The notes beneath the pieces were generated by a model. That model saw nothing but the letters and a program-made list of their open reading frames with translations, had not been told where the DNA came from and did no database searches. DNA of 64,000 nt, taken from Xylona heveae TC161. Its lineage: Eukaryota; Ascomycota; Xylonomycetes; Xylonales; Xylonaceae. Shown here one piece after another: positions 1 to 64,000 of this stretch (position 1 is the stretch's first letter; every line of letters begins with the position of its first letter). Both the position numbers and the translations under genes were made by a program. Location of the stretch: contig NW_017264196.1 in the NCBI RefSeq assembly GCF_001619985.1, forward strand, positions 372,001-436,000. The letters are read 5' to 3'.

Positions 1-256
1 CCATATCATGGAACAATATCACCCTGATGCACATGTCGGGAAGCCAAAGCGACAAACGAGTGCTTCGGAACCGGATACCAGTTCTACTGAAGGAGGACCA
101 TTGCCCAGCTCTAAGGACAAGGCTGGCAGTGTACGATATGCCGATATTAATAGGCCGATCTCTGAACAGGAATTATCTAGCGTTAGGAAAGCGGCTGAAA
201 ATGCTGGACTATGGAGGTTCTGTGATGCAGCTGACCACGGAGGCTTCAATATCTAA
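1..256 (+). CDS. 3' end of a PflX-like radical SAM protein (partial)
   Basis: The reading frame is already open at the left edge (first whole codon at base 2) and stops at 254-256, so only the last 84 or so residues are here. Two segments recall the C-terminus of radical SAM proteins of the pyruvate-formate-lyase-activating (PflX-like) family: an opening NIMEQY-H-DAHVG-type stretch, and a closing INRPISEQEL...AGLWRF stretch. The catalytic CxxxCxxC motif would lie upstream, outside the window, so the function cannot be confirmed. The middle is low in complexity (Ser, Thr and Pro rich), as fungal insertions often are. The gene is convergent with the CCA1-TTI2 gene, with about 250 bp between the stops. 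The family call is from memory of these motifs and is only moderately secure. Confidence 0.55.
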   Translation, partial: HIMEQYHPDAHVGKPKRQTSASEPDTSSTEGGPLPSSKDKAGSVRYADINRPISEQELSSVRKAAENAGLWRFCDAADHGGFNI

Positions 257-502
257 ATCCGATTCCAGAAATGTAGAAGAAGGCCATCACGGGATATATT
301 CTATGCACAATTTCACCGATTCTCGTTTTTCGCTACAATAGTACATATCTTATTTGATAATAGACATTCATATTTCAGTCATGTAGCGTAGCGTCTCAGC
401 GGCGATGTGACGATTTCGGGGCTGGCCCAAAATTGCTATGCTTTGCATGATATAGGTAAATTTTAAAAAATTTATTTTTAATTGCTTCATTTATTTGTCC
501 AC

Positions 503-3500
503 TCATGGATCTTCTAATAGGTCAGAAAGCCGTTCATCACTTTCAACAAGTAGTTTGAACTCTGACGCCAATTCGACTTGTGCATCGCTTTTCACTGCGG
601 CGGTCAAGAGCTTCACCGCATTTTTAGTACTTTGCTTAAGGGTGGTGTGGTCGCTTGCTTCATCCTCTTTTAGCTTGCACCAGCAAGATGTCAAACCACG
701 CAATATCTCCCCGCGATGGAGCGCCATGCGGGGCCAATCTATCGTGATAACATTTTCAAGAGCTGATAAAGTGGTTGCTAAAAGGGGCGGATACGCAGTT
801 GCAAAGGGAGCGTCAAGAATGTCTGAGAGAATGGGTATCACAAACTGCAACATTGAATTAACAAGGGACACGATCAATGGGAGCTGAACAGCACAATAAC
901 CTACCTTTAAATGCTTGGCAGAATATATCCCCATCTCATCAACTAGGATTGAAACATGCTGGATCAAAGTCTCAGCAATCTTAACATGCTCACCTGCATG
1001 TTCATAAGCATGGAAGACACCCTGGCGCATAATAAGGTCCAGAAACTTTAATCTTTCAGCCTTATTTGCTTCCTCCGGATAGCGGACTCGCGAGAGTGTG
1101 ATGAGGGCGGGAAACGCGGCGTTAAGTATTTCGAGAGACTGATCTTCAGGCGTCAAAGTTGGCAGATAAGTAAAACAAGGCAACAATGCACCAGCCATTA
1201 CCTCCCCTAGACCGGTACGGTCCAGGAGACTTGGAGAAGTAGCTTGGAGTAGCAGATTCAGAAAGAAACAGCCCTTGGCCTTAATCTCAGGAGCATCGTC
1301 ATCAACAATGGTCATGAGTGGGGGCACCAAAAGTGGCCAGAATTCTTCCGTGAGGTATTCCTATAACTGGTGAGCCTGATGAAGGAGCAGTGGGTCAGAG
1401 CAAATACACACATTTAAATGCTTGAGGATCCACTCCAAGATACTCATTGCATACGCCTCTTTGAATTTCCACGGCTTTATGGTTGCCTCGCTGTTCATAA
1501 AGTCACCTTTTGTCCGTTGTGGTTGCATGGCCTTCCGCCCCTGAGGGGTAATCTCGGGATTTTGAGATTTGGAAAAAAGCGGTCGTACTGTGTGCCGCAG
1601 GAAAAATTCCATAAGTTCGTGGTTGAGCTCACCTCTGCCATTCTTAACTTCTTCAATCGCTCCGTCGGAGCCGGTCTCCTTCGGGTGGCGCAGCTGCCAT
1701 GCCATCACTACCTCTAAAGCATCTTTCATCCATGGACCAGGCTTAGTGTCTAGTGCTTTGGCCAACTGCTTTCCGTCAAGAATAGGCTTTAGGGCGTATA
1801 CATCGAATAAATCGAGGTCTTCTATGTGGGAAAGGAAAGTGGAATAATCCCTGATGATGGCATCTTTACAATGTGAGAGCTTGTCCAGTGATTTTTGAAA
1901 GGAGAAAAACAGACCTCTTCGTACACCTCGAGCTTCGACGACTTCCAGGAGAAGTGCTAAGAGTACGTGTGATCGCCAGTTGGCACCCCATCGACGAATT
2001 GCCATACCAAGGTGATCACGAGCAGCAAGCTCCGGCTCACTTGATTTCCTGGAAGCTCCACGTTTGTCGCTGACTACAGCAGCCTTGAATTTATTTATCT
2101 CGTCAAGGTTTTTGAATGCACCCCATATGACGTCGAATACCTTGTTCGTAGCTTTAATTCCCTCCCGAGCAACCGTTGCAGCAACAGGCGGCAGAGCTTT
2201 CCCTCCAGGCTGAGCAGGCGCAGGGTTGGGTGCGTCTGAGTACGGTGTGAGAGAAGCAAGGATCCATGCCAAGTGGGCTTCTTCAGAGCTTCGAATGAGA
2301 ATCTGCAGCACTTTGTTATACAAGGGAGCTGTTTTCGAGTCATTATTGGCAGCGGATAAGATGTCGTGGACACATTCGTAGGAGTAGTGCCATGAGCTTG
2401 TCTCTGGTGTGAATGCGTCGTTCTGAGTGGGGTCGGTAAATATTGTGGTGTAAAGTCGAAGACGATCAATTAGCTGCAGAGATCGACGAGGATCAGGACC
2501 TGCAAATGAATTAGTGTTGTTCAGTGATCATTCATCGGACGAACGACTTCACCTTTCAGCATTTTTTCAATTTCTGTGCCAACCCTTTCCCGACTAATCT
2601 TGAGCTTCAAAGCATCCCTTATGCTCTGTTCACTCATCGCTTCCTCTGCCTCCGGATCAATCTCGTAGCTCAACCGGCTTGCGAAGCGTATCAGACGCAA
2701 GACACGCAAGGGATCGTCCTTGAAGGTCTGCAGAGGTTGTAATGGTGTTCGAACGAGCCTAATAGCCATGTCGTTGAGGCCGCGCTGCGTTAAATCTTCA
2801 ATTGAACATGTTTGAAGATTATAGAAGAGAGCATTGACTGTTGCATCACGGCGTAGCGCATCTTCTTCTGCGGTCCCAAACTCCATTTGAGGATTTCGAC
2901 TGTCTTCCGAATATGTTTCCTTCCTTAGGTTCACTAGGTCGATGTCGAGACCGAGAATCTTTGTGGTAACCGTCTCGAGATGCTTTGACTTCTCAGGGTT
3001 TGCTTCTATCTTGTGGAGACCACCAACGACTTTGGTCTTGGACTTTTCGTCTTTGTCATTCGATTCTCCCAGCCCGTATTTTTCGAGATTCCCTGGGACT
3101 TCCAAATACTCCTTCATTTTGAGCCCGAACTGATAGCCAGTCATATTATTTATTGCAACGTCAATATCATGACTTCCAATTCCTAGAAGCTTGTCACGGA
3201 CCCAGCCGCCGGTGAAACGGAGCTCGAGCTTCGAATGAGCCAATTTAGGCGGAACGGGCACCCCGGAAACCGCATTTCCAGGGCTCGTTGAGCCATCAAT
3301 ATAGTCTGCAACATCAAGCAATAGCTTTCTCAATGTGCCCTCGACAGGGGTGAGCATTAAATTCCTCTTGCTGTCCATTTCTAGTGGTACGGGTGCCATG
3401 GGTGGTAGACGGATCGTTCTCGACGGTGAAGGTGAATCGACTCTTCTTTTCTTCGTGCCCCGGAGGTTCTCGAGGTCAATTGAGGTCGTGCGATACGACA

Positions 3501-3627
3501 TGCGACTGAGATGAGCCCGGCCTAAGTAGAGTGTTCTTGAGAGACTCGTGCTTATTCGCTGAGGAGCAAATCGTTTAGCTATGACAGGTAGTGGTTTGCA
3601 AAGAGGATGCCAGAAAGCAGCAGACAT
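503..3627 (-). CDS. CCA1: Fused CCA-adding tRNA nucleotidyltransferase and TTI2-like protein
   Basis: Three exons (3627-2553, 2499-1412, 1360-503) join in frame to 1006 residues. Residues about 140-320 form the class II nucleotidyltransferase head: the GGWVRD motif, the DID metal-binding pair at 154-156, RRDATVNAL at about 259-267 and DDPLRVLRLIRFA at about 304. The usual CCA1 C-terminus (a KPGPWMKDAL-like helix) lies near the end of exon 2. Instead of stopping, the frame runs on into about 390 residues that look like TTI2, the Tel2-interacting protein of the TTT complex that matures PIKK kinases. The markers are PLFS...TPQGRKA, FWPLLVPPL, TGLGEV and WPRMALHRGEIL. CCA1 adds CCA to tRNA 3' ends. 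The N-terminus is basic and hydroxylated like a mitochondrial presequence, and a second Met at residue 43 (base 3501) could start a cytosolic/nuclear form, as in yeast CCA1. Both domain calls are strong. Whether one polypeptide is made is inferred. Confidence 0.85.
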
Positions 3628-4073
3628 CCATATGAATTACAGCGCTCCAGAACTTGTTTGTTTCGTCCACGCTTAAATGAATAACCTGTAATGAATGAAT
3701 GAGACTGAGCAACCTTCAAAAGAAAGTGGGTATAGAGCGTTGCATAGCAATATCATAGTTAGAATGTTTATATGTTATTTTGTGCGTCAACGGTGCTGGA
3801 AGCGGCATTTGCCGAACGGGCAATGCGACAACGTGCATGTTGACGTTGACGATGGTGAGGGTCTCCATGTTACTCTCTTCTCCGCCTTCCGTCGTTGCAG
3901 CGTTGTCGCGCAATTTGTATGGTTCTTTAGATTTTAAGAAATAAAAGCCCTGACATCGATTTGTTTGTCATTCTCCAATCGCCAGCCGGAGATCGTAATA
4001 GCAGTCAAACGGGACTTTGCTGCCCGAAGAGCGGCCAGCGTGACTGTCTTCGTCAGCCGTTGGCGGCCTCTCA
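3628..4073. promoter_or_regulatory. Divergent promoter region, CCA1-TTI2 / TRS85
   Basis: This 446-bp gap separates the start codons of two genes that point away from each other, so it must hold both promoters and 5' leaders. No convincing TATA box or other site stands out. Confidence 0.5.
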
Positions 4074-6474
4074 ATGACTGACGACCGCTCAAGCGTCGGA
4101 TGGGTTAATTCCCCTTCGCCTGAGCCTCTAACCGGGCTGCCAAAGACAAGATCCCAGAAACCGACGAGGCCTGCATCTGCGTCGGCGACGACCCTTCCAT
4201 ATCGGAGCTCTAATGCATCGCTCTCCTCACTCTTTGCGTCCACGTCGACTCTTCCCTCAAGGGCAGGGTCAGCGCAAATAGACACACCATCTCAGGAGAC
4301 AGGCTCAGAGTCACTGTTCTTAACTGCATCACCGGGAGCAGTATCTTCCCCTACTTTTCTCGAAGACCGGTCGGACGATCCCAGAAAGCTTATTACGAGG
4401 GCCTTTGTTCCTCATGTCGCAGTTCATGCTTCTCCAGATACAGACGAGATTCTAAAAGAAAAGGGATTTGAGGGTGGTTTCAGAGAAATACTTCGGCCTT
4501 TCGGCGAACGTGTCCATGGAAAGGTTACGGTGAGAGACAGTGTAGGCGCAAGCCGGACTTGGGATGATTTCGGTGTACGATTTGTTGGCCTGGGAGATGG
4601 TATTGAAGACCCGCGGAACGGAAATCATCGAAACTCGAATGCCTTGCCGAGAGGTTCATTCGGCTCCTTGGATCAAGGGCAAGCTCTACCGGGTTTGCGA
4701 CGAGGAGGGGACATCTCAGCAATTGAAGCACTCGTTGAACGACATCTGGCATACGCAGAGCTGGTCTCGGGTGACTACATTACCGATTATCTCAACTACC
4801 AGGATCTTTCGTCCCAAAGTTCTTCTTCTATCTCGCCATTCTTTTCGCTATATCTTCGAAGGCTCTTATCAGCCATACCGTTGACTCCTCATGAGACTTT
4901 CTCTCATCCGGTGGCCTGTGTCATAGCCATTAGCTCGAGAAACCCATCTCCTATTGAGAGCCTTCGCCAGTTATACAATACTACCAGTCAAGGAGAGAAG
5001 AAACTGCCTGTGTGGGTGAACAACGATTATCTAAGATATTATGTCCTTGTTCATGACGAGGATAAAGATGACATAGCTAAATCCACTGTTTTGTTTGATC
5101 AAATGAAAAGGCATTTTGGCCTCCACTGTCATCTTCTTAGACTCCGGAGTAGCCAGTGTTTGCCAACAGATGACGATAGCGTCCGATTGCCAATTTGCAA
5201 TTGGATTTCCGCCGCCGAAGAACTTGCTGAAATTCAAAGACGAGGTCAGCTCTTTTTCATTCTATTTCTTTCGTTGTACTAATCCTGATTTAGAGCACTC
5301 GGAGGATATTGAGGACCCAAGACCTTGTCTTTTCGATTCCGACGCAACAGCTGTGCGCACATTTGTCCGCGAAATGGTCACCCAGTCGATAGTACCTTTT
5401 ATGGAGCGGTGCACTGCTACATGGAATGACCAAGTCGCATCTCGGAGGCGCGGCATTGGCGGTCGTTTCATTTCTCTTTCTAAAAGATGGACAGGGTTTG
5501 GGGCTGGAAGAAGCTCCTCAGGAACTGGTCTTGCTGGGGGCTCTACGGGATCTAACAGTAATTACGATGCATTGCAAGGTTTCTACAGACCCGACGCACC
5601 AGAGGCGATTATGCGGAAATTGGCAGATTATGCTTTCATGCTTCGAGATTGGAAGCTGGCTCAAAGCACGTATGAACTGCTTCGAACAGACTTCAACAAT
5701 GATAAAGCGTGGAGATATCATGCCGGGGCGAACGAGATGACTGCTATCAGCACACTGCTCTCACCGCAAGCTATGACCTCGAAAACCCGTTCAGAAACCA
5801 TTGATCAAATGCTTGACACAGCAGCATACTCTTATATTACAAGATGCAGCGCACCGTATGATGCATTAAGAAGCTTAGCTGTTGGCGCGGAGCTGCTCCG
5901 TATCCGAGGAGGCTCTGCTGCTGATGACGCATCACGATGGGCCATTCGTATCCTTGAGACCAGAACATTAGGAGAGATAGGAAACGCCTTGTTCACTGAG
6001 CGCGTCGGTGCATGTTATGGGTCCCGTAAAGGAGCTGGCACCGGACGCTGGGGATCTCGGCGGAGGAAGAATGCCATGTGGGACGTCCTGGCGGCCGACA
6101 TATGGCTCCGATTGGAGAAGAGCCTACAGGCTGAGAAATGCTTAAATAATGCGGATGCACTCTATCAAGAAATAGCTAATGGCCAAGAACGTGCCGAGTT
6201 TGACGGAATGCGCTCTTTCATAGAAGAGCTGCGTGTCGAGCTCCAAGCCCGAAGAGCCCCTCCACAACCTGCTGAAGGAGAGCTGGAGATGGCAAATGAA
6301 CAGAGCAATCTCATGGAGGTAGAGAGCGAGAAGATGGACCAGCGTCATCACCGCCAAAGTATCCTGGGCGCGCCGGCAGCGCCTTTTGGCACGCTTGATA
6401 CCGATGCCCTGAGTTCAGTACGGACCGTGGGCGAGCAGAATGAGGGCCCTGAGAACCAGTTTGAGCCCAATTAG
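4074..6474 (+). CDS. TRS85: TRAPP complex subunit TRS85 (TRAPPC8)
   Basis: Two exons (4074-5244 and 5294-6474, intron 49 bp) give 783 residues. After about 95 Ser/Thr/Pro-rich residues comes the family signature: RAFVPHVAVHAS, then LRPFGERVHGKVTVRDS and a WDDFGVRFV stretch. The middle includes SRNPSPIESLRQLY and the LRDWKLAQSTYELLRTDFNNDKAW region typical of the TRAPPC8 helical repeats. TRS85 defines TRAPPIII, the exchange factor that activates Ypt1/Rab1 at Golgi and pre-autophagosomal membranes. RAB6, SEC1 and CHM7 elsewhere in the window are also traffic genes, but I see no sign that they are linked in expression. Length and order match the fungal family. The start is the first Met of the open frame. 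It sits in a Ser/Pro-rich tail where a downstream start would also be tolerable. Confidence 0.88.
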
Positions 6475-6911
6475 CATTCTTCGGTTGCATTATTTCTCAA
6501 TTTTTTTTTTAATTTAACCCCTCAATGTTCGAGGTATCAGGCGCTTGCATTGTCGTTGTATTTTGGGTGAAGATTTCAATACCATTTAAGGCGGGCATTT
6601 CACTGGCGTTATTCTGCGATATACAATTCCTTCATGGGACATATTCCAAGGACCCTTTTAAGAATTCAAGTATCTAGTATAGACAAATACATATTCATTA
6701 CTATAGCATTAAAAATGTGAGGTTAGATTTGAGGGTACTTTTGTCATGCTCGTTCATGTGATATCTCTGAATGAGCGCACAGATCACCAGATGGCGATGA
6801 CGCAGCTCTGGGTCGCTTGGGTTCGTTACGCCTGAACCAGTCTTCCACCTCCGAACGTAAACAGTGCCTTCCTCTCCCGGCTTCACTCTATTTACGGCTG
6901 ACCCGCCTGTC
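6475..6911. other. TRS85 3' region and CHM7 promoter
   Basis: This is an AT-rich 437-bp spacer between two genes on the same strand. Runs of T just after the TRS85 stop fit a 3' untranslated region. Nothing else is recognised. Confidence 0.4.
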
Positions 6912-8600
6912 ATGAGCGAACTGCTCAACTTTATTCTGAATCATGAGGAGCAGTTTCGGAGGTTAGATTGCAACCCTTACAACGGTGCCGCAAATTTGAT
7001 ACTGCAAGTTCTTTGCTGCTAACAAAGATAATCCAAAAATCAGGGCCCGATTAGCTTCGCTCTACTCGGATTTCCGCCACCAGCAGACGACCAACCCAGA
7101 CGGATATAATGCAAATATTGTCGCCTGGCAGACGGCGCTTGCAAATGCAGCTCGTGCGGGTCTGATACCGGCTCCCGGCGCTGGTAGCGACCATTTAACA
7201 CTTCGGACCGGGGAAGACTTGCTACGAGAACTAGAGACCAAAGAATGGGGACGACCATTGGCGCTGGGCGCAGTTATTGTACGTTCAATCAGTATATAAT
7301 TCAGGCCCGAGTGAAGTAGCCAAATGCTTATTGACGGATATCGTTTGACAGAACGAAGCTGTGGCTCAAAAGCAACTGTTACCGTTGCAGGAATTCTTGA
7401 CAACAACCACGAGCATATATCATAAAAGCTGGATTGGATCACCTTGGTCCGTGATATCCTGGGGTCTCAGGCAGCTAGGCGTTATTGGGGGAGTTTCGGG
7501 CGAAGATAAACTTTCAGTAGGGCAGTTTGCGATTGTAGGAAACATTGAGGTTCGTCAAAGTCTGGTCTCCTTTGTTGGTGTTCGCACAAGAAGGACTTTT
7601 TAGTTGAGGTAGTGGAAGATGGTGACTAACCCTTATTACAATCTAGGAAACGGCGAGAAAAATTCTTCAGCAAACTGTCGGCAAAGCCAGCGCCGTCGAC
7701 CGGATTTATTCCCAAGAGATATTTCGGCAAGACTTTGTCGACATTTTAGGGCCTGATCGTCAGCTCACGGATACAGATTTCAGAGTTCTTTTGACATTTC
7801 TCGCGCGGGATAAGCGTGAGATAGCCTTCGATGGGCAGGTTAGTCACATCTTCACGCCGTGGTGGTGCCGCCCGTAACTTAAAATTGACCACGACGATTA
7901 GACAATCAAGTTTAAATCACCGAACGAGCAAACGCCCAGCCCGATAACGAAAGAAGATGCAAGCATCGCATCTCTCAAGGCTCTCATTTTGTCCCTACAG
8001 ACACAAGTAGAGACCCTTCAATCACGTGTTGAAACCTCAGATACAGCTGCCCGTCAAGCCGTCAGCGCAAAAAATCGTGTTGCCGCTCTATCTGCCCTGC
8101 GATCCAAAAAATTAGCTGAAGTCAATCTAAATAAGCGTTCGGAAACACTTGCCCAACTAGAGCAAGTATATGACAAGATTGAGCAAGCTACTGATCAGGT
8201 CGAAATTGTGCGCGTAATGGAAGCCAGCGTTGGTGTGCTCAAAGGCCTCAACAAGCAAATTGGAGATGTCGATAAAGTGGAAGATGTCGTACATGAACTG
8301 CGCGACGAGATGGGCAAAGTTGATGAAGTTGGTGCTATGATTGCTGATCCAGGTCTCACTGGCGTCCATGCACCTGACGAAGCAGATGTGGACGAGGAAT
8401 TCGAAGAGCTCGAACAGGAAGAGCGCAAGAAGAAGGAAGCAATCGAGCAAGAACAACAACGGCAACGAGAGGAGGCCGAAGCCGAACAGACAAGGAGAAA
8501 ACTGGAGGAGCTTGATCAGTTTGTCCCAGAGTCGACGCTGCAGAAGGATCAACCGGATGACCGCGATGTGAAAAAGGAGGCATTTCGGGAGGGAGAATAA
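6912..8600 (+). CDS. CHM7: CHM7-like ESCRT-III protein (Snf7 family)
   Basis: Five exons (6912-6961, 7044-7278, 7352-7549, 7647-7838, 7902-8600) join in frame to 457 residues. The first exon codes for only 16 full codons. The N-terminal half carries the marks of fungal CHMP7/Chm7: FRRARLASLYSDFR, TTNPDGY, TALANAARAGLI and ETKEWGRPLALGAVI. The C-terminal half is a Snf7-type coiled coil (QTQVETLQSRVETSD..., KNRVAALSALRSKK) followed by an acidic, glutamine-rich tail. In yeast and animals Chm7/CHMP7 is recruited to the inner nuclear membrane by Heh1/LEM2 and helps to seal and police nuclear pores. The length is normal for the family. The gene is convergent with RAD18. Confidence 0.85.
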
Positions 8601-9070
8601 AGCAACTACAGAGTTTCCGAACTGAAGCAAGGAAGAGGCCTTAAGATATGTATCTTTTGGGGTCGGCGCGACAGTTGATACATTATATACGTTATCTGCT
8701 TCGGAGTTACAAGCTTGGGTTCTTTGACTTTACGCGGCTAAAGTCTTACCGCGGAGTGCTATGGGTCTGTTCGGTCTGCATCATTTCTTCAAACAAAGGG
8801 AGTATAGTTAGAACGCGAGAGATAATTTTGTTTTATACCAGTAATGTTGTACTAAGATTTGTCCTGTTCCAGTAGAGAGATAATTTAAGATATGCCTGCG
8901 CCTGAATCTGTCCCTGGCTTCTATATACCTAGATTTTGAGAAATGAGAAGGGCCAAAAAGATATACGCTCTTCTTTTTTCGCCAAAATCACAGCCGTAGC
9001 CGTAGCTGTAGGTCTGAAATTTTATCTCATGCGCGCCTGAAAAAGGGATATCAAAAAGAATAATGCGGCG
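8601..9070. other. Convergent intergenic region, CHM7 / RAD18
   Basis: These 470 bp hold only the two 3' ends. The stretch is AT-rich, with no ORF, RNA gene or repeat that I can support. Confidence 0.4.
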
Positions 9071-10653
9071 TCATCGGTCTTCAATTGGATCATCAGGCTG
9101 CTCAAACACCCGCTCTTCCATGCTCTTTGATGACGACGATAACAACGCCGGCTTAAATCTTGATGGTGATAATGATGATGTATGCACCGGACCGTCCACA
9201 TCTTTTTCCGTTCCACCTTCGTCGTCGATAACCTTGCCATTTGAATCCCGTAGTGGAAGGTCAGACAATGCTCCATTTACTCTCCCTTCTATCGACCTGT
9301 CGGCATTTACGTCCGTTTCTGGCTCTGCCGCCGGAGATGCTGGTACAGGTGCTGGTACACTTTGCGGCGCGTTTCTTTTCCTTTTTGCTTCTGAAATGAG
9401 CTGCTGGAAATCCGTGCTATGACTTGCTGCCCACCCTGCGCCATCAAAATCTTTGCGCATGACTGTATTGCCTCCACCCCCACCACCACCGCCGCCGATA
9501 CTACTATTTTTTATCAAACTAGATCCGGCACCACCGGACGCGTACCCGCCCTGCGTGCGTTCCCAGAGATCCAGCTCGTTTAAGAGCTCTTTTTTCGTTT
9601 TAGGTCGTGACGAATCGCAGTTTGCGTTCCACAGGTTGACCCATTCCGTATGTCGTCTTTCGAGAAGCGGTTTGGGGCCCCATGCGGGGATGCCTAGCTC
9701 GCTGAATTTCTTGCGTAATGCGTTTTCTTTCATTAGTGAGTAGTTGAGTTTGGGCAGTCGTTCGGGCGGTCGCGGTGATTGGATGCCACGCTGAGGGTAT
9801 ATCGTTTGAAGTTGTGTTGGTGTTTTGGGCGTTCTGGAGTAAGATGTGTTAACATGGATGGTTTGGCATGTTGTTGCAGGATCAGATGGAGGGGGAGAGA
9901 GAAGGGGGGAGAGTGAGGAAAGGAAAAGGGTTAAAGCGTACGATGATTGCGACCGGGGGTCTGCAGGTTTGCCGTCACATCTGTCCAAATGTGAAAATAC
10001 ACTCTCTGCCTTCATTCGCCTGTTGCAGATGGGGCATGCAACCAGACCGTCGTCTGTAAGAGAGGATTTATGTCAGATCTTGGAAAATAGTGCGGAGACA
10101 TGCAGGCATGATATTGATAAAAACAAGGTGAAGAGGGTGTACCTGGCTGCTGCTCTTCACTGTCCTCGTCATCTTCAATCGTGATGGGAGCAGGATCTGC
10201 TGCTGCTGCGCTTTGAGAGCGCTGAGTTTGTGATCTTGTTGTTCTTCGAGAACTCGAGCGGCTTGTGTCGTCTGCTTCGAGGTCTGTGTCGCCGAGTTTC
10301 CGCTTAGGGGGAGTAGATCGCCTTTTGGGCCTCTCTGAGAATATCGCATCTCGAGCAAGTTTCAGGATATCTGCGCGCGTCGACTGAAATGTTTCAACCA
10401 GTTCCTCGACTGTTCCGTTCCGCCGCAAATTGACTTCTTGTCCGGCGGCGCGACAGGTCGGACAGCGCCCGTCAGACGCTAAACATCGCCGTATACATAA
10501 CGAGCAGAATGTGTGCGAGCACGAGGTTATCATGGGCGTATTATAAAAGTCTTTGCATACTTGACATCGTAATGCGGTTTCGACAGGTGCTAGCTTTGGG
10601 AGGGCCGTGTTTAGCCAGTCCGTTGAGTCGGGTACATCAAACGTATGCGCCAT
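9071..10653 (-). CDS. RAD18: RAD18 postreplication-repair E3 ubiquitin ligase
   Basis: RAD18 monoubiquitinates PCNA with Rad6 at stalled forks. Exons 10653-10143 and 10053-9071 are certain and give 497 residues. A RING finger occupies residues 30-67 (Cys30, Cys33, Cys45, His47, Cys50, Cys53, Cys64, Cys67). A UBZ-type C2HC finger starts at the exon 2 boundary (CPIC...HLDRC), and a SAP-like DNA-binding segment follows ([19 protein letters not shown], then [16 protein letters not shown]). A run of nine Gly follows a C-rich DNA tract. Within exon 2, bases 9941-9834 look like a 108-bp intron. It has a GTACGC donor, a long pyrimidine tract, a TTAAC branch-like site and a CCAG acceptor. It is a multiple of three without stops. 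Removing it leaves 461 residues and deletes a low-complexity stretch between the UBZ and SAP parts. The promoter is shared with POLD3. Confidence 0.92.
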
Positions 10654-10992
10654 TGAAAGGTACCGTCGTTAGGGATATGACGTGTTCCATGGACTGTGAT
10701 CTGAAGTAGTCTAATTACAAGCAAGGAAAATATTGCAACGGAGGCCTTTGGCAGGTCATATGTCTGTTGTTGAAATGGCAAATGGAAATTATGATAGTAT
10801 TGGGATCATAGAGAGGCACTCCGGGTAAGGCGGTGAAGGTAAGATTCGCGTGTTCACGCGTAAAGTGCATCGCGTCCCGCAAATAGTTGGGCAATCACAT
10901 TACCCTGCTGGTCTTAGATCTGCAACTCTGATGCTTTGCTCTGTGCCTGACGACACGGGGGCAACGCAGCGCTAATTGTGCTTTTGCAAATT
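10654..10992. promoter_or_regulatory. Divergent promoter region, RAD18 / POLD3
   Basis: A 339-bp spacer lies between two start codons pointing apart. It includes two close TTCGCGTGTTCACGCG-like and GCGTAAAGTGCATCGCGTCCCGC segments near 10845-10882. Such CGCG-bearing sites recall MBF-type (MCB) cell-cycle elements, which would suit two replication genes, but the match is only suggestive. Confidence 0.4.
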
Positions 10993-12878
10993 ATGGCTGA
11001 TCAATATAAGGAGTATTTGGCTGTCAATGTGCTCAATGAAGGGAAAATTGTAAGTGTTTACCTTTACTGGTTTTAGTGTTAGGTGAAACTGACCACATGG
11101 GAATTCTAGGTGAGCTATCGGACCTTGAGCAGGGCTTTGAAGATCCACTGCAATGTGGCCAAACAGTAGGAAATAATTCTGCCTATAGGATCTACTTCCT
11201 TTGGTTAATACGATGTGCTTCAGAATGCTCTATGAATTCCACCGTCAACAGACCGCGAAAAATACTGCCTCCATTCATGCGACCTACCTTGTCAGCGGAG
11301 TCCGGATATTGCCTCCAAAAGAATTGAGCAACGGTGCTGTCAAGTCGGATGGCGAAGATGCATTTATGCAAAGCAGTCCCTTTATGAGCAGCTCCATGCC
11401 CAACCAGGACGAAGATGAAAAGTTACGGATAAGGTCAATCACGCTGGTTCGTGAAGAAGACCTCGAGGGTGCGTCTTACACTGAGAACCACAGATCTTTT
11501 AGAGTTTGATGATTGATTTTCTCGCAGCTTTAAAGTCTCAATACGAGAAGATCACTTCAATTCATGTCTATAGTCTAGAGCCTCATCCATTAAAGGTAAT
11601 TCCTCTAGCCCGTCTCTGTCACATGCCACTGACCCCTCGATAGAATCTGCATGTGCTTACTGATTGCAATCGAGAAATCTTCGCCCAATATGCCGGAGAA
11701 GATCCGCTCGAAGTGGGTAAACAATATGGCGTCATACAGAACCCTAATGTCAAGGTATAAATGCCCAATTCATTACTTTTCTGGGCGTTGCTAAATTGCA
11801 CCACTAGCGGAGGACAATGCGCCGTCCACCTCCTCCACCGGCAGCCTCGAGGCCTGCTCCCGCAATTCAGTCTCAATCCAAGAGCAAGCCGCAGACATCA
11901 GGGAGCGCAACACCAAAGGCAACGGAGCAAGACAACAAGAGCCCTGCAGCGGCTACCACAAGTGCACAATCTTCGCAAAAATCAGAGATCGACAAACCGT
12001 CAACCAAAAAATCAACTTCGGCTAAACCAAGCCAGTTACGGAGAGACAATTCAGATATTTTCAAATCTTTTGCCAAGGCGCAGTCGGGTACCAAACGGAA
12101 GGCAACGAATGATTCTACGGCGCAATCACAAGCGTCTTCTGCAAACTCTGTAAGTGGTCTGAACAAGCCAATATTTCGAATGCTGACGTGATGGCAGCCT
12201 GCACAAAGCGCGCCTGAAGATGGTATGCCCGTGTACACCCCAGTGTTGAAATATCAACTAACAAAGCTAGAACCCATGAAGGACGCATCCGAAGACGAAC
12301 AGGAAGAAGACTTTGCTGTCCGGCCCTCTGAAAACTTCAATGGCAAGTCAAAAGCTGAGCGGGAGGAGCAATTAAGAAAGATGATGGAAGAAGATGGTAG
12401 GCGAAATACCTTGCCCGCGTCAGTAGCTTGCTAGACTAACGGGCATAGACGAACCGGAAGGTGATACTCCGATGGAAAATGCAGATGATTCCCAGGGAAG
12501 CAAACCTACAGAACCAGAAACTGAACCCGAACCCGAACCGGAGCCGGAGCCGGAGCCTGTAAAAGTGCAAACACCAGAACCTGAAGCTACACAAATCACC
12601 GTATCAAATGGCCGCAGACGAGGGAAGAGGAGGGTAATGAAGAAACGCACAATGAAGGATGAAGAAGGATATTTGGGTAAGCTAAGAACGGTCTCTTGAG
12701 GAATGCAAACCTTACTAACACCTTTTATCAAGTGACGAGAGAAGAAGCGGTTTGGGAATCGTTTTCTGAAGACGAGCCAGAGCGGCCCAAAGTCAAAGCG
12801 CAACCTCCTCCAAAACCAAAGGGTCCAGTGAAGAAGGGACAGGGTAGCATCATGTCATTCTTTGCAAAGAAACAATGA
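10993..12878 (+). CDS. CDC27: DNA polymerase delta third subunit (POLD3/Cdc27)
   Basis: Ten exons join in frame to 467 residues: 10993-11049, 11110-11165, 11224-11468, 11528-11595, 11644-11754, 11808-12149, 12198-12222, 12271-12396, 12449-12676, 12733-12878. The N-terminal domain that binds the polymerase B-subunit shows VSYRTLSRALKIHCNVAK and MLYEFHRQQ, as in fungal Cdc27. The middle is disordered and charged, with a near-perfect Glu-Pro repeat at about 12510-12560. The last residues, QGSIMSFFAKKQ, are a textbook PCNA-interacting (PIP) box, Q-x-x-I-x-x-F-F. The subunit holds polymerase delta on PCNA during lagging-strand and repair synthesis. Nine introns in 1.9 kb, with one exon of only 25 bases, make this the most fragmented gene in the window. 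The first exon ends after 19 codons. Confidence 0.88.
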
Positions 12879-13387
12879 TCAGGTTCAAATTAAGCGTGTA
12901 ACAATTCTCCCGGCGCTTGCGGATATAAACTCTCTTCAATTTACCAATTCCTTGACAATTTCACTGCGGCCAGAAGATGGCAATCACAATTAGACACCAT
13001 GCTACGATTGCTCATTTACCTAAATTAAATATCTATAATCGAGCCATCACATACGGCTTACTTTATTCTTGTGCATGCCAACACCCTGTACTTGGTCCGA
13101 TGTGATGAGAGACCAAGTCCGCCCTAGTCAACAGAGCTGATTGCCTTTTTGGGAAAGAACCGCCCCGACGCGATCTCGGCCCGCCATTTAATTCAAGGGA
13201 GACCCGGGGAGCATTACGACTATGATGGCATTGCACACACTTTGACATCAAAGCTTCTTTCTACTGAGCTTTTGCTAATCTTCTTCTTTTTCTGCTTGAG
13301 GAGGAAGGGACAGTCCATACTGGTAATCGATGATTAATTATTCACCTTTTCTCGAGTCTCGGTCGCAGTTCTGAGTCAATTGCAACA
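12879..13387. other. POLD3 3' region and GH125 promoter
   Basis: A 509-bp spacer between two plus-strand genes. A T-rich tract at about 13260-13300 precedes the GH125 start. No other element is seen. Confidence 0.4.
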
Positions 13388-15342
13388 ATGATATTAAGAG
13401 CGACAACCTTGCTGTCGCTGGCAGCTGCATTCGTCCCCGATGTAATTGGGACGCCTCCAGAGAAAAATCATCAGGAGGTCCCATTGGGATCCGAATCAGA
13501 AAAATACAGGGCTGCTTGTCCAGATTACGCGCTTTATTCCACCTACCTACAGTATGTGTTTGCAAACTACACCGTCACTACATTATCCAGGAAGCCCAAT
13601 TAAATTGACCTCCATCGCAGTCGCCCCTTCAGCAGCGGTCCACTAGTTCTGCCCTTTCAGCGGCCTTCCCCTCAATGCCGTACATTTTCTTCGCCGCTAG
13701 TCGAGAAGATCATCGACGACCTTACGAAGCGCATGACAGATCCAGATCTGGCGCGGATCTTTGAAAATGCATTTCCCAACACCTTGGATACGACAATAAG
13801 ATGGCACGTTGATGGCACAGAGAAGAAGTCCAAGAGCGCGGCAAAAAGCGAGAAATGGCAGGGCCCGCAGAGCTTCATTGTAACAGGCGACATCAACGCC
13901 GAGTGGCTGCGAGACTCGACGAACCAGCTCGCGCAATACCAGCGGCTCGCGAGCAAGGACAAGAAGATTGCAAACTTAATCCTCGGCGCAATCAACACGC
14001 AGGCGGAATACGTCATTCAGTCACCGTACTGCAATGCTTTCCAGCCTCCGCTACCCAGCCGACTGGCTCCGTCCAACAACGGGCAGGATGATATTGTGCA
14101 TCCTATGTATGAACCAAACTTTGTCTTTGAATGCAAATACGAGATTGACTCGCTCGCGCATTTCCTTGCACTGGGCAACCAATTCTACAAACACACGGGC
14201 TCGACCGCATTCCTTAACCAGCGATGGTACGCTGCGCTCAACAGTCTCATGCAAGTCCTGGACAAGCAGGCCCAACCAACATTCGACAAGACGGGCAAGT
14301 TCCGCCCCAATGACTACACATTCAAGCGCAGGACCGATGCTGGAACGGAAACACTCAACTTGAACGGGATTGGAAACCCGCTCAACGAAGGCACAGGCTT
14401 GATCCGGAGCGCGTTCCGTCCCAGCGACGACGCTTCAATCCTCGGCTTCTTCATTCCCGGCAATGCCATGATGGCAGTCGAGCTCAAACGCACAGCAGAA
14501 ATCCTCAAGACGGCAGGTAAAGCCGAGCTCGCCCGAACTGTGCTCGCCTGGGGCGAAAGTATAGAAAAGGGCATCTGGGAACACGGCGTCGTGCCGCATA
14601 AGAAATACGGCAACGTCTTTGCGTTTGAAGTCGACGGATACGGCTCCTCGATCCTCATGGACGACGCAAACATCCCCTCCCTCTTGGCCCTGCCCTTGCT
14701 CGGCTTCGTCGATGCCTCGAATAAAGTCTATCAGAACACCCGCAAGATGATTCTCGAGAAACAGGGGAACCCGTATTACCTCGAAGGCGAAGATTTCAAG
14801 GGTATCGGCGGCCCGCATATCGGCTTACAAAATGCCTGGCCGATGAGTTTGCTGGTTCAGGCCATGACCTCGGATTCGGATGCGGAAATTATCGACGCGA
14901 TTGACCTCGTCAAGAATGCAAGTCGTTTGGGATTAATCCATGAGAGTATTCACGTTAATCGCCGTACGGAATTCACCCGTAGGTCCTCCTATTCTTACAT
15001 TATTATTTTTTTCTATCATCTTTTTTCTCCTTCTTTTTTTTTTGCTTGTTGTTTCCCCCTCACCCCTAAAGTAAACGGACTAACATCACATAGGNNNNNN
15101 NNNNTCACCCGTAGGTCCTCCTATTCTTACATTATTATTCCCCCCCCCCCCCCTTTCCTTTTCCTCTTCTTTTTTTCTTTTCCCTTTTCCCCCCACCCCT
15201 AAAGTAAACGGACTAACATCACATAGGAAGCTGGTTCGCATGGGCAAATTCCGTCTTCGCACAAACCATTCTCGACATTGCCGAACGTAAACCCCATCTC
15301 CTCTTTGGCAAAGACGATGCAAAACCTTATATCATTGAATGA
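13388..15342 (+). CDS. GH125 exo-alpha-1,6-mannosidase (metal-independent), secreted
   Basis: Three exons (13388-13551, 13621-14978, 15227-15342) give 545 residues. The N-terminus is a signal peptide (MILRATTLLSLAAAFVPDVIG), so the enzyme should be secreted or vacuolar. Family marks include FENAFPNTLDTTIRWH, VTGDINAEWLRDSTNQLAQY, MYEPNFVFECKYEIDSLAHF and DDASILGFFIPGN, and a C-terminal FAWANSVFAQTIL. Glycoside hydrolase family 125 removes alpha-1,6-linked mannose from N-glycan or mannan ends. The codons of exon 2 are more GC-rich than those of most neighbours. The last intron (14979-15226) contains a run of ten Ns between two near-identical copies of itself. That looks like an assembly fault rather than biology, because the true intron should be near 120 bp. 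Coding sequence and phase are unaffected. Confidence 0.88.
14973..15227 (+). repeat. Artefactual direct duplication flanking the gap
   Basis: 14973-15094 and 15105-15227 begin with the same TCACCCGTAGGTCCTCC and end with the same AACGGACTAACATCACATAGG. They differ only in the pyrimidine tract between: T-rich in the first, a run of 15 C (about 15140-15154) in the second. The simplest reading is two contig ends that overlap but were not merged because of homopolymer disagreement. Confidence 0.85.
15095..15104. other. Assembly gap (10 N)
   Basis: Ten Ns lie inside the last intron of the mannosidase gene, between two near-copies of the same 122-123 bp. A fixed run of ten Ns is the kind of filler scaffolders place between contigs. 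Confidence 0.97.
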
Positions 15343-16186
15343 ACTCATCCCCCTTCTTTTCGATCTTAATAAGCTTTCTACTGCTCTCCTGATGCAAAGT
15401 AGCGAGTCTATATACTCTCCCGGATTTAACGTGCGATATGAAGCGCGCGAAATTTAGACTGTTTGCTCCGCTCCACTCTATTCCCTTTCCCCTCCCTCTC
15501 TTCCCCCCCTCCTTCCTTCTCAGGAAAATAGGAGCGAATCCTGTGTGTGCCGAGTCAAGGGGCGGGGTTGTTTGTTGGTAAGGGAAGTGGAGGGAGGCGG
15601 TAAGGGGGTAATAGATTGGGTGTTTAGGAGAAAGCGGAGAAGGAGAAGAAGGAAGAGGGAAGAGAGACACAGGTGGTAGGAAAGGAAATGGACCTTCCCC
15701 GGTCACAATCAATCTTACAGCTGCCATTGAAAGCATTTTTTTTGGGGATGTGGGCTTCTTCATGATGACCAGGTCGACCGTTTCACAGGTCCTGACAGGG
15801 CTGGCTGCAAAGTGCCAAAATGCATATTTTGCTTTTATTTCATAATTTGATACCCGGTATATTTTATAAATCTTATCACTTCACTCGTCTTGTCATGAAA
15901 GTATTTACCGTGTATTAATGGATATACAATGGATCGTAGAGCCCATGAGACATCTAGGAAGAAAATGAACAAAGATGTGAAAGATGATATGACGATAGTA
16001 AGAAATTTTTGAGGGACAAGAGGAATGGTGATATATACACTGCCAAAAATATAATAAATAAACAAATGGAATATAAAAAGGCAAGAATGATATATAAAAA
16101 ATAAAAAAAAAAAAAAAAACAAGGTAAAAAAATAATAGAAGGGGAAAAATCTACACAATGCTCAAAAAAACAATGTACCATCAAAA
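15343..16186. other. Convergent intergenic region, GH125 / RIB3
   Basis: These 844 bp hold the two 3' ends. From about 15480 to 15680 the strand changes from pyrimidine-rich to purine-rich. From about 15830 to 16170 it is very AT-rich, with a run of A at 16105-16120. Long reading frames here on the minus strand are low-complexity and not credible genes. Confidence 0.4.
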
Positions 16187-17020
16187 CTAATTCCCATTAA
16201 CGGGATTTAGCTTCCCCTCGTGCTTTTCAACATAGGCAACAAGATCTTCAATCGTGCATACGGGCAGGCCCCATTTCTTGCCAAACTCTATACAATCGTC
16301 CCGGCGCATCATTCCGGCGCCTTGCATTTCGCCTTTCACCCCCGGCACGGGCTCGCCATCGATGACGAGCTCGCAGATGGCGCCGACGGGCTTTTTGCCC
16401 GCCAGACGGCAGAACTCGACTGCGGCCTCGGTGTGGCCGCGACGCTCGCGGACACCGCCATTGCATGCGCGGAGCGGGAGGACGTGGCCTGGTCGGCGAA
16501 GCGCGCTGACAGTGGTTTCCGGGTCGGCGAGCACGCGACATGTCAGGGCGCGGTCGTGCGCAGAGATGCCCGTTGTGGTGGTGGGGTGGTCGGCGTCCAC
16601 GGTGATGGTGTAGGCGGTCTGGTTCGGGTCGGCGTTGTTCTGGACCATCTGGGGTAATTGGAGCTTGGATGTCCGGTCCGCGTACATGGGCGCGCAGACG
16701 TAGCCGCTGCTATGCCGGATCATGAATGCCATCTTGTTGGTGGTCATGTCCTCGGCCGCGAGGATCAGGTCGCCTTCATTCTCGCGCGATGCTGAGTCGA
16801 GGACTATGATGAAGTGGCCTTGGCCTGTAGTGAGGAGGGTAAGTGTTGGTTTGGCTTTTGCGGATACCATATCATCTGGTTTTATTCTCTGGAGGACTGG
16901 CTACAGTGTAATGACAGGGAGTAGGGATTTTAGATGAGGGAGGATGTATTGGAACGTACGGAATGCCTCGATTGTCTCCTCAATTGTTGAGAAGCGTAGC
17001 TCTGGTGTTGACGTAGGCAT
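16187..17020 (-). CDS. RIB3: 3,4-dihydroxy-2-butanone 4-phosphate synthase
   Basis: The enzyme turns ribulose 5-phosphate into the four-carbon unit of riboflavin. Exons 17020-16960 and 16824-16187 (intron 135 bp) give 232 residues. The hallmark RENEGDL is at residues 34-40, followed by MAFMIRHSSGYVCAP, TGISAHDRALT, RRPGHVLPL and a closing GLPVCTIEDLVAYV. The first exon supplies the conserved lead-in ending IEAF, which joins as IEAFRQGHFIIVLDS. An ATG inside the intron (base 16870) would open the same frame but replaces that lead-in with an unrelated stretch, so the upstream start is preferred. The length and motifs are standard. RIB3 proteins need Mg2+ and act as dimers in the cytosol. Confidence 0.93.
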
Positions 17021-18035
17021 TGTGTTTTTTTATAGCCCAATGTCTGTGTTATACTTTTCTATAGCCAAATCTCTGGGCTCTCAGAGAGGGTTGTGAGTCG
17101 GCGTGTTCGTCGGTCTCAGGTGCTGGGTTGCACAAGTTGAAAGTGTTTCCTCAATGTATGCCGGAGGAACCGCCCAGAGTATATTTAAATCGTAGAATAA
17201 ATTGAGTAGCACAGCCAATCAAATGTATCCTTTCTTTCACAAAAGTGTCCGTATAGTACAATGGCACTTTGAGCTCGAGTGTCTGTATTATTTGTATGTT
17301 TCCGGTAGAGTGAGGATTCCCAATGACCTTTCTGTGGCTTTGCCCAGGTGTTCGCTTTTCAAGAGACTTCGTACTGAGGCTTAAACAACTTCGGACTGTT
17401 GTCTGCGAAAATTATCTGACGCAAAGAAATTCGAGAATTCGAGAAGGAAACAGAAGGATGGCAGTTAGAGTCAGATGTTACTGCCCCTCGGCGGCCCCGC
17501 GGGTCCCTTCGGTCCAGATCTCCGTTAGTCGGACATGGTTTATCAATCATTCACCCCCCGGCATCTTCCGCCCCACATCCAATCGTCGTCGTGCTTATGA
17601 GATGCTTACACAGGATGTTGATGCGATTACTCTACTGCATATTTTGTACTCGTAGTATTCTTGCATCTGCAAAAAGATCAATGCAATTCTCTCAATCAAT
17701 GTGATCATTTGTATAATAAGTTCTTATACAAATGGTTTGCGTGTATCATTTGCTCTTAGGTGTTCTGGGTGTTCTAATCCCGAAACATTTGACCAGCAAT
17801 CACTTGCAATGGCTTATTGGCGCGGATTAATTCATTTGTGTTCGGACCATGAGTGCTTGGATTATCTGTAAATTGAGAAATTCATTTTGAGGCTATTGCA
17901 GAGGAGAAGAAAATGGATGGGCAAGTCTTGGAGATTTCTTAAATTCAAGCTGCTAACAAAATCAGACTAGCAATGCATACGATGGCTTAATCAAGTGTAG
18001 GAAGATCGATTATGCATAATGCGCTTTGTGCTAGG
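17021..18035. other. RIB3 promoter and dynamin 3' region
   Basis: A 1015-bp spacer. I looked for tRNA boxes and conserved elements and saw none. The third nearest RIB3 presumably carries its promoter. Confidence 0.35.
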
Positions 18036-20418
18036 TCAGATTCCAGTACCGTGTGCGAGTTCGAGTGCCTTTTGAAATCTTTCAATCTTGTTCTTGATAT
18101 CCACCCTTGCGCTTGCTGTACTATAATTTTCTCCGGCAATGTAGCTGAGATCCGCGTCGTCAAGTAGATTGACAAACTCAGGAGAGAACTTCTTGATGGA
18201 ACCGCCGTCTCTGAGAAAGTGACGCTCGACCACCTGCATTATGACGTTGTCGACGAAGCGCTTGATGGCAACTTTATAGTAAGTTTTCAAAGTGTCATGA
18301 ATCTCGTAGACGGACTGATCCTCGTTGCTGAGGTGCACTGTGCGCATAATTGATGAAAGATCGACATTATATAGCGTGTTGTGTCCCGAGAATGCCTCAC
18401 TCTGTAGTCTCTGCGAAACTCGGTCTTCGCGAATCGAATTAAGAGTGTCAGAAAAATAATGGTTCTCCGTTTGTAAGATGCCATCCCGCTCATCGCTCAG
18501 TATTTCTTTCAGATGGCGCCTCGCCGACGCAATGGTTTCTTGGCTTTCAGAGTCTAGTCGTGTACGAAGCTTTTGGCGAACATCTTCCTCGGGGATCAAC
18601 TCGGAAAAGATTGCATCATTGTATGCCAGAACTGCCTTTTCGACATCCTCGAGATAATTGAAAGCCACCTTTGCCCACTTGGTCGACTGTTCACGAAACA
18701 GGTTTTCGAGAACACTAGGGTTCAAGGTGCCTGGAAGCTCTGCGCCGCGCGAGTCAAGATAAAAGCGACGGATCCAATCGTAAATGTTCTCGTACTGGTC
18801 ATCAGCCGGGAACTCCTCGTCATGCTTATCATCCACTGTACGAAATGCTCTGGTATGACCTTCTGCCTTCAATCGATCAGAGAAGCCATTGTTGAGCATA
18901 CGAATATGCATCCGTAGTTTGGATGGATCTTTTGCGGGCAAATTTGTCGCATAATTTCCTCGCAAAGCAGCTTCCACGCTTTTTTCGTAGGCAATCGATT
19001 TCCGGGTAAGATATAGACGCTGTTCTCCAAGTGTGCCTCTTGGAGGGCCCAAAGCTTCGAGCTCTTTCTGAGTGCTGCTGCAGACGCTTTCGATATCTCT
19101 CACCAAGGAAGGAAATTCTCTGCGAACATGAGTGTAGAGAAGTTGTCCCAGGAAGGTCTTGAGTGGTTCAATGCCAACGCGATCTTTCCGGAGCTGATTC
19201 CAAGGTGCAGTGGTAAAGAACTTCTTTTCACTTTTGTGGCGTTCTTCGATGGTGACACCATCTTTAATATCCTGGGTGGACCTATTCTTGACTGCAAACC
19301 ACCCATGAGTCAATCGATCCACCTCGTTCTGGGCAATTTTCATAACCTATTCAAAGTCAGTTTCTGCACAGAGGCGGACAAAATCTATTGATTGACATAC
19401 AGAGTCTTCGTCCCCTGGTTGAAGCGCGTCGCACTTGGTTATTATACCCGCAGTGCGTTGCCCTTCAGGGTCGGCCGCACGTGCCATGTTGAAAACTTCC
19501 TGGTTAGCTAGGTTATTTCTGGCATCCATGACAGCACTATACAATCAGTCATTTTGTTGTACAAAGAAAAGGAATTTCAAAGACCGTACAGTATAATGGT
19601 ACGCCGATCAGTGATATACTGAAGAATCAAATCTCGAATGATGACTTTGTCTTCCGCCGTTTGGTACTTTGTAGGATCTAGGAAAGACTATCAGTAAATG
19701 TAAAATTTGTGGGGAGATACAAGATTTTATATACTGTGAAACAATCCAGGAACATCGACAACACTGAGATGATGATGCTCAGGCCCGCATAGCTCAATTT
19801 TCAAAATATCGTCGGAAAACCGCTTTTCAAGATTCTCAATACTATCATCTGTGGATCGAGGCAATCCCATGCATTCTGCCGCCTAAGTCCGCTTCTCGTT
19901 AGAACTGATGCTTTTTGAGACCTGTCAAGGGAAACGGTCTAAACCAACATCGTCCAGAATCTTGGAAAAGATTTCGCGATCAAAGTCAATCTTTTCAAAC
20001 GTCTTCTCAAACTCCAGCAGGTGGTCTTTAGCCTCCTCATCGTCAAGTGTGGTCGGCCCCGGAATGATCGACACCTTGACAGATTCCTCAGCAGCCGGAG
20101 TCCTTCGTAGCACAATTTGAGTGGCGAATCGAGTGCAAAGGTCACTTGCAACCGGGAATGAAAGCCCAGTCAAACCTTCCAGGACCGAAGACTTCCCACT
20201 GGATTGATCACCAACAACGACGAGCTAAAGGAAATTATAAAGTCAGTATAACAGAAACGGTAAATAGAGGGTCAGACAACTGTACATACTTGTGGCAGGG
20301 AAAGTCCCTCGCTGATCCCCAGCTCTCGAAGCTTATCGACAATGCCTAGTATCCTCACCCTGTCTGGATTGTCCATGCCGTCGATGGCGCTTAGTGTCCC
20401 AGTTTTGTGCATCCTCAT
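18036..20418 (-). CDS. Mx-like dynamin-family GTPase
   Basis: Six exons (20418-20290, 20224-19949, 19882-19735, 19677-19590, 19536-19401, 19346-18036) join in frame to 695 residues. The GTPase has the P-loop GDQSSGKSS at about residues 48-56, a switch 2 VVDVPGLFH, and the base-binding ITKCDAL of the TKxD type. The long last exon carries the dynamin stalk. A C-terminal segment (YEIHDTLKTYYKVAIKRFVDNVIMQVVERHFL) matches a GTPase effector domain. There is no PH or proline-rich domain, so it belongs with the Mx/vacuolar-sorting-like fungal dynamins rather than the endocytic type. The exact substrate membrane is unknown. The donor at the end of exon 2 (GTTGGT) is weak but is the only one that keeps frame. 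A second Met two codons in could also be the start. Confidence 0.82.
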
Positions 20419-21597
20419 CTTTGGAGTGAAAGGCAAGGAGAAAGTCTATCAAAAATATCACGTAAGGAAGAGAAAGATAGCTGAGACAGAAAGGTCAAAG
20501 AAAATTTCAAATTTGAGCTCTACCGTAGTCTGCCAGAGCGAGAGCGGCGGCCTTTAAAAGCTTCAGGAATCTCGGAGCGAGAATCATCCATTGACAACAG
20601 TGAGCAAGGCTGAGTTGAGTAGATACAGAGAAGCATTGCATGGGAAATTCACTTGATGCTAATATTAGTAAATAGCAAACAAGACAACAGCAAACAGACG
20701 GGGAACCGTCTGCAAGTAAGTTTGCGGCGCGGCAGGCGGCAAAGGCTTGGAGCATATTTCTCATGCATTTTTCAGCCTTCTCTTGGGATATTGCTTCTCA
20801 ACGAATGATATACACAGCCCGCGCACAGAATTGAATGATGGCTGGGCACCTTTTTGGCCCTTGATGCCTGTGGTGAGTTTGTGAAACGTAGAAGACAAGG
20901 TTCTCTAATACCATAATCACTGGACCTGGGCGCCAAACAGCAAAACCCTGGAAGGTACAATGCCCAATAATAAGGCCCTGGGAGGACGGAGCAACCCTAT
21001 TGGAGATGAAACGATATCAGTCACCGAATTTGCAGTTTGAAAGGTCACACAAGTGCTGTTTGTTGACATGCACGAGCGCCGCAATCTATTAGGCACCAGT
21101 AACCCGTAGGAAGACGATAAACATGGGGCGGGAAGTCTTCGCGGTGTCGCTCTGCGCCCTGCTCGGCAATCGCCAGGCCCACCATAATAGAGCGTCTGCA
21201 TCGGCAGTAGAATGCAATAAAGGCCAAAAGGCACGTAAAAAGAAAAGTCTGCAATGGAGGAATCAAAATTGAACCTAGCTCAAGTCACAAGAATGCCTAG
21301 ATCATGGTCAGCTGGTAGAGGCTCTGTGGTGTAATTTAAATAGAAGCGGCTAACAAGCAAACCGACCCTAGTTTGTATCACGAGCCTCTGCCCTGGGATT
21401 CGAAAGTGCGCTCTATGAAGCTTTGCAATGGAAAACTTTTACCCGTGCTTTTGATTGATAGCCTTGAAATGTAGTAGGATAATGCTTCTATGTCTACCAG
21501 ACCAAATTAATACTTCGTGACTCCGAACAACCAAAGAAAAAAGTATATGAGGTGAACGCCAACAAAAGCGACATGGCTGCAATGGCTTGCCAAATCT
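20419..21597. other. Dynamin promoter and NOP53 3' region
   Basis: 1179 bp between two minus-strand genes. No ORF above noise, RNA gene or repeat is supported. A TGGTCAGCTGGTAGAGGC stretch near 21305 looks tRNA-like but lacks a partner box B. Confidence 0.35.
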
Positions 21598-23084
21598 CTA
21601 GATCTTGAAATCCTTGTATGTCCATTTCTCTGTATATGTTCTCTTCGCCTTCTTGGGCTGCGTAATGGGTCTACGTGACTCCAATTTGCCGCGAACAATC
21701 ATGTTTCGGAATCGATCTTTGACAAGGTTTCCTTCTGGCTTCAAGAGCCGCAACGACTCACTGAGTTCGTCAGGCAAGACCAGCTCTAGCTGCTTCTCAG
21801 GGAAACTGTGACAATGTCAGTAAAACATCGGCGCAAAAAAAAAAAAAAAAAAAAAAAAAAGAGGCTTGTTGAGCCAGGTGGCCGACTTACGGAGCATTCC
21901 TAATATTCTTTCGACGAAGAACGGTATCATCTCCCTCCCCGGATTCATCGGCATCTTCACCATTGGCACTTGCCTCTGCCCTGGCTTTCTCCTTTGCTTC
22001 GATGGCCTCGGCTAGCGCCTTAATTTGCTCGGCCTGCGCAGCCTTCTTCTGCATTTTTTCTTCCCATTTGGCTTGTCTCTCACCCTCCTTTCTCCGCTTA
22101 GCCTTGTTCTTCTGTGACTGGGTCTTCCGCTCCGGGCGGCGCTGGCGAGCAGACAACGGCTCGTTTTCTGCTTCGCTTTCGAAACCTTCCCACGCACTCT
22201 CGTCATCGTCTCCCTCATCAATCTCCGCACCTTGCTGCGCGGCAGAGGCAGCAGCTCGCTCTCGAAGATCCTGTTCAGCTGCCTCGGCCTGTAATCTCTT
22301 CAATTCTGCTTCCACTTCCTTCTGTCCTGCATTTTCCAGAGCCTCACTCCAATCCTCAAACGTCGGGTTATAGCTCATTTCGCCTTCAGGCCGCTTCACA
22401 GCAGGGATTTTCTTTCCGTCGGCGGCCAGAGAAATCGGAGCCTCATTCAGTGTCTTTGGCGCTCGCACCGGCTTCGGCGGCTCCAGGAACGAAAATCTGG
22501 GATCCTGCTTTGGCGGTTCCACAGCCCATGGATCATAGGCTGGCGTGTTGTCGGTCTTGACAACATCCTTGTGAACCGAGTCTCCACCATACGCGATTTG
22601 CTTGAGACGTTCGAGTTCTTTGTGGGAAACGCCTCCACCTCTACGCTTCTTGCCGCTGGGCTCGATGATGCCGTCTGTCACTTTAGAGCTAGATCTCTTG
22701 CGGGAGTCGACAGCAGGAACAGCTGATCGCTGAGCGATAATTTCGTCTGCCTTGAGCGGTTTATGGACTTTATTATAAGCCTTCTGAATGGCCGTGGATC
22801 CGGTGGTGTCGAGAGTGAAAAGCTCTTCAGCAGGCTTCTCTGAGAGAAGTCCTCTATAATAAACAAATATTAGTGTGCACAAATTTCAAAGTCAAATTAG
22901 ACAGTAAGATCAATTTCTCCTGCCAGACAAAAAAAACCCAGGAAACCTACCCTTGAATGATTTCTTCGCGCACATCCTCCAATCCCTCCTGGACTGGGGT
23001 GATATCAATGTTCTTCCGCCATGCTTTCTTTCCCTTCCTCGACGCCTGCTTATGCTGACCGGGTGCGCCCAATGATACCGACAT
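21598..23084 (-). CDS. NOP53: NOP53 60S ribosome-biogenesis factor
   Basis: Three exons (23084-22951, 22853-21891, 21805-21598) give 434 residues. The N-terminus SRKGKKAWRKNID is the conserved opening of NOP53/GLTSCR2, followed by DVREEIIQGGLLSEKP. The centre has YDPWAVEPP and MSYNPTFEDW, then long Lys/Glu-rich helices. The tail PITQPKKAKRTYTEKWTYKDFKI is typical. NOP53 sits on pre-60S particles in the nucleolus and recruits the exosome through Mtr4. By analogy its arch-interacting motif would lie in the first 100 residues. The second intron (21806-21890) holds a run of 26 A on the plus strand, a poly-T tract in the sense direction. Confidence 0.92.
21835..21860. repeat. Poly(A)26 tract in NOP53 intron 2
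   Basis: A run of 26 A on the plus strand inside the intron. It is likely to be length-variable and a weak point of sequencing. Confidence 0.9.
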
Positions 23085-23583
23085 GATTCTTGGTTAGATT
23101 GAACGTTGACAGCCAATTTTGACGATCAAACAACTGAATATCTCAAACCCAGAAATTGTCGGCGAAAATTAGTTGCTCCGAGACCCTGTCAATCGATAGC
23201 GGGTGATGACTAATCATTGTGGGTGTGGGTGGTTGAGTCTGTGTCCGTAACCCTTCGGACACTCTTGTCAGATGCTCCCTCAACGTTGCTACAGTCGTAT
23301 TATTGTTCTAGCCTTTTTTATTCTAATCATTCCTATAATATAAATTTTTAGATAAGTTGCGATTATCTATCGTCTACTGATAATCAGCAATTGAGTACCT
23401 AAGTTTCTCCCTGTGAGCCCTGAATATAAAAGAAATGTCTCAATATCAACGATCCTGTGCAGCCTTACGGAGTATGATGTGCTCGTATTATCAGTCAGAC
23501 CCAATGCGCAACGTATGGATTAGAAAGTCCTCTTTTTTTTTAAAGAAACTAGGTATAGTATGAAGCTTATGGTCGAAATACTG
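23085..23583. promoter_or_regulatory. NOP53 promoter region and MFS 3' region
   Basis: 499 bp between two minus-strand genes. The half next to NOP53 is presumed to be its promoter. It is AT-rich at 23310-23400, with no firm site. Confidence 0.35.
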
Positions 23584-25351
23584 TTATTCATGATCCCGAT
23601 GGGATTTCCGCCATTGATCCACCCAGCGCTGCATTTCAGATCCCTTCCTGGCAGTGATGAGCACTAAGACTCCTCCGAGCATAGTAACTCCAGAGGTAAA
23701 AGTGCATGCCGGTCCGACACCAATCTTGTTAATTAAAGGAAGAATGGAGGCACTTCCTGCGGCTGCAGCGCAGTATTGTATAAAGTATTTCCCCGTAATT
23801 ACCTGAACGCGTTTGCCGGGCATAACCTCTGCACAGTAGGTATTCAAACTACTAAAGGCAAACATCAAACCCATGCCGCTAAAGAACATGGCAATGGTTG
23901 GAACTGGAAGTCCCCCGACCACGTATTGCAAGGACCATCCAAAGACGAGCGTGGCTGCGGGGACCATGAAGAAGAAAGCAAGGACACCGCTGTTTAGCCG
24001 GTCTTGAGGAAGCCGTGTGCCTTCACGTTTGACAATGTATCGCTTCACCGTCATGTCAGCCCAGCGGCCTCCGATAAGGACCCCAGAGAAAAAGCCCGCC
24101 CCAGGTGCAATATAAAATAGGCCAGAGACTAATGGAGTGGTGAGGTGGAAACGTGGATTGATCAGATACCGAGGAGGCGTGAGAAGGGAATAGAGAGTGA
24201 AACTTAAACATCCACATGCAATGTCCTGCGAGAAAATGATTAGGCAAATCAGCGTAAGTGCTTCGCCGCAAAATGATCACTAGGAATGGGAAGATTCTCC
24301 ATACTGTCAGCAGAATGTTAGGATAGATAAGAAGTTCCAAAACTCGCATGGGACTAAATTGCGAGAGAAGTTGTGACTTTACAAAGGTCGCTTGCCCTTC
24401 CGTAGCTGGTCGGGTAATTGATGGCACGAAAATAAGTGATAAAATGAGGCCAGAAGCTGCCATGCCTGCTTGCAGCCAGAATATGGCTCGCCACGTCACA
24501 AAAGTCACAATAATGCCACCAATGCACGGCCCTGAAGCAAAAGTCAGTCAGACAGTTAGATATTAATGAGAAAGCTTCACTGATTTGAGACGCACCTAGG
24601 GCTGGTCCGGTTACCGTTCCGCACATGAAAAATCCAGTGGCTGTTCCACGATGTAGCTGGATAATACTCAGATGCATATTCGCCACAGAACAATTCTGAC
24701 GAGCAGACTCACAGGATCAAATATATCAGCAATTATGGCCTGCCCAGCAACCATGAAGAAAGATGCTTCGAAACCAGCCAATGTGCGCATTGCAACAAAT
24801 GTCTGGAGATTGGGCGCAAGTGCTGCGCCAATTGCAAAGGCGAAGAAAATAAACAATGCAATGTTATATGCAGATCTTCTTCCGATGATCTGGAGTAAAT
24901 ATAAGCATGCAATCTTCAAAATTTAATTTCCGCAGCCAAGGTGTAATTCTACCATACTCATTGGGCCCCAAATATATGAAGCAAGGCCCATTGCAACGAG
25001 AATGGCCGCATTGCTATAGTTGACAACACTAGGGACAGTGCCAAATTCATCCGCAATTTCTGGAACCGCTGGAAAAAGAGATGTACTAGAAAATGTAGCA
25101 GCTAAGGTGATCCAACTGGTGGTGAAGAGGATAAGTATTTTTCTCCATGTAGGAAACCGACCGGAGACGAAAAAGTCATCTGGCACAGCCGCGGAACCAT
25201 TTGGTTCCGCATTGTTCAACGAAGCCTGCGAACCCTGAATTAGAGGCGATGGAGTCGCTGTTTGCAATTCTATACTTGGAGTTTTTGAGGAAGATTGAGA
25301 TGCGGAAATATGAAGCAATGCTGGCGCCGGGGTCACTAATGTTGGCGCCAT
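23584..25351 (-). CDS. MFS transporter, DHA1 drug:H+ antiporter type
   Basis: Five exons (about 25351-24953, 24889-24713, 24656-24597, 24531-24305, 24225-23584; the exon 3/4 boundary is good to one base) give about 501 residues. About 60 cytosolic residues come first, then roughly twelve membrane segments. Marks of the DHA1 group are FPAVPEIADEFG in the first loop, YIWGPMSM then IIGRRSAYN (motif A region), RGTATGFFMCGTVTGPALGP (motif C, the antiporter motif) and WRAIFWLQAG. The relatives I can recall export drugs, polyamines or small acids, and the substrate cannot be read from sequence. The tail is short and basic. Confidence 0.82.
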
Positions 25352-26247
25352 CTGTAGTAGAATTTGGAAAACTCCTATTCCAAGGAAGTGATGCTGCGGA
25401 ATTCAAACAATGGGTATCATATTTATAAAATGCACAAAAAAAGTAAAAATCATCAACTTCAAAGCTCTTTAAACATGACTCAAAGTCGTTTTAGAAATCA
25501 TGTTACTGTTCTTTTTGAGTTAGAATTAAGAATATAAAACGGCCCGATGTCGGCTGATAATCGGCTCGAGCGACATGGTTCCCGAAGATAGTGCATCCCG
25601 CATTATGGAGTTCTTTTGGAGGGTCTTCAATTGTAGATGAATTTCAGACCACAAGGATAATATGCCCTATGAACGCTAAACTGTTTGTCAATCTATGATG
25701 CCAAATCCCCAATAACCATGATGTATAGCACTGATCAAAAAAGGTGAAGTTTGAGCTCGAAAGTAAAGGGTTAGTGCTGAGGAAGACAATCATCGATCAA
25801 GAAATGTCCAGAAGCAATTCTTTTAGAGTCCATCATCAATACAGATAAATAAGACAGAGAATCCATTTCATAAATGCCTGTCGAAAGTGGCAAAGTTAAA
25901 TCCATTGATGCTGTGAACCACCATATCAACCTCTCTTCCCTGGACGAGAGGTTGAGCTGGTGGGCCATGATTGTGCCTCGGTGCAAGCGAGGCGAATACA
26001 GTAACAGCCGACCCTGCCGAGTGCATTTCCTCTTGTAGCCTCATTGGTCTGTATGCGCCACCGTAAATCCCTGACAGTGCGGCCTGGTCGAGGGACCATA
26101 GGAGCTCGTTGAAACTCCTGAACACCATAACAACATTGAACTATATCCCATAACCCCCACTACTTTTATCGCAGCTTGATACCTCGACATCATTTCCCTA
26201 GGACTCTCTTTACATCTCAGACTCCAATCTCAACCACTTCATCCGCC
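25352..26247. other. Divergent intergenic region, MFS / RAB6
   Basis: 896 bp between two starts pointing apart. An 86-codon frame at 25868-26128 (minus) has no recognisable domain and is not called. Pyrimidine-rich sequence just before 26248 fits the RAB6 leader. Confidence 0.35.
25421..25429 (-). promoter_or_regulatory. TATA-like box of the MFS gene
   Basis: On the minus strand this reads TTTATAAAT, about 70 bp before the MFS start codon. The spacing is plausible for a TATA box, but the region is generally AT-rich. Confidence 0.3.
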
Positions 26248-27243
<996 letters not shown>

Positions 27244-29190
27244 AGAGCGATTTTCATTTGATTTATCCCTTCTATGCAACCATTTTTAGGTGGCCTTCTC
27301 AAAACGAAGGCAAGCTGCTCTACCGTCTTCGACGTCTTCCAGCATTTCCCCTCTGTCCTTTTATCTCACGCTCGTCTCTTCTTCGAGAAGAATGGAGATG
27401 ATCATAGGGGCTTTATCCATTCCGGCCCCCGCTTGGCTTACACGCGATAGTCTTTAAGCCGTACATACCCCATATCCTTTCAAAACGCCTCGTTTGTGAT
27501 TGCGAACATTTTGCTTCATTTTCGAGCTACGCACCATGATTTCTGCAGTCTGATCATCACGAGCTGCGGCGAGTTCGAATCTTATGCATTCAAATTGTAG
27601 TTTACCGAGCCATAATTCGGCAGCCAAAATCATTCGATGTATCAGTTTTAGTCGCATTTTTATTACTGTACACCATGTAATTTTTTATTCTTTTTTCTTT
27701 TATCATCTTTGATATAAGGGCGTCGATTATTGCTTTTTCTCCTGTCCTCATTCCTCGTAGTCCTCGAGAGTTTTTTTTCTTTTATCTCATTTTTTTTTTC
27801 TTTCCTGTTTAATCAGCCAGAGATGACACCCTATTTCTCTTAAACTCACTTGTGTTGTTAGAATTCCTTTTCCATATATCTTCATATAAATTCTCTTCAT
27901 TCTCAAAGTGCTTTAAATCTTACCTCTCAATCATCTTTGCCACATTGTGCTGCATCTCTTTCTATAATTGACATCTACCGTAGCGAATTTGTGGCGTCAG
28001 CGGCGGAAGTAGTAAAAAGTATTGTTATCACACTTTCATACTTGGCTGCCCGAATCTCCTGTCCTTTGGGATTGTATGTGAGTAGCTCCGAGCAAGAATA
28101 GGAAAGTCTCACATTGATGTCAGATCCTGGCTATCGTCGCGAGCATCTAGTGGTCACTGCCTCCATGCTTCAGACCGAGCACCAGCTCAAATTGGATACC
28201 CAAGTGAGACATCCTCAGCCTCATCATCATAGCTTTTCTACTATATCGACCGTCTCCCAGCCTCCAAAAACAACACAGTAAGCTGCGTCGAACTACGATT
28301 CAGTGCGGTGCAAAATGTGAAAGATAGACGGAGACATTATCATTATTCAACGTAGTCTCATCATCAATACAACCGGATAATGAACGAATGATACGCCTGC
28401 TCTGATACATCCGCAAGATGCTGCTTCAAATCAAAAGAGAAAGAGAAAGGAAAGACTTGACATTGCAAAGGCACCACCAGGTCATCAGTGCCGGGAAAGA
28501 CATCACAGAGAAACGGAACAGGGTAGATCTAGGACAACGCTTATACTAAAAGGTGAAATGGAGTGAGGTGAAAGAGGATATGATGGGTCAGTGGCACGGC
28601 GAGGAAAAAACACTTAGACGGCGATTAAGGCACAGAAAAGGAGGAAATGAGCAGGTTTCATTGTCCATCAGTTGTAGGAATTATAAAGAAGAGAAAAAAA
28701 AGAGAAGAAGCTCGAAAAGGTTAAGAAAGAAAAATGAGAGAAAGAAAGAAAGAAAACAATGCCCAAATCATACCCATCGATTTTCCGCGCCGTTGCATGT
28801 CCACCAGTTCTCTTTTTTGCCAAAGACCTTTCGTCATTACATTAAGTGAAGAAGAAAAATAAGGAAAAAGACATACCGCTATTCTAGAACAGAAAATTTG
28901 AAAAAGTACAAAGACGACTGTTCTAAGACTTGGTTGATGTGCATGGTTATATCTCTTCATTCATCCATTAGCTTTTGTTTCAAAGCCCGCCCAAATTAAA
29001 TCTAGTGAACTTGTTTCCCTGGCTGCAAAAGAGCCACAATCACGCATATGAAGAAGATGATGATTGGGCTTTCGAAACAGGAACGAGTTTTATATATGTA
29101 TGTAGGAGTGTCATTGAATATTCGCCAGAAAGTTCTGTGGGAAAGGAAAGTAAAAGAACAGAGAGTCACAAGCGAGAAATCTGACCGCGT
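27244..29190. other. Long convergent intergenic region, RAB6 / KEI1
   Basis: 1947 bp with no credible gene. The RAB6 side is pyrimidine-rich with several T runs (27670-27800). The KEI1 side is purine-rich (28440-28760). Frames in the purine-rich part are Lys/Arg/Glu repeats and are not called. Confidence 0.4.
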
Positions 29191-30288
29191 CTACGGTCTT
29201 GCTTCCTGCAGCTCGATAGAGTGGTTTGCCTGGGTCAAAGGAGTGGCAGGAGCTGGGGGTCCAGTTCCACTGCGTCGTCTGCGCTCGCGCTCAACCGGGC
29301 CATAAGTTTCGGCAGTGCGTCGGAATTTGCCACCCATGCCACGAGCCCAAACATCATCGGTCGGATCGTGAGCAGCGCCGCCCAACCAATACGATCGGCC
29401 AATGGCAACCATAGCACGCCCAACACGGCCCTGCCAGCCAGATCCAGCAGGCGCACCGTCAGCGAATGGGTTGTCCGCCATGTCTCCATCATCATCAGTG
29501 CCGGCAAGGGGGGTTGGAGCATAGAACTTGTTGTTTCGAGATGTGGAGGACTGCATAAAGACATGCTGACGAATGACACTGCGCGCATATGCCATGACAA
29601 CGAGAACAAAGTACAGCCGCACTGCCCACAGAGCAGAGATGAGCGTGATGCTGAACACGCTCTCAGGTTGGAGAACGCCGCTGCCAAGGGAGCCGCTGTT
29701 GCCTTGTCCGATAGCGACAGCGTCTTGGCCGGCTGTGAGTCCCGCTGCAGGGGTGGCGACGACATCAACACGAGACACGTTGTACTTGGGGTTGGTGAAG
29801 CCTGCCGCATCGTCCATGGTCTTGCCACCAGGAGTTGCTTCACCTGCATTTGAGCCAGAATGTTGTTGACTCAGAACCAAAAACCAAGTAACTCCAAAGG
29901 CGGCCGTGTACGCAGCGTTGATGGCGCTATCGAGAATATACAGCCAGGCGAGGGCAAGGCATCGCAACGGATCTTGTTTCCTTATCGCAGGAGCCAAGAA
30001 GACCATTAAACTGAGGACTATAAGGCTGTATATGTACATGCTCAGCTGCATGGGCGAAAGATGAACGCCGGTCAGGATGGCAAGGAGGCCAAAAATAGCG
30101 GACACTTTGTTGATGGCGACTGATAGCGTGATAAGCTCCGTGCCCGTCCGAAGTGACATCAAATACAGAAATGACTGTTCGCCATATGTTAGCATATACT
30201 TCACTGCATCAAAAAAGAACAAACACTGGTTTGGCGCGCAACAAACCTTTGGGCGCGGAAGCCGAAATAGCCGCAATAGAGGACCCAT
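29191..30288 (-). CDS. KEI1: KEI1, regulatory subunit of inositol phosphorylceramide synthase
   Basis: Kei1 partners Aur1 in the Golgi to make inositol phosphorylceramide. The likely exons are 30288-30247 and 30174-29191, giving 341 residues. The 72 bp between (30246-30175) also read through without a stop, but they look like an intron: GTTTGT donor, GCTAAC branch site and AACAG acceptor. Splicing joins LPRPK to SFLYLMSLRTGTELITL, which is the family's opening. Four membrane segments follow (INKVSAIFGLLAILTG, LSMYIYSLIVLSLMVFLAP, LALAWLYILDSAINAAYTAAF and SITLISALWAVRLYFVLVVMAYARSV). The cytosolic tail is long and polar. In yeast, Kei1 is cut by Kex2. A suitable dibasic site is not obvious here. 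Confidence 0.85.
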   Translation of the reverse strand: MGPLLRLFRLPRPKVCCAPNQCLFFFDAVKYMLTYGEQSFLYLMSLRTGTELITLSVAINKVSAIFGLLAILTGVHLSPMQLSMYIYSLIVLSLMVFLAPAIRKQDPLRCLALAWLYILDSAINAAYTAAFGVTWFLVLSQQHSGSNAGEATPGGKTMDDAAGFTNPKYNVSRVDVVATPAAGLTAGQDAVAIGQGNSGSLGSGVLQPESVFSITLISALWAVRLYFVLVVMAYARSVIRQHVFMQSSTSRNNKFYAPTPLAGTDDDGDMADNPFADGAPAGSGWQGRVGRAMVAIGRSYWLGGAAHDPTDDVWARGMGGKFRRTAETYGPVERERRRRSGTGPPAPATPLTQANHSIELQEARP

Positions 30289-31035
30289 TGTACCGTTGAA
30301 GGGACGACCTCGCGTCAGCTAAATTGCCGGCTTTCGAATATTTTTCAGCGTTAAACAAGTAAATTCAATAACAGCCGTGAAAATAAATGCAGCAATTCGC
30401 TGATTCAAGTCGTCGTGAAGTAAGGCAGTCGCAACCAAGTGAAGATGAGATTGTTAGTTGTGACGATGAGAGAGAGGCGAGTTGGGGCGCTTTCCCATTC
30501 TAGTTAGCTTCCATGGGTGGGGGCCGAAATAAGCACGGCGCTTGAAATACCCGCTCGACGTGATTCCAGGAACAGCCAAGTCACTGCCACCTCCTAAACC
30601 AGAAGGACCGAGGGAGCAACTCGATAATGGTCATGATATAAATGTGGCAAGGGTGGGGTATTAATATGAATTCTTTGCCCTTTATTAGAGTGAATTGTGT
30701 TTTGGATTGGTAGCTGGATGAGAATTGATCCAATGCCCACTTTTTTAATTCTAAGTAAAACGCCCAAACATCTTTTCTAATACGATCCCAGACCTGAGGT
30801 CTTGTCTTGAATTTAGATATATAATAGACTTTTACGGAGCCGTAAGCAAGCCATATAGACTCAAATGATGTTTCCCTTCCCGGCCAAATGGTATCGAGGC
30901 AAACTTCGCCAACTTTAAAAAGGAACTAGCAAGTTGAACAATACAAAGGAGACGTCAGAGCTATGACGAGGCTTGAAAAAGAACGAACGATAAGATCGAG
31001 ATGCAAATAAATATATACAAGAATAACAAACCAAA
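30289..31035. other. KEI1 promoter and PRP22 3' region
   Basis: 747 bp between two minus-strand genes. No repeat or RNA gene is seen. Confidence 0.35.
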
Positions 31036-34000
31036 CTATCCCCATGTGCCTCCACCACCACCACGACCCTGGCGTTTCTGTGCAGATAACCGCCAGTCAT
31101 CTTCACCAGCGAACCGGTTATGGAGAGGTTGAATCCGTTCCGCCTTCTTTCGTTTGGATAGGCGATCGGTTGGGGCGACCTTGAAGAACGTGGGTGCAGC
31201 CTCCACAAGCCACTATGAACAGCAAGAGTCAGCATACCAAGGTTTTCAGGAAATGTGAATGGGAGAACGTACCTTTGGTTCAATTCCAGTTGTACAGTGC
31301 ATATATTCTTTTGTTGTCATGACCAATGTATGAAAGATTACATGCTCCGCTGGCTTCCCAAAAAGGGCCGAGCTAGGATGCATATAAACCGGTGTCCCTT
31401 CCGTCAATGTTTTGTACCCTTCTTGAGGGTCCTTGCGTGCTGCATTGCGGAAGAAACCTGTGCACAAGGCTTGGCGTACCTTCTGGGTATTTCGCCCACA
31501 GGAGATAATCGGATGTTTGTACCTCTGCATAATGCTCAAGAGCTGTTGCCGTACATCTTGTGCACGACGGATGGACCGCGCTTGGATGAAGTTTTCAAAA
31601 CACCAAGGGTTGGAATAGCCCGACGACTTCCATGAATTGTATACATTGAGCAGCGTTAGATGATCGCCTTGCGGGTCATGAAATTTTGACTTTTTCTGAT
31701 CTGCCTGTTGCTGTTTCTCCTTTGGGCGGTAGAAAACGGTTTGTACTGAAAGCATAGCCACGATGCTAAGAAGCTCTTCCGAGCATCCCATATCAACAGA
31801 TGCAATGAGAACTTTAGCTAACGCAGGCTCCATGGGGAAATCAGCCATCTTGCGACCAAGCCGAGTAAGCAACCCTTCATCGTCGAGTGCAGACAGTGCA
31901 TAGAGCTCTTCAAGCGCAGTAAGCATAGTATTTGTCGGCGGTGGGTCCATAAAGTCGAAGTGAAGCAGATCGTTGATACCCATAGCTTTAAGCATCAGGA
32001 TTGTATGGGACAAATTCTGTCGTTGAATTTCCGGAATGGTCGTTGGTAGCATTTCAGACTGAAAGGCGGCTTCAGTATACAATCTGAAACATTTTCCAGG
32101 ACCAGTCCGACCGGCTCGACCCGCGCGTTGTCTGGCTTGTGCCTGTGAGATGGGCGTAACAACAAGAGAATCCATTCCCAGTTTCGGATCGTAAGCATTT
32201 TGCTTGACGAAGCCTGGATCGACGACATAATAGATTTGATCTATAGTGATAGATGTCTCGGCAATGTTGGTTGCGATCACGACTTTGCGGCTACCGGGCG
32301 GCGCTGGATCGAAGATCTTGCTCTGCATTTCGCTGGGAAGGGCAGAGTACACGGGAAGAATGATCAGCTCCGGGACGCTTGGCCCAAGAGCTTTCATGCG
32401 TTCATACAAGATCTCACAACTGGTGTCGATTTCTTCCTGGCCAGTCAAGAAGAGTAGAATATCTCCCGGTGGCTCTGTTAGATGGATTTGCATAACAGTG
32501 ACAAGCGCAGCATCGAGGTAATCGGACTCAGGCTCTCGCGAGTACATAACTTCCACGGGAAATGTGCGACCCGGGATAGAGAAAATCGGACATCCATTGA
32601 AATACTCAGAGAATTTCTCAGCGTCGAGCGTGGCAGAGGTCACAATAATCCGGAGATCAGGCCGTCGCTTCAAGGTTTTCTTCAGAAGTCCGAACAAAAC
32701 GTCTGTCGCAATGGTACGTTCATGTGCCTCGTCCAGCATAATAACAGAGTATTTCTTCAAGTCAGGGTCGAGTAAGACTTCTCTCTGTAACATACCATCC
32801 GTCATGTACTTGATCTTTGTCTCAGGGCTGGTGCAGTCTTCAAAACGGATCGTATAGCCAACTTCTGCGCCGAGCTTGCACCCTACCTCTTCGGCAACAC
32901 GCTTTGCAACAGACATGGCGGCAACACGGCGCGGTTGAGTGCATCCAATGATTCCATTGTCAGCAAAACCTCCTTCGGCAAGATATTGCGTTAATTGTGT
33001 AGTTTTTCCGGAGCCAGTATCGCCGACGACGATCAAGAGCTGATTTTCGCGAACAGCTTCAAGGAGTTGCTTGCGAAATTTGAATACCGGGAGGGATTCA
33101 CGTTGTTCCTTGATGGATAATGATGTCCGTTTCCCAAAAGATTGGTCTTTGCTCATAGTCGCACGCTTCCACTCAGGCACAGTGTCGCTGGCTTTACTGG
33201 GGGCGACGCTACGCAAATCAGTAGCAAACTTGCGCTCGTCCGGTCTGGTCATAGGATCCTGCCACTGCGCATTAAGATCGACTTGACCTGCCTGTTCCGC
33301 AGCTTTATCCTGAGACTCTTGTTGCCGTAGATCACGCCTCTCCTTCGCTAGCTGCGTTCCAGACATAGCCGCTCTATTGAGTGAGCCATCAGGTGCTTTG
33401 ACAACACGAATCGGCGAGAGCTCGAGCGAAAGCTTTGTCTGTCCTGCGAGGAAAGGCGGTTCCTCATCTCGAACTTCAATGTCAATATCCTCCTCTTCCT
33501 CAAAGTCGCCTTCTCCATTCAACGTAGCGTTGTACTCTTCGTCAATATCTGGATAGTCTTGCGCCGAAATCGCGCCTGAGGCGATGAGCTGCTTTATCTC
33601 CCAGCGCTCCGGGGAGGTCAAACGCTTTCTGCTCTTCTTAGATTGAATATCGTCCTCAATGACAGGTACTTCAGAACTGAGGTTTCCGTATCTGCTTGAG
33701 TCATTGACGCCGTTACGCCCAAGTGGACCAGTATTCGCTCCTGATGCAATACGTTTTTCCGGCGCGAGATCCATACCAGTGACCTGGTCCACTTCCTTCA
33801 TTGAAAGCCCGATTCGAGTACCTTGAATGCTCATGACCTTGACTTTCACCAACTGACCCCGTGAGACAAGATCCGAAGGATGATTTACTCGAACACCCGC
33901 TTGCATTGCTGAGACGTGTACCAAGCCATCAACTTTGCCCCTTACACCCTGAAGATTAACAAATGCACCGAAATCCTTCACGCCGGTCACACGGCCCTCG

Positions 34001-34809
34001 TAAACCTTGTACAAAACCGGCCCGTCGTCGAGCTCGGGCGTAGGTGGCCGCTTAAAATATTCCTCATCATCACCACGCTGCCGCCGCTTATTGCTCCGGT
34101 AGGAATCTTTGTATGCTCGTTCCCTTGAATCGTATCTTCCACTCCGCTGCCTGCCAAACTCATCCTCAAAGACAAACTCATCGTTTCTCCGTCGTCGACC
34201 TCGTCCGTCCTCAACGCTCCGCGATCGTGACCTCGACCTAGATCGATATGCATCTCTGCGCATTTGTTCGCGTTCATAATCTCGCTCGGTACCAGGGCTT
34301 CTGCTTCGCTTTCTGTTCTGCGTAGAATCCTTTTCCTCCCTTGCCTTTCCTGCCAAGCTTTCCAGCATGGCAAAAGTATCGTCCATGGCGTCAATTTTTG
34401 CGTCACTTTCCGACGCGTCCTTCAAACCACTTTCCGTATATTCTTCCTCCTTCCAAGGTGTTGCCTTATCAGGCAAAGCTAGGCCTTTGAAGACCCTGGT
34501 CTTTCTGTCAACTTCATTGAGTCCGACAGCATCTTGTTTACCGCTCTGACTATTATCGTCCGTCGAACTATGTTTATGTCTCGGATGCATCGTAAGTATG
34601 AGGCGATCTAAGCTTTCGATTAAGCTCTGGGGAAATTCGGCACCCATGGCCTCCATTTTGGCCCTGAATTCGTCGAGCTGACTGCATTTTGAATGCTGGT
34701 CAATAACAAACTCCGCGAGCGTCTTGTCGCTGATTCCAAGGTGATTTTGGAGCTCGGAAGTAACCTTGGAGACAAGGGAAAGGAACTCGAGGTTCGCAAG
34801 GTCGTCCAT
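31036..34809 (-). CDS. PRP22: PRP22 DEAH-box splicing helicase
   Basis: Two exons (34809-31273 and 31212-31036, intron 60 bp) give 1237 residues. Order: an N-terminal helical part; an RS/RD-rich stretch at about 195-215; an S1 RNA-binding domain at about 263-340 ([17 protein letters not shown]); the helicase core with Walker [11 protein letters not shown] at about 594, DEAH at about 690, the SAT motif [10 protein letters not shown] and motif [20 protein letters not shown]; and the HA2/OB region. The short last exon completes the tail, [11 protein letters not shown]... ending in a Gly run. The S1 domain separates PRP22 from PRP2, PRP16 and PRP43. The enzyme acts in the second step of splicing and releases mRNA from the spliceosome, here in a gene-dense genome full of short introns. 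Length and domains match DHX8. Confidence 0.96.
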
Positions 34810-35034
34810 ATCGAGATATTTACCTCCTCAAAGGGAGGAATCTTTTCTGAAGTTCGGAGCACAATTTGGCCTTCCGAGCCGCGTTTGCTACAGAGGATGG
34901 CGAAATACTGCGGCTAGCGCTACGATCATGTGGCGGGTACTACAACTCTCGGGAGCGGCTGCGGCAAAAGTTTGGCGGGCACAATATTCAAGCGTCACCG
35001 CTAACCAATTCAGGGAACTTGAAGATTTCATAGT

Positions 35035-35301
35035 TTAATTCTGGCAACGAGCTTCACGAGTTAACATCTGTCCTGCAATAATTTCTCTAGCGGTTCCTTC
35101 TCTTTCCATATTACCCCTATCAGTGAAGAGATCATAATATACCAACGTATTGTAATTACCAGGCCAAACAACACGTGTGTGCTCTGATACTACATTTACC
35201 ATAACTTTTCCAACCGCTTTTTCGAACTCTGCACCTTTATTACTTGACTTTCGAGTTCCTGACAGATCGTTTTTACCGTATCTCGTCGCGCGCTCATCCA
35301 T
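35035..35301 (-). CDS. Unrecognised small ORF behind the chromodomain gene
   Basis: Open frame of 88 residues whose ATG lies two bases after the stop codon of the chromodomain gene, on the same strand. Its composition is protein-like: a basic start, then KVMVNVVSEHTRVVWPG, YNTLVYYDLFTDRG and EGTAREIIAGQ. I recognise no family. I found no splice that would join it in frame to the chromodomain exon. It could be a small gene, the remains of a longer C-terminus, or chance. It lies upstream of PRP22, so transcription from here would run into that gene. Confidence 0.3.
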   Translation of the reverse strand: MDERATRYGKNDLSGTRKSSNKGAEFEKAVGKVMVNVVSEHTRVVWPGNYNTLVYYDLFTDRGNMEREGTAREIIAGQMLTREARCQN

Positions 35302-35303
35302 GA

Positions 35304-38110
35304 CTAGCCACCACTAACTTTATTAAGGTTGCAGTCTTTGCCTCCTTCTTTTTCGTGTCTGTATTTCTTCATCTTTTCTTGAAAATTCTTCACTGCATCT
35401 TGAAGCTCCAAACTGGTCAAAGGCTCCCATGAATCATCTTCCTTGGGCCTAGTTGAAGTCAGTTTTAGCAAAGTTAATGCCCGGCATTTATGGCTGGAAA
35501 ACTTACCATCCTTCCCAATGGACTAGATATTCTGAAATGAAGACGTCGCCCTCCTTGGGAGGAACTTGCAAATTCTTGAGATATCGGCGGATTTCTGGAT
35601 CGTTCATGTCTGTCTCAAGCCCTTCTGAATCTTTCTTAGAGATCACTCTCGTGCGCTGAGCACAGATGTTATCTACGAAGTATGATCCATTCTCACACGC
35701 TCGGGCTTTGCTAAAAGGAGCCGAAGTCACCGTGACCCGATACCCATCATTCAAGCACACAAAGCCTGAGATAGGATTGAAGGATTCATCATAATTTCTC
35801 AAAAGCACTTCCGAACCCCTGAGCTTTTCTTTAGACTTTCTTTCTGATTTGTCCCAGTTAAAGCTGATATTTGCAATTGCAGTAGTTGCTTCCAAGGTTT
35901 CACCTTTCAGCTGATCTTCACTGTTATGCTTAAAAACGGGAAGAAGGCGGCTCAGCTCTGTCCAATCATTCGCCCGCGAATTTGGTGGGAAATCGAGCCT
36001 TACGACAACCTTTCCCATCTCGAGAGCTTGATTGCTATCATATCGTTGAGATATCACCCCCGAAGTTGGCTGAGTCGAAATTTCGAGATCAGATAGCTCA
36101 GCGCAGGCTTCTTTTGAATTCTGCTCATCCTCATCATCGCTGCTGAAGAGATCCATGAGTTTACTGGTTCCAAGGGCACCGATATTGGGAATCTCAGCAA
36201 CCCGCCACGGCCCATCAAAGCTATCCTGCGCTTCAAATCGTATCTGTCCTAACCGAATTGCAACATGATCGACTATGCGGACGACCAGGTCATTCACTTC
36301 GATGGCTTCGCCAGACTGATAGCATAGGCCGTTGCTACCCCCTGGATGCTTCTGTCTTTTGGAAGTGGAATGAGATTGATTTGAATTCGGTTGATGAACG
36401 GGGAGTTCTGTTACCATTGGTCTAGCCGCTTTAGATCTGCGAGCATTTGATGACGAATTTGTGTTGGAAGCTCGTCTAGTGTAGCGGCCAGTCTTCGGAA
36501 TAGACTTTCTCATCTTCGACGCTATCTTGTCAAGGTCCTCCCTGCGACGAGGCTGCTTAGCATTATTTCCACTAATCGTCCGCTGCTATTACTCACTGGC
36601 TTTCCGGATGCATATCTTTCATCGTTCCAAGGCGGCTGGAAATGACATGCTTTAAGATAGTCAATTCAGAAGTTTGGGGACCTTTAAGCCAAACCAAGAG
36701 AGTATCTATCTTGCCCTCGAATTTTTTTGTGTCAATTTCAAAGTACATTTGCAAGCTCTCTCTACAGTGCTTGATTTGAAGTATAGCTTCTCCTGGAAAC
36801 CGGAAACGAGGGAGTTCAAACATCTGATCTTTTGAAATCCATTTCAACACCAATTGGCTGGTTGGAGATGATTTAAGCTCGAAAGCTGGTGTCAAAGCCG
36901 TCTTTAAGTCGAAGCTGTGATCTCGTTCGCAGAGACCAGTGCCCGCACTAGGGAATCCAATTGGAATATCATAATCATCTGATCCATTGTCTGGATCTGT
37001 TATCACCATCCCTTTGCCTCTGATATACTCAACAGCGCCACGAGTTGCACTCATTAGCCTTGATGACGTTAGGCTCTGCTTCGGTATCCTCCTTTTGGGT
37101 GGTACAGGGTCAAAGACATTTGATGAATTCCTTTTATGGACTGCTAATTTAGTCGGCGAAATGAAAGACGATAGTGTATCGTCAAGGCCGGTCTCATGCT
37201 TTTGCAAACTAGCAGTACGCATCCTGCCGCTATTGCCGTTATTCATGGCAGTCTGAAATCTGTCCGCTGGAACAGAGGGAGTGCTGAAGGCTCTCCTCAT
37301 CTCTGGACTGGACGAATTATCCGGCGTTACGGACGTCGCGGGAATCTTATATTTGTGCGACTTAAGCTTGTCTTGGATATCTTGGTTGTCAGTTCCAACT
37401 AATTTCTCGAGCTCCTCGAATTCGTGCTTCCGCGAAATTGAATCTAATCCCGTCTCCTGTCTCGCGAACGCAAGTTGGGTTGAATTAAATATAGCACCCT
37501 CGGCTGTCTTGCCAGTGACTTGGGACAATCTCTGGGACATTGCTGCTTTTGGAGGTGGTGAGGTGGTCATGGTAGAGCTCACTCTTGGCCATTTTGAAAA
37601 TGGAGCAACCTTGAAGCCCTCTAAACCTCCTTGCTTGAGAGCCTCTGTTTCTGTGTCACTCCTCATGACATAGACATATCCTCTGTTGTACCATGAAGGC
37701 TTCCTTTCATTCACGTGAGGCTCGATATTCGCAAATTCTTGCGGCTCTTGTGAATTAAAGAGCGCCTCAGCTTCATTGAAAGTCGGCCGGGAATGTCCTT
37801 TCGTCATGGGATTCTCCGTTACTGTCGTGTTTGCGCCGCGTTTAGAGCTTGACGCCTGCCAATTCTTGTTTGTCAGTTCTTCTGAAGTAGCATCTACTGG
37901 GCTGTTCCTTTCGATCAAGCCACTCTCAGGCTTATGGTTGCTTGATGACAAAGAGCTCGGCTGGCTTACCTTATTCTTGTCTTGCTCAGTTTTCTCGATG
38001 AGTGGAGAAATATTTCTAGGGTTTGTTTTTGAGACTCCAACGGAAGCTGCGTTCGCTCCTTTCGAAGCAGGCGGACTTTTCAAGTTCTCTAATCGCGTGT
38101 TACCTGCCAT
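35304..38110 (-). CDS. Chromodomain-containing protein of unknown function
   Basis: Three exons (38110-36597, 36541-35507, 35448-35304) join in frame to 897 residues. The first 380 or so are disordered (Ser/Asn/Lys rich). A more ordered part of about 110 residues follows (FELPRFRFPGEAILQIKH, MYFEIDTKKFEGKIDTLLVWL), then acidic and basic linkers. A segment that may bind a partner sits around IEVNDLVVRIVDHVAIRLGQ. The last 70 residues form a chromodomain split by an intron, with YLVHWEGW, DDSWEPLTSL and VKNFQEKMKK. Chromodomains usually read methylated histone tails, so a heterochromatin role is inferred. The N-terminal part resembles nothing I can name. The acceptor of exon 2 was chosen because the nearer AGs bring stops. 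Confidence 0.7.
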
Positions 38111-39211
38111 TTTGGTTGTCGGTTGTGATTAGCTTCCAGATTTCGATTGCTCTGACACCAGTGCTATCCATGAAACGACATCTGTGTGGATAAGAGAAAG
38201 TTCAAGAAGGCCTTCAACACGCGAAGTATTTATACACCATTCTGCGGTGAATGATTTTCTCGCGTATGTGGCCTCAGAGTATACAGAAGGGAAGGAGCTA
38301 ATTGTTTTTTTTGAAGACGTGTAATTGCAGTGAATGCAAAGCGAGCCTTGTTTCTCTGGAGATCGTCATCTACTCCACACCCATCATAGGCTTCAATCAT
38401 TCTGTTATTCGTTGGCTGGGCACCAATCATACTGCAAACCTGTAATACAAAAAAAAGGGCAATCATTTTGCATTTCTATCCTCATATATTGTCTTTCTAT
38501 CTTGCAATAACCATTGATCTCAGAACAGCATTAATGATGGCATCTCTAATGTGCTCAAAGCTCGACAAAACTCCCGATGACCTCTGAATGGCGGGAATGT
38601 CATATCTCCGCTACTGAAACATGTCTACGTTCACTTGGTCATTGTGAATGGCAGCTGCCTCAAATTTCTTACAGCTGTTCTAGCACGAAACTGAGATCAA
38701 ATTTTCTTCCTGTACCACTAATAGTAGCTGGGCCATTCAAACTGTTCCTTCATTACTTGCCTTGTGAGGGACTTGAATTCGTTTTCCGAAGATGTTTGAA
38801 GCCGGTACTGATCAATGTCCTGTATTAGAAATGGCTACGCAAATGGTGATGTATCCGTGTGAATCAACGCTGCAATAACTGATCGGCTCATTAGAGTATA
38901 AGTATGTGCTAACCATCATGTTGATCGATAGCTGACGCCTTGAAAGGCAGGTGGAATCAAACCACGTTACCTTATGCCAGGAGGTCCTACTTTTACTCCC
39001 GCTATTATATTTCACACTAAGGCTGTATTGTGAAGGGGATATGTTACACGACCACGCAACGGTTTCTGGATTTAGGCGTATTCCTCTCTACGTGAATTGT
39101 TTTAGCTCTTAAGTTGCCTGTTAACTACCTAGATACATTAATCCTCCCGCGTGAGAGACTGAGTCATTCCTTCTATACATACAAATACATATAATAAATA
39201 CAGTCATCTCT
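38111..39211. other. Promoter of the chromodomain gene and SUV3 3' region
   Basis: 1101 bp between two minus-strand genes. A 78-codon minus frame at 38230-38466 starts with a hydrophobic stretch that could pass for a signal peptide but has no other support. Nothing else is seen. Confidence 0.35.
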
Positions 39212-41690
39212 CTAAGAGGCAACATGTTGGTTTCTAGCCGCAGTCGCGCCTTCCTCCAGGCGTAAAGCACTAATCCCTTCGTCCCACTTTAAGGGGAAAT
39301 CATTTCCCGAGTCAGACGCCTCGGTAGAGATCGTCCCTTTTGTCAGTTTCTCAATCATCGACTGCTCTCTAGCTCGCTTCAAAAGTTTTCGAACCTTGGG
39401 ATCGAATCTATAATCGTGAAGGGACTTATCAATCCTCTCCTCAACCATCTCCTTCACATGGAACGCTAACGGCCGACTAGTGAATACGCCAGCAAACCGA
39501 TAGCTCAACCAAAGATACAAGATCAGCCCTTTGTGAAGTGTCTCAAGTTGACGAAGGTACTCCATATTGGAAGATGCTGGCTTATCGAGAAGTTCTAGGT
39601 TTACTTCTGGAATGTCTAACAAAGCACCACCTCCTTGGTTCGCTATGCATTGAGCGAATGCAGCCACGAGCTGGCTGACCCCTGGGTCCCTCGCACTGAC
39701 AGGAGCTGCACAGAGAATAACCTTATCTTCAATACTTAAGTTTTTGATCGGCTGGATCATATCTGCAATCTCAATCTGATCTCGAAGGGCGCAGAGATGG
39801 TAACGGGGGTGAAGTCGTGAAAGCTCATGCAAACGAAGGAGGATGTAGCTGAAAGGTGTCTCAGGAGGAAAATAGCTTGCAAATTGCTCCAGGATTGCAC
39901 TGGGTGGGAAAAGTCCGGCACTCTGAATTGGTTCGGGCTCGCTTTCCATGGCTTCTTGGACAACTTTGAGATCCATCTGCTCTAAGGTAGTGACAAGACC
40001 AAGGTTTTTGGCTGGCGGAAGAGGCGCCACAACATTGTCTGGCGAAACATCGCTGGTCTGAACATCAGCAGCTTCTGGTGACGATTTTTCTTCAGTGGCT
40101 TGACTGGCAGTCCGGTAACGTCCTGCACGCCCCGCAATTTGTTTGATGTCTGAGACCTCTAATGTTCGAAATTCCTTGCCATTGTGCTTTTGAGAGGATT
40201 CGAAAATGATACGCTTAATGTTCCTACAAGTTTTAAAGTCAGCAATTGCTTCTGCTTAATCACATCGTCAGTGTCTGCATACAAATTTAATCCCATACCG
40301 ATGGCGTCGCTTGCCACCAAGATATCGTAATCATTGCTTTCATCGTTGAAAAGCTTGGCTTGTTGAGCCCTGACTTCAGGTGGCAGACTCCCATATACGA
40401 TAGCAACTCGCTTGCCCGTTGCTCTTTCAATTTCTCGCTTTGTGGCATGGATGCCCATCCTCGAAAAGACCACGACGCAGTCGCCCTTTCTCAGTTGTCT
40501 GAGATCACCTTTAAGACTTGTTGACATGGTCTTCAGGGGGCTCAGCCGCTGATAACGGTGAATAACCAACTCCTCGCCCATGGATGCTGCCAGAGCCCGA
40601 ATCAAAGGAACAACTCTTTCTTCGCCACAGAGGTGCACCTCCTTAGCCTTGACCCCTAAGAATGCCTGAGTCCATGCCCAACCGCGGGATTGGGACCCAA
40701 TCATTTGGATTTCATCTATCACAGCAACATCAATTTTAGTGTTGACAGGTACCATCTCCACAGTGCAGCAGTTCATAGCATTCTCAGATGTCTCCGTCAT
40801 TTTGCGATCGTCACCAGTAATAAGGTTGCATCTCTTCCCAAGAGCGAGAAGCCTGGAATACACCTCATGTGCAAGAAGTCGTAATGGGCCAGCATACACC
40901 CCGGTGTTTGCTTGTTCTAGCCTTTTCAGCGCATGATAGGTTTTTCCTGAGTTGGTCGGTCCAACATGTAAATGTATCGTTCGCTGAATCACCCGTGTTC
41001 CAGGGTACCACTCAACGGGAAATCTCAGATCTGCAAGCATCTTCTGATGTTCAATGTCCTTTTTCGAAAACCGCGCACTCGCAACATGACCGTAAAAGGT
41101 GTATTTCAATTCAGAGTCCAATCCGCGCACATCCTTGTCGACAAATGCTGCCCGCAAGCTATGGAACAAAGGCATTGTCCCACTTGTTTCATCATTTGAT
41201 TGCGAAAAGGAGCGTAACACGTTTCGTTTAAATGCTTCGAAATGTCTTTTCAGAACCGCCTCGCTCAGTCCAAGTGGTTCAAGCTGCGGCGTGGTGCCCA
41301 AGTTTTCTTCCAGCAAATCCATCCGCTCCCTGATTGTGTCCTTAATATCGGTGAACTTCACATCTTGACGAAACTTTGAACCACCAATCCGTAGCATGCC
41401 CGATCGTTTTGCGGCGCCTCCGAAACGGGCAGGTCGGTCCTGTGAAACCGGTCAGTAAGGGCTTGAAGGGCTTGTTTAGATAGATGGCACACCTTAGGTG
41501 TTCTCCTACCACCGAAAGATGATGCACTTGAGCCAGCAATTGGCAGAGAAGTACTGATATATCGGGTTCGCCGAATCACATCATTCACTCGTCGCGAATG
41601 TGTTGGCATCCATGGTTGTTGAATGCGAAAAGCGCAAAAGATGCATTGATTCTGTCCGCCTACGCCTCGCATGGCCAGCACGCGAGACAT
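39212..41690 (-). CDS. SUV3: SUV3 mitochondrial ATP-dependent RNA helicase
   Basis: Three exons (41690-41493, 41439-40283, 40223-39212) give 788 residues. The N-terminus is rich in Arg, Ser and Thr with almost no acidic residues, which fits a mitochondrial presequence. The helicase core shows HVGPTNSGKTYHALKRL near residue 225, VAVIDEIQMIG (the family's DEIQ form of motif II), VVFSRMGIHATKREIE, VASDAIGMGLNLN across the second intron, and QIAGRAGRYR. The C-terminal helical part includes LRDQIEIADMIQPIKNLSIEDKV. SUV3 unwinds RNA for the mitochondrial degradosome with the RNase Dss1. It shares a 445-bp divergent promoter with SEC1. All exon joins keep frame and restore conserved motifs. Confidence 0.95.
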
Positions 41691-42135
41691 ATAAAATAAT
41701 TGTTGTAGTCAAAAGCACCACAGGGAATTAAAGAGAGTGGAATTGGAAAATTTCTAGTTTTGCTGAAAAATAGTGGTCAAGCCATCATTGTGGCAATGAG
41801 ATGGATGATTTCGATATTTTGTGAGGCTAATCCAGGTTTAACGCGGCTATATCGCGGACCAAGCCGAAGTAAGTCGTCTCGGCGTTTGCGGGTTCGGATA
41901 AATATTATTGCGAAAGCTCGAGGGGCTCCAGTGTAAACTGGCGGTCGAGGGGTGTCATTCACCTCATGTTGCCGCCCCAGAGACTGAACAGCTTTCCACA
42001 GCAACTCTCTTTCTGAAGTGTTAACAACTTTGATGATTTTGGGGCATTAGCACCTTTACCAATTTTATCTGAGCTTATTTTATCTCCTGCGCGAGTCTGG
42101 TTGCCTCTCGGTGTTTCGGCCACTGAGGGCCAAAG
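41691..42135. promoter_or_regulatory. Divergent promoter region, SUV3 / SEC1
   Basis: 445 bp between two starts that point apart. No clear TATA box or repeat is visible. Confidence 0.4.
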
Positions 42136-44668
42136 ATGGGGTTGTCTATTGTTACCCTCCAGCGGGACGGTATGCACTGCGATTGATTTCCGGCTTGGGG
42201 CTAAGCAGAATTGACGAAATATATCAGCAATCCTACATACAATTAGGAATACAGCTCCCGGAGAGGTATGTGGCATTGTTTTTGTGTCATTAACTCGGTC
42301 CGCTAATCGTCTATTTACGCAACAGTGGAAAGTGCTTGTATTGGACGAGGGCAGTAGGAGACTAATTGACAATGTAGTCAAAGAGGACGATATCTTAAAC
42401 GAAAATATTACGAGTACGTCAGGATTCAGATTGTCCCTTATTCAAGTCGCAGAGGGCACAACGCTGACCTGCTCAAGATATCGAACAGATCGAGCTGAAG
42501 AGGCATGTAAATCATGATATCGATGCTGTCTATCTCCTCTCTTCTCAGCCTCATATCGTCGACTGCCTTCTTGCAGACCTAGATCGAAGGCGATATCGGA
42601 AGGCACATGTGGTGTGGACATCTTGTAAGAAATACAAATGCTTGCTTACTTTTCTAACTAGAAGTGGACTTATTGATTACTTAGTGCTCGACTATCAGTC
42701 CCGCGAAAGAATTCAAACGTCCCCTGCTACCAAAGGACAGATTGCCCAATTTCGAGAGCTCAACATCGACTTCTTTCCAAAGGAATCCCATCTAGTCACC
42801 TTTCGTGACCCTTGGAGCTTCCCGGTTCTGTTTCACCCCGCATGTAATGCCTTGGTGAAGAGACACCTAGAAGAGGTTGCACACAAAGTATGCGTTGATT
42901 TTACAATTTTCATGTTATGATATAAATCTAATTGCATATTGGCAGATTGTGGCGGTCTGCATTGTGTTAGGAGAAAACCCCGTAATCCGATATTATCGGC
43001 CGCGGAGCCCTACCCACGAAGCTCATGTTCTCTGTTCGCATCTTGCTCGATTTGTCCAGGCTGGTTTGGATCGCCATGCTCAATTAAATGAAAGCTTTCG
43101 GGCCCCGACAAATCGACCCCGAGGCGCTCTTTTCATTACAGATCGGTCAATGGACCTCAATGCGCCACTCATTCATGAATTCACATACCAAGCAATGGCA
43201 TACGATCTTCTCCCTATTCGCGATGGGGACAAAATATTCTACAAAACAGTTATTCATGCGGGTAAGCCAGATCAGGAGGAGAAGGATATGGAGATTGGGG
43301 AGCACGATCAGATGTGGATAACCCATCGTCACCGGCATATGAAAGATACTATTGAAAGCTTGATGAGAGACTTTCGAAAGTTTCTCGAGGACCATCCCCA
43401 ATTTACTAGCGGGTGCGTAAACAAAAAGTTGTTTCAGGCTACTTAGAGACTCGCAGGCATCTGACATGTCAATCCACAGTGAGGAAGATGCGACCAACCT
43501 CAATACTATCAAAGATATGTTAGCAGGTCTCCCTGAATTCCAGGAACTCAAGGAAGCATACGCGCTTCACTTAAGCATGGCACAGGACTGCATGAACATC
43601 TTCCAAAACCGAAAACTGCCAGATCTTGCTTCCGTCGAGCAGGTTCGTAAACAATTCGTCTTTCACATATCTACCGCTTGCTGACTTTTTATTTGCCAGT
43701 CTCTCGCGACGGGGTACGATGAAGAATACCGTAAGCCCAAAAATCTGGCTGATCAGATAGTGCGCTTGCTCGACGACGAGAGCAGCGTACCTGCTGACCG
43801 CCTGCGACTTATCATTCTTTACTTGTTGTACAAAGATGGTCTCGTACCTGGGGATACCCAGAAGCTCCTAGCCCATGCTCAATTACCACCTCAGGATGGC
43901 GAGGTCATTTACAACCTTGAGCATCTAGGCGCAAGGATACAAAAGTCCCTGAAGGATAAATCTCCGCCTGCGCCGCCCCCCTTCGGAAGAAAACAGCCTC
44001 CTCAAATGCTGGAAGACGAATATGTTTTGTCTCGTTTTGAGCCAGCCGTCAAGACCATGCTGGATGAACATGTCAAAGGAACTTTGGACCCTGCCTTGTT
44101 CCCGTTTACTAAACCTCCACTAAGCACAGGCGAAGGAATAGGCGCTCCAGACCCGTTATCCCAAGCTTCCCTCCGCAGCGCAAAACCAACGTGGGCTAAG
44201 TCACGTTTGTCTTCAGTGGAGCCTCGGCAACGAATTATTGTCTTTGTAGCTGGTGGCGCTACATATTCGGAATCCAGAGCGTGCTATCACGTCTCAAAGG
44301 CTACTTCGAGAGAAGTAGTCCTTGTTACGTCTCATATGCTTACGCCAAGTTTATTCGTCAGGCAGGTCGGCGACCTAAGCGTCGATAAGCGTCGTTTGGA
44401 TATTCCCATGGAGAGACCAAAGCCTAAGCCTCCGGCACACCTCTTCGAGCCTGATCCCCCTACACCTACGGCGCCGCGGCAAGCTCAGCCACTGCCTAAA
44501 ACATCAGTGCCTGCAACCACTGCTGCACTTTCTGCAATGACGATTAATTCGAGTGCATCGAATGGCGCTCCACCTCAACAGCAACCACCTCAGGTCCTTA
44601 GCAAGTCCAAAAAGGAGAAGGAACCAGGAAAGAAAAAGAAGCATTTATTCTTCTCTTCAAAGAAATGA
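42136..44668 (+). CDS. SEC1: SEC1/Munc18-family protein for exocytosis
   Basis: Eight exons (42136-42169, 42228-42265, 42326-42413, 42478-42624, 42685-42887, 42946-43412, 43480-43642, 43700-44668) join in frame to 702 residues. The start [11 protein letters not shown] and the next exons reading [20 protein letters not shown] are the conserved opening of Sec1 proteins. Later marks are [68 protein letters not shown] and [16 protein letters not shown]. The protein binds the exocytic syntaxin (Sso-type) SNARE complex at the plasma membrane and hyphal tip. The tail after about residue 590 is proline-rich and ends in Lys clusters, as in filamentous fungi. The first two exons code for only 24 residues, so gene finders may miss them. 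Confidence 0.94.
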
Positions 44669-45012
44669 AGTCATTCGTCGTTGAGCGTTCTATAGCATTA
44701 TGGCGTTCAGGATTCGGTTGGCTACATAGCAAATTCCCTTGTTCATGCTTTGCACCTTTCTTTTCTAGCCGTACATTCTTGCTTTCTACTTATCGATTGA
44801 AGCACATTGAAGCAAGGAGTGAAATAGTATATGAGGTAGATAGGATACCAGAAGAATTCCGATATGACGAGGCGGCATCGTTCGCCGACGCTTTATGTAG
44901 ATATTTTCCCTGCTCCCTGGTTGAAATTGCTGCCACTGAAGAGTCATAGTTCATCACGGTCCCTGAGGTATTAAACAATATATATAAGGTATCATAAGGA
45001 AATTCCAATTTC
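44669..45012. other. Convergent intergenic region, SEC1 / G-patch gene
   Basis: 344 bp holding two 3' ends. No element is seen. Confidence 0.4.
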
Positions 45013-45714
45013 TTAAGCCGCGGGTCCTAGATATTTTTCCAGGTCTTCGTTTCTGTAAAACATTTCTTGTAGTCTTGCCCTCCTTTTCTTCCCTTCCTCC
45101 TCTTGCTGACGAACTTGTTTTGCGTTCAGCTTGGCAGCGGGCTTCTTTTGAGCTGCATTGACCTTGGGATCTTTTGAAAACTTGACCCCCAATCCAACAG
45201 TATCGTTCTTGACTTTGCCCTTGAGCGGGTTTAGGATACCTTCGCCTTTTGAGCCTAGGCCTTGCCTGCTATCAGGATCCCAGCCATAAGAGGAGAGATA
45301 CTTTAGGCCTAGTCGCCCACGGTCCAAGTGAGATGGTGGATGGGAATGCTCTAGGCACACTTGATGCGCGATTGAAGTTTCATGAGGCGTATTGTGAGAT
45401 TCAGCGGACGATTCAGGATTTAAAGGCAGATGGCATATTTCGCAGGTTTTTGGTATCTCTTCTTGATCATTTGCTGGCTCAAGCTCTTCTCTTTCTGTGC
45501 CTCCATTTGGAGGTGTTACTGGGGCAGATTTCGGGAGGACTATGGACAGATAGCGGTCCCCTACAGAGCTTGATGGAGCATTTTGCCTCGGGGGCTGAAC
45601 AGTTGCTTCCGCTGAGTTCGCTCGGACAAATTGTACACGCTGCCGCTTTATGCCTGCTCCAAAGTATCGTTGGTCTTGTAAAGGGACAAAATACTCCTCA
45701 TCCTCGTTCATGGT
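45013..45714 (-). CDS. G-patch domain protein
   Basis: One exon, 233 residues if the Met at 45714 is used. That start gives MNEDEEYFVPLQDQRYFGAG, which matches how I recall fungal relatives starting. An upstream in-frame Met at 45819 would add 35 residues that look like untranslated leader. The centre has CEICHLPL followed by a His/Cys pair, which may bind zinc. The G-patch is GLKYLSSYGWDPDSRQGLG, then LNPLKGKVKNDTVGLG. G-patch proteins often bind RNA and switch on DEAH-box helicases, and PRP22 lies 10 kb away, but no partner can be named. The C-terminus is a basic coiled coil. Confidence 0.8.
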   Translation of the reverse strand, partial: TMNEDEEYFVPLQDQRYFGAGIKRQRVQFVRANSAEATVQPPRQNAPSSSVGDRYLSIVLPKSAPVTPPNGGTEREELEPANDQEEIPKTCEICHLPLNPESSAESHNTPHETSIAHQVCLEHSHPPSHLDRGRLGLKYLSSYGWDPDSRQGLGSKGEGILNPLKGKVKNDTVGLGVKFSKDPKVNAAQKKPAAKLNAKQVRQQEEEGKKRRARLQEMFYRNEDLEKYLGPAA

Positions 45715-45973
45715 GGGTTTGATGCGGATTACGACCTGGAGGTTGTGAGATATGAATTGGCGAAAGCTGGCTGTCACATGCGACGTTTGCCGCTTGAACC
45801 ACGCTAGCCGATTTATCATATCTACATCTCATCTCCATCTTATCGAATCGCATCTCCGTAGCTTCGAGCTCCTTAGATCCGTAGGTAGGCAGTGTTGCGT
45901 CTCCTTTCAACCAACACGCCCAAGTGACCGCATCTCAACAATTTGGGTTGGCATTGTAGAGATCACCGGCACA
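45715..45973. promoter_or_regulatory. Divergent promoter region, G-patch / SDR
   Basis: A compact 259-bp spacer between two start codons pointing apart, so both promoters must be short or overlapping. Confidence 0.45.
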
Positions 45974-47263
45974 ATGCCTATCCCAATCATTTCGGAGGGT
46001 CTTTTCGAAGGCTTTGACTCTGTACCCTATCTGCCTACCGTTCTGAAGACCGTACCGGCACTTTTATTGGTTTATCTTCTGAAAAGGTACTTTGGAGGAG
46101 CTGTAAATAAATCGGAGCGACTTATGCGATCCAAGGTGGTTATGATAACCGTTCGTCACCGAAACGACACGTTTAATGATGATAATTGAGAATGCTAATG
46201 AGCTTCACAATAACAGGGTGGAACATCAGGTGTTGGGGCCAGCGTGGCTCGTGAACTCGCCCAACGAGGAGCCCAAGTGATCCTTTTGACGCAGCATCCT
46301 CCATCCGATCCTTTTCTTGCCGAATACATTGAGGACCTGCGAGCAACGACTAATAATGAGCTCGTCTACGCGGAGCAGGTTGATCTGTCTTCTTTACATT
46401 CGATAAGACTTTTCGCGACGAAATGGGTAGACAATGCCCCGCCACGACGCCTCGACATGATCATTCTCTGTGCGGCGACTATGACGCCGCCTAGAAGTAA
46501 ACCTGAAGTTACCAAAGATGGACTCGAAGCGAGCTGGGGCATCAACTATCTCGCAAACTTTCATTTGCTGTCGATTTTGAGTCCAGCATTACGAGCCCAA
46601 CCTCCCGATAGAGATGTCCGTGTTATCTTTGGAACTTGCTCAAGCTACATGGGAGGAAATATCGACCAAAAGGTGAAGAAGCAGAAATATGCGAGCACAA
46701 ATGTCTATGGGACGAGCAAATTAGCCTTGATGGTATTTGCGCAAGCATTCCAAAAGCATCTTGAGGCGTACAAGCGGCCCGATAGTCAGCCAAACAACAC
46801 ACGTGTCGTTTTAGCAGACCCCGGATGGTCACGCACACCGGGGATGCGCAGGTGGTTAACAGCTGGATCACTATGGGGGCTGTTTTTCTATCTCATCATG
46901 TGGCCTTTCTGGTGGTTGGTGCTAAAATCTCCAGACCAAGGCGCACAGAGTTTTCTGCTCGCTGCCATGGAGGCAGATCTTGGAAGGGGAGCAGGTGGCC
47001 GCATGATAAAAGAGTGCAGAGATATTGCTTACGTGCGACCAGAAATCAAAGATGACAACGCGGCCAAGGATTTGTGGGCGTTATCTGAGAAGCAAATTGA
47101 GACGTTGGAGAAAGAGGGCGCCATCAAAAGGACCCAAGAGAAGAAGGAGAAGGAAAAACGAGAGAAAACGGAGAAGGCCACCACGGATGGTGGTTTACAG
47201 AGTGAGAACCGAGCCGATCAGTCGAGAAAGGCTGGATCTCGAAGAAGTCGCAAAGCTGCGTAA
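45974..47263 (+). CDS. Membrane-anchored short-chain dehydrogenase (ENV9/retinol-dehydrogenase-like)
   Basis: Two exons (45974-46150 and 46217-47263) give 407 residues. A hydrophobic helix (VPALLLVYLLKRYF) near the start should anchor it, with the catalytic part cytosolic. The cofactor motif TGGTSGVGASVARELAQRG is split by the intron just before its glycines. NYLANFHLL and the catalytic YGTSKLAL (Tyr-x-x-x-Lys) follow. A second hydrophobic patch (GLFFYLIMWPFWWLVLKSP) sits near residue 270, and the tail is a highly charged Lys/Glu helix. Yeast ENV9 and animal RDH11-like enzymes have this layout and sit on lipid droplets or the ER. The substrate is unknown. The Met at 45974 was chosen over an upstream one because the anchor helix follows it directly. 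Confidence 0.82.
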
Positions 47264-48321
47264 GGAAATATTAGGGACCTGGGATGGCATGTTTATCTTG
47301 TGGTGTGTTCCAAAAGTATCTTTACAAAATTCATAGCGTTTGGCGTTGGCGATGGTATACCGTTGCATACAAAATGCCGAAGTGTAAATATTTATCTCGG
47401 TCGCTGAGGTCCAAAAGGGTATATACTATGAGTACCATAGATAAATACAATTTGAACTTATCAAGTGGGATGTCATCCAGGAGTAGAAAATGGGAGACAG
47501 ATAATGCCACGAACACAAGCCGTTGAGCCATTGCAAAGGTCGAGATGAGGGCTAGAAAGGGAGCAAAAAATTAATAATAATAATAATAATAACATGAGTA
47601 ACAAAAAGAGTTCGGATGCTCCGTCTTCTCATTCGAAGAACGGTTAAGGCATCCTACATCTCTACCCCTTCCCCGATGCGGCCTCATGAGGGGCACCCCT
47701 GAGGCAGTGGAATAAATCCCAGCTGCGATTGTGGCGACACCCCGACTCGAACTCACCTCGGAAAATTCCAGGAAGTTGCCAGAGAGCTATTAACCACTCT
47801 GGCACCGTCCCTTCTGGTTCATATGGGTAGTGTTTGACTTCCTATTTATGTTTGGTGGACAGTGAATGAAAAGGGCAAGCGGAAATAGGAGATCTATGTG
47901 GTATATCCGGGCAAACGCAACGTGACAGGTATTTTACCTTAGTCATCAGCTCCTTTACAATAACAACTCCCACAATCAACAATGCAGACCATTTGTAAAT
48001 CTATTGGTTGCTTTATTCTGTTGCTAGAGTCTGATATAATTATCATTATATTGCGGAGCGCTCACATACTGTATACAAGCGCAACCGCGGGCACCGTCGG
48101 CTAGATTTCTACCACAGCCGCGGAAGCTTGGGCCAAATTAGTCTGTAAGGCAGCCGAGCCGCATCATCACCCAAGTCCGACATTCGACCACCGCCCCAGC
48201 TTAAGCTAGCTTCAGTGCACTTCATTCTGTGTTTGAGATCGCCTTCAACGACACTACTCCCCTTTTTCATCATATTGACTCTGTTTCCTTCCTTTTCCCT
48301 GGTTAAATAGATTCTAGAAAG
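47264..48321. other. Spacer between SDR and UMP1 (contains the SINE-like element)
   Basis: Apart from the SINE-like element at about 47571-47812, this stretch shows no gene. The last 300 bp form the UMP1 promoter and leader and are C/T-rich. Confidence 0.4.
47571..47812 (-). mobile_element. tRNA-derived SINE-like element
   Basis: Read on the minus strand, the head has a pol III box A, TGCCAGAGTGG (47804-47794), and a perfect box B, GTTCGAGTC (47752-47744), at tRNA-like spacing. The T-arm does not pair, so this is not a working tRNA gene. About 150 bp of unrelated body follow. The 3' end is a (TTA)n simple repeat next to a T run, at 47592-47565. Head, body and simple-repeat tail in this order are what defines a SINE. 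The D-arm region pairs as GCCAGAG/CTCTGGC. I could not find a clear target-site duplication, and I saw no second copy in the window. The element lies in the 3' flank of the SDR gene, in the opposite orientation. Confidence 0.6.
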
Positions 48322-49098
48322 ATGGTACGAATACTCCAGCTCCCTTCAAGCCTCTGGTCCCTTTCGCATTCAACGCAGTCAACCTGCAACCCCACGATTT
48401 CCGATGATTTGGTCGGAAGATATGCTAATAGATCCAAAATGACAGTCACTTCGCGTTACTCCTGGGGCGAGCCACCCCACCAGCACAGCCAAATACCCCA
48501 GCGCCCCTTCTGCGCCTGGTCTCCCCGACCGACTACGTGCTTCTGCCACTCCCGCAGCCCAAACGAACGACAATGGACCTGCGCAACAACCGCTCAGCTC
48601 GTCACACCCTCTAGAAGCACGCCTGGCCAACTGGCAAGCTACTCAAGAGTCAATCAAGATGGAAGGCCTTCGACGGACATTCGGTATCGCTGAGCCCATC
48701 CGCCGTGGTATGGAGCTCCGTATGGCGCGTCAAGGCGAATGGAGACCGGCAGCTCTTGGTGGAAATACCAAGGGGGTTCACACAGAGCTCTTGGAGGGAA
48801 GAGAATCCGATATTACATGGGAGGACGTGTTTGTTGGTATGTTGTTTCATTCACACCCTGGTTCTAGCTCTGTCTGGTTTGTCTGTTCAGACCATGATCA
48901 CGTAAAGCGGACGACGTGGAAGGGATGTTTCTAGCAAGTGTCTTGAGGCATTGCGTGACGAGGGAGGAATATCTGGGGGTTACTTTCGATATCATCTATT
49001 GCAGAGGCTAACGCAAATTGTCTTTAGGCGGCGAGTTCGGCGAAGGCGTCGATTTCCACAGTGAAATGGAGGCCCGGTTGCGCATGAACACTTGGTAG
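48322..49098 (+). CDS. UMP1: UMP1/POMP proteasome maturation factor
   Basis: Three coding exons (48322-48324, 48446-48836, 49028-49098) give 154 residues. The first coding exon is the start codon alone: ATG is followed at once by a GTACGA donor, and the acceptor GACAG at 48445 follows a TGCTAATAG branch site. Splicing yields M-SLRVTPGASHP, a normal UMP1 opening. Without it the frame has a stop just before the acceptor. Later marks are SHPLEARLANWQATQESIKMEGLRR (shown split here: residues about 53-77), TFGIAEPIRRGMELRM, DITWEDVFVG and the short tail FHSEMEARLRMN. UMP1 helps the half-proteasome to form and is the first substrate of the finished 20S particle. Confidence 0.87.
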
Positions 49099-50623
49099 AC
49101 GAGGGCACGGTGTCAAAGGGTATTTTTTACGTTTACTTGCGATATCAACTTCAATTGAATGAAAACATTGTAACGAAGACTTGAGCGATTTCGCTGGGTT
49201 TGGCATAGGGCTCAAATAAGTGTGTATTGTTTTATTATCTTCTGTCAGAAGCTGTAGTCTACAATGTGTGAAGAGGAAAGAGGTCCCTCGGTATATGGTG
49301 GACATTAGTCTCTGTAAAGTGATATTATGGGCTGAACACTTAGTCATCGCAAACTGTGGCAGCTATGACTGTTTATATTCGGGCGTCAAACCGGGCTCTA
49401 TATCAACTACATGTGCAGGATACAAATATTGGTCTTTGTGTGGAAATTGAATGAAATGGATTTCAGGGTTATGAATTTTGCCTGCGGCGCCAGTAGAAGC
49501 AGCAAAATATAACCTACCCTAGAGGTAACCATCCTGCTACGTCGCACGCTGCCTGGCTGGTGATGTACCCAGTGTATCTTACTCGGCTATATTCCGTATA
49601 ACCACCTACTTCTCAACCTACTCTTAGTCCAGTGCCCAATAACCATCGACACGGGAAAGGTTTTATCTAAGTCGGAGCTTTGTGCGACCATTTTGTCTGC
49701 AGAAGAGTTGAGAGAAATTACATCTTAGGGAAAGATCCAAGTTACGCCAGCGCAAAATGCGTGGCTTTCTTTTAGGTTGGTACCAAACACTTTTGCAGTG
49801 TTGCTATCATTTGTGTGTGATCGTCCCTTGTTTCTCCACAAGTGCACGTTCTCGACCTTTCACTAACGACGTGATCCTTGCTTACCCCCCAACTTGACAC
49901 TGCATCTGGGTCTCTTTATTTTCGTGTCTTCAGCAGCCTTGACAAGAGCAAGAAACACACGCTGAGGTCTATTAGTTCTTCCTGTGGGGTACTTTGGCCA
50001 GCTTGCAATCTTCATATTCGCAAAATACATTGTGTTGTTTCCCGCCTAGTTTTTCATTTCCATCGTCGTTTTGCCTTGATTGTGCTGCATATTATACCCC
50101 CAACTAGCCTGGAACATCTGACACACGCGGACATGCTGACGGTCAGCCACAGCGGGTACCTTCCGCTACGGCCCATGGCACAGTACAACCAATTTGATTG
50201 AATGGCAAAGATCACTCCGGCTTTTTAGACATCCCCATTAATCAACCGCATAAAAATGATTGGTCTACTTGGGTGCAATTTCTTAGCGCAATATGACATT
50301 TTCAAGTGGCGCAAATTAGGTCTGAAAATGGCCACCGATAGTGCCATTATCTGACACTTCTATCACTTGTTGGAAATGAGGGTTGTGGGGGCTGAAAGTC
50401 GAGTGGGCGGTATTAAGTACACAGGCAGGACCGCCTGCTGTGGGCTTGGACTCGAAGCTTGCATTGATGGATTCCTTTCGCCAGGTGACAGTGTCTAGTA
50501 TGCTGTTTGGATAAATGGCAGCTGGATGACAAGAAGTTGAAGGGCATTCTGCCTTTGCATCCTCCAAACACAGGGATATCGGTGCACGCGCAGGGTCCGT
50601 GTCTGCTGTGATTCGTTACCAAC
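49099..50623. other. Spacer between UMP1 and a membrane-protein gene
   Basis: 1525 bp. No protein-like frame, RNA gene or repeat is supported. The final few hundred bases are the presumed promoter of the gene at 50624. Confidence 0.35.
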
Positions 50624-53187
50624 ATGGCGGCTGGTTTGGGAAGAACACGACTGCCGCTCATTCTCACGCTCCTCCTCCTTCTTCTCTACTCGCGATGTGG
50701 TCTTGGTTATAATTTCGTCGACACAATTGCAAAATATGGGCTTCCAGTGCCTAATAGCGCCGTTAACATTACCCAAGTAAACGACGACTTTGATTTGTGG
50801 GACGATTATGATACACTTTCCAGCGAAGTATACGAGAACGCATACTGGTACTTGAATCGTAAAGATTCCTGGAATGCGACGGAAAGGCAGCACGGTTTGC
50901 AAAAAATCGAGGACAATATCAACTCTTGGGCCAACTATTGTTTTCCTCACAACGCAAGTTATGACAGCCTTGGCACGACGCTGGTTTTTCCGGCGTATAA
51001 TGACACTCAATATAATCTCTACGATAAGCTTTATGATGCCTATTCAAGCCTGTGGAAAAGTTACAGCAATGTCTATTATGCTATCTTGGGCGATTATATG
51101 GGAGTCGGAATAGATGTAAAATGCAAAGACGACATATCAAATGCGATAGCCGGGAGGAGCATCTATGACCAGACTGGAGCGAATGCCGCGACGACCTTGA
51201 TGGGAATTATCCCCGCACTTCTTACATTTGGCAACCTGTGAGCACTCATTTGACGTTTGTTATGTATTTCGGGTAGCTGTCTAACGTGCCATTTCAGGTA
51301 TGTCGCTCGCAGCTCGGAGGCTTTTGGCACCAGCTTTCTCGTTGGTGCGATATCCGCTCTCTTCAGCCTAGGTCTACCCGTCAGAAGTGTAAGATAGCAG
51401 GAGATTCTAACCTTGTCTCGGTATTTTGGCATTTCCCCTGAAATAGGCTAATCGTTTTATCAGATAAGTGGTGTTTCGAGGAAACAAACAATTTCCCTAG
51501 CAAGCTTTGACTACATTGCTCAATCGGCTATAGAAGCTTTAGGAAAGCTGCGAAAGCGAGAAAAGGATGGCTCGCACTTTAAAGCCAAGAACCGAGCCTC
51601 CCTGGAAGAATTCCAGTCTTACGCGCCGCGCTGGGATAAGAAGCACTCGAACCAAAAGGAATTGGAGACTGGCAAGTCGTTTGCGAGTATACGGCACCAA
51701 GCCAAAGATAAGTGGAGGCGGAGAGCTCATCTCTGGCGAATTCCTGCGTTCTTGGTTGCCGGCGTACAAATTGTCATCTTTCTTTTCGCTGTTGGTCCGC
51801 TTTTTATGGGATGGGGCACGTCGATGCTGATATTCGACTGTAAAAATTAGTGAGTTCTTCAAAGGTATATGAGGCTTTGGTGCCCACATTGCTGATTTCT
51901 CATTTTCTTTTTTAAAACAGCTGGACATCCCTGTGGCTGCTTCTCTCTGCCGCAATCAGCGCCCTGTTCCGCTTCGTCATGTGGGAAAAGGGCCACCACG
52001 AAAGGGCTAAAGGTAACTATCCCTCTCTAATAAGCTGTAATGACAAGTCAAATGCTTATACAACGCCAATGACAGTCTTCTCCCTATCACGACGATCCGT
52101 TGACGAATTGCGACACCTCTGTCGTGTATCAGCATGCTACCAAGCCGATTGGGGGTACAAGAGAGGCACGACCGAGACCGAGATGCCACCACTCTACCCA
52201 CCATTTCTTCTCCGTTGCCAACAAATCTGGTTCAACCTGGTGGGCAATAAACTCTATGCGCTGCTATCAAGCGTTGTTGGGGGTGCGGAAAGACTTATCA
52301 AACGACTCGCCGGCGTCAAATCCCCATCATCATCATCAACTCCTTCAAATTACGGCGACGACAACAATAATATCAACTGGGATCTCAAAAACCAAAAAGA
52401 TACTTCACTCTTGAAGTACTGGAAAAGTCTGGCCAGACTCGTTCTCATCCGCCTAATCTACCTTGTCACGCATGTCCGAGAACTGCTTCTAGCCGGCTTC
52501 CTACGCGCCAGCGCAGAAGACTCGGCACGTCGGTGGCGCCCCCTTGTGATCCTCTTACACTTGTCGACCACGGGCCGAAACCCACTAGTCACCCTCTTCA
52601 CCGGCGCAGTCGAAGGTGTTATTCTCGTTGTGCTCACCTTCTTCTTCAGCGCGCAGTGGGGCGGCAATCTCGTCGTTACATTCTACTCCATGGTTGTCCT
52701 CCTCGTCGCAGTCACCATCGGCCGAGCCCTTGGCATCTGGTACGTCTGGCGCAGCGCCAAGGAGTTTGGCCTCCACGTCATCGAATGCGAGAGCACCATG
52801 CAGATTCGCGGCTGCCTGCGCATCCTGTGTAGCATGAAAGACGTCCTCGTCTATGTCAATGGCGCCTGGTTCTTTGAAGGATACAGAGTCGACATCGCAG
52901 AGGGCTGGCTTGAGTGGGAACGAGAGTATAATCGAGGAACATATGATTATCCGCTAGAACCAACTCTTGAAGAGGCCGGCAATGATCCACGGACCAGAAT
53001 TGGCATTCAGACTCAGACTCAGGGTCTGGGTCTGAGTTACGGTCAGGTTCAAGGCCAGGATGCCAGTAAGGCCGTATCAACAACTGCCGCGCCAGTGCCT
53101 GTGCACCATGATCATGACCATATTCATGATCCAGAGACGGATACCGAACGGGGGTCAAATGCAACTAGCGCCTCGACATCGGTGTAA
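50624..53187 (+). CDS. Multipass membrane protein of unknown function
   Basis: Four exons (50624-51237, 51298-51388, 51464-51849, 51921-53187) give 785 residues. A signal peptide (LPLILTLLLLLLYSRCGLG) is followed by a lumenal or outer part of about 170 residues with several Asn-x-Ser/Thr sites (NIT, NAT, NAS, NDT) and paired Cys. About eight membrane segments follow, in two groups separated by a basic linker. Late ones are VTLFTGAVEGVILVVLTFFF and VVTFYSMVVLLVAVTIGRALG. The tail contains a His/Asp-rich stretch (HHDHDHIHD). I do not recognise a family. The layout suggests a plasma-membrane or vacuolar protein. Bases 52014-52076 start with GTAACT and end with ACAG, and are a possible in-frame 63-bp intron. 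If spliced, 21 residues would be lost from a loop. Confidence 0.75.
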
Positions 53188-53480
53188 ATCATGCCGCGAT
53201 GTTACCTTTAAAAGATGTACCTAAATATTATTCATGTAGCAATATTTATGAGCTTGACGGACATGTATCTCTTATGTCAATATATATATATATATATTTA
53301 TCTATTTATATTTTTCTTTTCAAGATCTTTCGTATTCTCCTACCATAGGCTGATAGCTATTTTTCCCCCCCCGCTTTCTTCTTTTGTCCATGTATCATTT
53401 ATAACTTATATCGTCCTATGATTGGAATATTACACGCTGTATTCCCGGAATATCCCGCCCATTTGCAAACAAACCTTGAT

Positions 53481-53545
53481 GATTCCATGATTCCATGATT
53501 CCATCCTTTGTGAGTCGTGAGTCGTGACGATAATACGATAATACT
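53481..53545. repeat. Stacked short tandem repeats
   Basis: Three exact copies of GATTCCAT (53481-53504) are followed by two of TGAGTCG (about 53511-53524) and two of ACGATAAT. Three different small units in 65 bp suggest a slippage-prone site. Confidence 0.8.
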
Positions 53546-53653
53546 CCCCAGCCTACAACATTGCATGTGAGGATTCCCTTCAACAAGAAACAACCTAGGT
53601 CCTAGACTCCTAGAGCATTCGAAGTTTTTCTCTTTTCTTTCTTTCTTTCTTTC

Positions 53654-53659
<6 letters not shown>

Positions 53660-53682
<23 letters not shown>
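53660..53682. repeat. Poly(T) tract after a TTTC repeat
   Basis: A run of about 23 T, directly preceded by tandem TTTC units from about 53633. Confidence 0.9.
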
Positions 53683-53685
<3 letters not shown>

Positions 53686-53834
53686 CAAAGATTAAAAAAA
53701 AAAGTGCAAGTTAATCAATATGCCTCAACTCTTTTCACTTTCAAGCTACATTTGAAAAAGCAATAAGGAAAGAAAAAGGCGAAGAAAAAAAAATGATATC
53801 AATTAAAATAAATAAATATAAGGTAGAGGACTAG

Positions 53835-53880
53835 AGGGCCATAAATAGACGACCATAAATAGACGGCCATAAGTAGGAAG
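53835..53880. repeat. Short tandem repeat, CCATAAATAGACGR unit
   Basis: About three 14-bp copies of CCATAAATAGACG with one or two changes each. Confidence 0.7.
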
Positions 53881-54566
53881 TAAATAGAGGATAATAAGTA
53901 GAGTATAATTTTATGCTATAGCTGCAATGTACATTGTCGGGGATATACACGGTGAAACCACGATAAGATACACTGCCATTTTGCCGGAGGATGGAGGATG
54001 GAGGGGGTGTTATCGCCTTGCATGAGGGAATGAGAATGAGACTGAAAAAGAAGAAGAAAAAGAGAAACAGGAAACGGGGAAGAGGAAACGGGGAACGGGA
54101 AAGGGGAAAAGTAAAAGGGGGAAATAAAACAAATAAATGAAAAAAACTTACGAAAAAGAAGGGGAGCACAACGAAAAAAGAGAGATAGAGAGAAGGGGGA
54201 AGAAAAGAAACAGCGAGGAAGAGAAAAGTGAGGAAGAGAAAAAGTATAAAAGAAATAAGAGAATAACGACGGAAGTAAGCAAAGGAATAATGGAAGACAG
54301 ATGGGGAGATGTGGGTATAAAAGCCATGGTGAAAAGGGGATCAAGAGTCAAGAGTACAAGTGCAGTAGAGCATTCGTTTGGTGTGACACTGGAATTTATA
54401 ACCCGCACGGCATGGAATTTTGCATGACATGTTGAAGAATGTGAAAGTTATCTGTTTGTGATTGTGGCTTGAAGGTATGTGGGCGATTCAAATGGAACAA
54501 CAGAAAGAAATGGAGGGGAAAAAGAAAAAAAGTTAAATTGGAAATATGAGGTCCATTGACCTGGGA

Positions 54567-54608
54567 AAGAAGAAGAAGAAGAAGAAGAAGAAGAAGAAGA
54601 AGAAGAAG
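54567..54608. repeat. (AAG)14 microsatellite
   Basis: Fourteen perfect AAG units within a longer purine tract (about 54020-54790). Confidence 0.95.
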
Positions 54609-54897
54609 GCGGCAGAGAGAGCTGCAGAAAAAAGTACAGGGGTATGGGGCCGGAAGAACGAAATGAAGAGCCTCGATGATATCAACTTTGACTACAATAG
54701 CTTTCCCCTTCGTCCATGTTTCCGAAAAAGAAAGGAAAAGAAAAGAAAAGAAGAAAGGAGAAAAAAAAAGGAAAAAAGAAATTTGAAGCTTCGCCTTTGG
54801 ATAGCGGTACGCTCTCAAAGCAATGATATCCGACATTGAAAACAGACGCTTGGGAGGAAAGTCGCTAAAAGAGATCCACTAAAGGGACAGTGGGGTA

Positions 54898-55771
54898 TTA
54901 TAGAATGACACAGCGGCAGCCTGGGGACCGATCAGCTCCATCGCGGTCACGCCCGTAGCTGTGTTTGGTCGTTTTGGCATCCTCCTCATCGACAATTTCT
55001 TGTGGCCGGACCGTCATGTGCACGACATTGGGCGAGTCAGCGTTGAAACGGCAGTCTGGAGAGAAATGTCAGCAGCAATTCATGGAAATTTGATGGGAAA
55101 TGATTGGGTAGAAGCGCCCCTCATGGCAGTGCTCTACCTTTTAGCAATGACTTGTCATCAAGTAGTCTACCAAATGATATTAATCGAATGGACGTCGGAC
55201 TTGATGGTCTAGTTTCCCATTCTATGTAAGTGTTAGCTTTTCTGATTCTCAGACAGAGAGGGGTACGATTGAGTTTTGTGGTAGTAAATTGGCAAAAAGT
55301 GTAATGCAACATACCGTCTCGCCATTCTCGCCAGATGAGCTCCTTCAACGCATATACGCTCAGATTGAACGGGTTCATCTCCTCCACGGCGATATTCCGC
55401 TTCCTCAAATATCGTTCGTCAATCTTGAATGGGTGTCGTGCCGAGTTTGTCAATAATAATGTAATGAGCACAGTGGGCCCGCCTGTGGCAGATGATTCTC
55501 TCCGTGGCGGCGCCGGCTGGTCTAATGACGGTCCGATGGCGGTTGAGTGTTCTCGTACGAGTGCGTTTGGAGGAATTTGAGGTAATGTGGTGGATTCTGC
55601 CGTTGAGCCAGGCAACGAGGTCGTCGCTGCTAGCTCTTGCTGGGAATCCGAGAAGTTACTAGAGATGGCCGCCGATGGCGCATTGGGTGGCACAGGGGTA
55701 ATCGAGTTGATATCCGTTGCAGAGGCGGGCAATGAAAGGTCCGCCGGCGGACGATCGACCGTATCGCTCAT
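54898..55771 (-). CDS. UBL3-like membrane-anchored ubiquitin-fold protein
   Basis: Three exons (55771-55315, 55221-55138, 55055-54898) give 232 residues. The first 95 or so are Ser/Pro/Thr-rich and disordered. A ubiquitin-like domain follows (VLITLLLTNSARHPFKIDERYL, then NPFNLSVYALKELIWREW, then SIRLISFGRLLDDKSLLKDC), as in UBL3/MUB proteins. The last residues are CRCVIL, so the end Cys-Val-Ile-Leu is a CAAX box, with Leu favouring geranylgeranylation. Cys-x-Cys just before it may be palmitoylated. In plants and animals such proteins tether E2 enzymes to membranes or sort proteins to vesicles. The role here is inferred. The gene finder's temptation is to stop at exon 2, and only the three-exon model keeps the CAAX end. 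Confidence 0.82.
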
Positions 55772-56921
55772 ATTGATGGTCGTAACAATGCAACCGTTGG
55801 GGGGGGGGGAAAGGTGGCGGGCGGAAAACGCAACGGGTGATGATGCAGCGCAGGTTAATGGTCGTTAAGAATCTTTTGTAGGGATGTGTAATTGGCTGAA
55901 TAGCCTCCGGAGAGATTCTTTGGCCCAAAGAAAGTGGCCAGGCGTTCTGTCAAGTCAATGAGGGAAGACCTGCCCTGTGATGGTGTTCTCTCCACGTTTC
56001 GTTGTTGCACGGGCACTATCGCTTGACGATCACTCAGGGTGATTCTAGGAACATGCTATACCAGAGTGCACACTATGACTTCTGCTCTCACTCTCTTATT
56101 GGCACACTCTCATAACCTTTTGGCCTGCCAGAAGATCGTCAACCTTCCTCCTAAACCCGTGGTGAAACGAATGACGAAGAGAGATCGGGATGATGCGGAC
56201 AAAGTCCTGAGGCAGCAAACAAGGGCAGTCAGACTGGCCCAGTAGGGGAATTGGGGGAAGAGGTAGAAGGATTGGCGATTGCGATACGATCCGACGTTGA
56301 TTCCAACGTGGGTCAAGGTTCAGGTCCAGCTCTGGGGAAGGGAAAAACATGGGTATGAGTATTGTCCGGTGTCTAAAGGTCTCTAAGGACAATTAGGGGT
56401 TGCTTAGCACGGGTAATGATGTCTTTGACTACTTGGCAGTACCTGAAACTACTCGCGTAGTTCCCCCTGACGACACCATCCGCATTGACCGCCACTAATA
56501 GCACCCCCCAAGACTAACCATCTCCGGCGGGTTGAGGTCCAAGTACTTGAAGGTACTGCCCCTATCGCTTTCGTTCTCGAGTACCATGAGGTTCCTGAAA
56601 AGTATATCAAGCTCCGTCGCGTCCGCACGTGAAATATCAAACAGCTGATTGGAGTGTGGATCGTCCCTCTCTCTTACTCCATAAGGCAACGGGCCCTCTC
56701 TCCAAAATGAGTTGGGGATCATTATGACAAATTCTCCAACTCTACTTCATACAAAGTGGTAAATACATAGAACAGTGGCCATGCCCGGTCAAAATAAACA
56801 GGAAAACCCAGGAGAGCAGCCAAGACGGGGTAATAGAGATATACAAGAAAGTGATAAGAGAAAGAAAAAAAAAATACAAAGAATAAGTGTCCATGGGCGC
56901 TTATAGACCGGTAAGCTGGAA
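55772..56921. other. UBL3 promoter and ERG8 3' region
   Basis: 1150 bp between two minus-strand genes. It contains a C/G-rich run near 55800 and a 75-codon minus frame at 56495-56722 whose composition is protein-like but which I cannot assign. Nothing else is recognised. Confidence 0.35.
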
Positions 56922-58613
56922 TTATTCAATCCAAGACCGATATGCATCTTCCCGTTCAAACCGCACGCCCTCCATCTCTTCCCGTACTCCGAGTGCTCGT
57001 ACCTTGCCTATGCTGCCATTCGCAACAGCGCCATCTTCATTCCAGAGTGACACCTTCCACTCATCCAGTAATTTTCGTAACGGACCCAGCACCGACTCCT
57101 GGTCCACGGTAAGCAGAGCGACAGCGTCATACCCTCCAGCTCCGGGAACAACGCCACCAATGACGCCAGGGAGCGCAGAACAGGCGTCGAGAAGCTCAGT
57201 CTGCATCTGCGGCTCAATTGGAACGCCTGATGCCTTGGACATTTGGCGCATCATAGATCGTATATCGGCAATGACCTCCTTCAGCTCGTCAAAATCCGCG
57301 TCTGAGCGGCGCGTAGCATCGCCTAATGTTGACAATTGCTTCCCGAGCTCAACGTTCTTTTCCTGCAGCCGCGACCAGAGCGCATTTGCCTCTTCTGGAT
57401 GTTCTTTTCTCCATGCGAGAACCTGCTTCACCATACCGACGGTTTGGGATCCGCAGTCAACATCGCACATGGTGAGCCGGAGACCCTTGGGAACGTTGAT
57501 TCCGGCCTTGATGATTTCAGTGTCCCATTTCCTGGCAGGCTCCGTGTCCTCAACTAGGGCCTTGAGGCGATCTGAAAACCCGCGAGAGCCAATCTCCCCA
57601 AGTCCCTCTAGCAGGGCGGGCGAGAAACGCCGGTAACGGCATGAACCGTAGACGGCGGCTGCGACGTCGAAGCCGGAACCAACCTTGCCTTGTGCAGCGC
57701 AGTGGGCAGCTTGCGCTAGATTGTGCAAGATAGCTCTGCCCTTGTCAGTCTTGAGATCAAACTGCTCAGCGGGCAGATAATGCGCTAGGAGACCAGCAGT
57801 GAAGGCGGTGACCAGAGCAGCTGATGAACCAAGGCCCGTCTTGTGTGCGGACTGCAATGGCACGTGGAAATTGATAAAGCGTTCGCGGCGGGCGCCTGGT
57901 GAAGCTGTTTGAGAGTAATAGTCATCGTCGGCGAGAATCGTGATTGAAGAAGCCTCAATGACACCCGGGATCATCATTGAGATGTAAGTCAAGGCGTAGG
58001 TCAGGGCCGTCTCGATGAACGGGTTGCGCGAGAGGCATGACGTAGAAAGTCTAACGGCATGAGCATTTTGATAATTTTCGAAAGGAAGCTTTATATGAAG
58101 ACAAATTGACTGGGAATGCAATCAAAAACGAGCCACAGCAATCAAACTTTTGATGCAATTGATTTATTTGAAAAAGACACCAAAAATGAATGTATCTTCA
58201 AACCAAGAATTTCTTCATCTTACACCACCTGACGTTACGCGACATTTCAAAAAAATTGAAAGCAGAAACCAAAGTAACAACATTGCGATTAAACAATTCG
58301 ATGGGTCAAAAGAAACAAAAATAAAAATAAAATAAAAATTTCCAACTCACCCTTTGAGCTGAGTTACGTCAATACCTCTAGACTCGGCGGCCAGACGGTA
58401 ACCATATCTCCATTCAGCATCGCGAAATTGAGGGGAGCGGACAATGATTTCCGAGAGAACAACACCGGGGCTGGTGGAGAGCGGCTGCACGTGGACATGG
58501 ATACGGGCGTCTAAGCCAAAGACAAGGCCGGTATAGTCCCGATCAAGAACTAGATAACCACCAGCGAGCAGGACCTTGCCTGGAGCTGAAAGGGCGGTCG
58601 GGGGCCGAGTCAT
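56922..58613 (-). CDS. ERG8: Phosphomevalonate kinase
   Basis: ERG8 makes mevalonate diphosphate for sterols and other isoprenoids. Exons 58613-58351 and 58050-56922 give 463 residues. GHMP-kinase marks are SAPGKVLLAGGYLVLD at the start, the ATP loop KTGLGSSAALVTAF, GKVGSGFDVAAAVYGS, and the late GVVPGAGGYDAVALL. The Met at 58613 is preferred over one six codons upstream because relatives begin just before the SAPGK motif. The single intron is 300 bp, much longer than any other here, AT-rich, and ends in a weak CCGTTAG acceptor. The join gives a sensible LKGLSTSCLSRNPFIETAL. The tail (MEGVRFEREDAYRSWIE) is normal. Confidence 0.92.
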
Positions 58614-60903
58614 CTCGTCTGACAGGCACAAGTCGCTCAGATCAAAGGAGGGGAAACGATGGGGGGGCCCCTCGGAGGGGAAGGCTGTTGATAGACGGAG
58701 GAGGAGGGTGAGCTACTCGGAAACAGTACTGTACTGGGGAGTGTCGAGTGCAGCGATCTTCAGCCGGTTAATGCAGGTCAGACGCGGCTGTGCAGGTTAA
58801 GTTATCAGATGACGCTTCGTTCTGCTATCAATCGCGGAGTCAGCCACGGAAGCAGCATGTCCCTCCCTGCCTGTAAGTTAGTACTCGTAACTCTTCTCTC
58901 GACCTTTTTGCTGTGGCGATCGTCGACATGAACCAAGGCTCGAGGAAAGCTCCTTTTTAGCTAAACTACAAGAAGCTACCACAGTTAGGGTCGAAGCGAG
59001 ACGGGAGAAGCGAAAAGTGGAGATGGATCGGATGCGACTGCCGGTGAAGCCGGGAATGGCCTCTTTGACTCATTTCCTCTCTACGTTACCTAAGGCAAGT
59101 TAATACTCCGGTATGCCCTTCAGTAAGGTAAGTTACAGCAGTCAGTTAGTCCCCCGGTCAGCTAAAAGGTCAAAGTGCTTTCACGGAATAGCACTAACAT
59201 ACCGCAACTGAGGTAATGGGTGAAGTCTTTGCCTTAAGAAGCCAACCTCCGGAAGACTAACGTGCCTTGTCATCCCGATACCTCCCGGCGCCCATGACCG
59301 CTTGAGATTGGATCTTCGCCAATGATGGAATTTCTCACTGAAGCTTCGGGGGGATTCGAATACCCGTGTCCCGCCCCCTATAGAAACCCAGTGAGGATTT
59401 CCAGCTAAAACCGGCTCTAAAAGCGTCCTGTGCCATTCCTGGACACCCTCTCGACCCCTTGTTGAAGCTGCGTTTTAGCTGTGCAGGGCTTGACCAGGAT
59501 TATGATTCTTTAGCAGTATTTCCCTCAAATTATCGGAGGCAGTGCTCCTAGGGCTTTGCACTCCCTGACTCTTGAAGCTTAGTTCTAGTTGCCAAGGCCA
59601 GGCCATCATCGCGGGCGCCTTAGGCAGTAAAATCCACTTTCTGAGAACCCTTGATCCCACCCTTCGGTCCAGTTCGGTCGTAAGAAAAAAAAGGACGGAC
59701 ATTCGCGGGGGACGGCCGAGGCGATCATAGAGAGCAGGTCACGATTGTAGTGTGACTGCAATACACACGTACAGAGCACCGAGTCGAGTGGTAGCTAAAC
59801 CTTTCCCTCAGTTTCCCTCTCTTTCGCCCACGGACTGCCCGTGATAATTAGAGCAACCCGCTATGCCATATTACCATTACTCACCATTCACTTCTACGTG
59901 TATCCGCCTCAAAAATTAGCTTCTCTTTGAGCATTACATTGGGTAGTATACGGATGAAAAGAAGCAATTGGTCACCAATGGAATTGGGTAACTCTCCCAT
60001 ACCTGATTCCATCTTGCCCGCTCCAAATTTTCCATTGATCGTGTCCATTGCTTGCAGCCTTACCTTATGCTCCCCTTGGAGTCGATCGCAATGTTTAAGC
60101 CCGTAGCAGTGACGATGGCCATTACATCAGTCAAATGTGCGTTATCATCAAGTCAATTATCTTCGTACTCCAGACGCATGAATAAGCTCTAGAGGACATC
60201 CTGAAACTCCCCAACGAGTGAAAACGTGGCCTCGTCATCATTTCTCATATCCCAGGATCCCAGTCGTGCCCGTCAGCAGCCACCAGAAGAGTTGTCACTA
60301 GACGAATTTACCGGCTACCCAATGTAAATCTAAAATGTTAGTGCCAACAGTCCCTGTTCTTCCCGTCAAAAAGAGTCCCACGCGTCGGATCTTGTCAAAC
60401 TCCGACTTCCATTCATCCACCAATTCAATTCGCCCTACCATTTTCTGCCCCCGAGCCCGCTTGCCCAAGGAAACGACTACCCTCCAGGCTCCCTCTTTTT
60501 CAACGCCTTTCATCAGCATTCCTCACTTCACTTCGACGCGTTCTACTTTCTGTTCGAAATTCAGTATTGCGCCTGATTAATCTTGTATTACCAATTGGCT
60601 TTCCCAATTACGAACCTATCAGAGCCATCACCAACATATCATCTCGATTACACACGAATGTTTGCAGCTCATCTCTAGAGGCAACCGTACCTCTGATATC
60701 GATCATTGCACAACTGATACCTCAGGCTTCTGGTCTTACATGCGCCTTCGGGCAGTCATAAAAGTGACATTTGAAACGTGAGTCACCCCAGAAATCATCC
60801 ATCTATCAGCCGGAGTTTTTCAAGGTCATTTAGCTCACTGTCCGTGTTCGGCTTACAGGTAGCCCACTCCTCGTTAAGAGGGGTTTGTTTCTCTTGGCCC
60901 ATC
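58614..60903. other. Long divergent intergenic region, ERG8 / PPR gene
   Basis: 2290 bp, the longest gene-free stretch. It should hold two promoters and leaders. A minus-strand patch at about 60063-60519 has protein-like pieces broken by stops, including a VTATGLNIAID stretch that recalls the ATG motif of flavin monooxygenases. It may be a decayed gene, but the evidence is thin. Several GTAAGTTA-like segments near 59095-59140 could be donors of leader introns. Confidence 0.35.
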
Positions 60904-63900
60904 ATGGTCTTCAAACCTTTTACCCACCTCACTCGACAGAGCATTGTCAAGTCTTTTACCCATGGATATGCACAATCCGTAGTCGCCGCTTCGCAATCCT
61001 CTTATGCCTCATCAACAACATCCTTTGGTGCCTTTGGAACTGCCCATGGCCCCGGCCGACTCGGCAAGAACCATTCACAGATTGCCAATGCATTACCACA
61101 CTCACCGTCTTCGAGTGGAGCCGCAACAAGTTCCAAGTCCTCCCACGCTGGTTCGCGGGAGTACGAAAAGGGGCTTGCTGCCTACCACGCTGCTTGGGTG
61201 CAGGCTCATCCGGCCGAGGCAGAGGAAGAATGGAGACATTTCCAACTAGTCAAGCGTCGTGCTGCACGTGGCCCGGCTGATGCTACAGAGGAGGCAGCCC
61301 TGGAGAGCGCAGAGCCGCGCAAAAGTCGCAAGGAGAGAAAATCAGTGGAGCGTTCCTATAGCACCAGTGCCGTCGATGAGCTGAAGCAGGCCGATGCGGC
61401 CGGTGAGTTGCCCATCGACCCTGCGGCCCTGGCCCAGGAGGTGGAGGAAGTGTCCAAGCTCATTGCTGCCGCGGATTCAGAGGCAATCAACCCATCCGTT
61501 GCCGCTCAACCTGAGGCCGCTGTCGAACAATCTCGGACGCAGAGTCCAGTCTCCTCCGATGTCCACAGCTCTTCGATTAGTCCAAGTACCTCTCAGACGT
61601 CCTTTTCGGACAGCCCCTCGCTGGCCTACGCCGAGCATGTCGCAACTCTCGCGCGCAACCATCGTTATGCCGAAATCCCTGCCGTGTTTGAGGCCATGCT
61701 TGTGGCAGGTATCCTGCCCACGGCCCCTGCATACAATGCCCTTCTCCTCGCTGCCATCCATCTCCCCAAGCCTAAGCACCAAGTGGTCCCGAAGGTCTTG
61801 GAGGTTTATGCGGACATGCTTCGTCGCAGTGTGGCGCCGAGCACGGAAACCTACACCATCTTGATTGATCTCCTGGCGTCGCGTACGCTTGAAGTGGCCG
61901 GCCTGCAACAGGACCTTGTCGAGAAGCGGAGCCGCTTTGGCGGCATGGAGGAGGCGGGCAAGTTCATGTTCCACTCGCACCAGGCCGAATTTGACATTCT
62001 CGCCGAGGACCATTCACTTGGCGTTGCAATCCGCCTTTTCGATGCCGCCACAGCCAGCCGGAAAACCCGCATGTTTGCACCCGAGACCTATCGTCTGCTG
62101 CTTTCGGCGTGCGCCGAGCATGGCCGCATCGAAGATATGATCAGAATTTACAGTCACCTGGAATCAGCCAAGGTCATCCCTCACACCACGGTCTTTTCTT
62201 CCATGATCAAGGGTTTTGCCTCGACTGGCGACCTGAGTAGCGCTGTCGAGTGTTACAATGAATACAAGGCGCTGGCCATTGCTAATGACAATGGTGCCGC
62301 GAGTCTGATTGACCGTGACGATAACGAGGTGTACGCTGCACTGATCAAAGCCTACGCCGCGTGTGACCGGGCTGTTGGTGGACTCCGATTCTTCGACAAG
62401 ATAGTCGACTCGTTTGCCCCTGTCAAGGATGTTCGAGAGGCTCAACTGGCTTCGCTACACGACGCTGTTGTACTCAAAGCACTAGTCCGTGAGCGTCTTG
62501 AAAGGCATGCATACTCGGAGGCAATGAACCTCGTCGAGAAGTATCCTCTCAGCTCCAGCGCTCGTGCCCGGGCTCTCGCGGATGTTTGCGTCAATGCTGC
62601 AGACAACAACGACGTTGCGATGGCAAGCAAAGTGTTTGCTCAGCTTTCTCTCAATGAGACTGGCTCTCCCCTCCCAGCTATGGCAATGCTGGCGCTTAAT
62701 GTTCGTCGGGGTGATGTCGAGTCCGCCAGATTCTACTGGAGCACTCTATTGTCATATGCTCACATTACTCCGGCTTTTATTGAACCCACTGCCATGTATG
62801 CCGTGGCGCTCATTGGTAGCGGTCACATTGATGAGGGTCTGTCGCAGGCTCGCCAGATGTTTTCTCGGGCACGAGCTTCTGTTGGCACCCCTCAGGCCAA
62901 GGCGGAACTGGTTGATGAAATCGATGAGGCTATCGAGTTCATTGGTCGGTTTTTGAGCGAGAAGCGCATTGTTCCGCCGGTCAATGCAAGCATGAGTCTT
63001 CTCTGGGCCATGGTAGAAAATGGTGGCTTGGTCACCTCGGTCGCGGATCAGGCACTCACCTCATTTACGGCAGAGGGCATTGCCCAGCTCAGCTGGAAGG
63101 ACCTGACTTTGCTTCTCCAGGTCCAATCGGGCATGCTCATGGGCCCTATGGCCGACATTGCAGCCGCCTCGCGCTTCGCTCAACTGTTGGACGTTACCAT
63201 GTCGAGTGGTATGCCAATTGACAAGCGCACAGCCCAATTGATTGAGCAGGCCCTGAGCTTCATTGCTAAGGATCGCCCTGATCTCCTTCACCGTTTCCGG
63301 GAATACCTCGTTCCGCGGTCTGCTTTGGCCCCGTTGTCCAATCCCAAGGTCTCTTCACGATTCTCGGCGAGCCCCCACGAGGATGCCTTTGACCCGCATG
63401 CAGCTTCTACTGACTTCAAAGGCTCCGTCGCTATCGCTGAAACATTGGAGAAAGGTCATGGTTCAGTCAGTGCACGTCTCGAGGAAACCCTGAACAGAGT
63501 CAAGAGCATGCGTCGGGCCGGTCGCCACCCTCGGTACGTCACTTATGCAAAATTGATCTCAGCCGCTGCTCGGGACAACCGCGTTCAAACCATGCACGAG
63601 GTGTTGGCTATGGCTCGCCATGATGTGCCTCTCTTGACAGAATACCGAGTTGTTCGTTACGGCTGGGTGTCCATCTTGGACGCTATGGTCGCTGGCTCTC
63701 TTGTACTCGGCGATCGCGCTGCCGCTGCCAAGTATCACCAAGAACTCCTTGACATGGGGGCCACCCCGACGGCGAACACCTTTGGTTTGTACATCACCAC
63801 ATTGAAAGACACTGCAAAGACATTTGACGAGGCAACAGAGGCTGTCAACATTTTCCTGCGTGCCAAGTCGGAAGGCGTTGAGCCTTCCTCGTTTTTGTAC

Positions 63901-64000
63901 AATGCTCTGATTGGCAAACTCGGCAAGGCTCGCAGAATTGATGACTGTCTCTTCTACTTCAGTGAGATGCGCGCTCTTGGCATTCGCCCTACGAGCGTCA
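60904..64000 (+). CDS. Mitochondrial PPR protein, CYA5/PET309-like (partial)
   Basis: An open frame begins at 60904 and runs off the right edge, giving 1032 codons without an intron. The N-terminus (MVFKPFTHLTRQSIVKSF) is a mitochondrial presequence, followed by about 200 disordered Ser/Ala/Glu-rich residues. From about residue 245, 35-residue helical repeats appear: YAEIPAVFEAMLVAGILPTAPAYNALL, MFAPETYRLLLSACAEHGRIEDMIRIYSHLESA (about 380-412) and, near the edge, EGVEPSSFLYNALIGKLGKARRIDDCLFYFSEM. The pattern of V-x-P-x-x-x-T/S-Y/F-N-x-L-I is that of PPR motifs. In Neurospora and yeast, CYA-5/Pet309 binds and activates COX1 mRNA in mitochondria. Assignment to that family rests on length, layout and repeat style. 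Codon use is GC-richer than in the genes to its left. Confidence 0.78.
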   Translation, partial: MVFKPFTHLTRQSIVKSFTHGYAQSVVAASQSSYASSTTSFGAFGTAHGPGRLGKNHSQIANALPHSPSSSGAATSSKSSHAGSREYEKGLAAYHAAWVQAHPAEAEEEWRHFQLVKRRAARGPADATEEAALESAEPRKSRKERKSVERSYSTSAVDELKQADAAGELPIDPAALAQEVEEVSKLIAAADSEAINPSVAAQPEAAVEQSRTQSPVSSDVHSSSISPSTSQTSFSDSPSLAYAEHVATLARNHRYAEIPAVFEAMLVAGILPTAPAYNALLLAAIHLPKPKHQVVPKVLEVYADMLRRSVAPSTETYTILIDLLASRTLEVAGLQQDLVEKRSRFGGMEEAGKFMFHSHQAEFDILAEDHSLGVAIRLFDAATASRKTRMFAPETYRLLLSACAEHGRIEDMIRIYSHLESAKVIPHTTVFSSMIKGFASTGDLSSAVECYNEYKALAIANDNGAASLIDRDDNEVYAALIKAYAACDRAVGGLRFFDKIVDSFAPVKDVREAQLASLHDAVVLKALVRERLERHAYSEAMNLVEKYPLSSSARARALADVCVNAADNNDVAMASKVFAQLSLNETGSPLPAMAMLALNVRRGDVESARFYWSTLLSYAHITPAFIEPTAMYAVALIGSGHIDEGLSQARQMFSRARASVGTPQAKAELVDEIDEAIEFIGRFLSEKRIVPPVNASMSLLWAMVENGGLVTSVADQALTSFTAEGIAQLSWKDLTLLLQVQSGMLMGPMADIAAASRFAQLLDVTMSSGMPIDKRTAQLIEQALSFIAKDRPDLLHRFREYLVPRSALAPLSNPKVSSRFSASPHEDAFDPHAASTDFKGSVAIAETLEKGHGSVSARLEETLNRVKSMRRAGRHPRYVTYAKLISAAARDNRVQTMHEVLAMARHDVPLLTEYRVVRYGWVSILDAMVAGSLVLGDRAAAAKYHQELLDMGATPTANTFGLYITTLKDTAKTFDEATEAVNIFLRAKSEGVEPSSFLYNALIGKLGKARRIDDCLFYFSEMRALGIRPTSV

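What the first reader, a model, noticed from the sequence alone, without database searches (positions are those of the whole stretch)
503..3627. CCA-adding enzyme fused to a TTI2-type TTT-complex protein
One frame, with two short introns that keep phase, runs from a full CCA1 nucleotidyltransferase straight into about 390 residues that look like TTI2. No stop, promoter or spacer separates them, and the junction lies inside exon 2. The two jobs, tRNA 3'-end making and PIKK kinase maturation (TOR, ATM/ATR kin), have no known direct link. If one polypeptide is made, tRNA supply and TOR signalling could be physically coupled, or the protein could be cut after translation. I do not know how widespread the fusion is.
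Basis: partly seen in the sequence, partly recalled or inferred. Interest (0 to 1): 0.8.

Follow-up and report, generated by a model that had tools for sequence, protein, structure and literature searches.

The report
CCA-adding enzyme fused to TTI2 part
In this fungal sequence one gene seems to encode the whole enzyme that finishes tRNA ends joined directly to the rear part of TTI2, a helper in making TOR-type kinases; the joint looks real on paper, but RNA and close relatives are needed to show that one protein is made and that the link matters.

Summary
On the minus strand, 3627-503, three exons with two short GT-AG introns give one 1006-residue frame. Residues 132-638 align along a solved CCA-enzyme chain of 502 residues; residues 649-873 match Pfam Tti2 at E=2.7e-70. 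About ten codons lie between, without a stop; codon usage stays coding through the joint. The enzyme is joined near its natural end and is complete. The TTI2 part is not: human TTI2 1-193 binds TTI1 (PMC8278493) and no counterpart fits here; yeast Tti2 did not tolerate N-terminal truncation (PMC4889661). How the fused part would enter the TTT complex is therefore open. The start resembles a mitochondrial presequence, so how TTI2 stays out of mitochondria is also open. No relative holding both halves was found, but the collections hold viruses and prokaryotes, and no whole genome is held; spread and age are unknown. My searches met no paper naming this fusion. Best reading: a genuine fusion gene; functional coupling unproved.

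The parts
503..3627 (-). whole fusion gene, three exons, 1006 aa
   Evidence: spliced frame; Pfam; codon scores
3484..3627 (-). mitochondrial-presequence-like N terminus (residues 1-48: 6 R, 2 K, no D or E); further in-frame ATGs at M43, M77, M84, M91
   Evidence: targeting is inferred
2749..3222 (-). PolyA_pol head domain, residues 136-293, with GGWVRD...DID and RRDATVNA motifs
2500..2552 (-). intron 1, 53 nt, GTGAAG...CAG
   Evidence: homology of cca1 and cca2 runs across it
1661..2499 (-). rest of the CCA-adding enzyme, residues 359-638
   Evidence: alignment of 9ns2_A to residue 638
1631..1660 (-). joint, ten codons (residues 639-648), no stop
1627..1632 (-). splice-donor-like AG|GTGAGC at the joint; use with the acceptor ending at 1541 would give a 659-aa CCA-only protein; branch-like motifs there are badly placed
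   Evidence: use is untested
506..1630 (-). TTI2-related part, residues 649-1006 (Pfam match 649-873), interrupted by intron 2
1361..1411 (-). intron 2, 51 nt, GTGTGT...TAG, in-frame TAG at its 3' end
471..495 (-). two AATAAA signals just after the stop codon

Best explanation
This is a real fusion gene of a fungus, probably a filamentous ascomycete. One transcript encodes one polypeptide of about 113 kDa: a complete class II CCA-adding enzyme joined at about its natural C-terminus to the C-terminal, helical part of the TTT subunit TTI2. Shown: the continuous spliced frame, intact nucleotidyltransferase motifs, a strong TTI2 match, coding signal through the joint, and no room for a separate TTI2 promoter or 5' UTR outside the CCA coding sequence. 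Inferred: translation from a weak first AUG gives a mitochondrial form and from later AUGs (M84 has a good context) a cytosolic/nuclear form, both keeping the enzyme for tRNA ends; the TTI2 part of the cytosolic form works with TTI1 and TEL2 on newly made PIKK kinases. Whether the two activities influence each other is unknown; simple co-production of two housekeeping proteins is the default.
For: One frame over three exons; Tti2 2.7e-70, PolyA_pol 7.9e-21; alignment to the cca1 chain ends 15 residues before that chain's end, and Tti2 homology starts 11 residues later; an exon-2 piece holds both sides; codon scores trained on 11 other ORFs of the window, this gene left out, are positive in the expected frame in all seven steps covering 1890 to 1411 and higher than the other five frames there, 0.27 at the joint; on this strand AATAAA lies only at 495 and 476, after the stop, and at 2095 and 3154, inside the CCA part; catalytic-type motifs present.
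Against: No transcript or protein data and no relative holding both halves. A single sequencing error removing a stop in the joint cannot be excluded by statistics (P open 0.57). A near-consensus splice donor sits exactly at the joint. Among weaker poly(A)-like hexamers, ATTAAA occurs at 2158, 1052 and 482 and AATGAA at 3118 and 491. The TTI2 part lacks the region that binds TTI1 in human. A mitochondrial form would carry TTI2 into mitochondria. Codon scores are low in the CCA middle part (2371-2550) and slightly negative (-0.02) in two steps of the TTI2 part, 811-930 and 691-810.
Confidence: 0.65

Rival explanations
1. Switchable gene: the same pre-mRNA gives the fusion or, by splicing from the AG|GTGAGC donor at the joint (or by other early ending), a CCA-only protein, so mitochondria get the enzyme without TTI2.
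For: Donor-like site at 1632, exactly where Tti2 homology begins; of five downstream acceptors tried, three give CCA-only proteins (659, 651 and 666 aa; ends at 1541, 1491, 1361). The mitochondrial-like start would make a CCA-only form useful.
Against: The other two acceptors give 991 and 881 aa. The branch-like motifs found are badly placed (1615, 17 nt after the donor; 1501, ten nt before the 1491 acceptor). Two more GTGAGC sites (2040, 993) lie in the gene where no intron is called. A frameshift soon meets a stop anyway, so short products are not special.
Confidence: 0.12
2. Two separate genes in fact: TTI2 is translated from its own transcript or an internal start (such as M655), and the open joint is an accident or a sequencing error.
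For: A joint of this size is likely to be open by chance (P 0.57); in the yeasts the two genes are separate (recalled).
Against: No space for UTRs or promoter outside CCA coding sequence; M655 has a poor context; a TTI2 starting there would lack its N-terminal region, and N-terminal truncations of yeast Tti2 were reported not viable (PMC4889661 passages); the other two minus-strand frames score at most 0.02 in the steps between 1651 and 2490.
Confidence: 0.13
3. Partial duplicate: a complete TTI2 gene exists elsewhere, and the copy here is a C-terminal TTI2 piece captured by CCA1 as a protein-binding module.
For: The TTI2 N-terminal region is missing; human pull-downs place TTI1 binding in that missing part.
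Against: A strong family score over most of the domain (profile 36-262 of 279) shows it is not decayed. No whole genome is held, so a second copy could not be sought.
Confidence: 0.1

Closest known systems
Class II CCA-adding enzymes, fungal type (PDB chains 9ns2 cca1 and 9ns4 cca2; S. pombe origin recalled)
   Same: Head domain, RNA-binding neck and C-terminal tail align, residues 132-638 for cca1
   Different: Those chains end 12-15 residues after the last aligned residue; here the protein goes on with 358 TTI2-like residues
TTI2 of the TTT (TEL2-TTI1-TTI2) co-chaperone, Pfam PF10521
   Same: Pfam domain at E 2.7e-70; exon 3 model all helical, at low confidence
   Different: No TTI2 N-terminal region; a nucleotidyltransferase stands in its place
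Natural fungal gene fusions such as spermidine synthase-saccharopine reductase (PMC10051792; title and start of abstract in a search listing)
   Same: Two separate functions encoded as one chimeric gene in some fungi
   Different: That pair joins metabolic enzymes; here a tRNA enzyme joins a chaperone subunit

Membership tests
Class II CCA-adding enzyme | Nucleotidyltransferase head with GG-x-VRD and D-x-D motif (motif recalled) | tested here: met
   GGWVRDKLLGIGSHDID at 140; PolyA_pol above cut-off
Class II CCA-adding enzyme | RRD-T-NA, DDPLR--R--RF and S-RER-G motifs (patterns recalled) | tested here: met
   at 259, 304 and 345
Class II CCA-adding enzyme | Full-length architecture with C-terminal tail | tested here: met
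   9ns2_A 36-487 of 502 aligned with 132-638
Class II CCA-adding enzyme | Adds CCA (or only CC or A) to tRNA | not testable with these tools
   needs an enzyme assay
TTI2 | Pfam PF10521 domain over cut-off | tested here: met
   237.5 bits against 25.2
TTI2 | N-terminal region that binds TTI1 (shown for human TTI2 1-193) | tested here: inconclusive
   Only about ten residues lie between CCA homology and the Pfam domain; yeast Tti2 is shorter than human (421 against 508 aa) and no fungal TTI2 alignment was available
TTI2 | Present in the TTT complex and needed for PIKK levels | not testable with these tools
   needs pull-down and genetics
Single fused polypeptide | One transcript and one protein cross the joint | not testable with these tools
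   no RNA or protein data

The most novel reading that the evidence does not exclude
In this lineage the CCA-adding enzyme has become a fixed subunit of the TTT co-chaperone: its helical C-terminal tail has taken the place of TTI2's lost N-terminal, TTI1-binding region, so PIKK/TOR maturation on the ribosome is physically tied to the enzyme that makes tRNAs usable.
Probability: 0.12. Interest if true: 0.88.

Novelty: new variant of a known kind. Interest (0 to 1): 0.55.

Why it matters
Both halves come from housekeeping proteins (yeast Tti2 is essential, PMC4889661; that CCA1 is essential is recalled). A fixed fusion would suggest that tRNA end-making and TOR/ATR/ATM kinase maturation can or must run together, and would give a natural test of the reported influence of tRNA precursors on TORC1. 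It also poses a clear puzzle: how TTI2 works without its TTI1-binding part, and how a protein with a mitochondrial-type start is shared between compartments.

Tried and rejected
Relatives: viral contigs scanned five times and genome contigs twice. The protein-derived scans of viral contigs and of genome contigs gave 0 confirmed loci; the tool's peptide patterns were rigid, so this is weak. A CCA motif pattern gave 0 in viral contigs and 1 in genome contigs: L001, probably a eukaryotic contaminant in a MAG labelled Tabrizicola. Its CCA start is 53% identical over 223 aa to exon 1, but the contig ends inside the gene. A Tti2 search of its genome gave 0 of 1, but the 14 controls also gave none, so that answer shows no absence.

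Structure: exon 3 alone, no alignment, pLDDT 61.1, pTM 0.45, all helical; Foldseek against the PDB gave 875 matches at E<=10, 0 at E<=0.001, and none of the 50 listed is named TTI2; most are helical-repeat proteins. Exon 2 alone pLDDT 38.5, not used. phmmer of the TTI2 part against the PDB: 2 chains at E 0.42 and 0.44, named importin alpha re-exporter, taken as chance.

Overlapping TTI2 5' exons in the other minus-strand frames: not supported. A separate intron at the joint: possible donor, badly placed branch-like motifs.

Literature: 0 papers hold tti2 with tRNA nucleotidyltransferase or with cca1. Of 11 papers holding two of five terms, none has tti2. Two papers with tti2, aspergillus and tRNA were seen only in the listing. 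PF10521/DUF2454: 1 paper, passages read. PMC11541241: one passage, tti2 only in an abbreviation list. PMC2557144, on fungal gene fusions: none of five terms found. Broad searches (5,217 papers; 2,443; 247) were seen only as their first 20, 15 and 10 rows; PMC12941056, which holds tti2 once, was not opened. Eight papers were opened in all, none read whole.

Full report
The finding was checked from the raw sequence. On the minus strand the frame from ATG 3627 to TGA 505-503 is open once two short introns are removed: 2552-2500 (53 nt) and 1411-1361 (51 nt), both GT...AG.

Pfam places PolyA_pol at 136-293 (E 7.9e-21), PolyA_pol_RNAbd at 321-382 (7.5e-8), a sub-threshold tRNA_NucTran2_2 at 594-623 (0.016) and Tti2 at 649-873 (2.7e-70, profile positions 36-262 of 279). 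Against the PDB, 16 distinct chain sequences matched at E<=1, all named as tRNA nucleotidyltransferases, CCA-adding enzymes or poly(A)/polynucleotide adenylyltransferases; none is TTI2. The best two, cca2 9ns4 and cca1 9ns2, are chains of 487 and 502 residues (that they are S. pombe proteins is recalled). cca1 aligns from 36 to 487 with our 132-638, and cca2's second stretch ends at 475 of 487 against our 635. These chains thus end 12-15 residues after the last matched residue, near our residue 647-653, and Tti2 homology begins at 649. The third chain, 9kma (580 aa), has a weak second stretch that also ends at our 636. The enzyme has been joined at about its natural end and looks complete; the motifs GGWVRD...DID, RRDATVNA, DDPLRVLRLIRF and SRERVGTE are present (motif patterns from memory).

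Is the joint coding? Codon scores from 11 other ORFs of the window (4980 codons, ends trimmed, this gene left out) are positive in the expected frame in all seven 120-base steps covering 1890 to 1411; at 1591-1710 the score is 0.27 and the other five frames run from -0.49 to 0.15. Steps that overlap introns fall. In the CCA middle part, 2251-2550, the expected frame scores only between -0.16 and 0.16, so codon usage alone would not prove that stretch; homology covers it. Two steps of the TTI2 part score -0.02. A 165-residue piece wholly within exon 2 hits Tti2 at 4.1e-15 and the CCA tail family at 0.0018, the latter below its cut-off. The joint is short; eleven codons would stay open by chance with probability 0.57. 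The argument for fusion is therefore the tight spacing, which leaves no room for a 3' UTR, promoter and 5' UTR outside coding sequence, and the shared frame, rather than absence of a stop. AATAAA occurs right after the stop (495, 476) and otherwise only at 2095 and 3154, inside the CCA part; the weaker ATTAAA also occurs at 2158, 1052 and 482.

The TTI2 part is incomplete. Human TTI2 residues 1-193 co-purified TTI1, while residues 194-508 were barely soluble and did not co-precipitate it (PMC8278493, section 9 read). The DUF2454 (PF10521) domain contains residue 367, and a frameshift at 315 was described as possibly giving a protein without it (PMC6830114 passages), so the domain lies in the C-terminal portion. 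Here it begins directly after CCA1. Yeast Tti2 has 421 residues, is essential, and of many N- and C-terminal truncations only short C-terminal ones were viable (PMC4889661 passages). So a TTI2 started at an internal ATG such as M655 (context ctt-ATG-g) would be expected to fail by analogy. Either fungal TTI2 of this group is naturally short, or the CCA part has taken over the missing role, or this is a captured module and a full TTI2 lies elsewhere. I could not decide between these: no whole genome is held.

The N-terminus has 6 R, 2 K and no D or E in 48 residues, with further in-frame ATGs at M43, M77, M84 and M91, of which M84 has a good context (gaa-ATG-g) and M1 a weaker one (tgg-ATG-t) (the rating of contexts is from general knowledge). 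This suggests dual targeting by choice of start, as recalled for yeast CCA1. A mitochondrial fusion would carry TTI2 along. A donor-like AG|GTGAGC at 1632, exactly where Tti2 homology begins, could make CCA-only products (659, 651 or 666 residues for three of five acceptors tried; the other two give 991 and 881), but the branch-like motifs there are badly placed and two other GTGAGC sites lie in the gene.

A functional bridge is conceivable. [quoted passage not shown] A review reports that tRNA precursors positively regulate TORC1 in fission yeast by an unknown mechanism (PMC7563549 passages). None of the passages that I saw joins CCA1 with TTI2.

The host is a fungus: Trs85, Kei1 and Nop53 genes lie in the window (of ten ORFs given, seven had a match at E<=0.001, one of them only below its cut-offs, and three had none). 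The helicase part of the PRP22-like ORF scores higher against 6i3o than against DHX8 chains of like extent (1232.7 against about 1082 bits; longer DHX8 chains score up to 1438.5); that 6i3o is from Chaetomium and those DHX8 chains are human is recalled, and a filamentous ascomycete is my inference. Searches for relatives holding both halves failed; the collections hold viruses and prokaryotes, so this is no evidence that the fusion is rare. My paper searches did not meet a description of it, in an open-access library only; it may well be annotated in fungal protein databases that I could not search.

Noticed in passing
window 15095-15104: Run of 10 N inside a GH125 alpha-mannosidase ORF (13604-15202, + strand); the flanks on both sides are near-duplicates, which looks like an assembly join.
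   Followed up: partly
L001 1427-2242: A MAG labelled Tabrizicola carries the start of a eukaryote-like CCA-adding enzyme, so that contig is probably eukaryotic contamination.
   Followed up: partly
window 4044-6474: A Trs85 (TRAPP subunit) gene lies divergently next to the fusion gene; the two starts probably share an upstream region.
   Followed up: no
window 1361-1411: Intron 2 is 51 nt, a multiple of three, and its 3' splice site itself forms an in-frame TAG; if retained, the protein would end at 737 residues.
   Followed up: no
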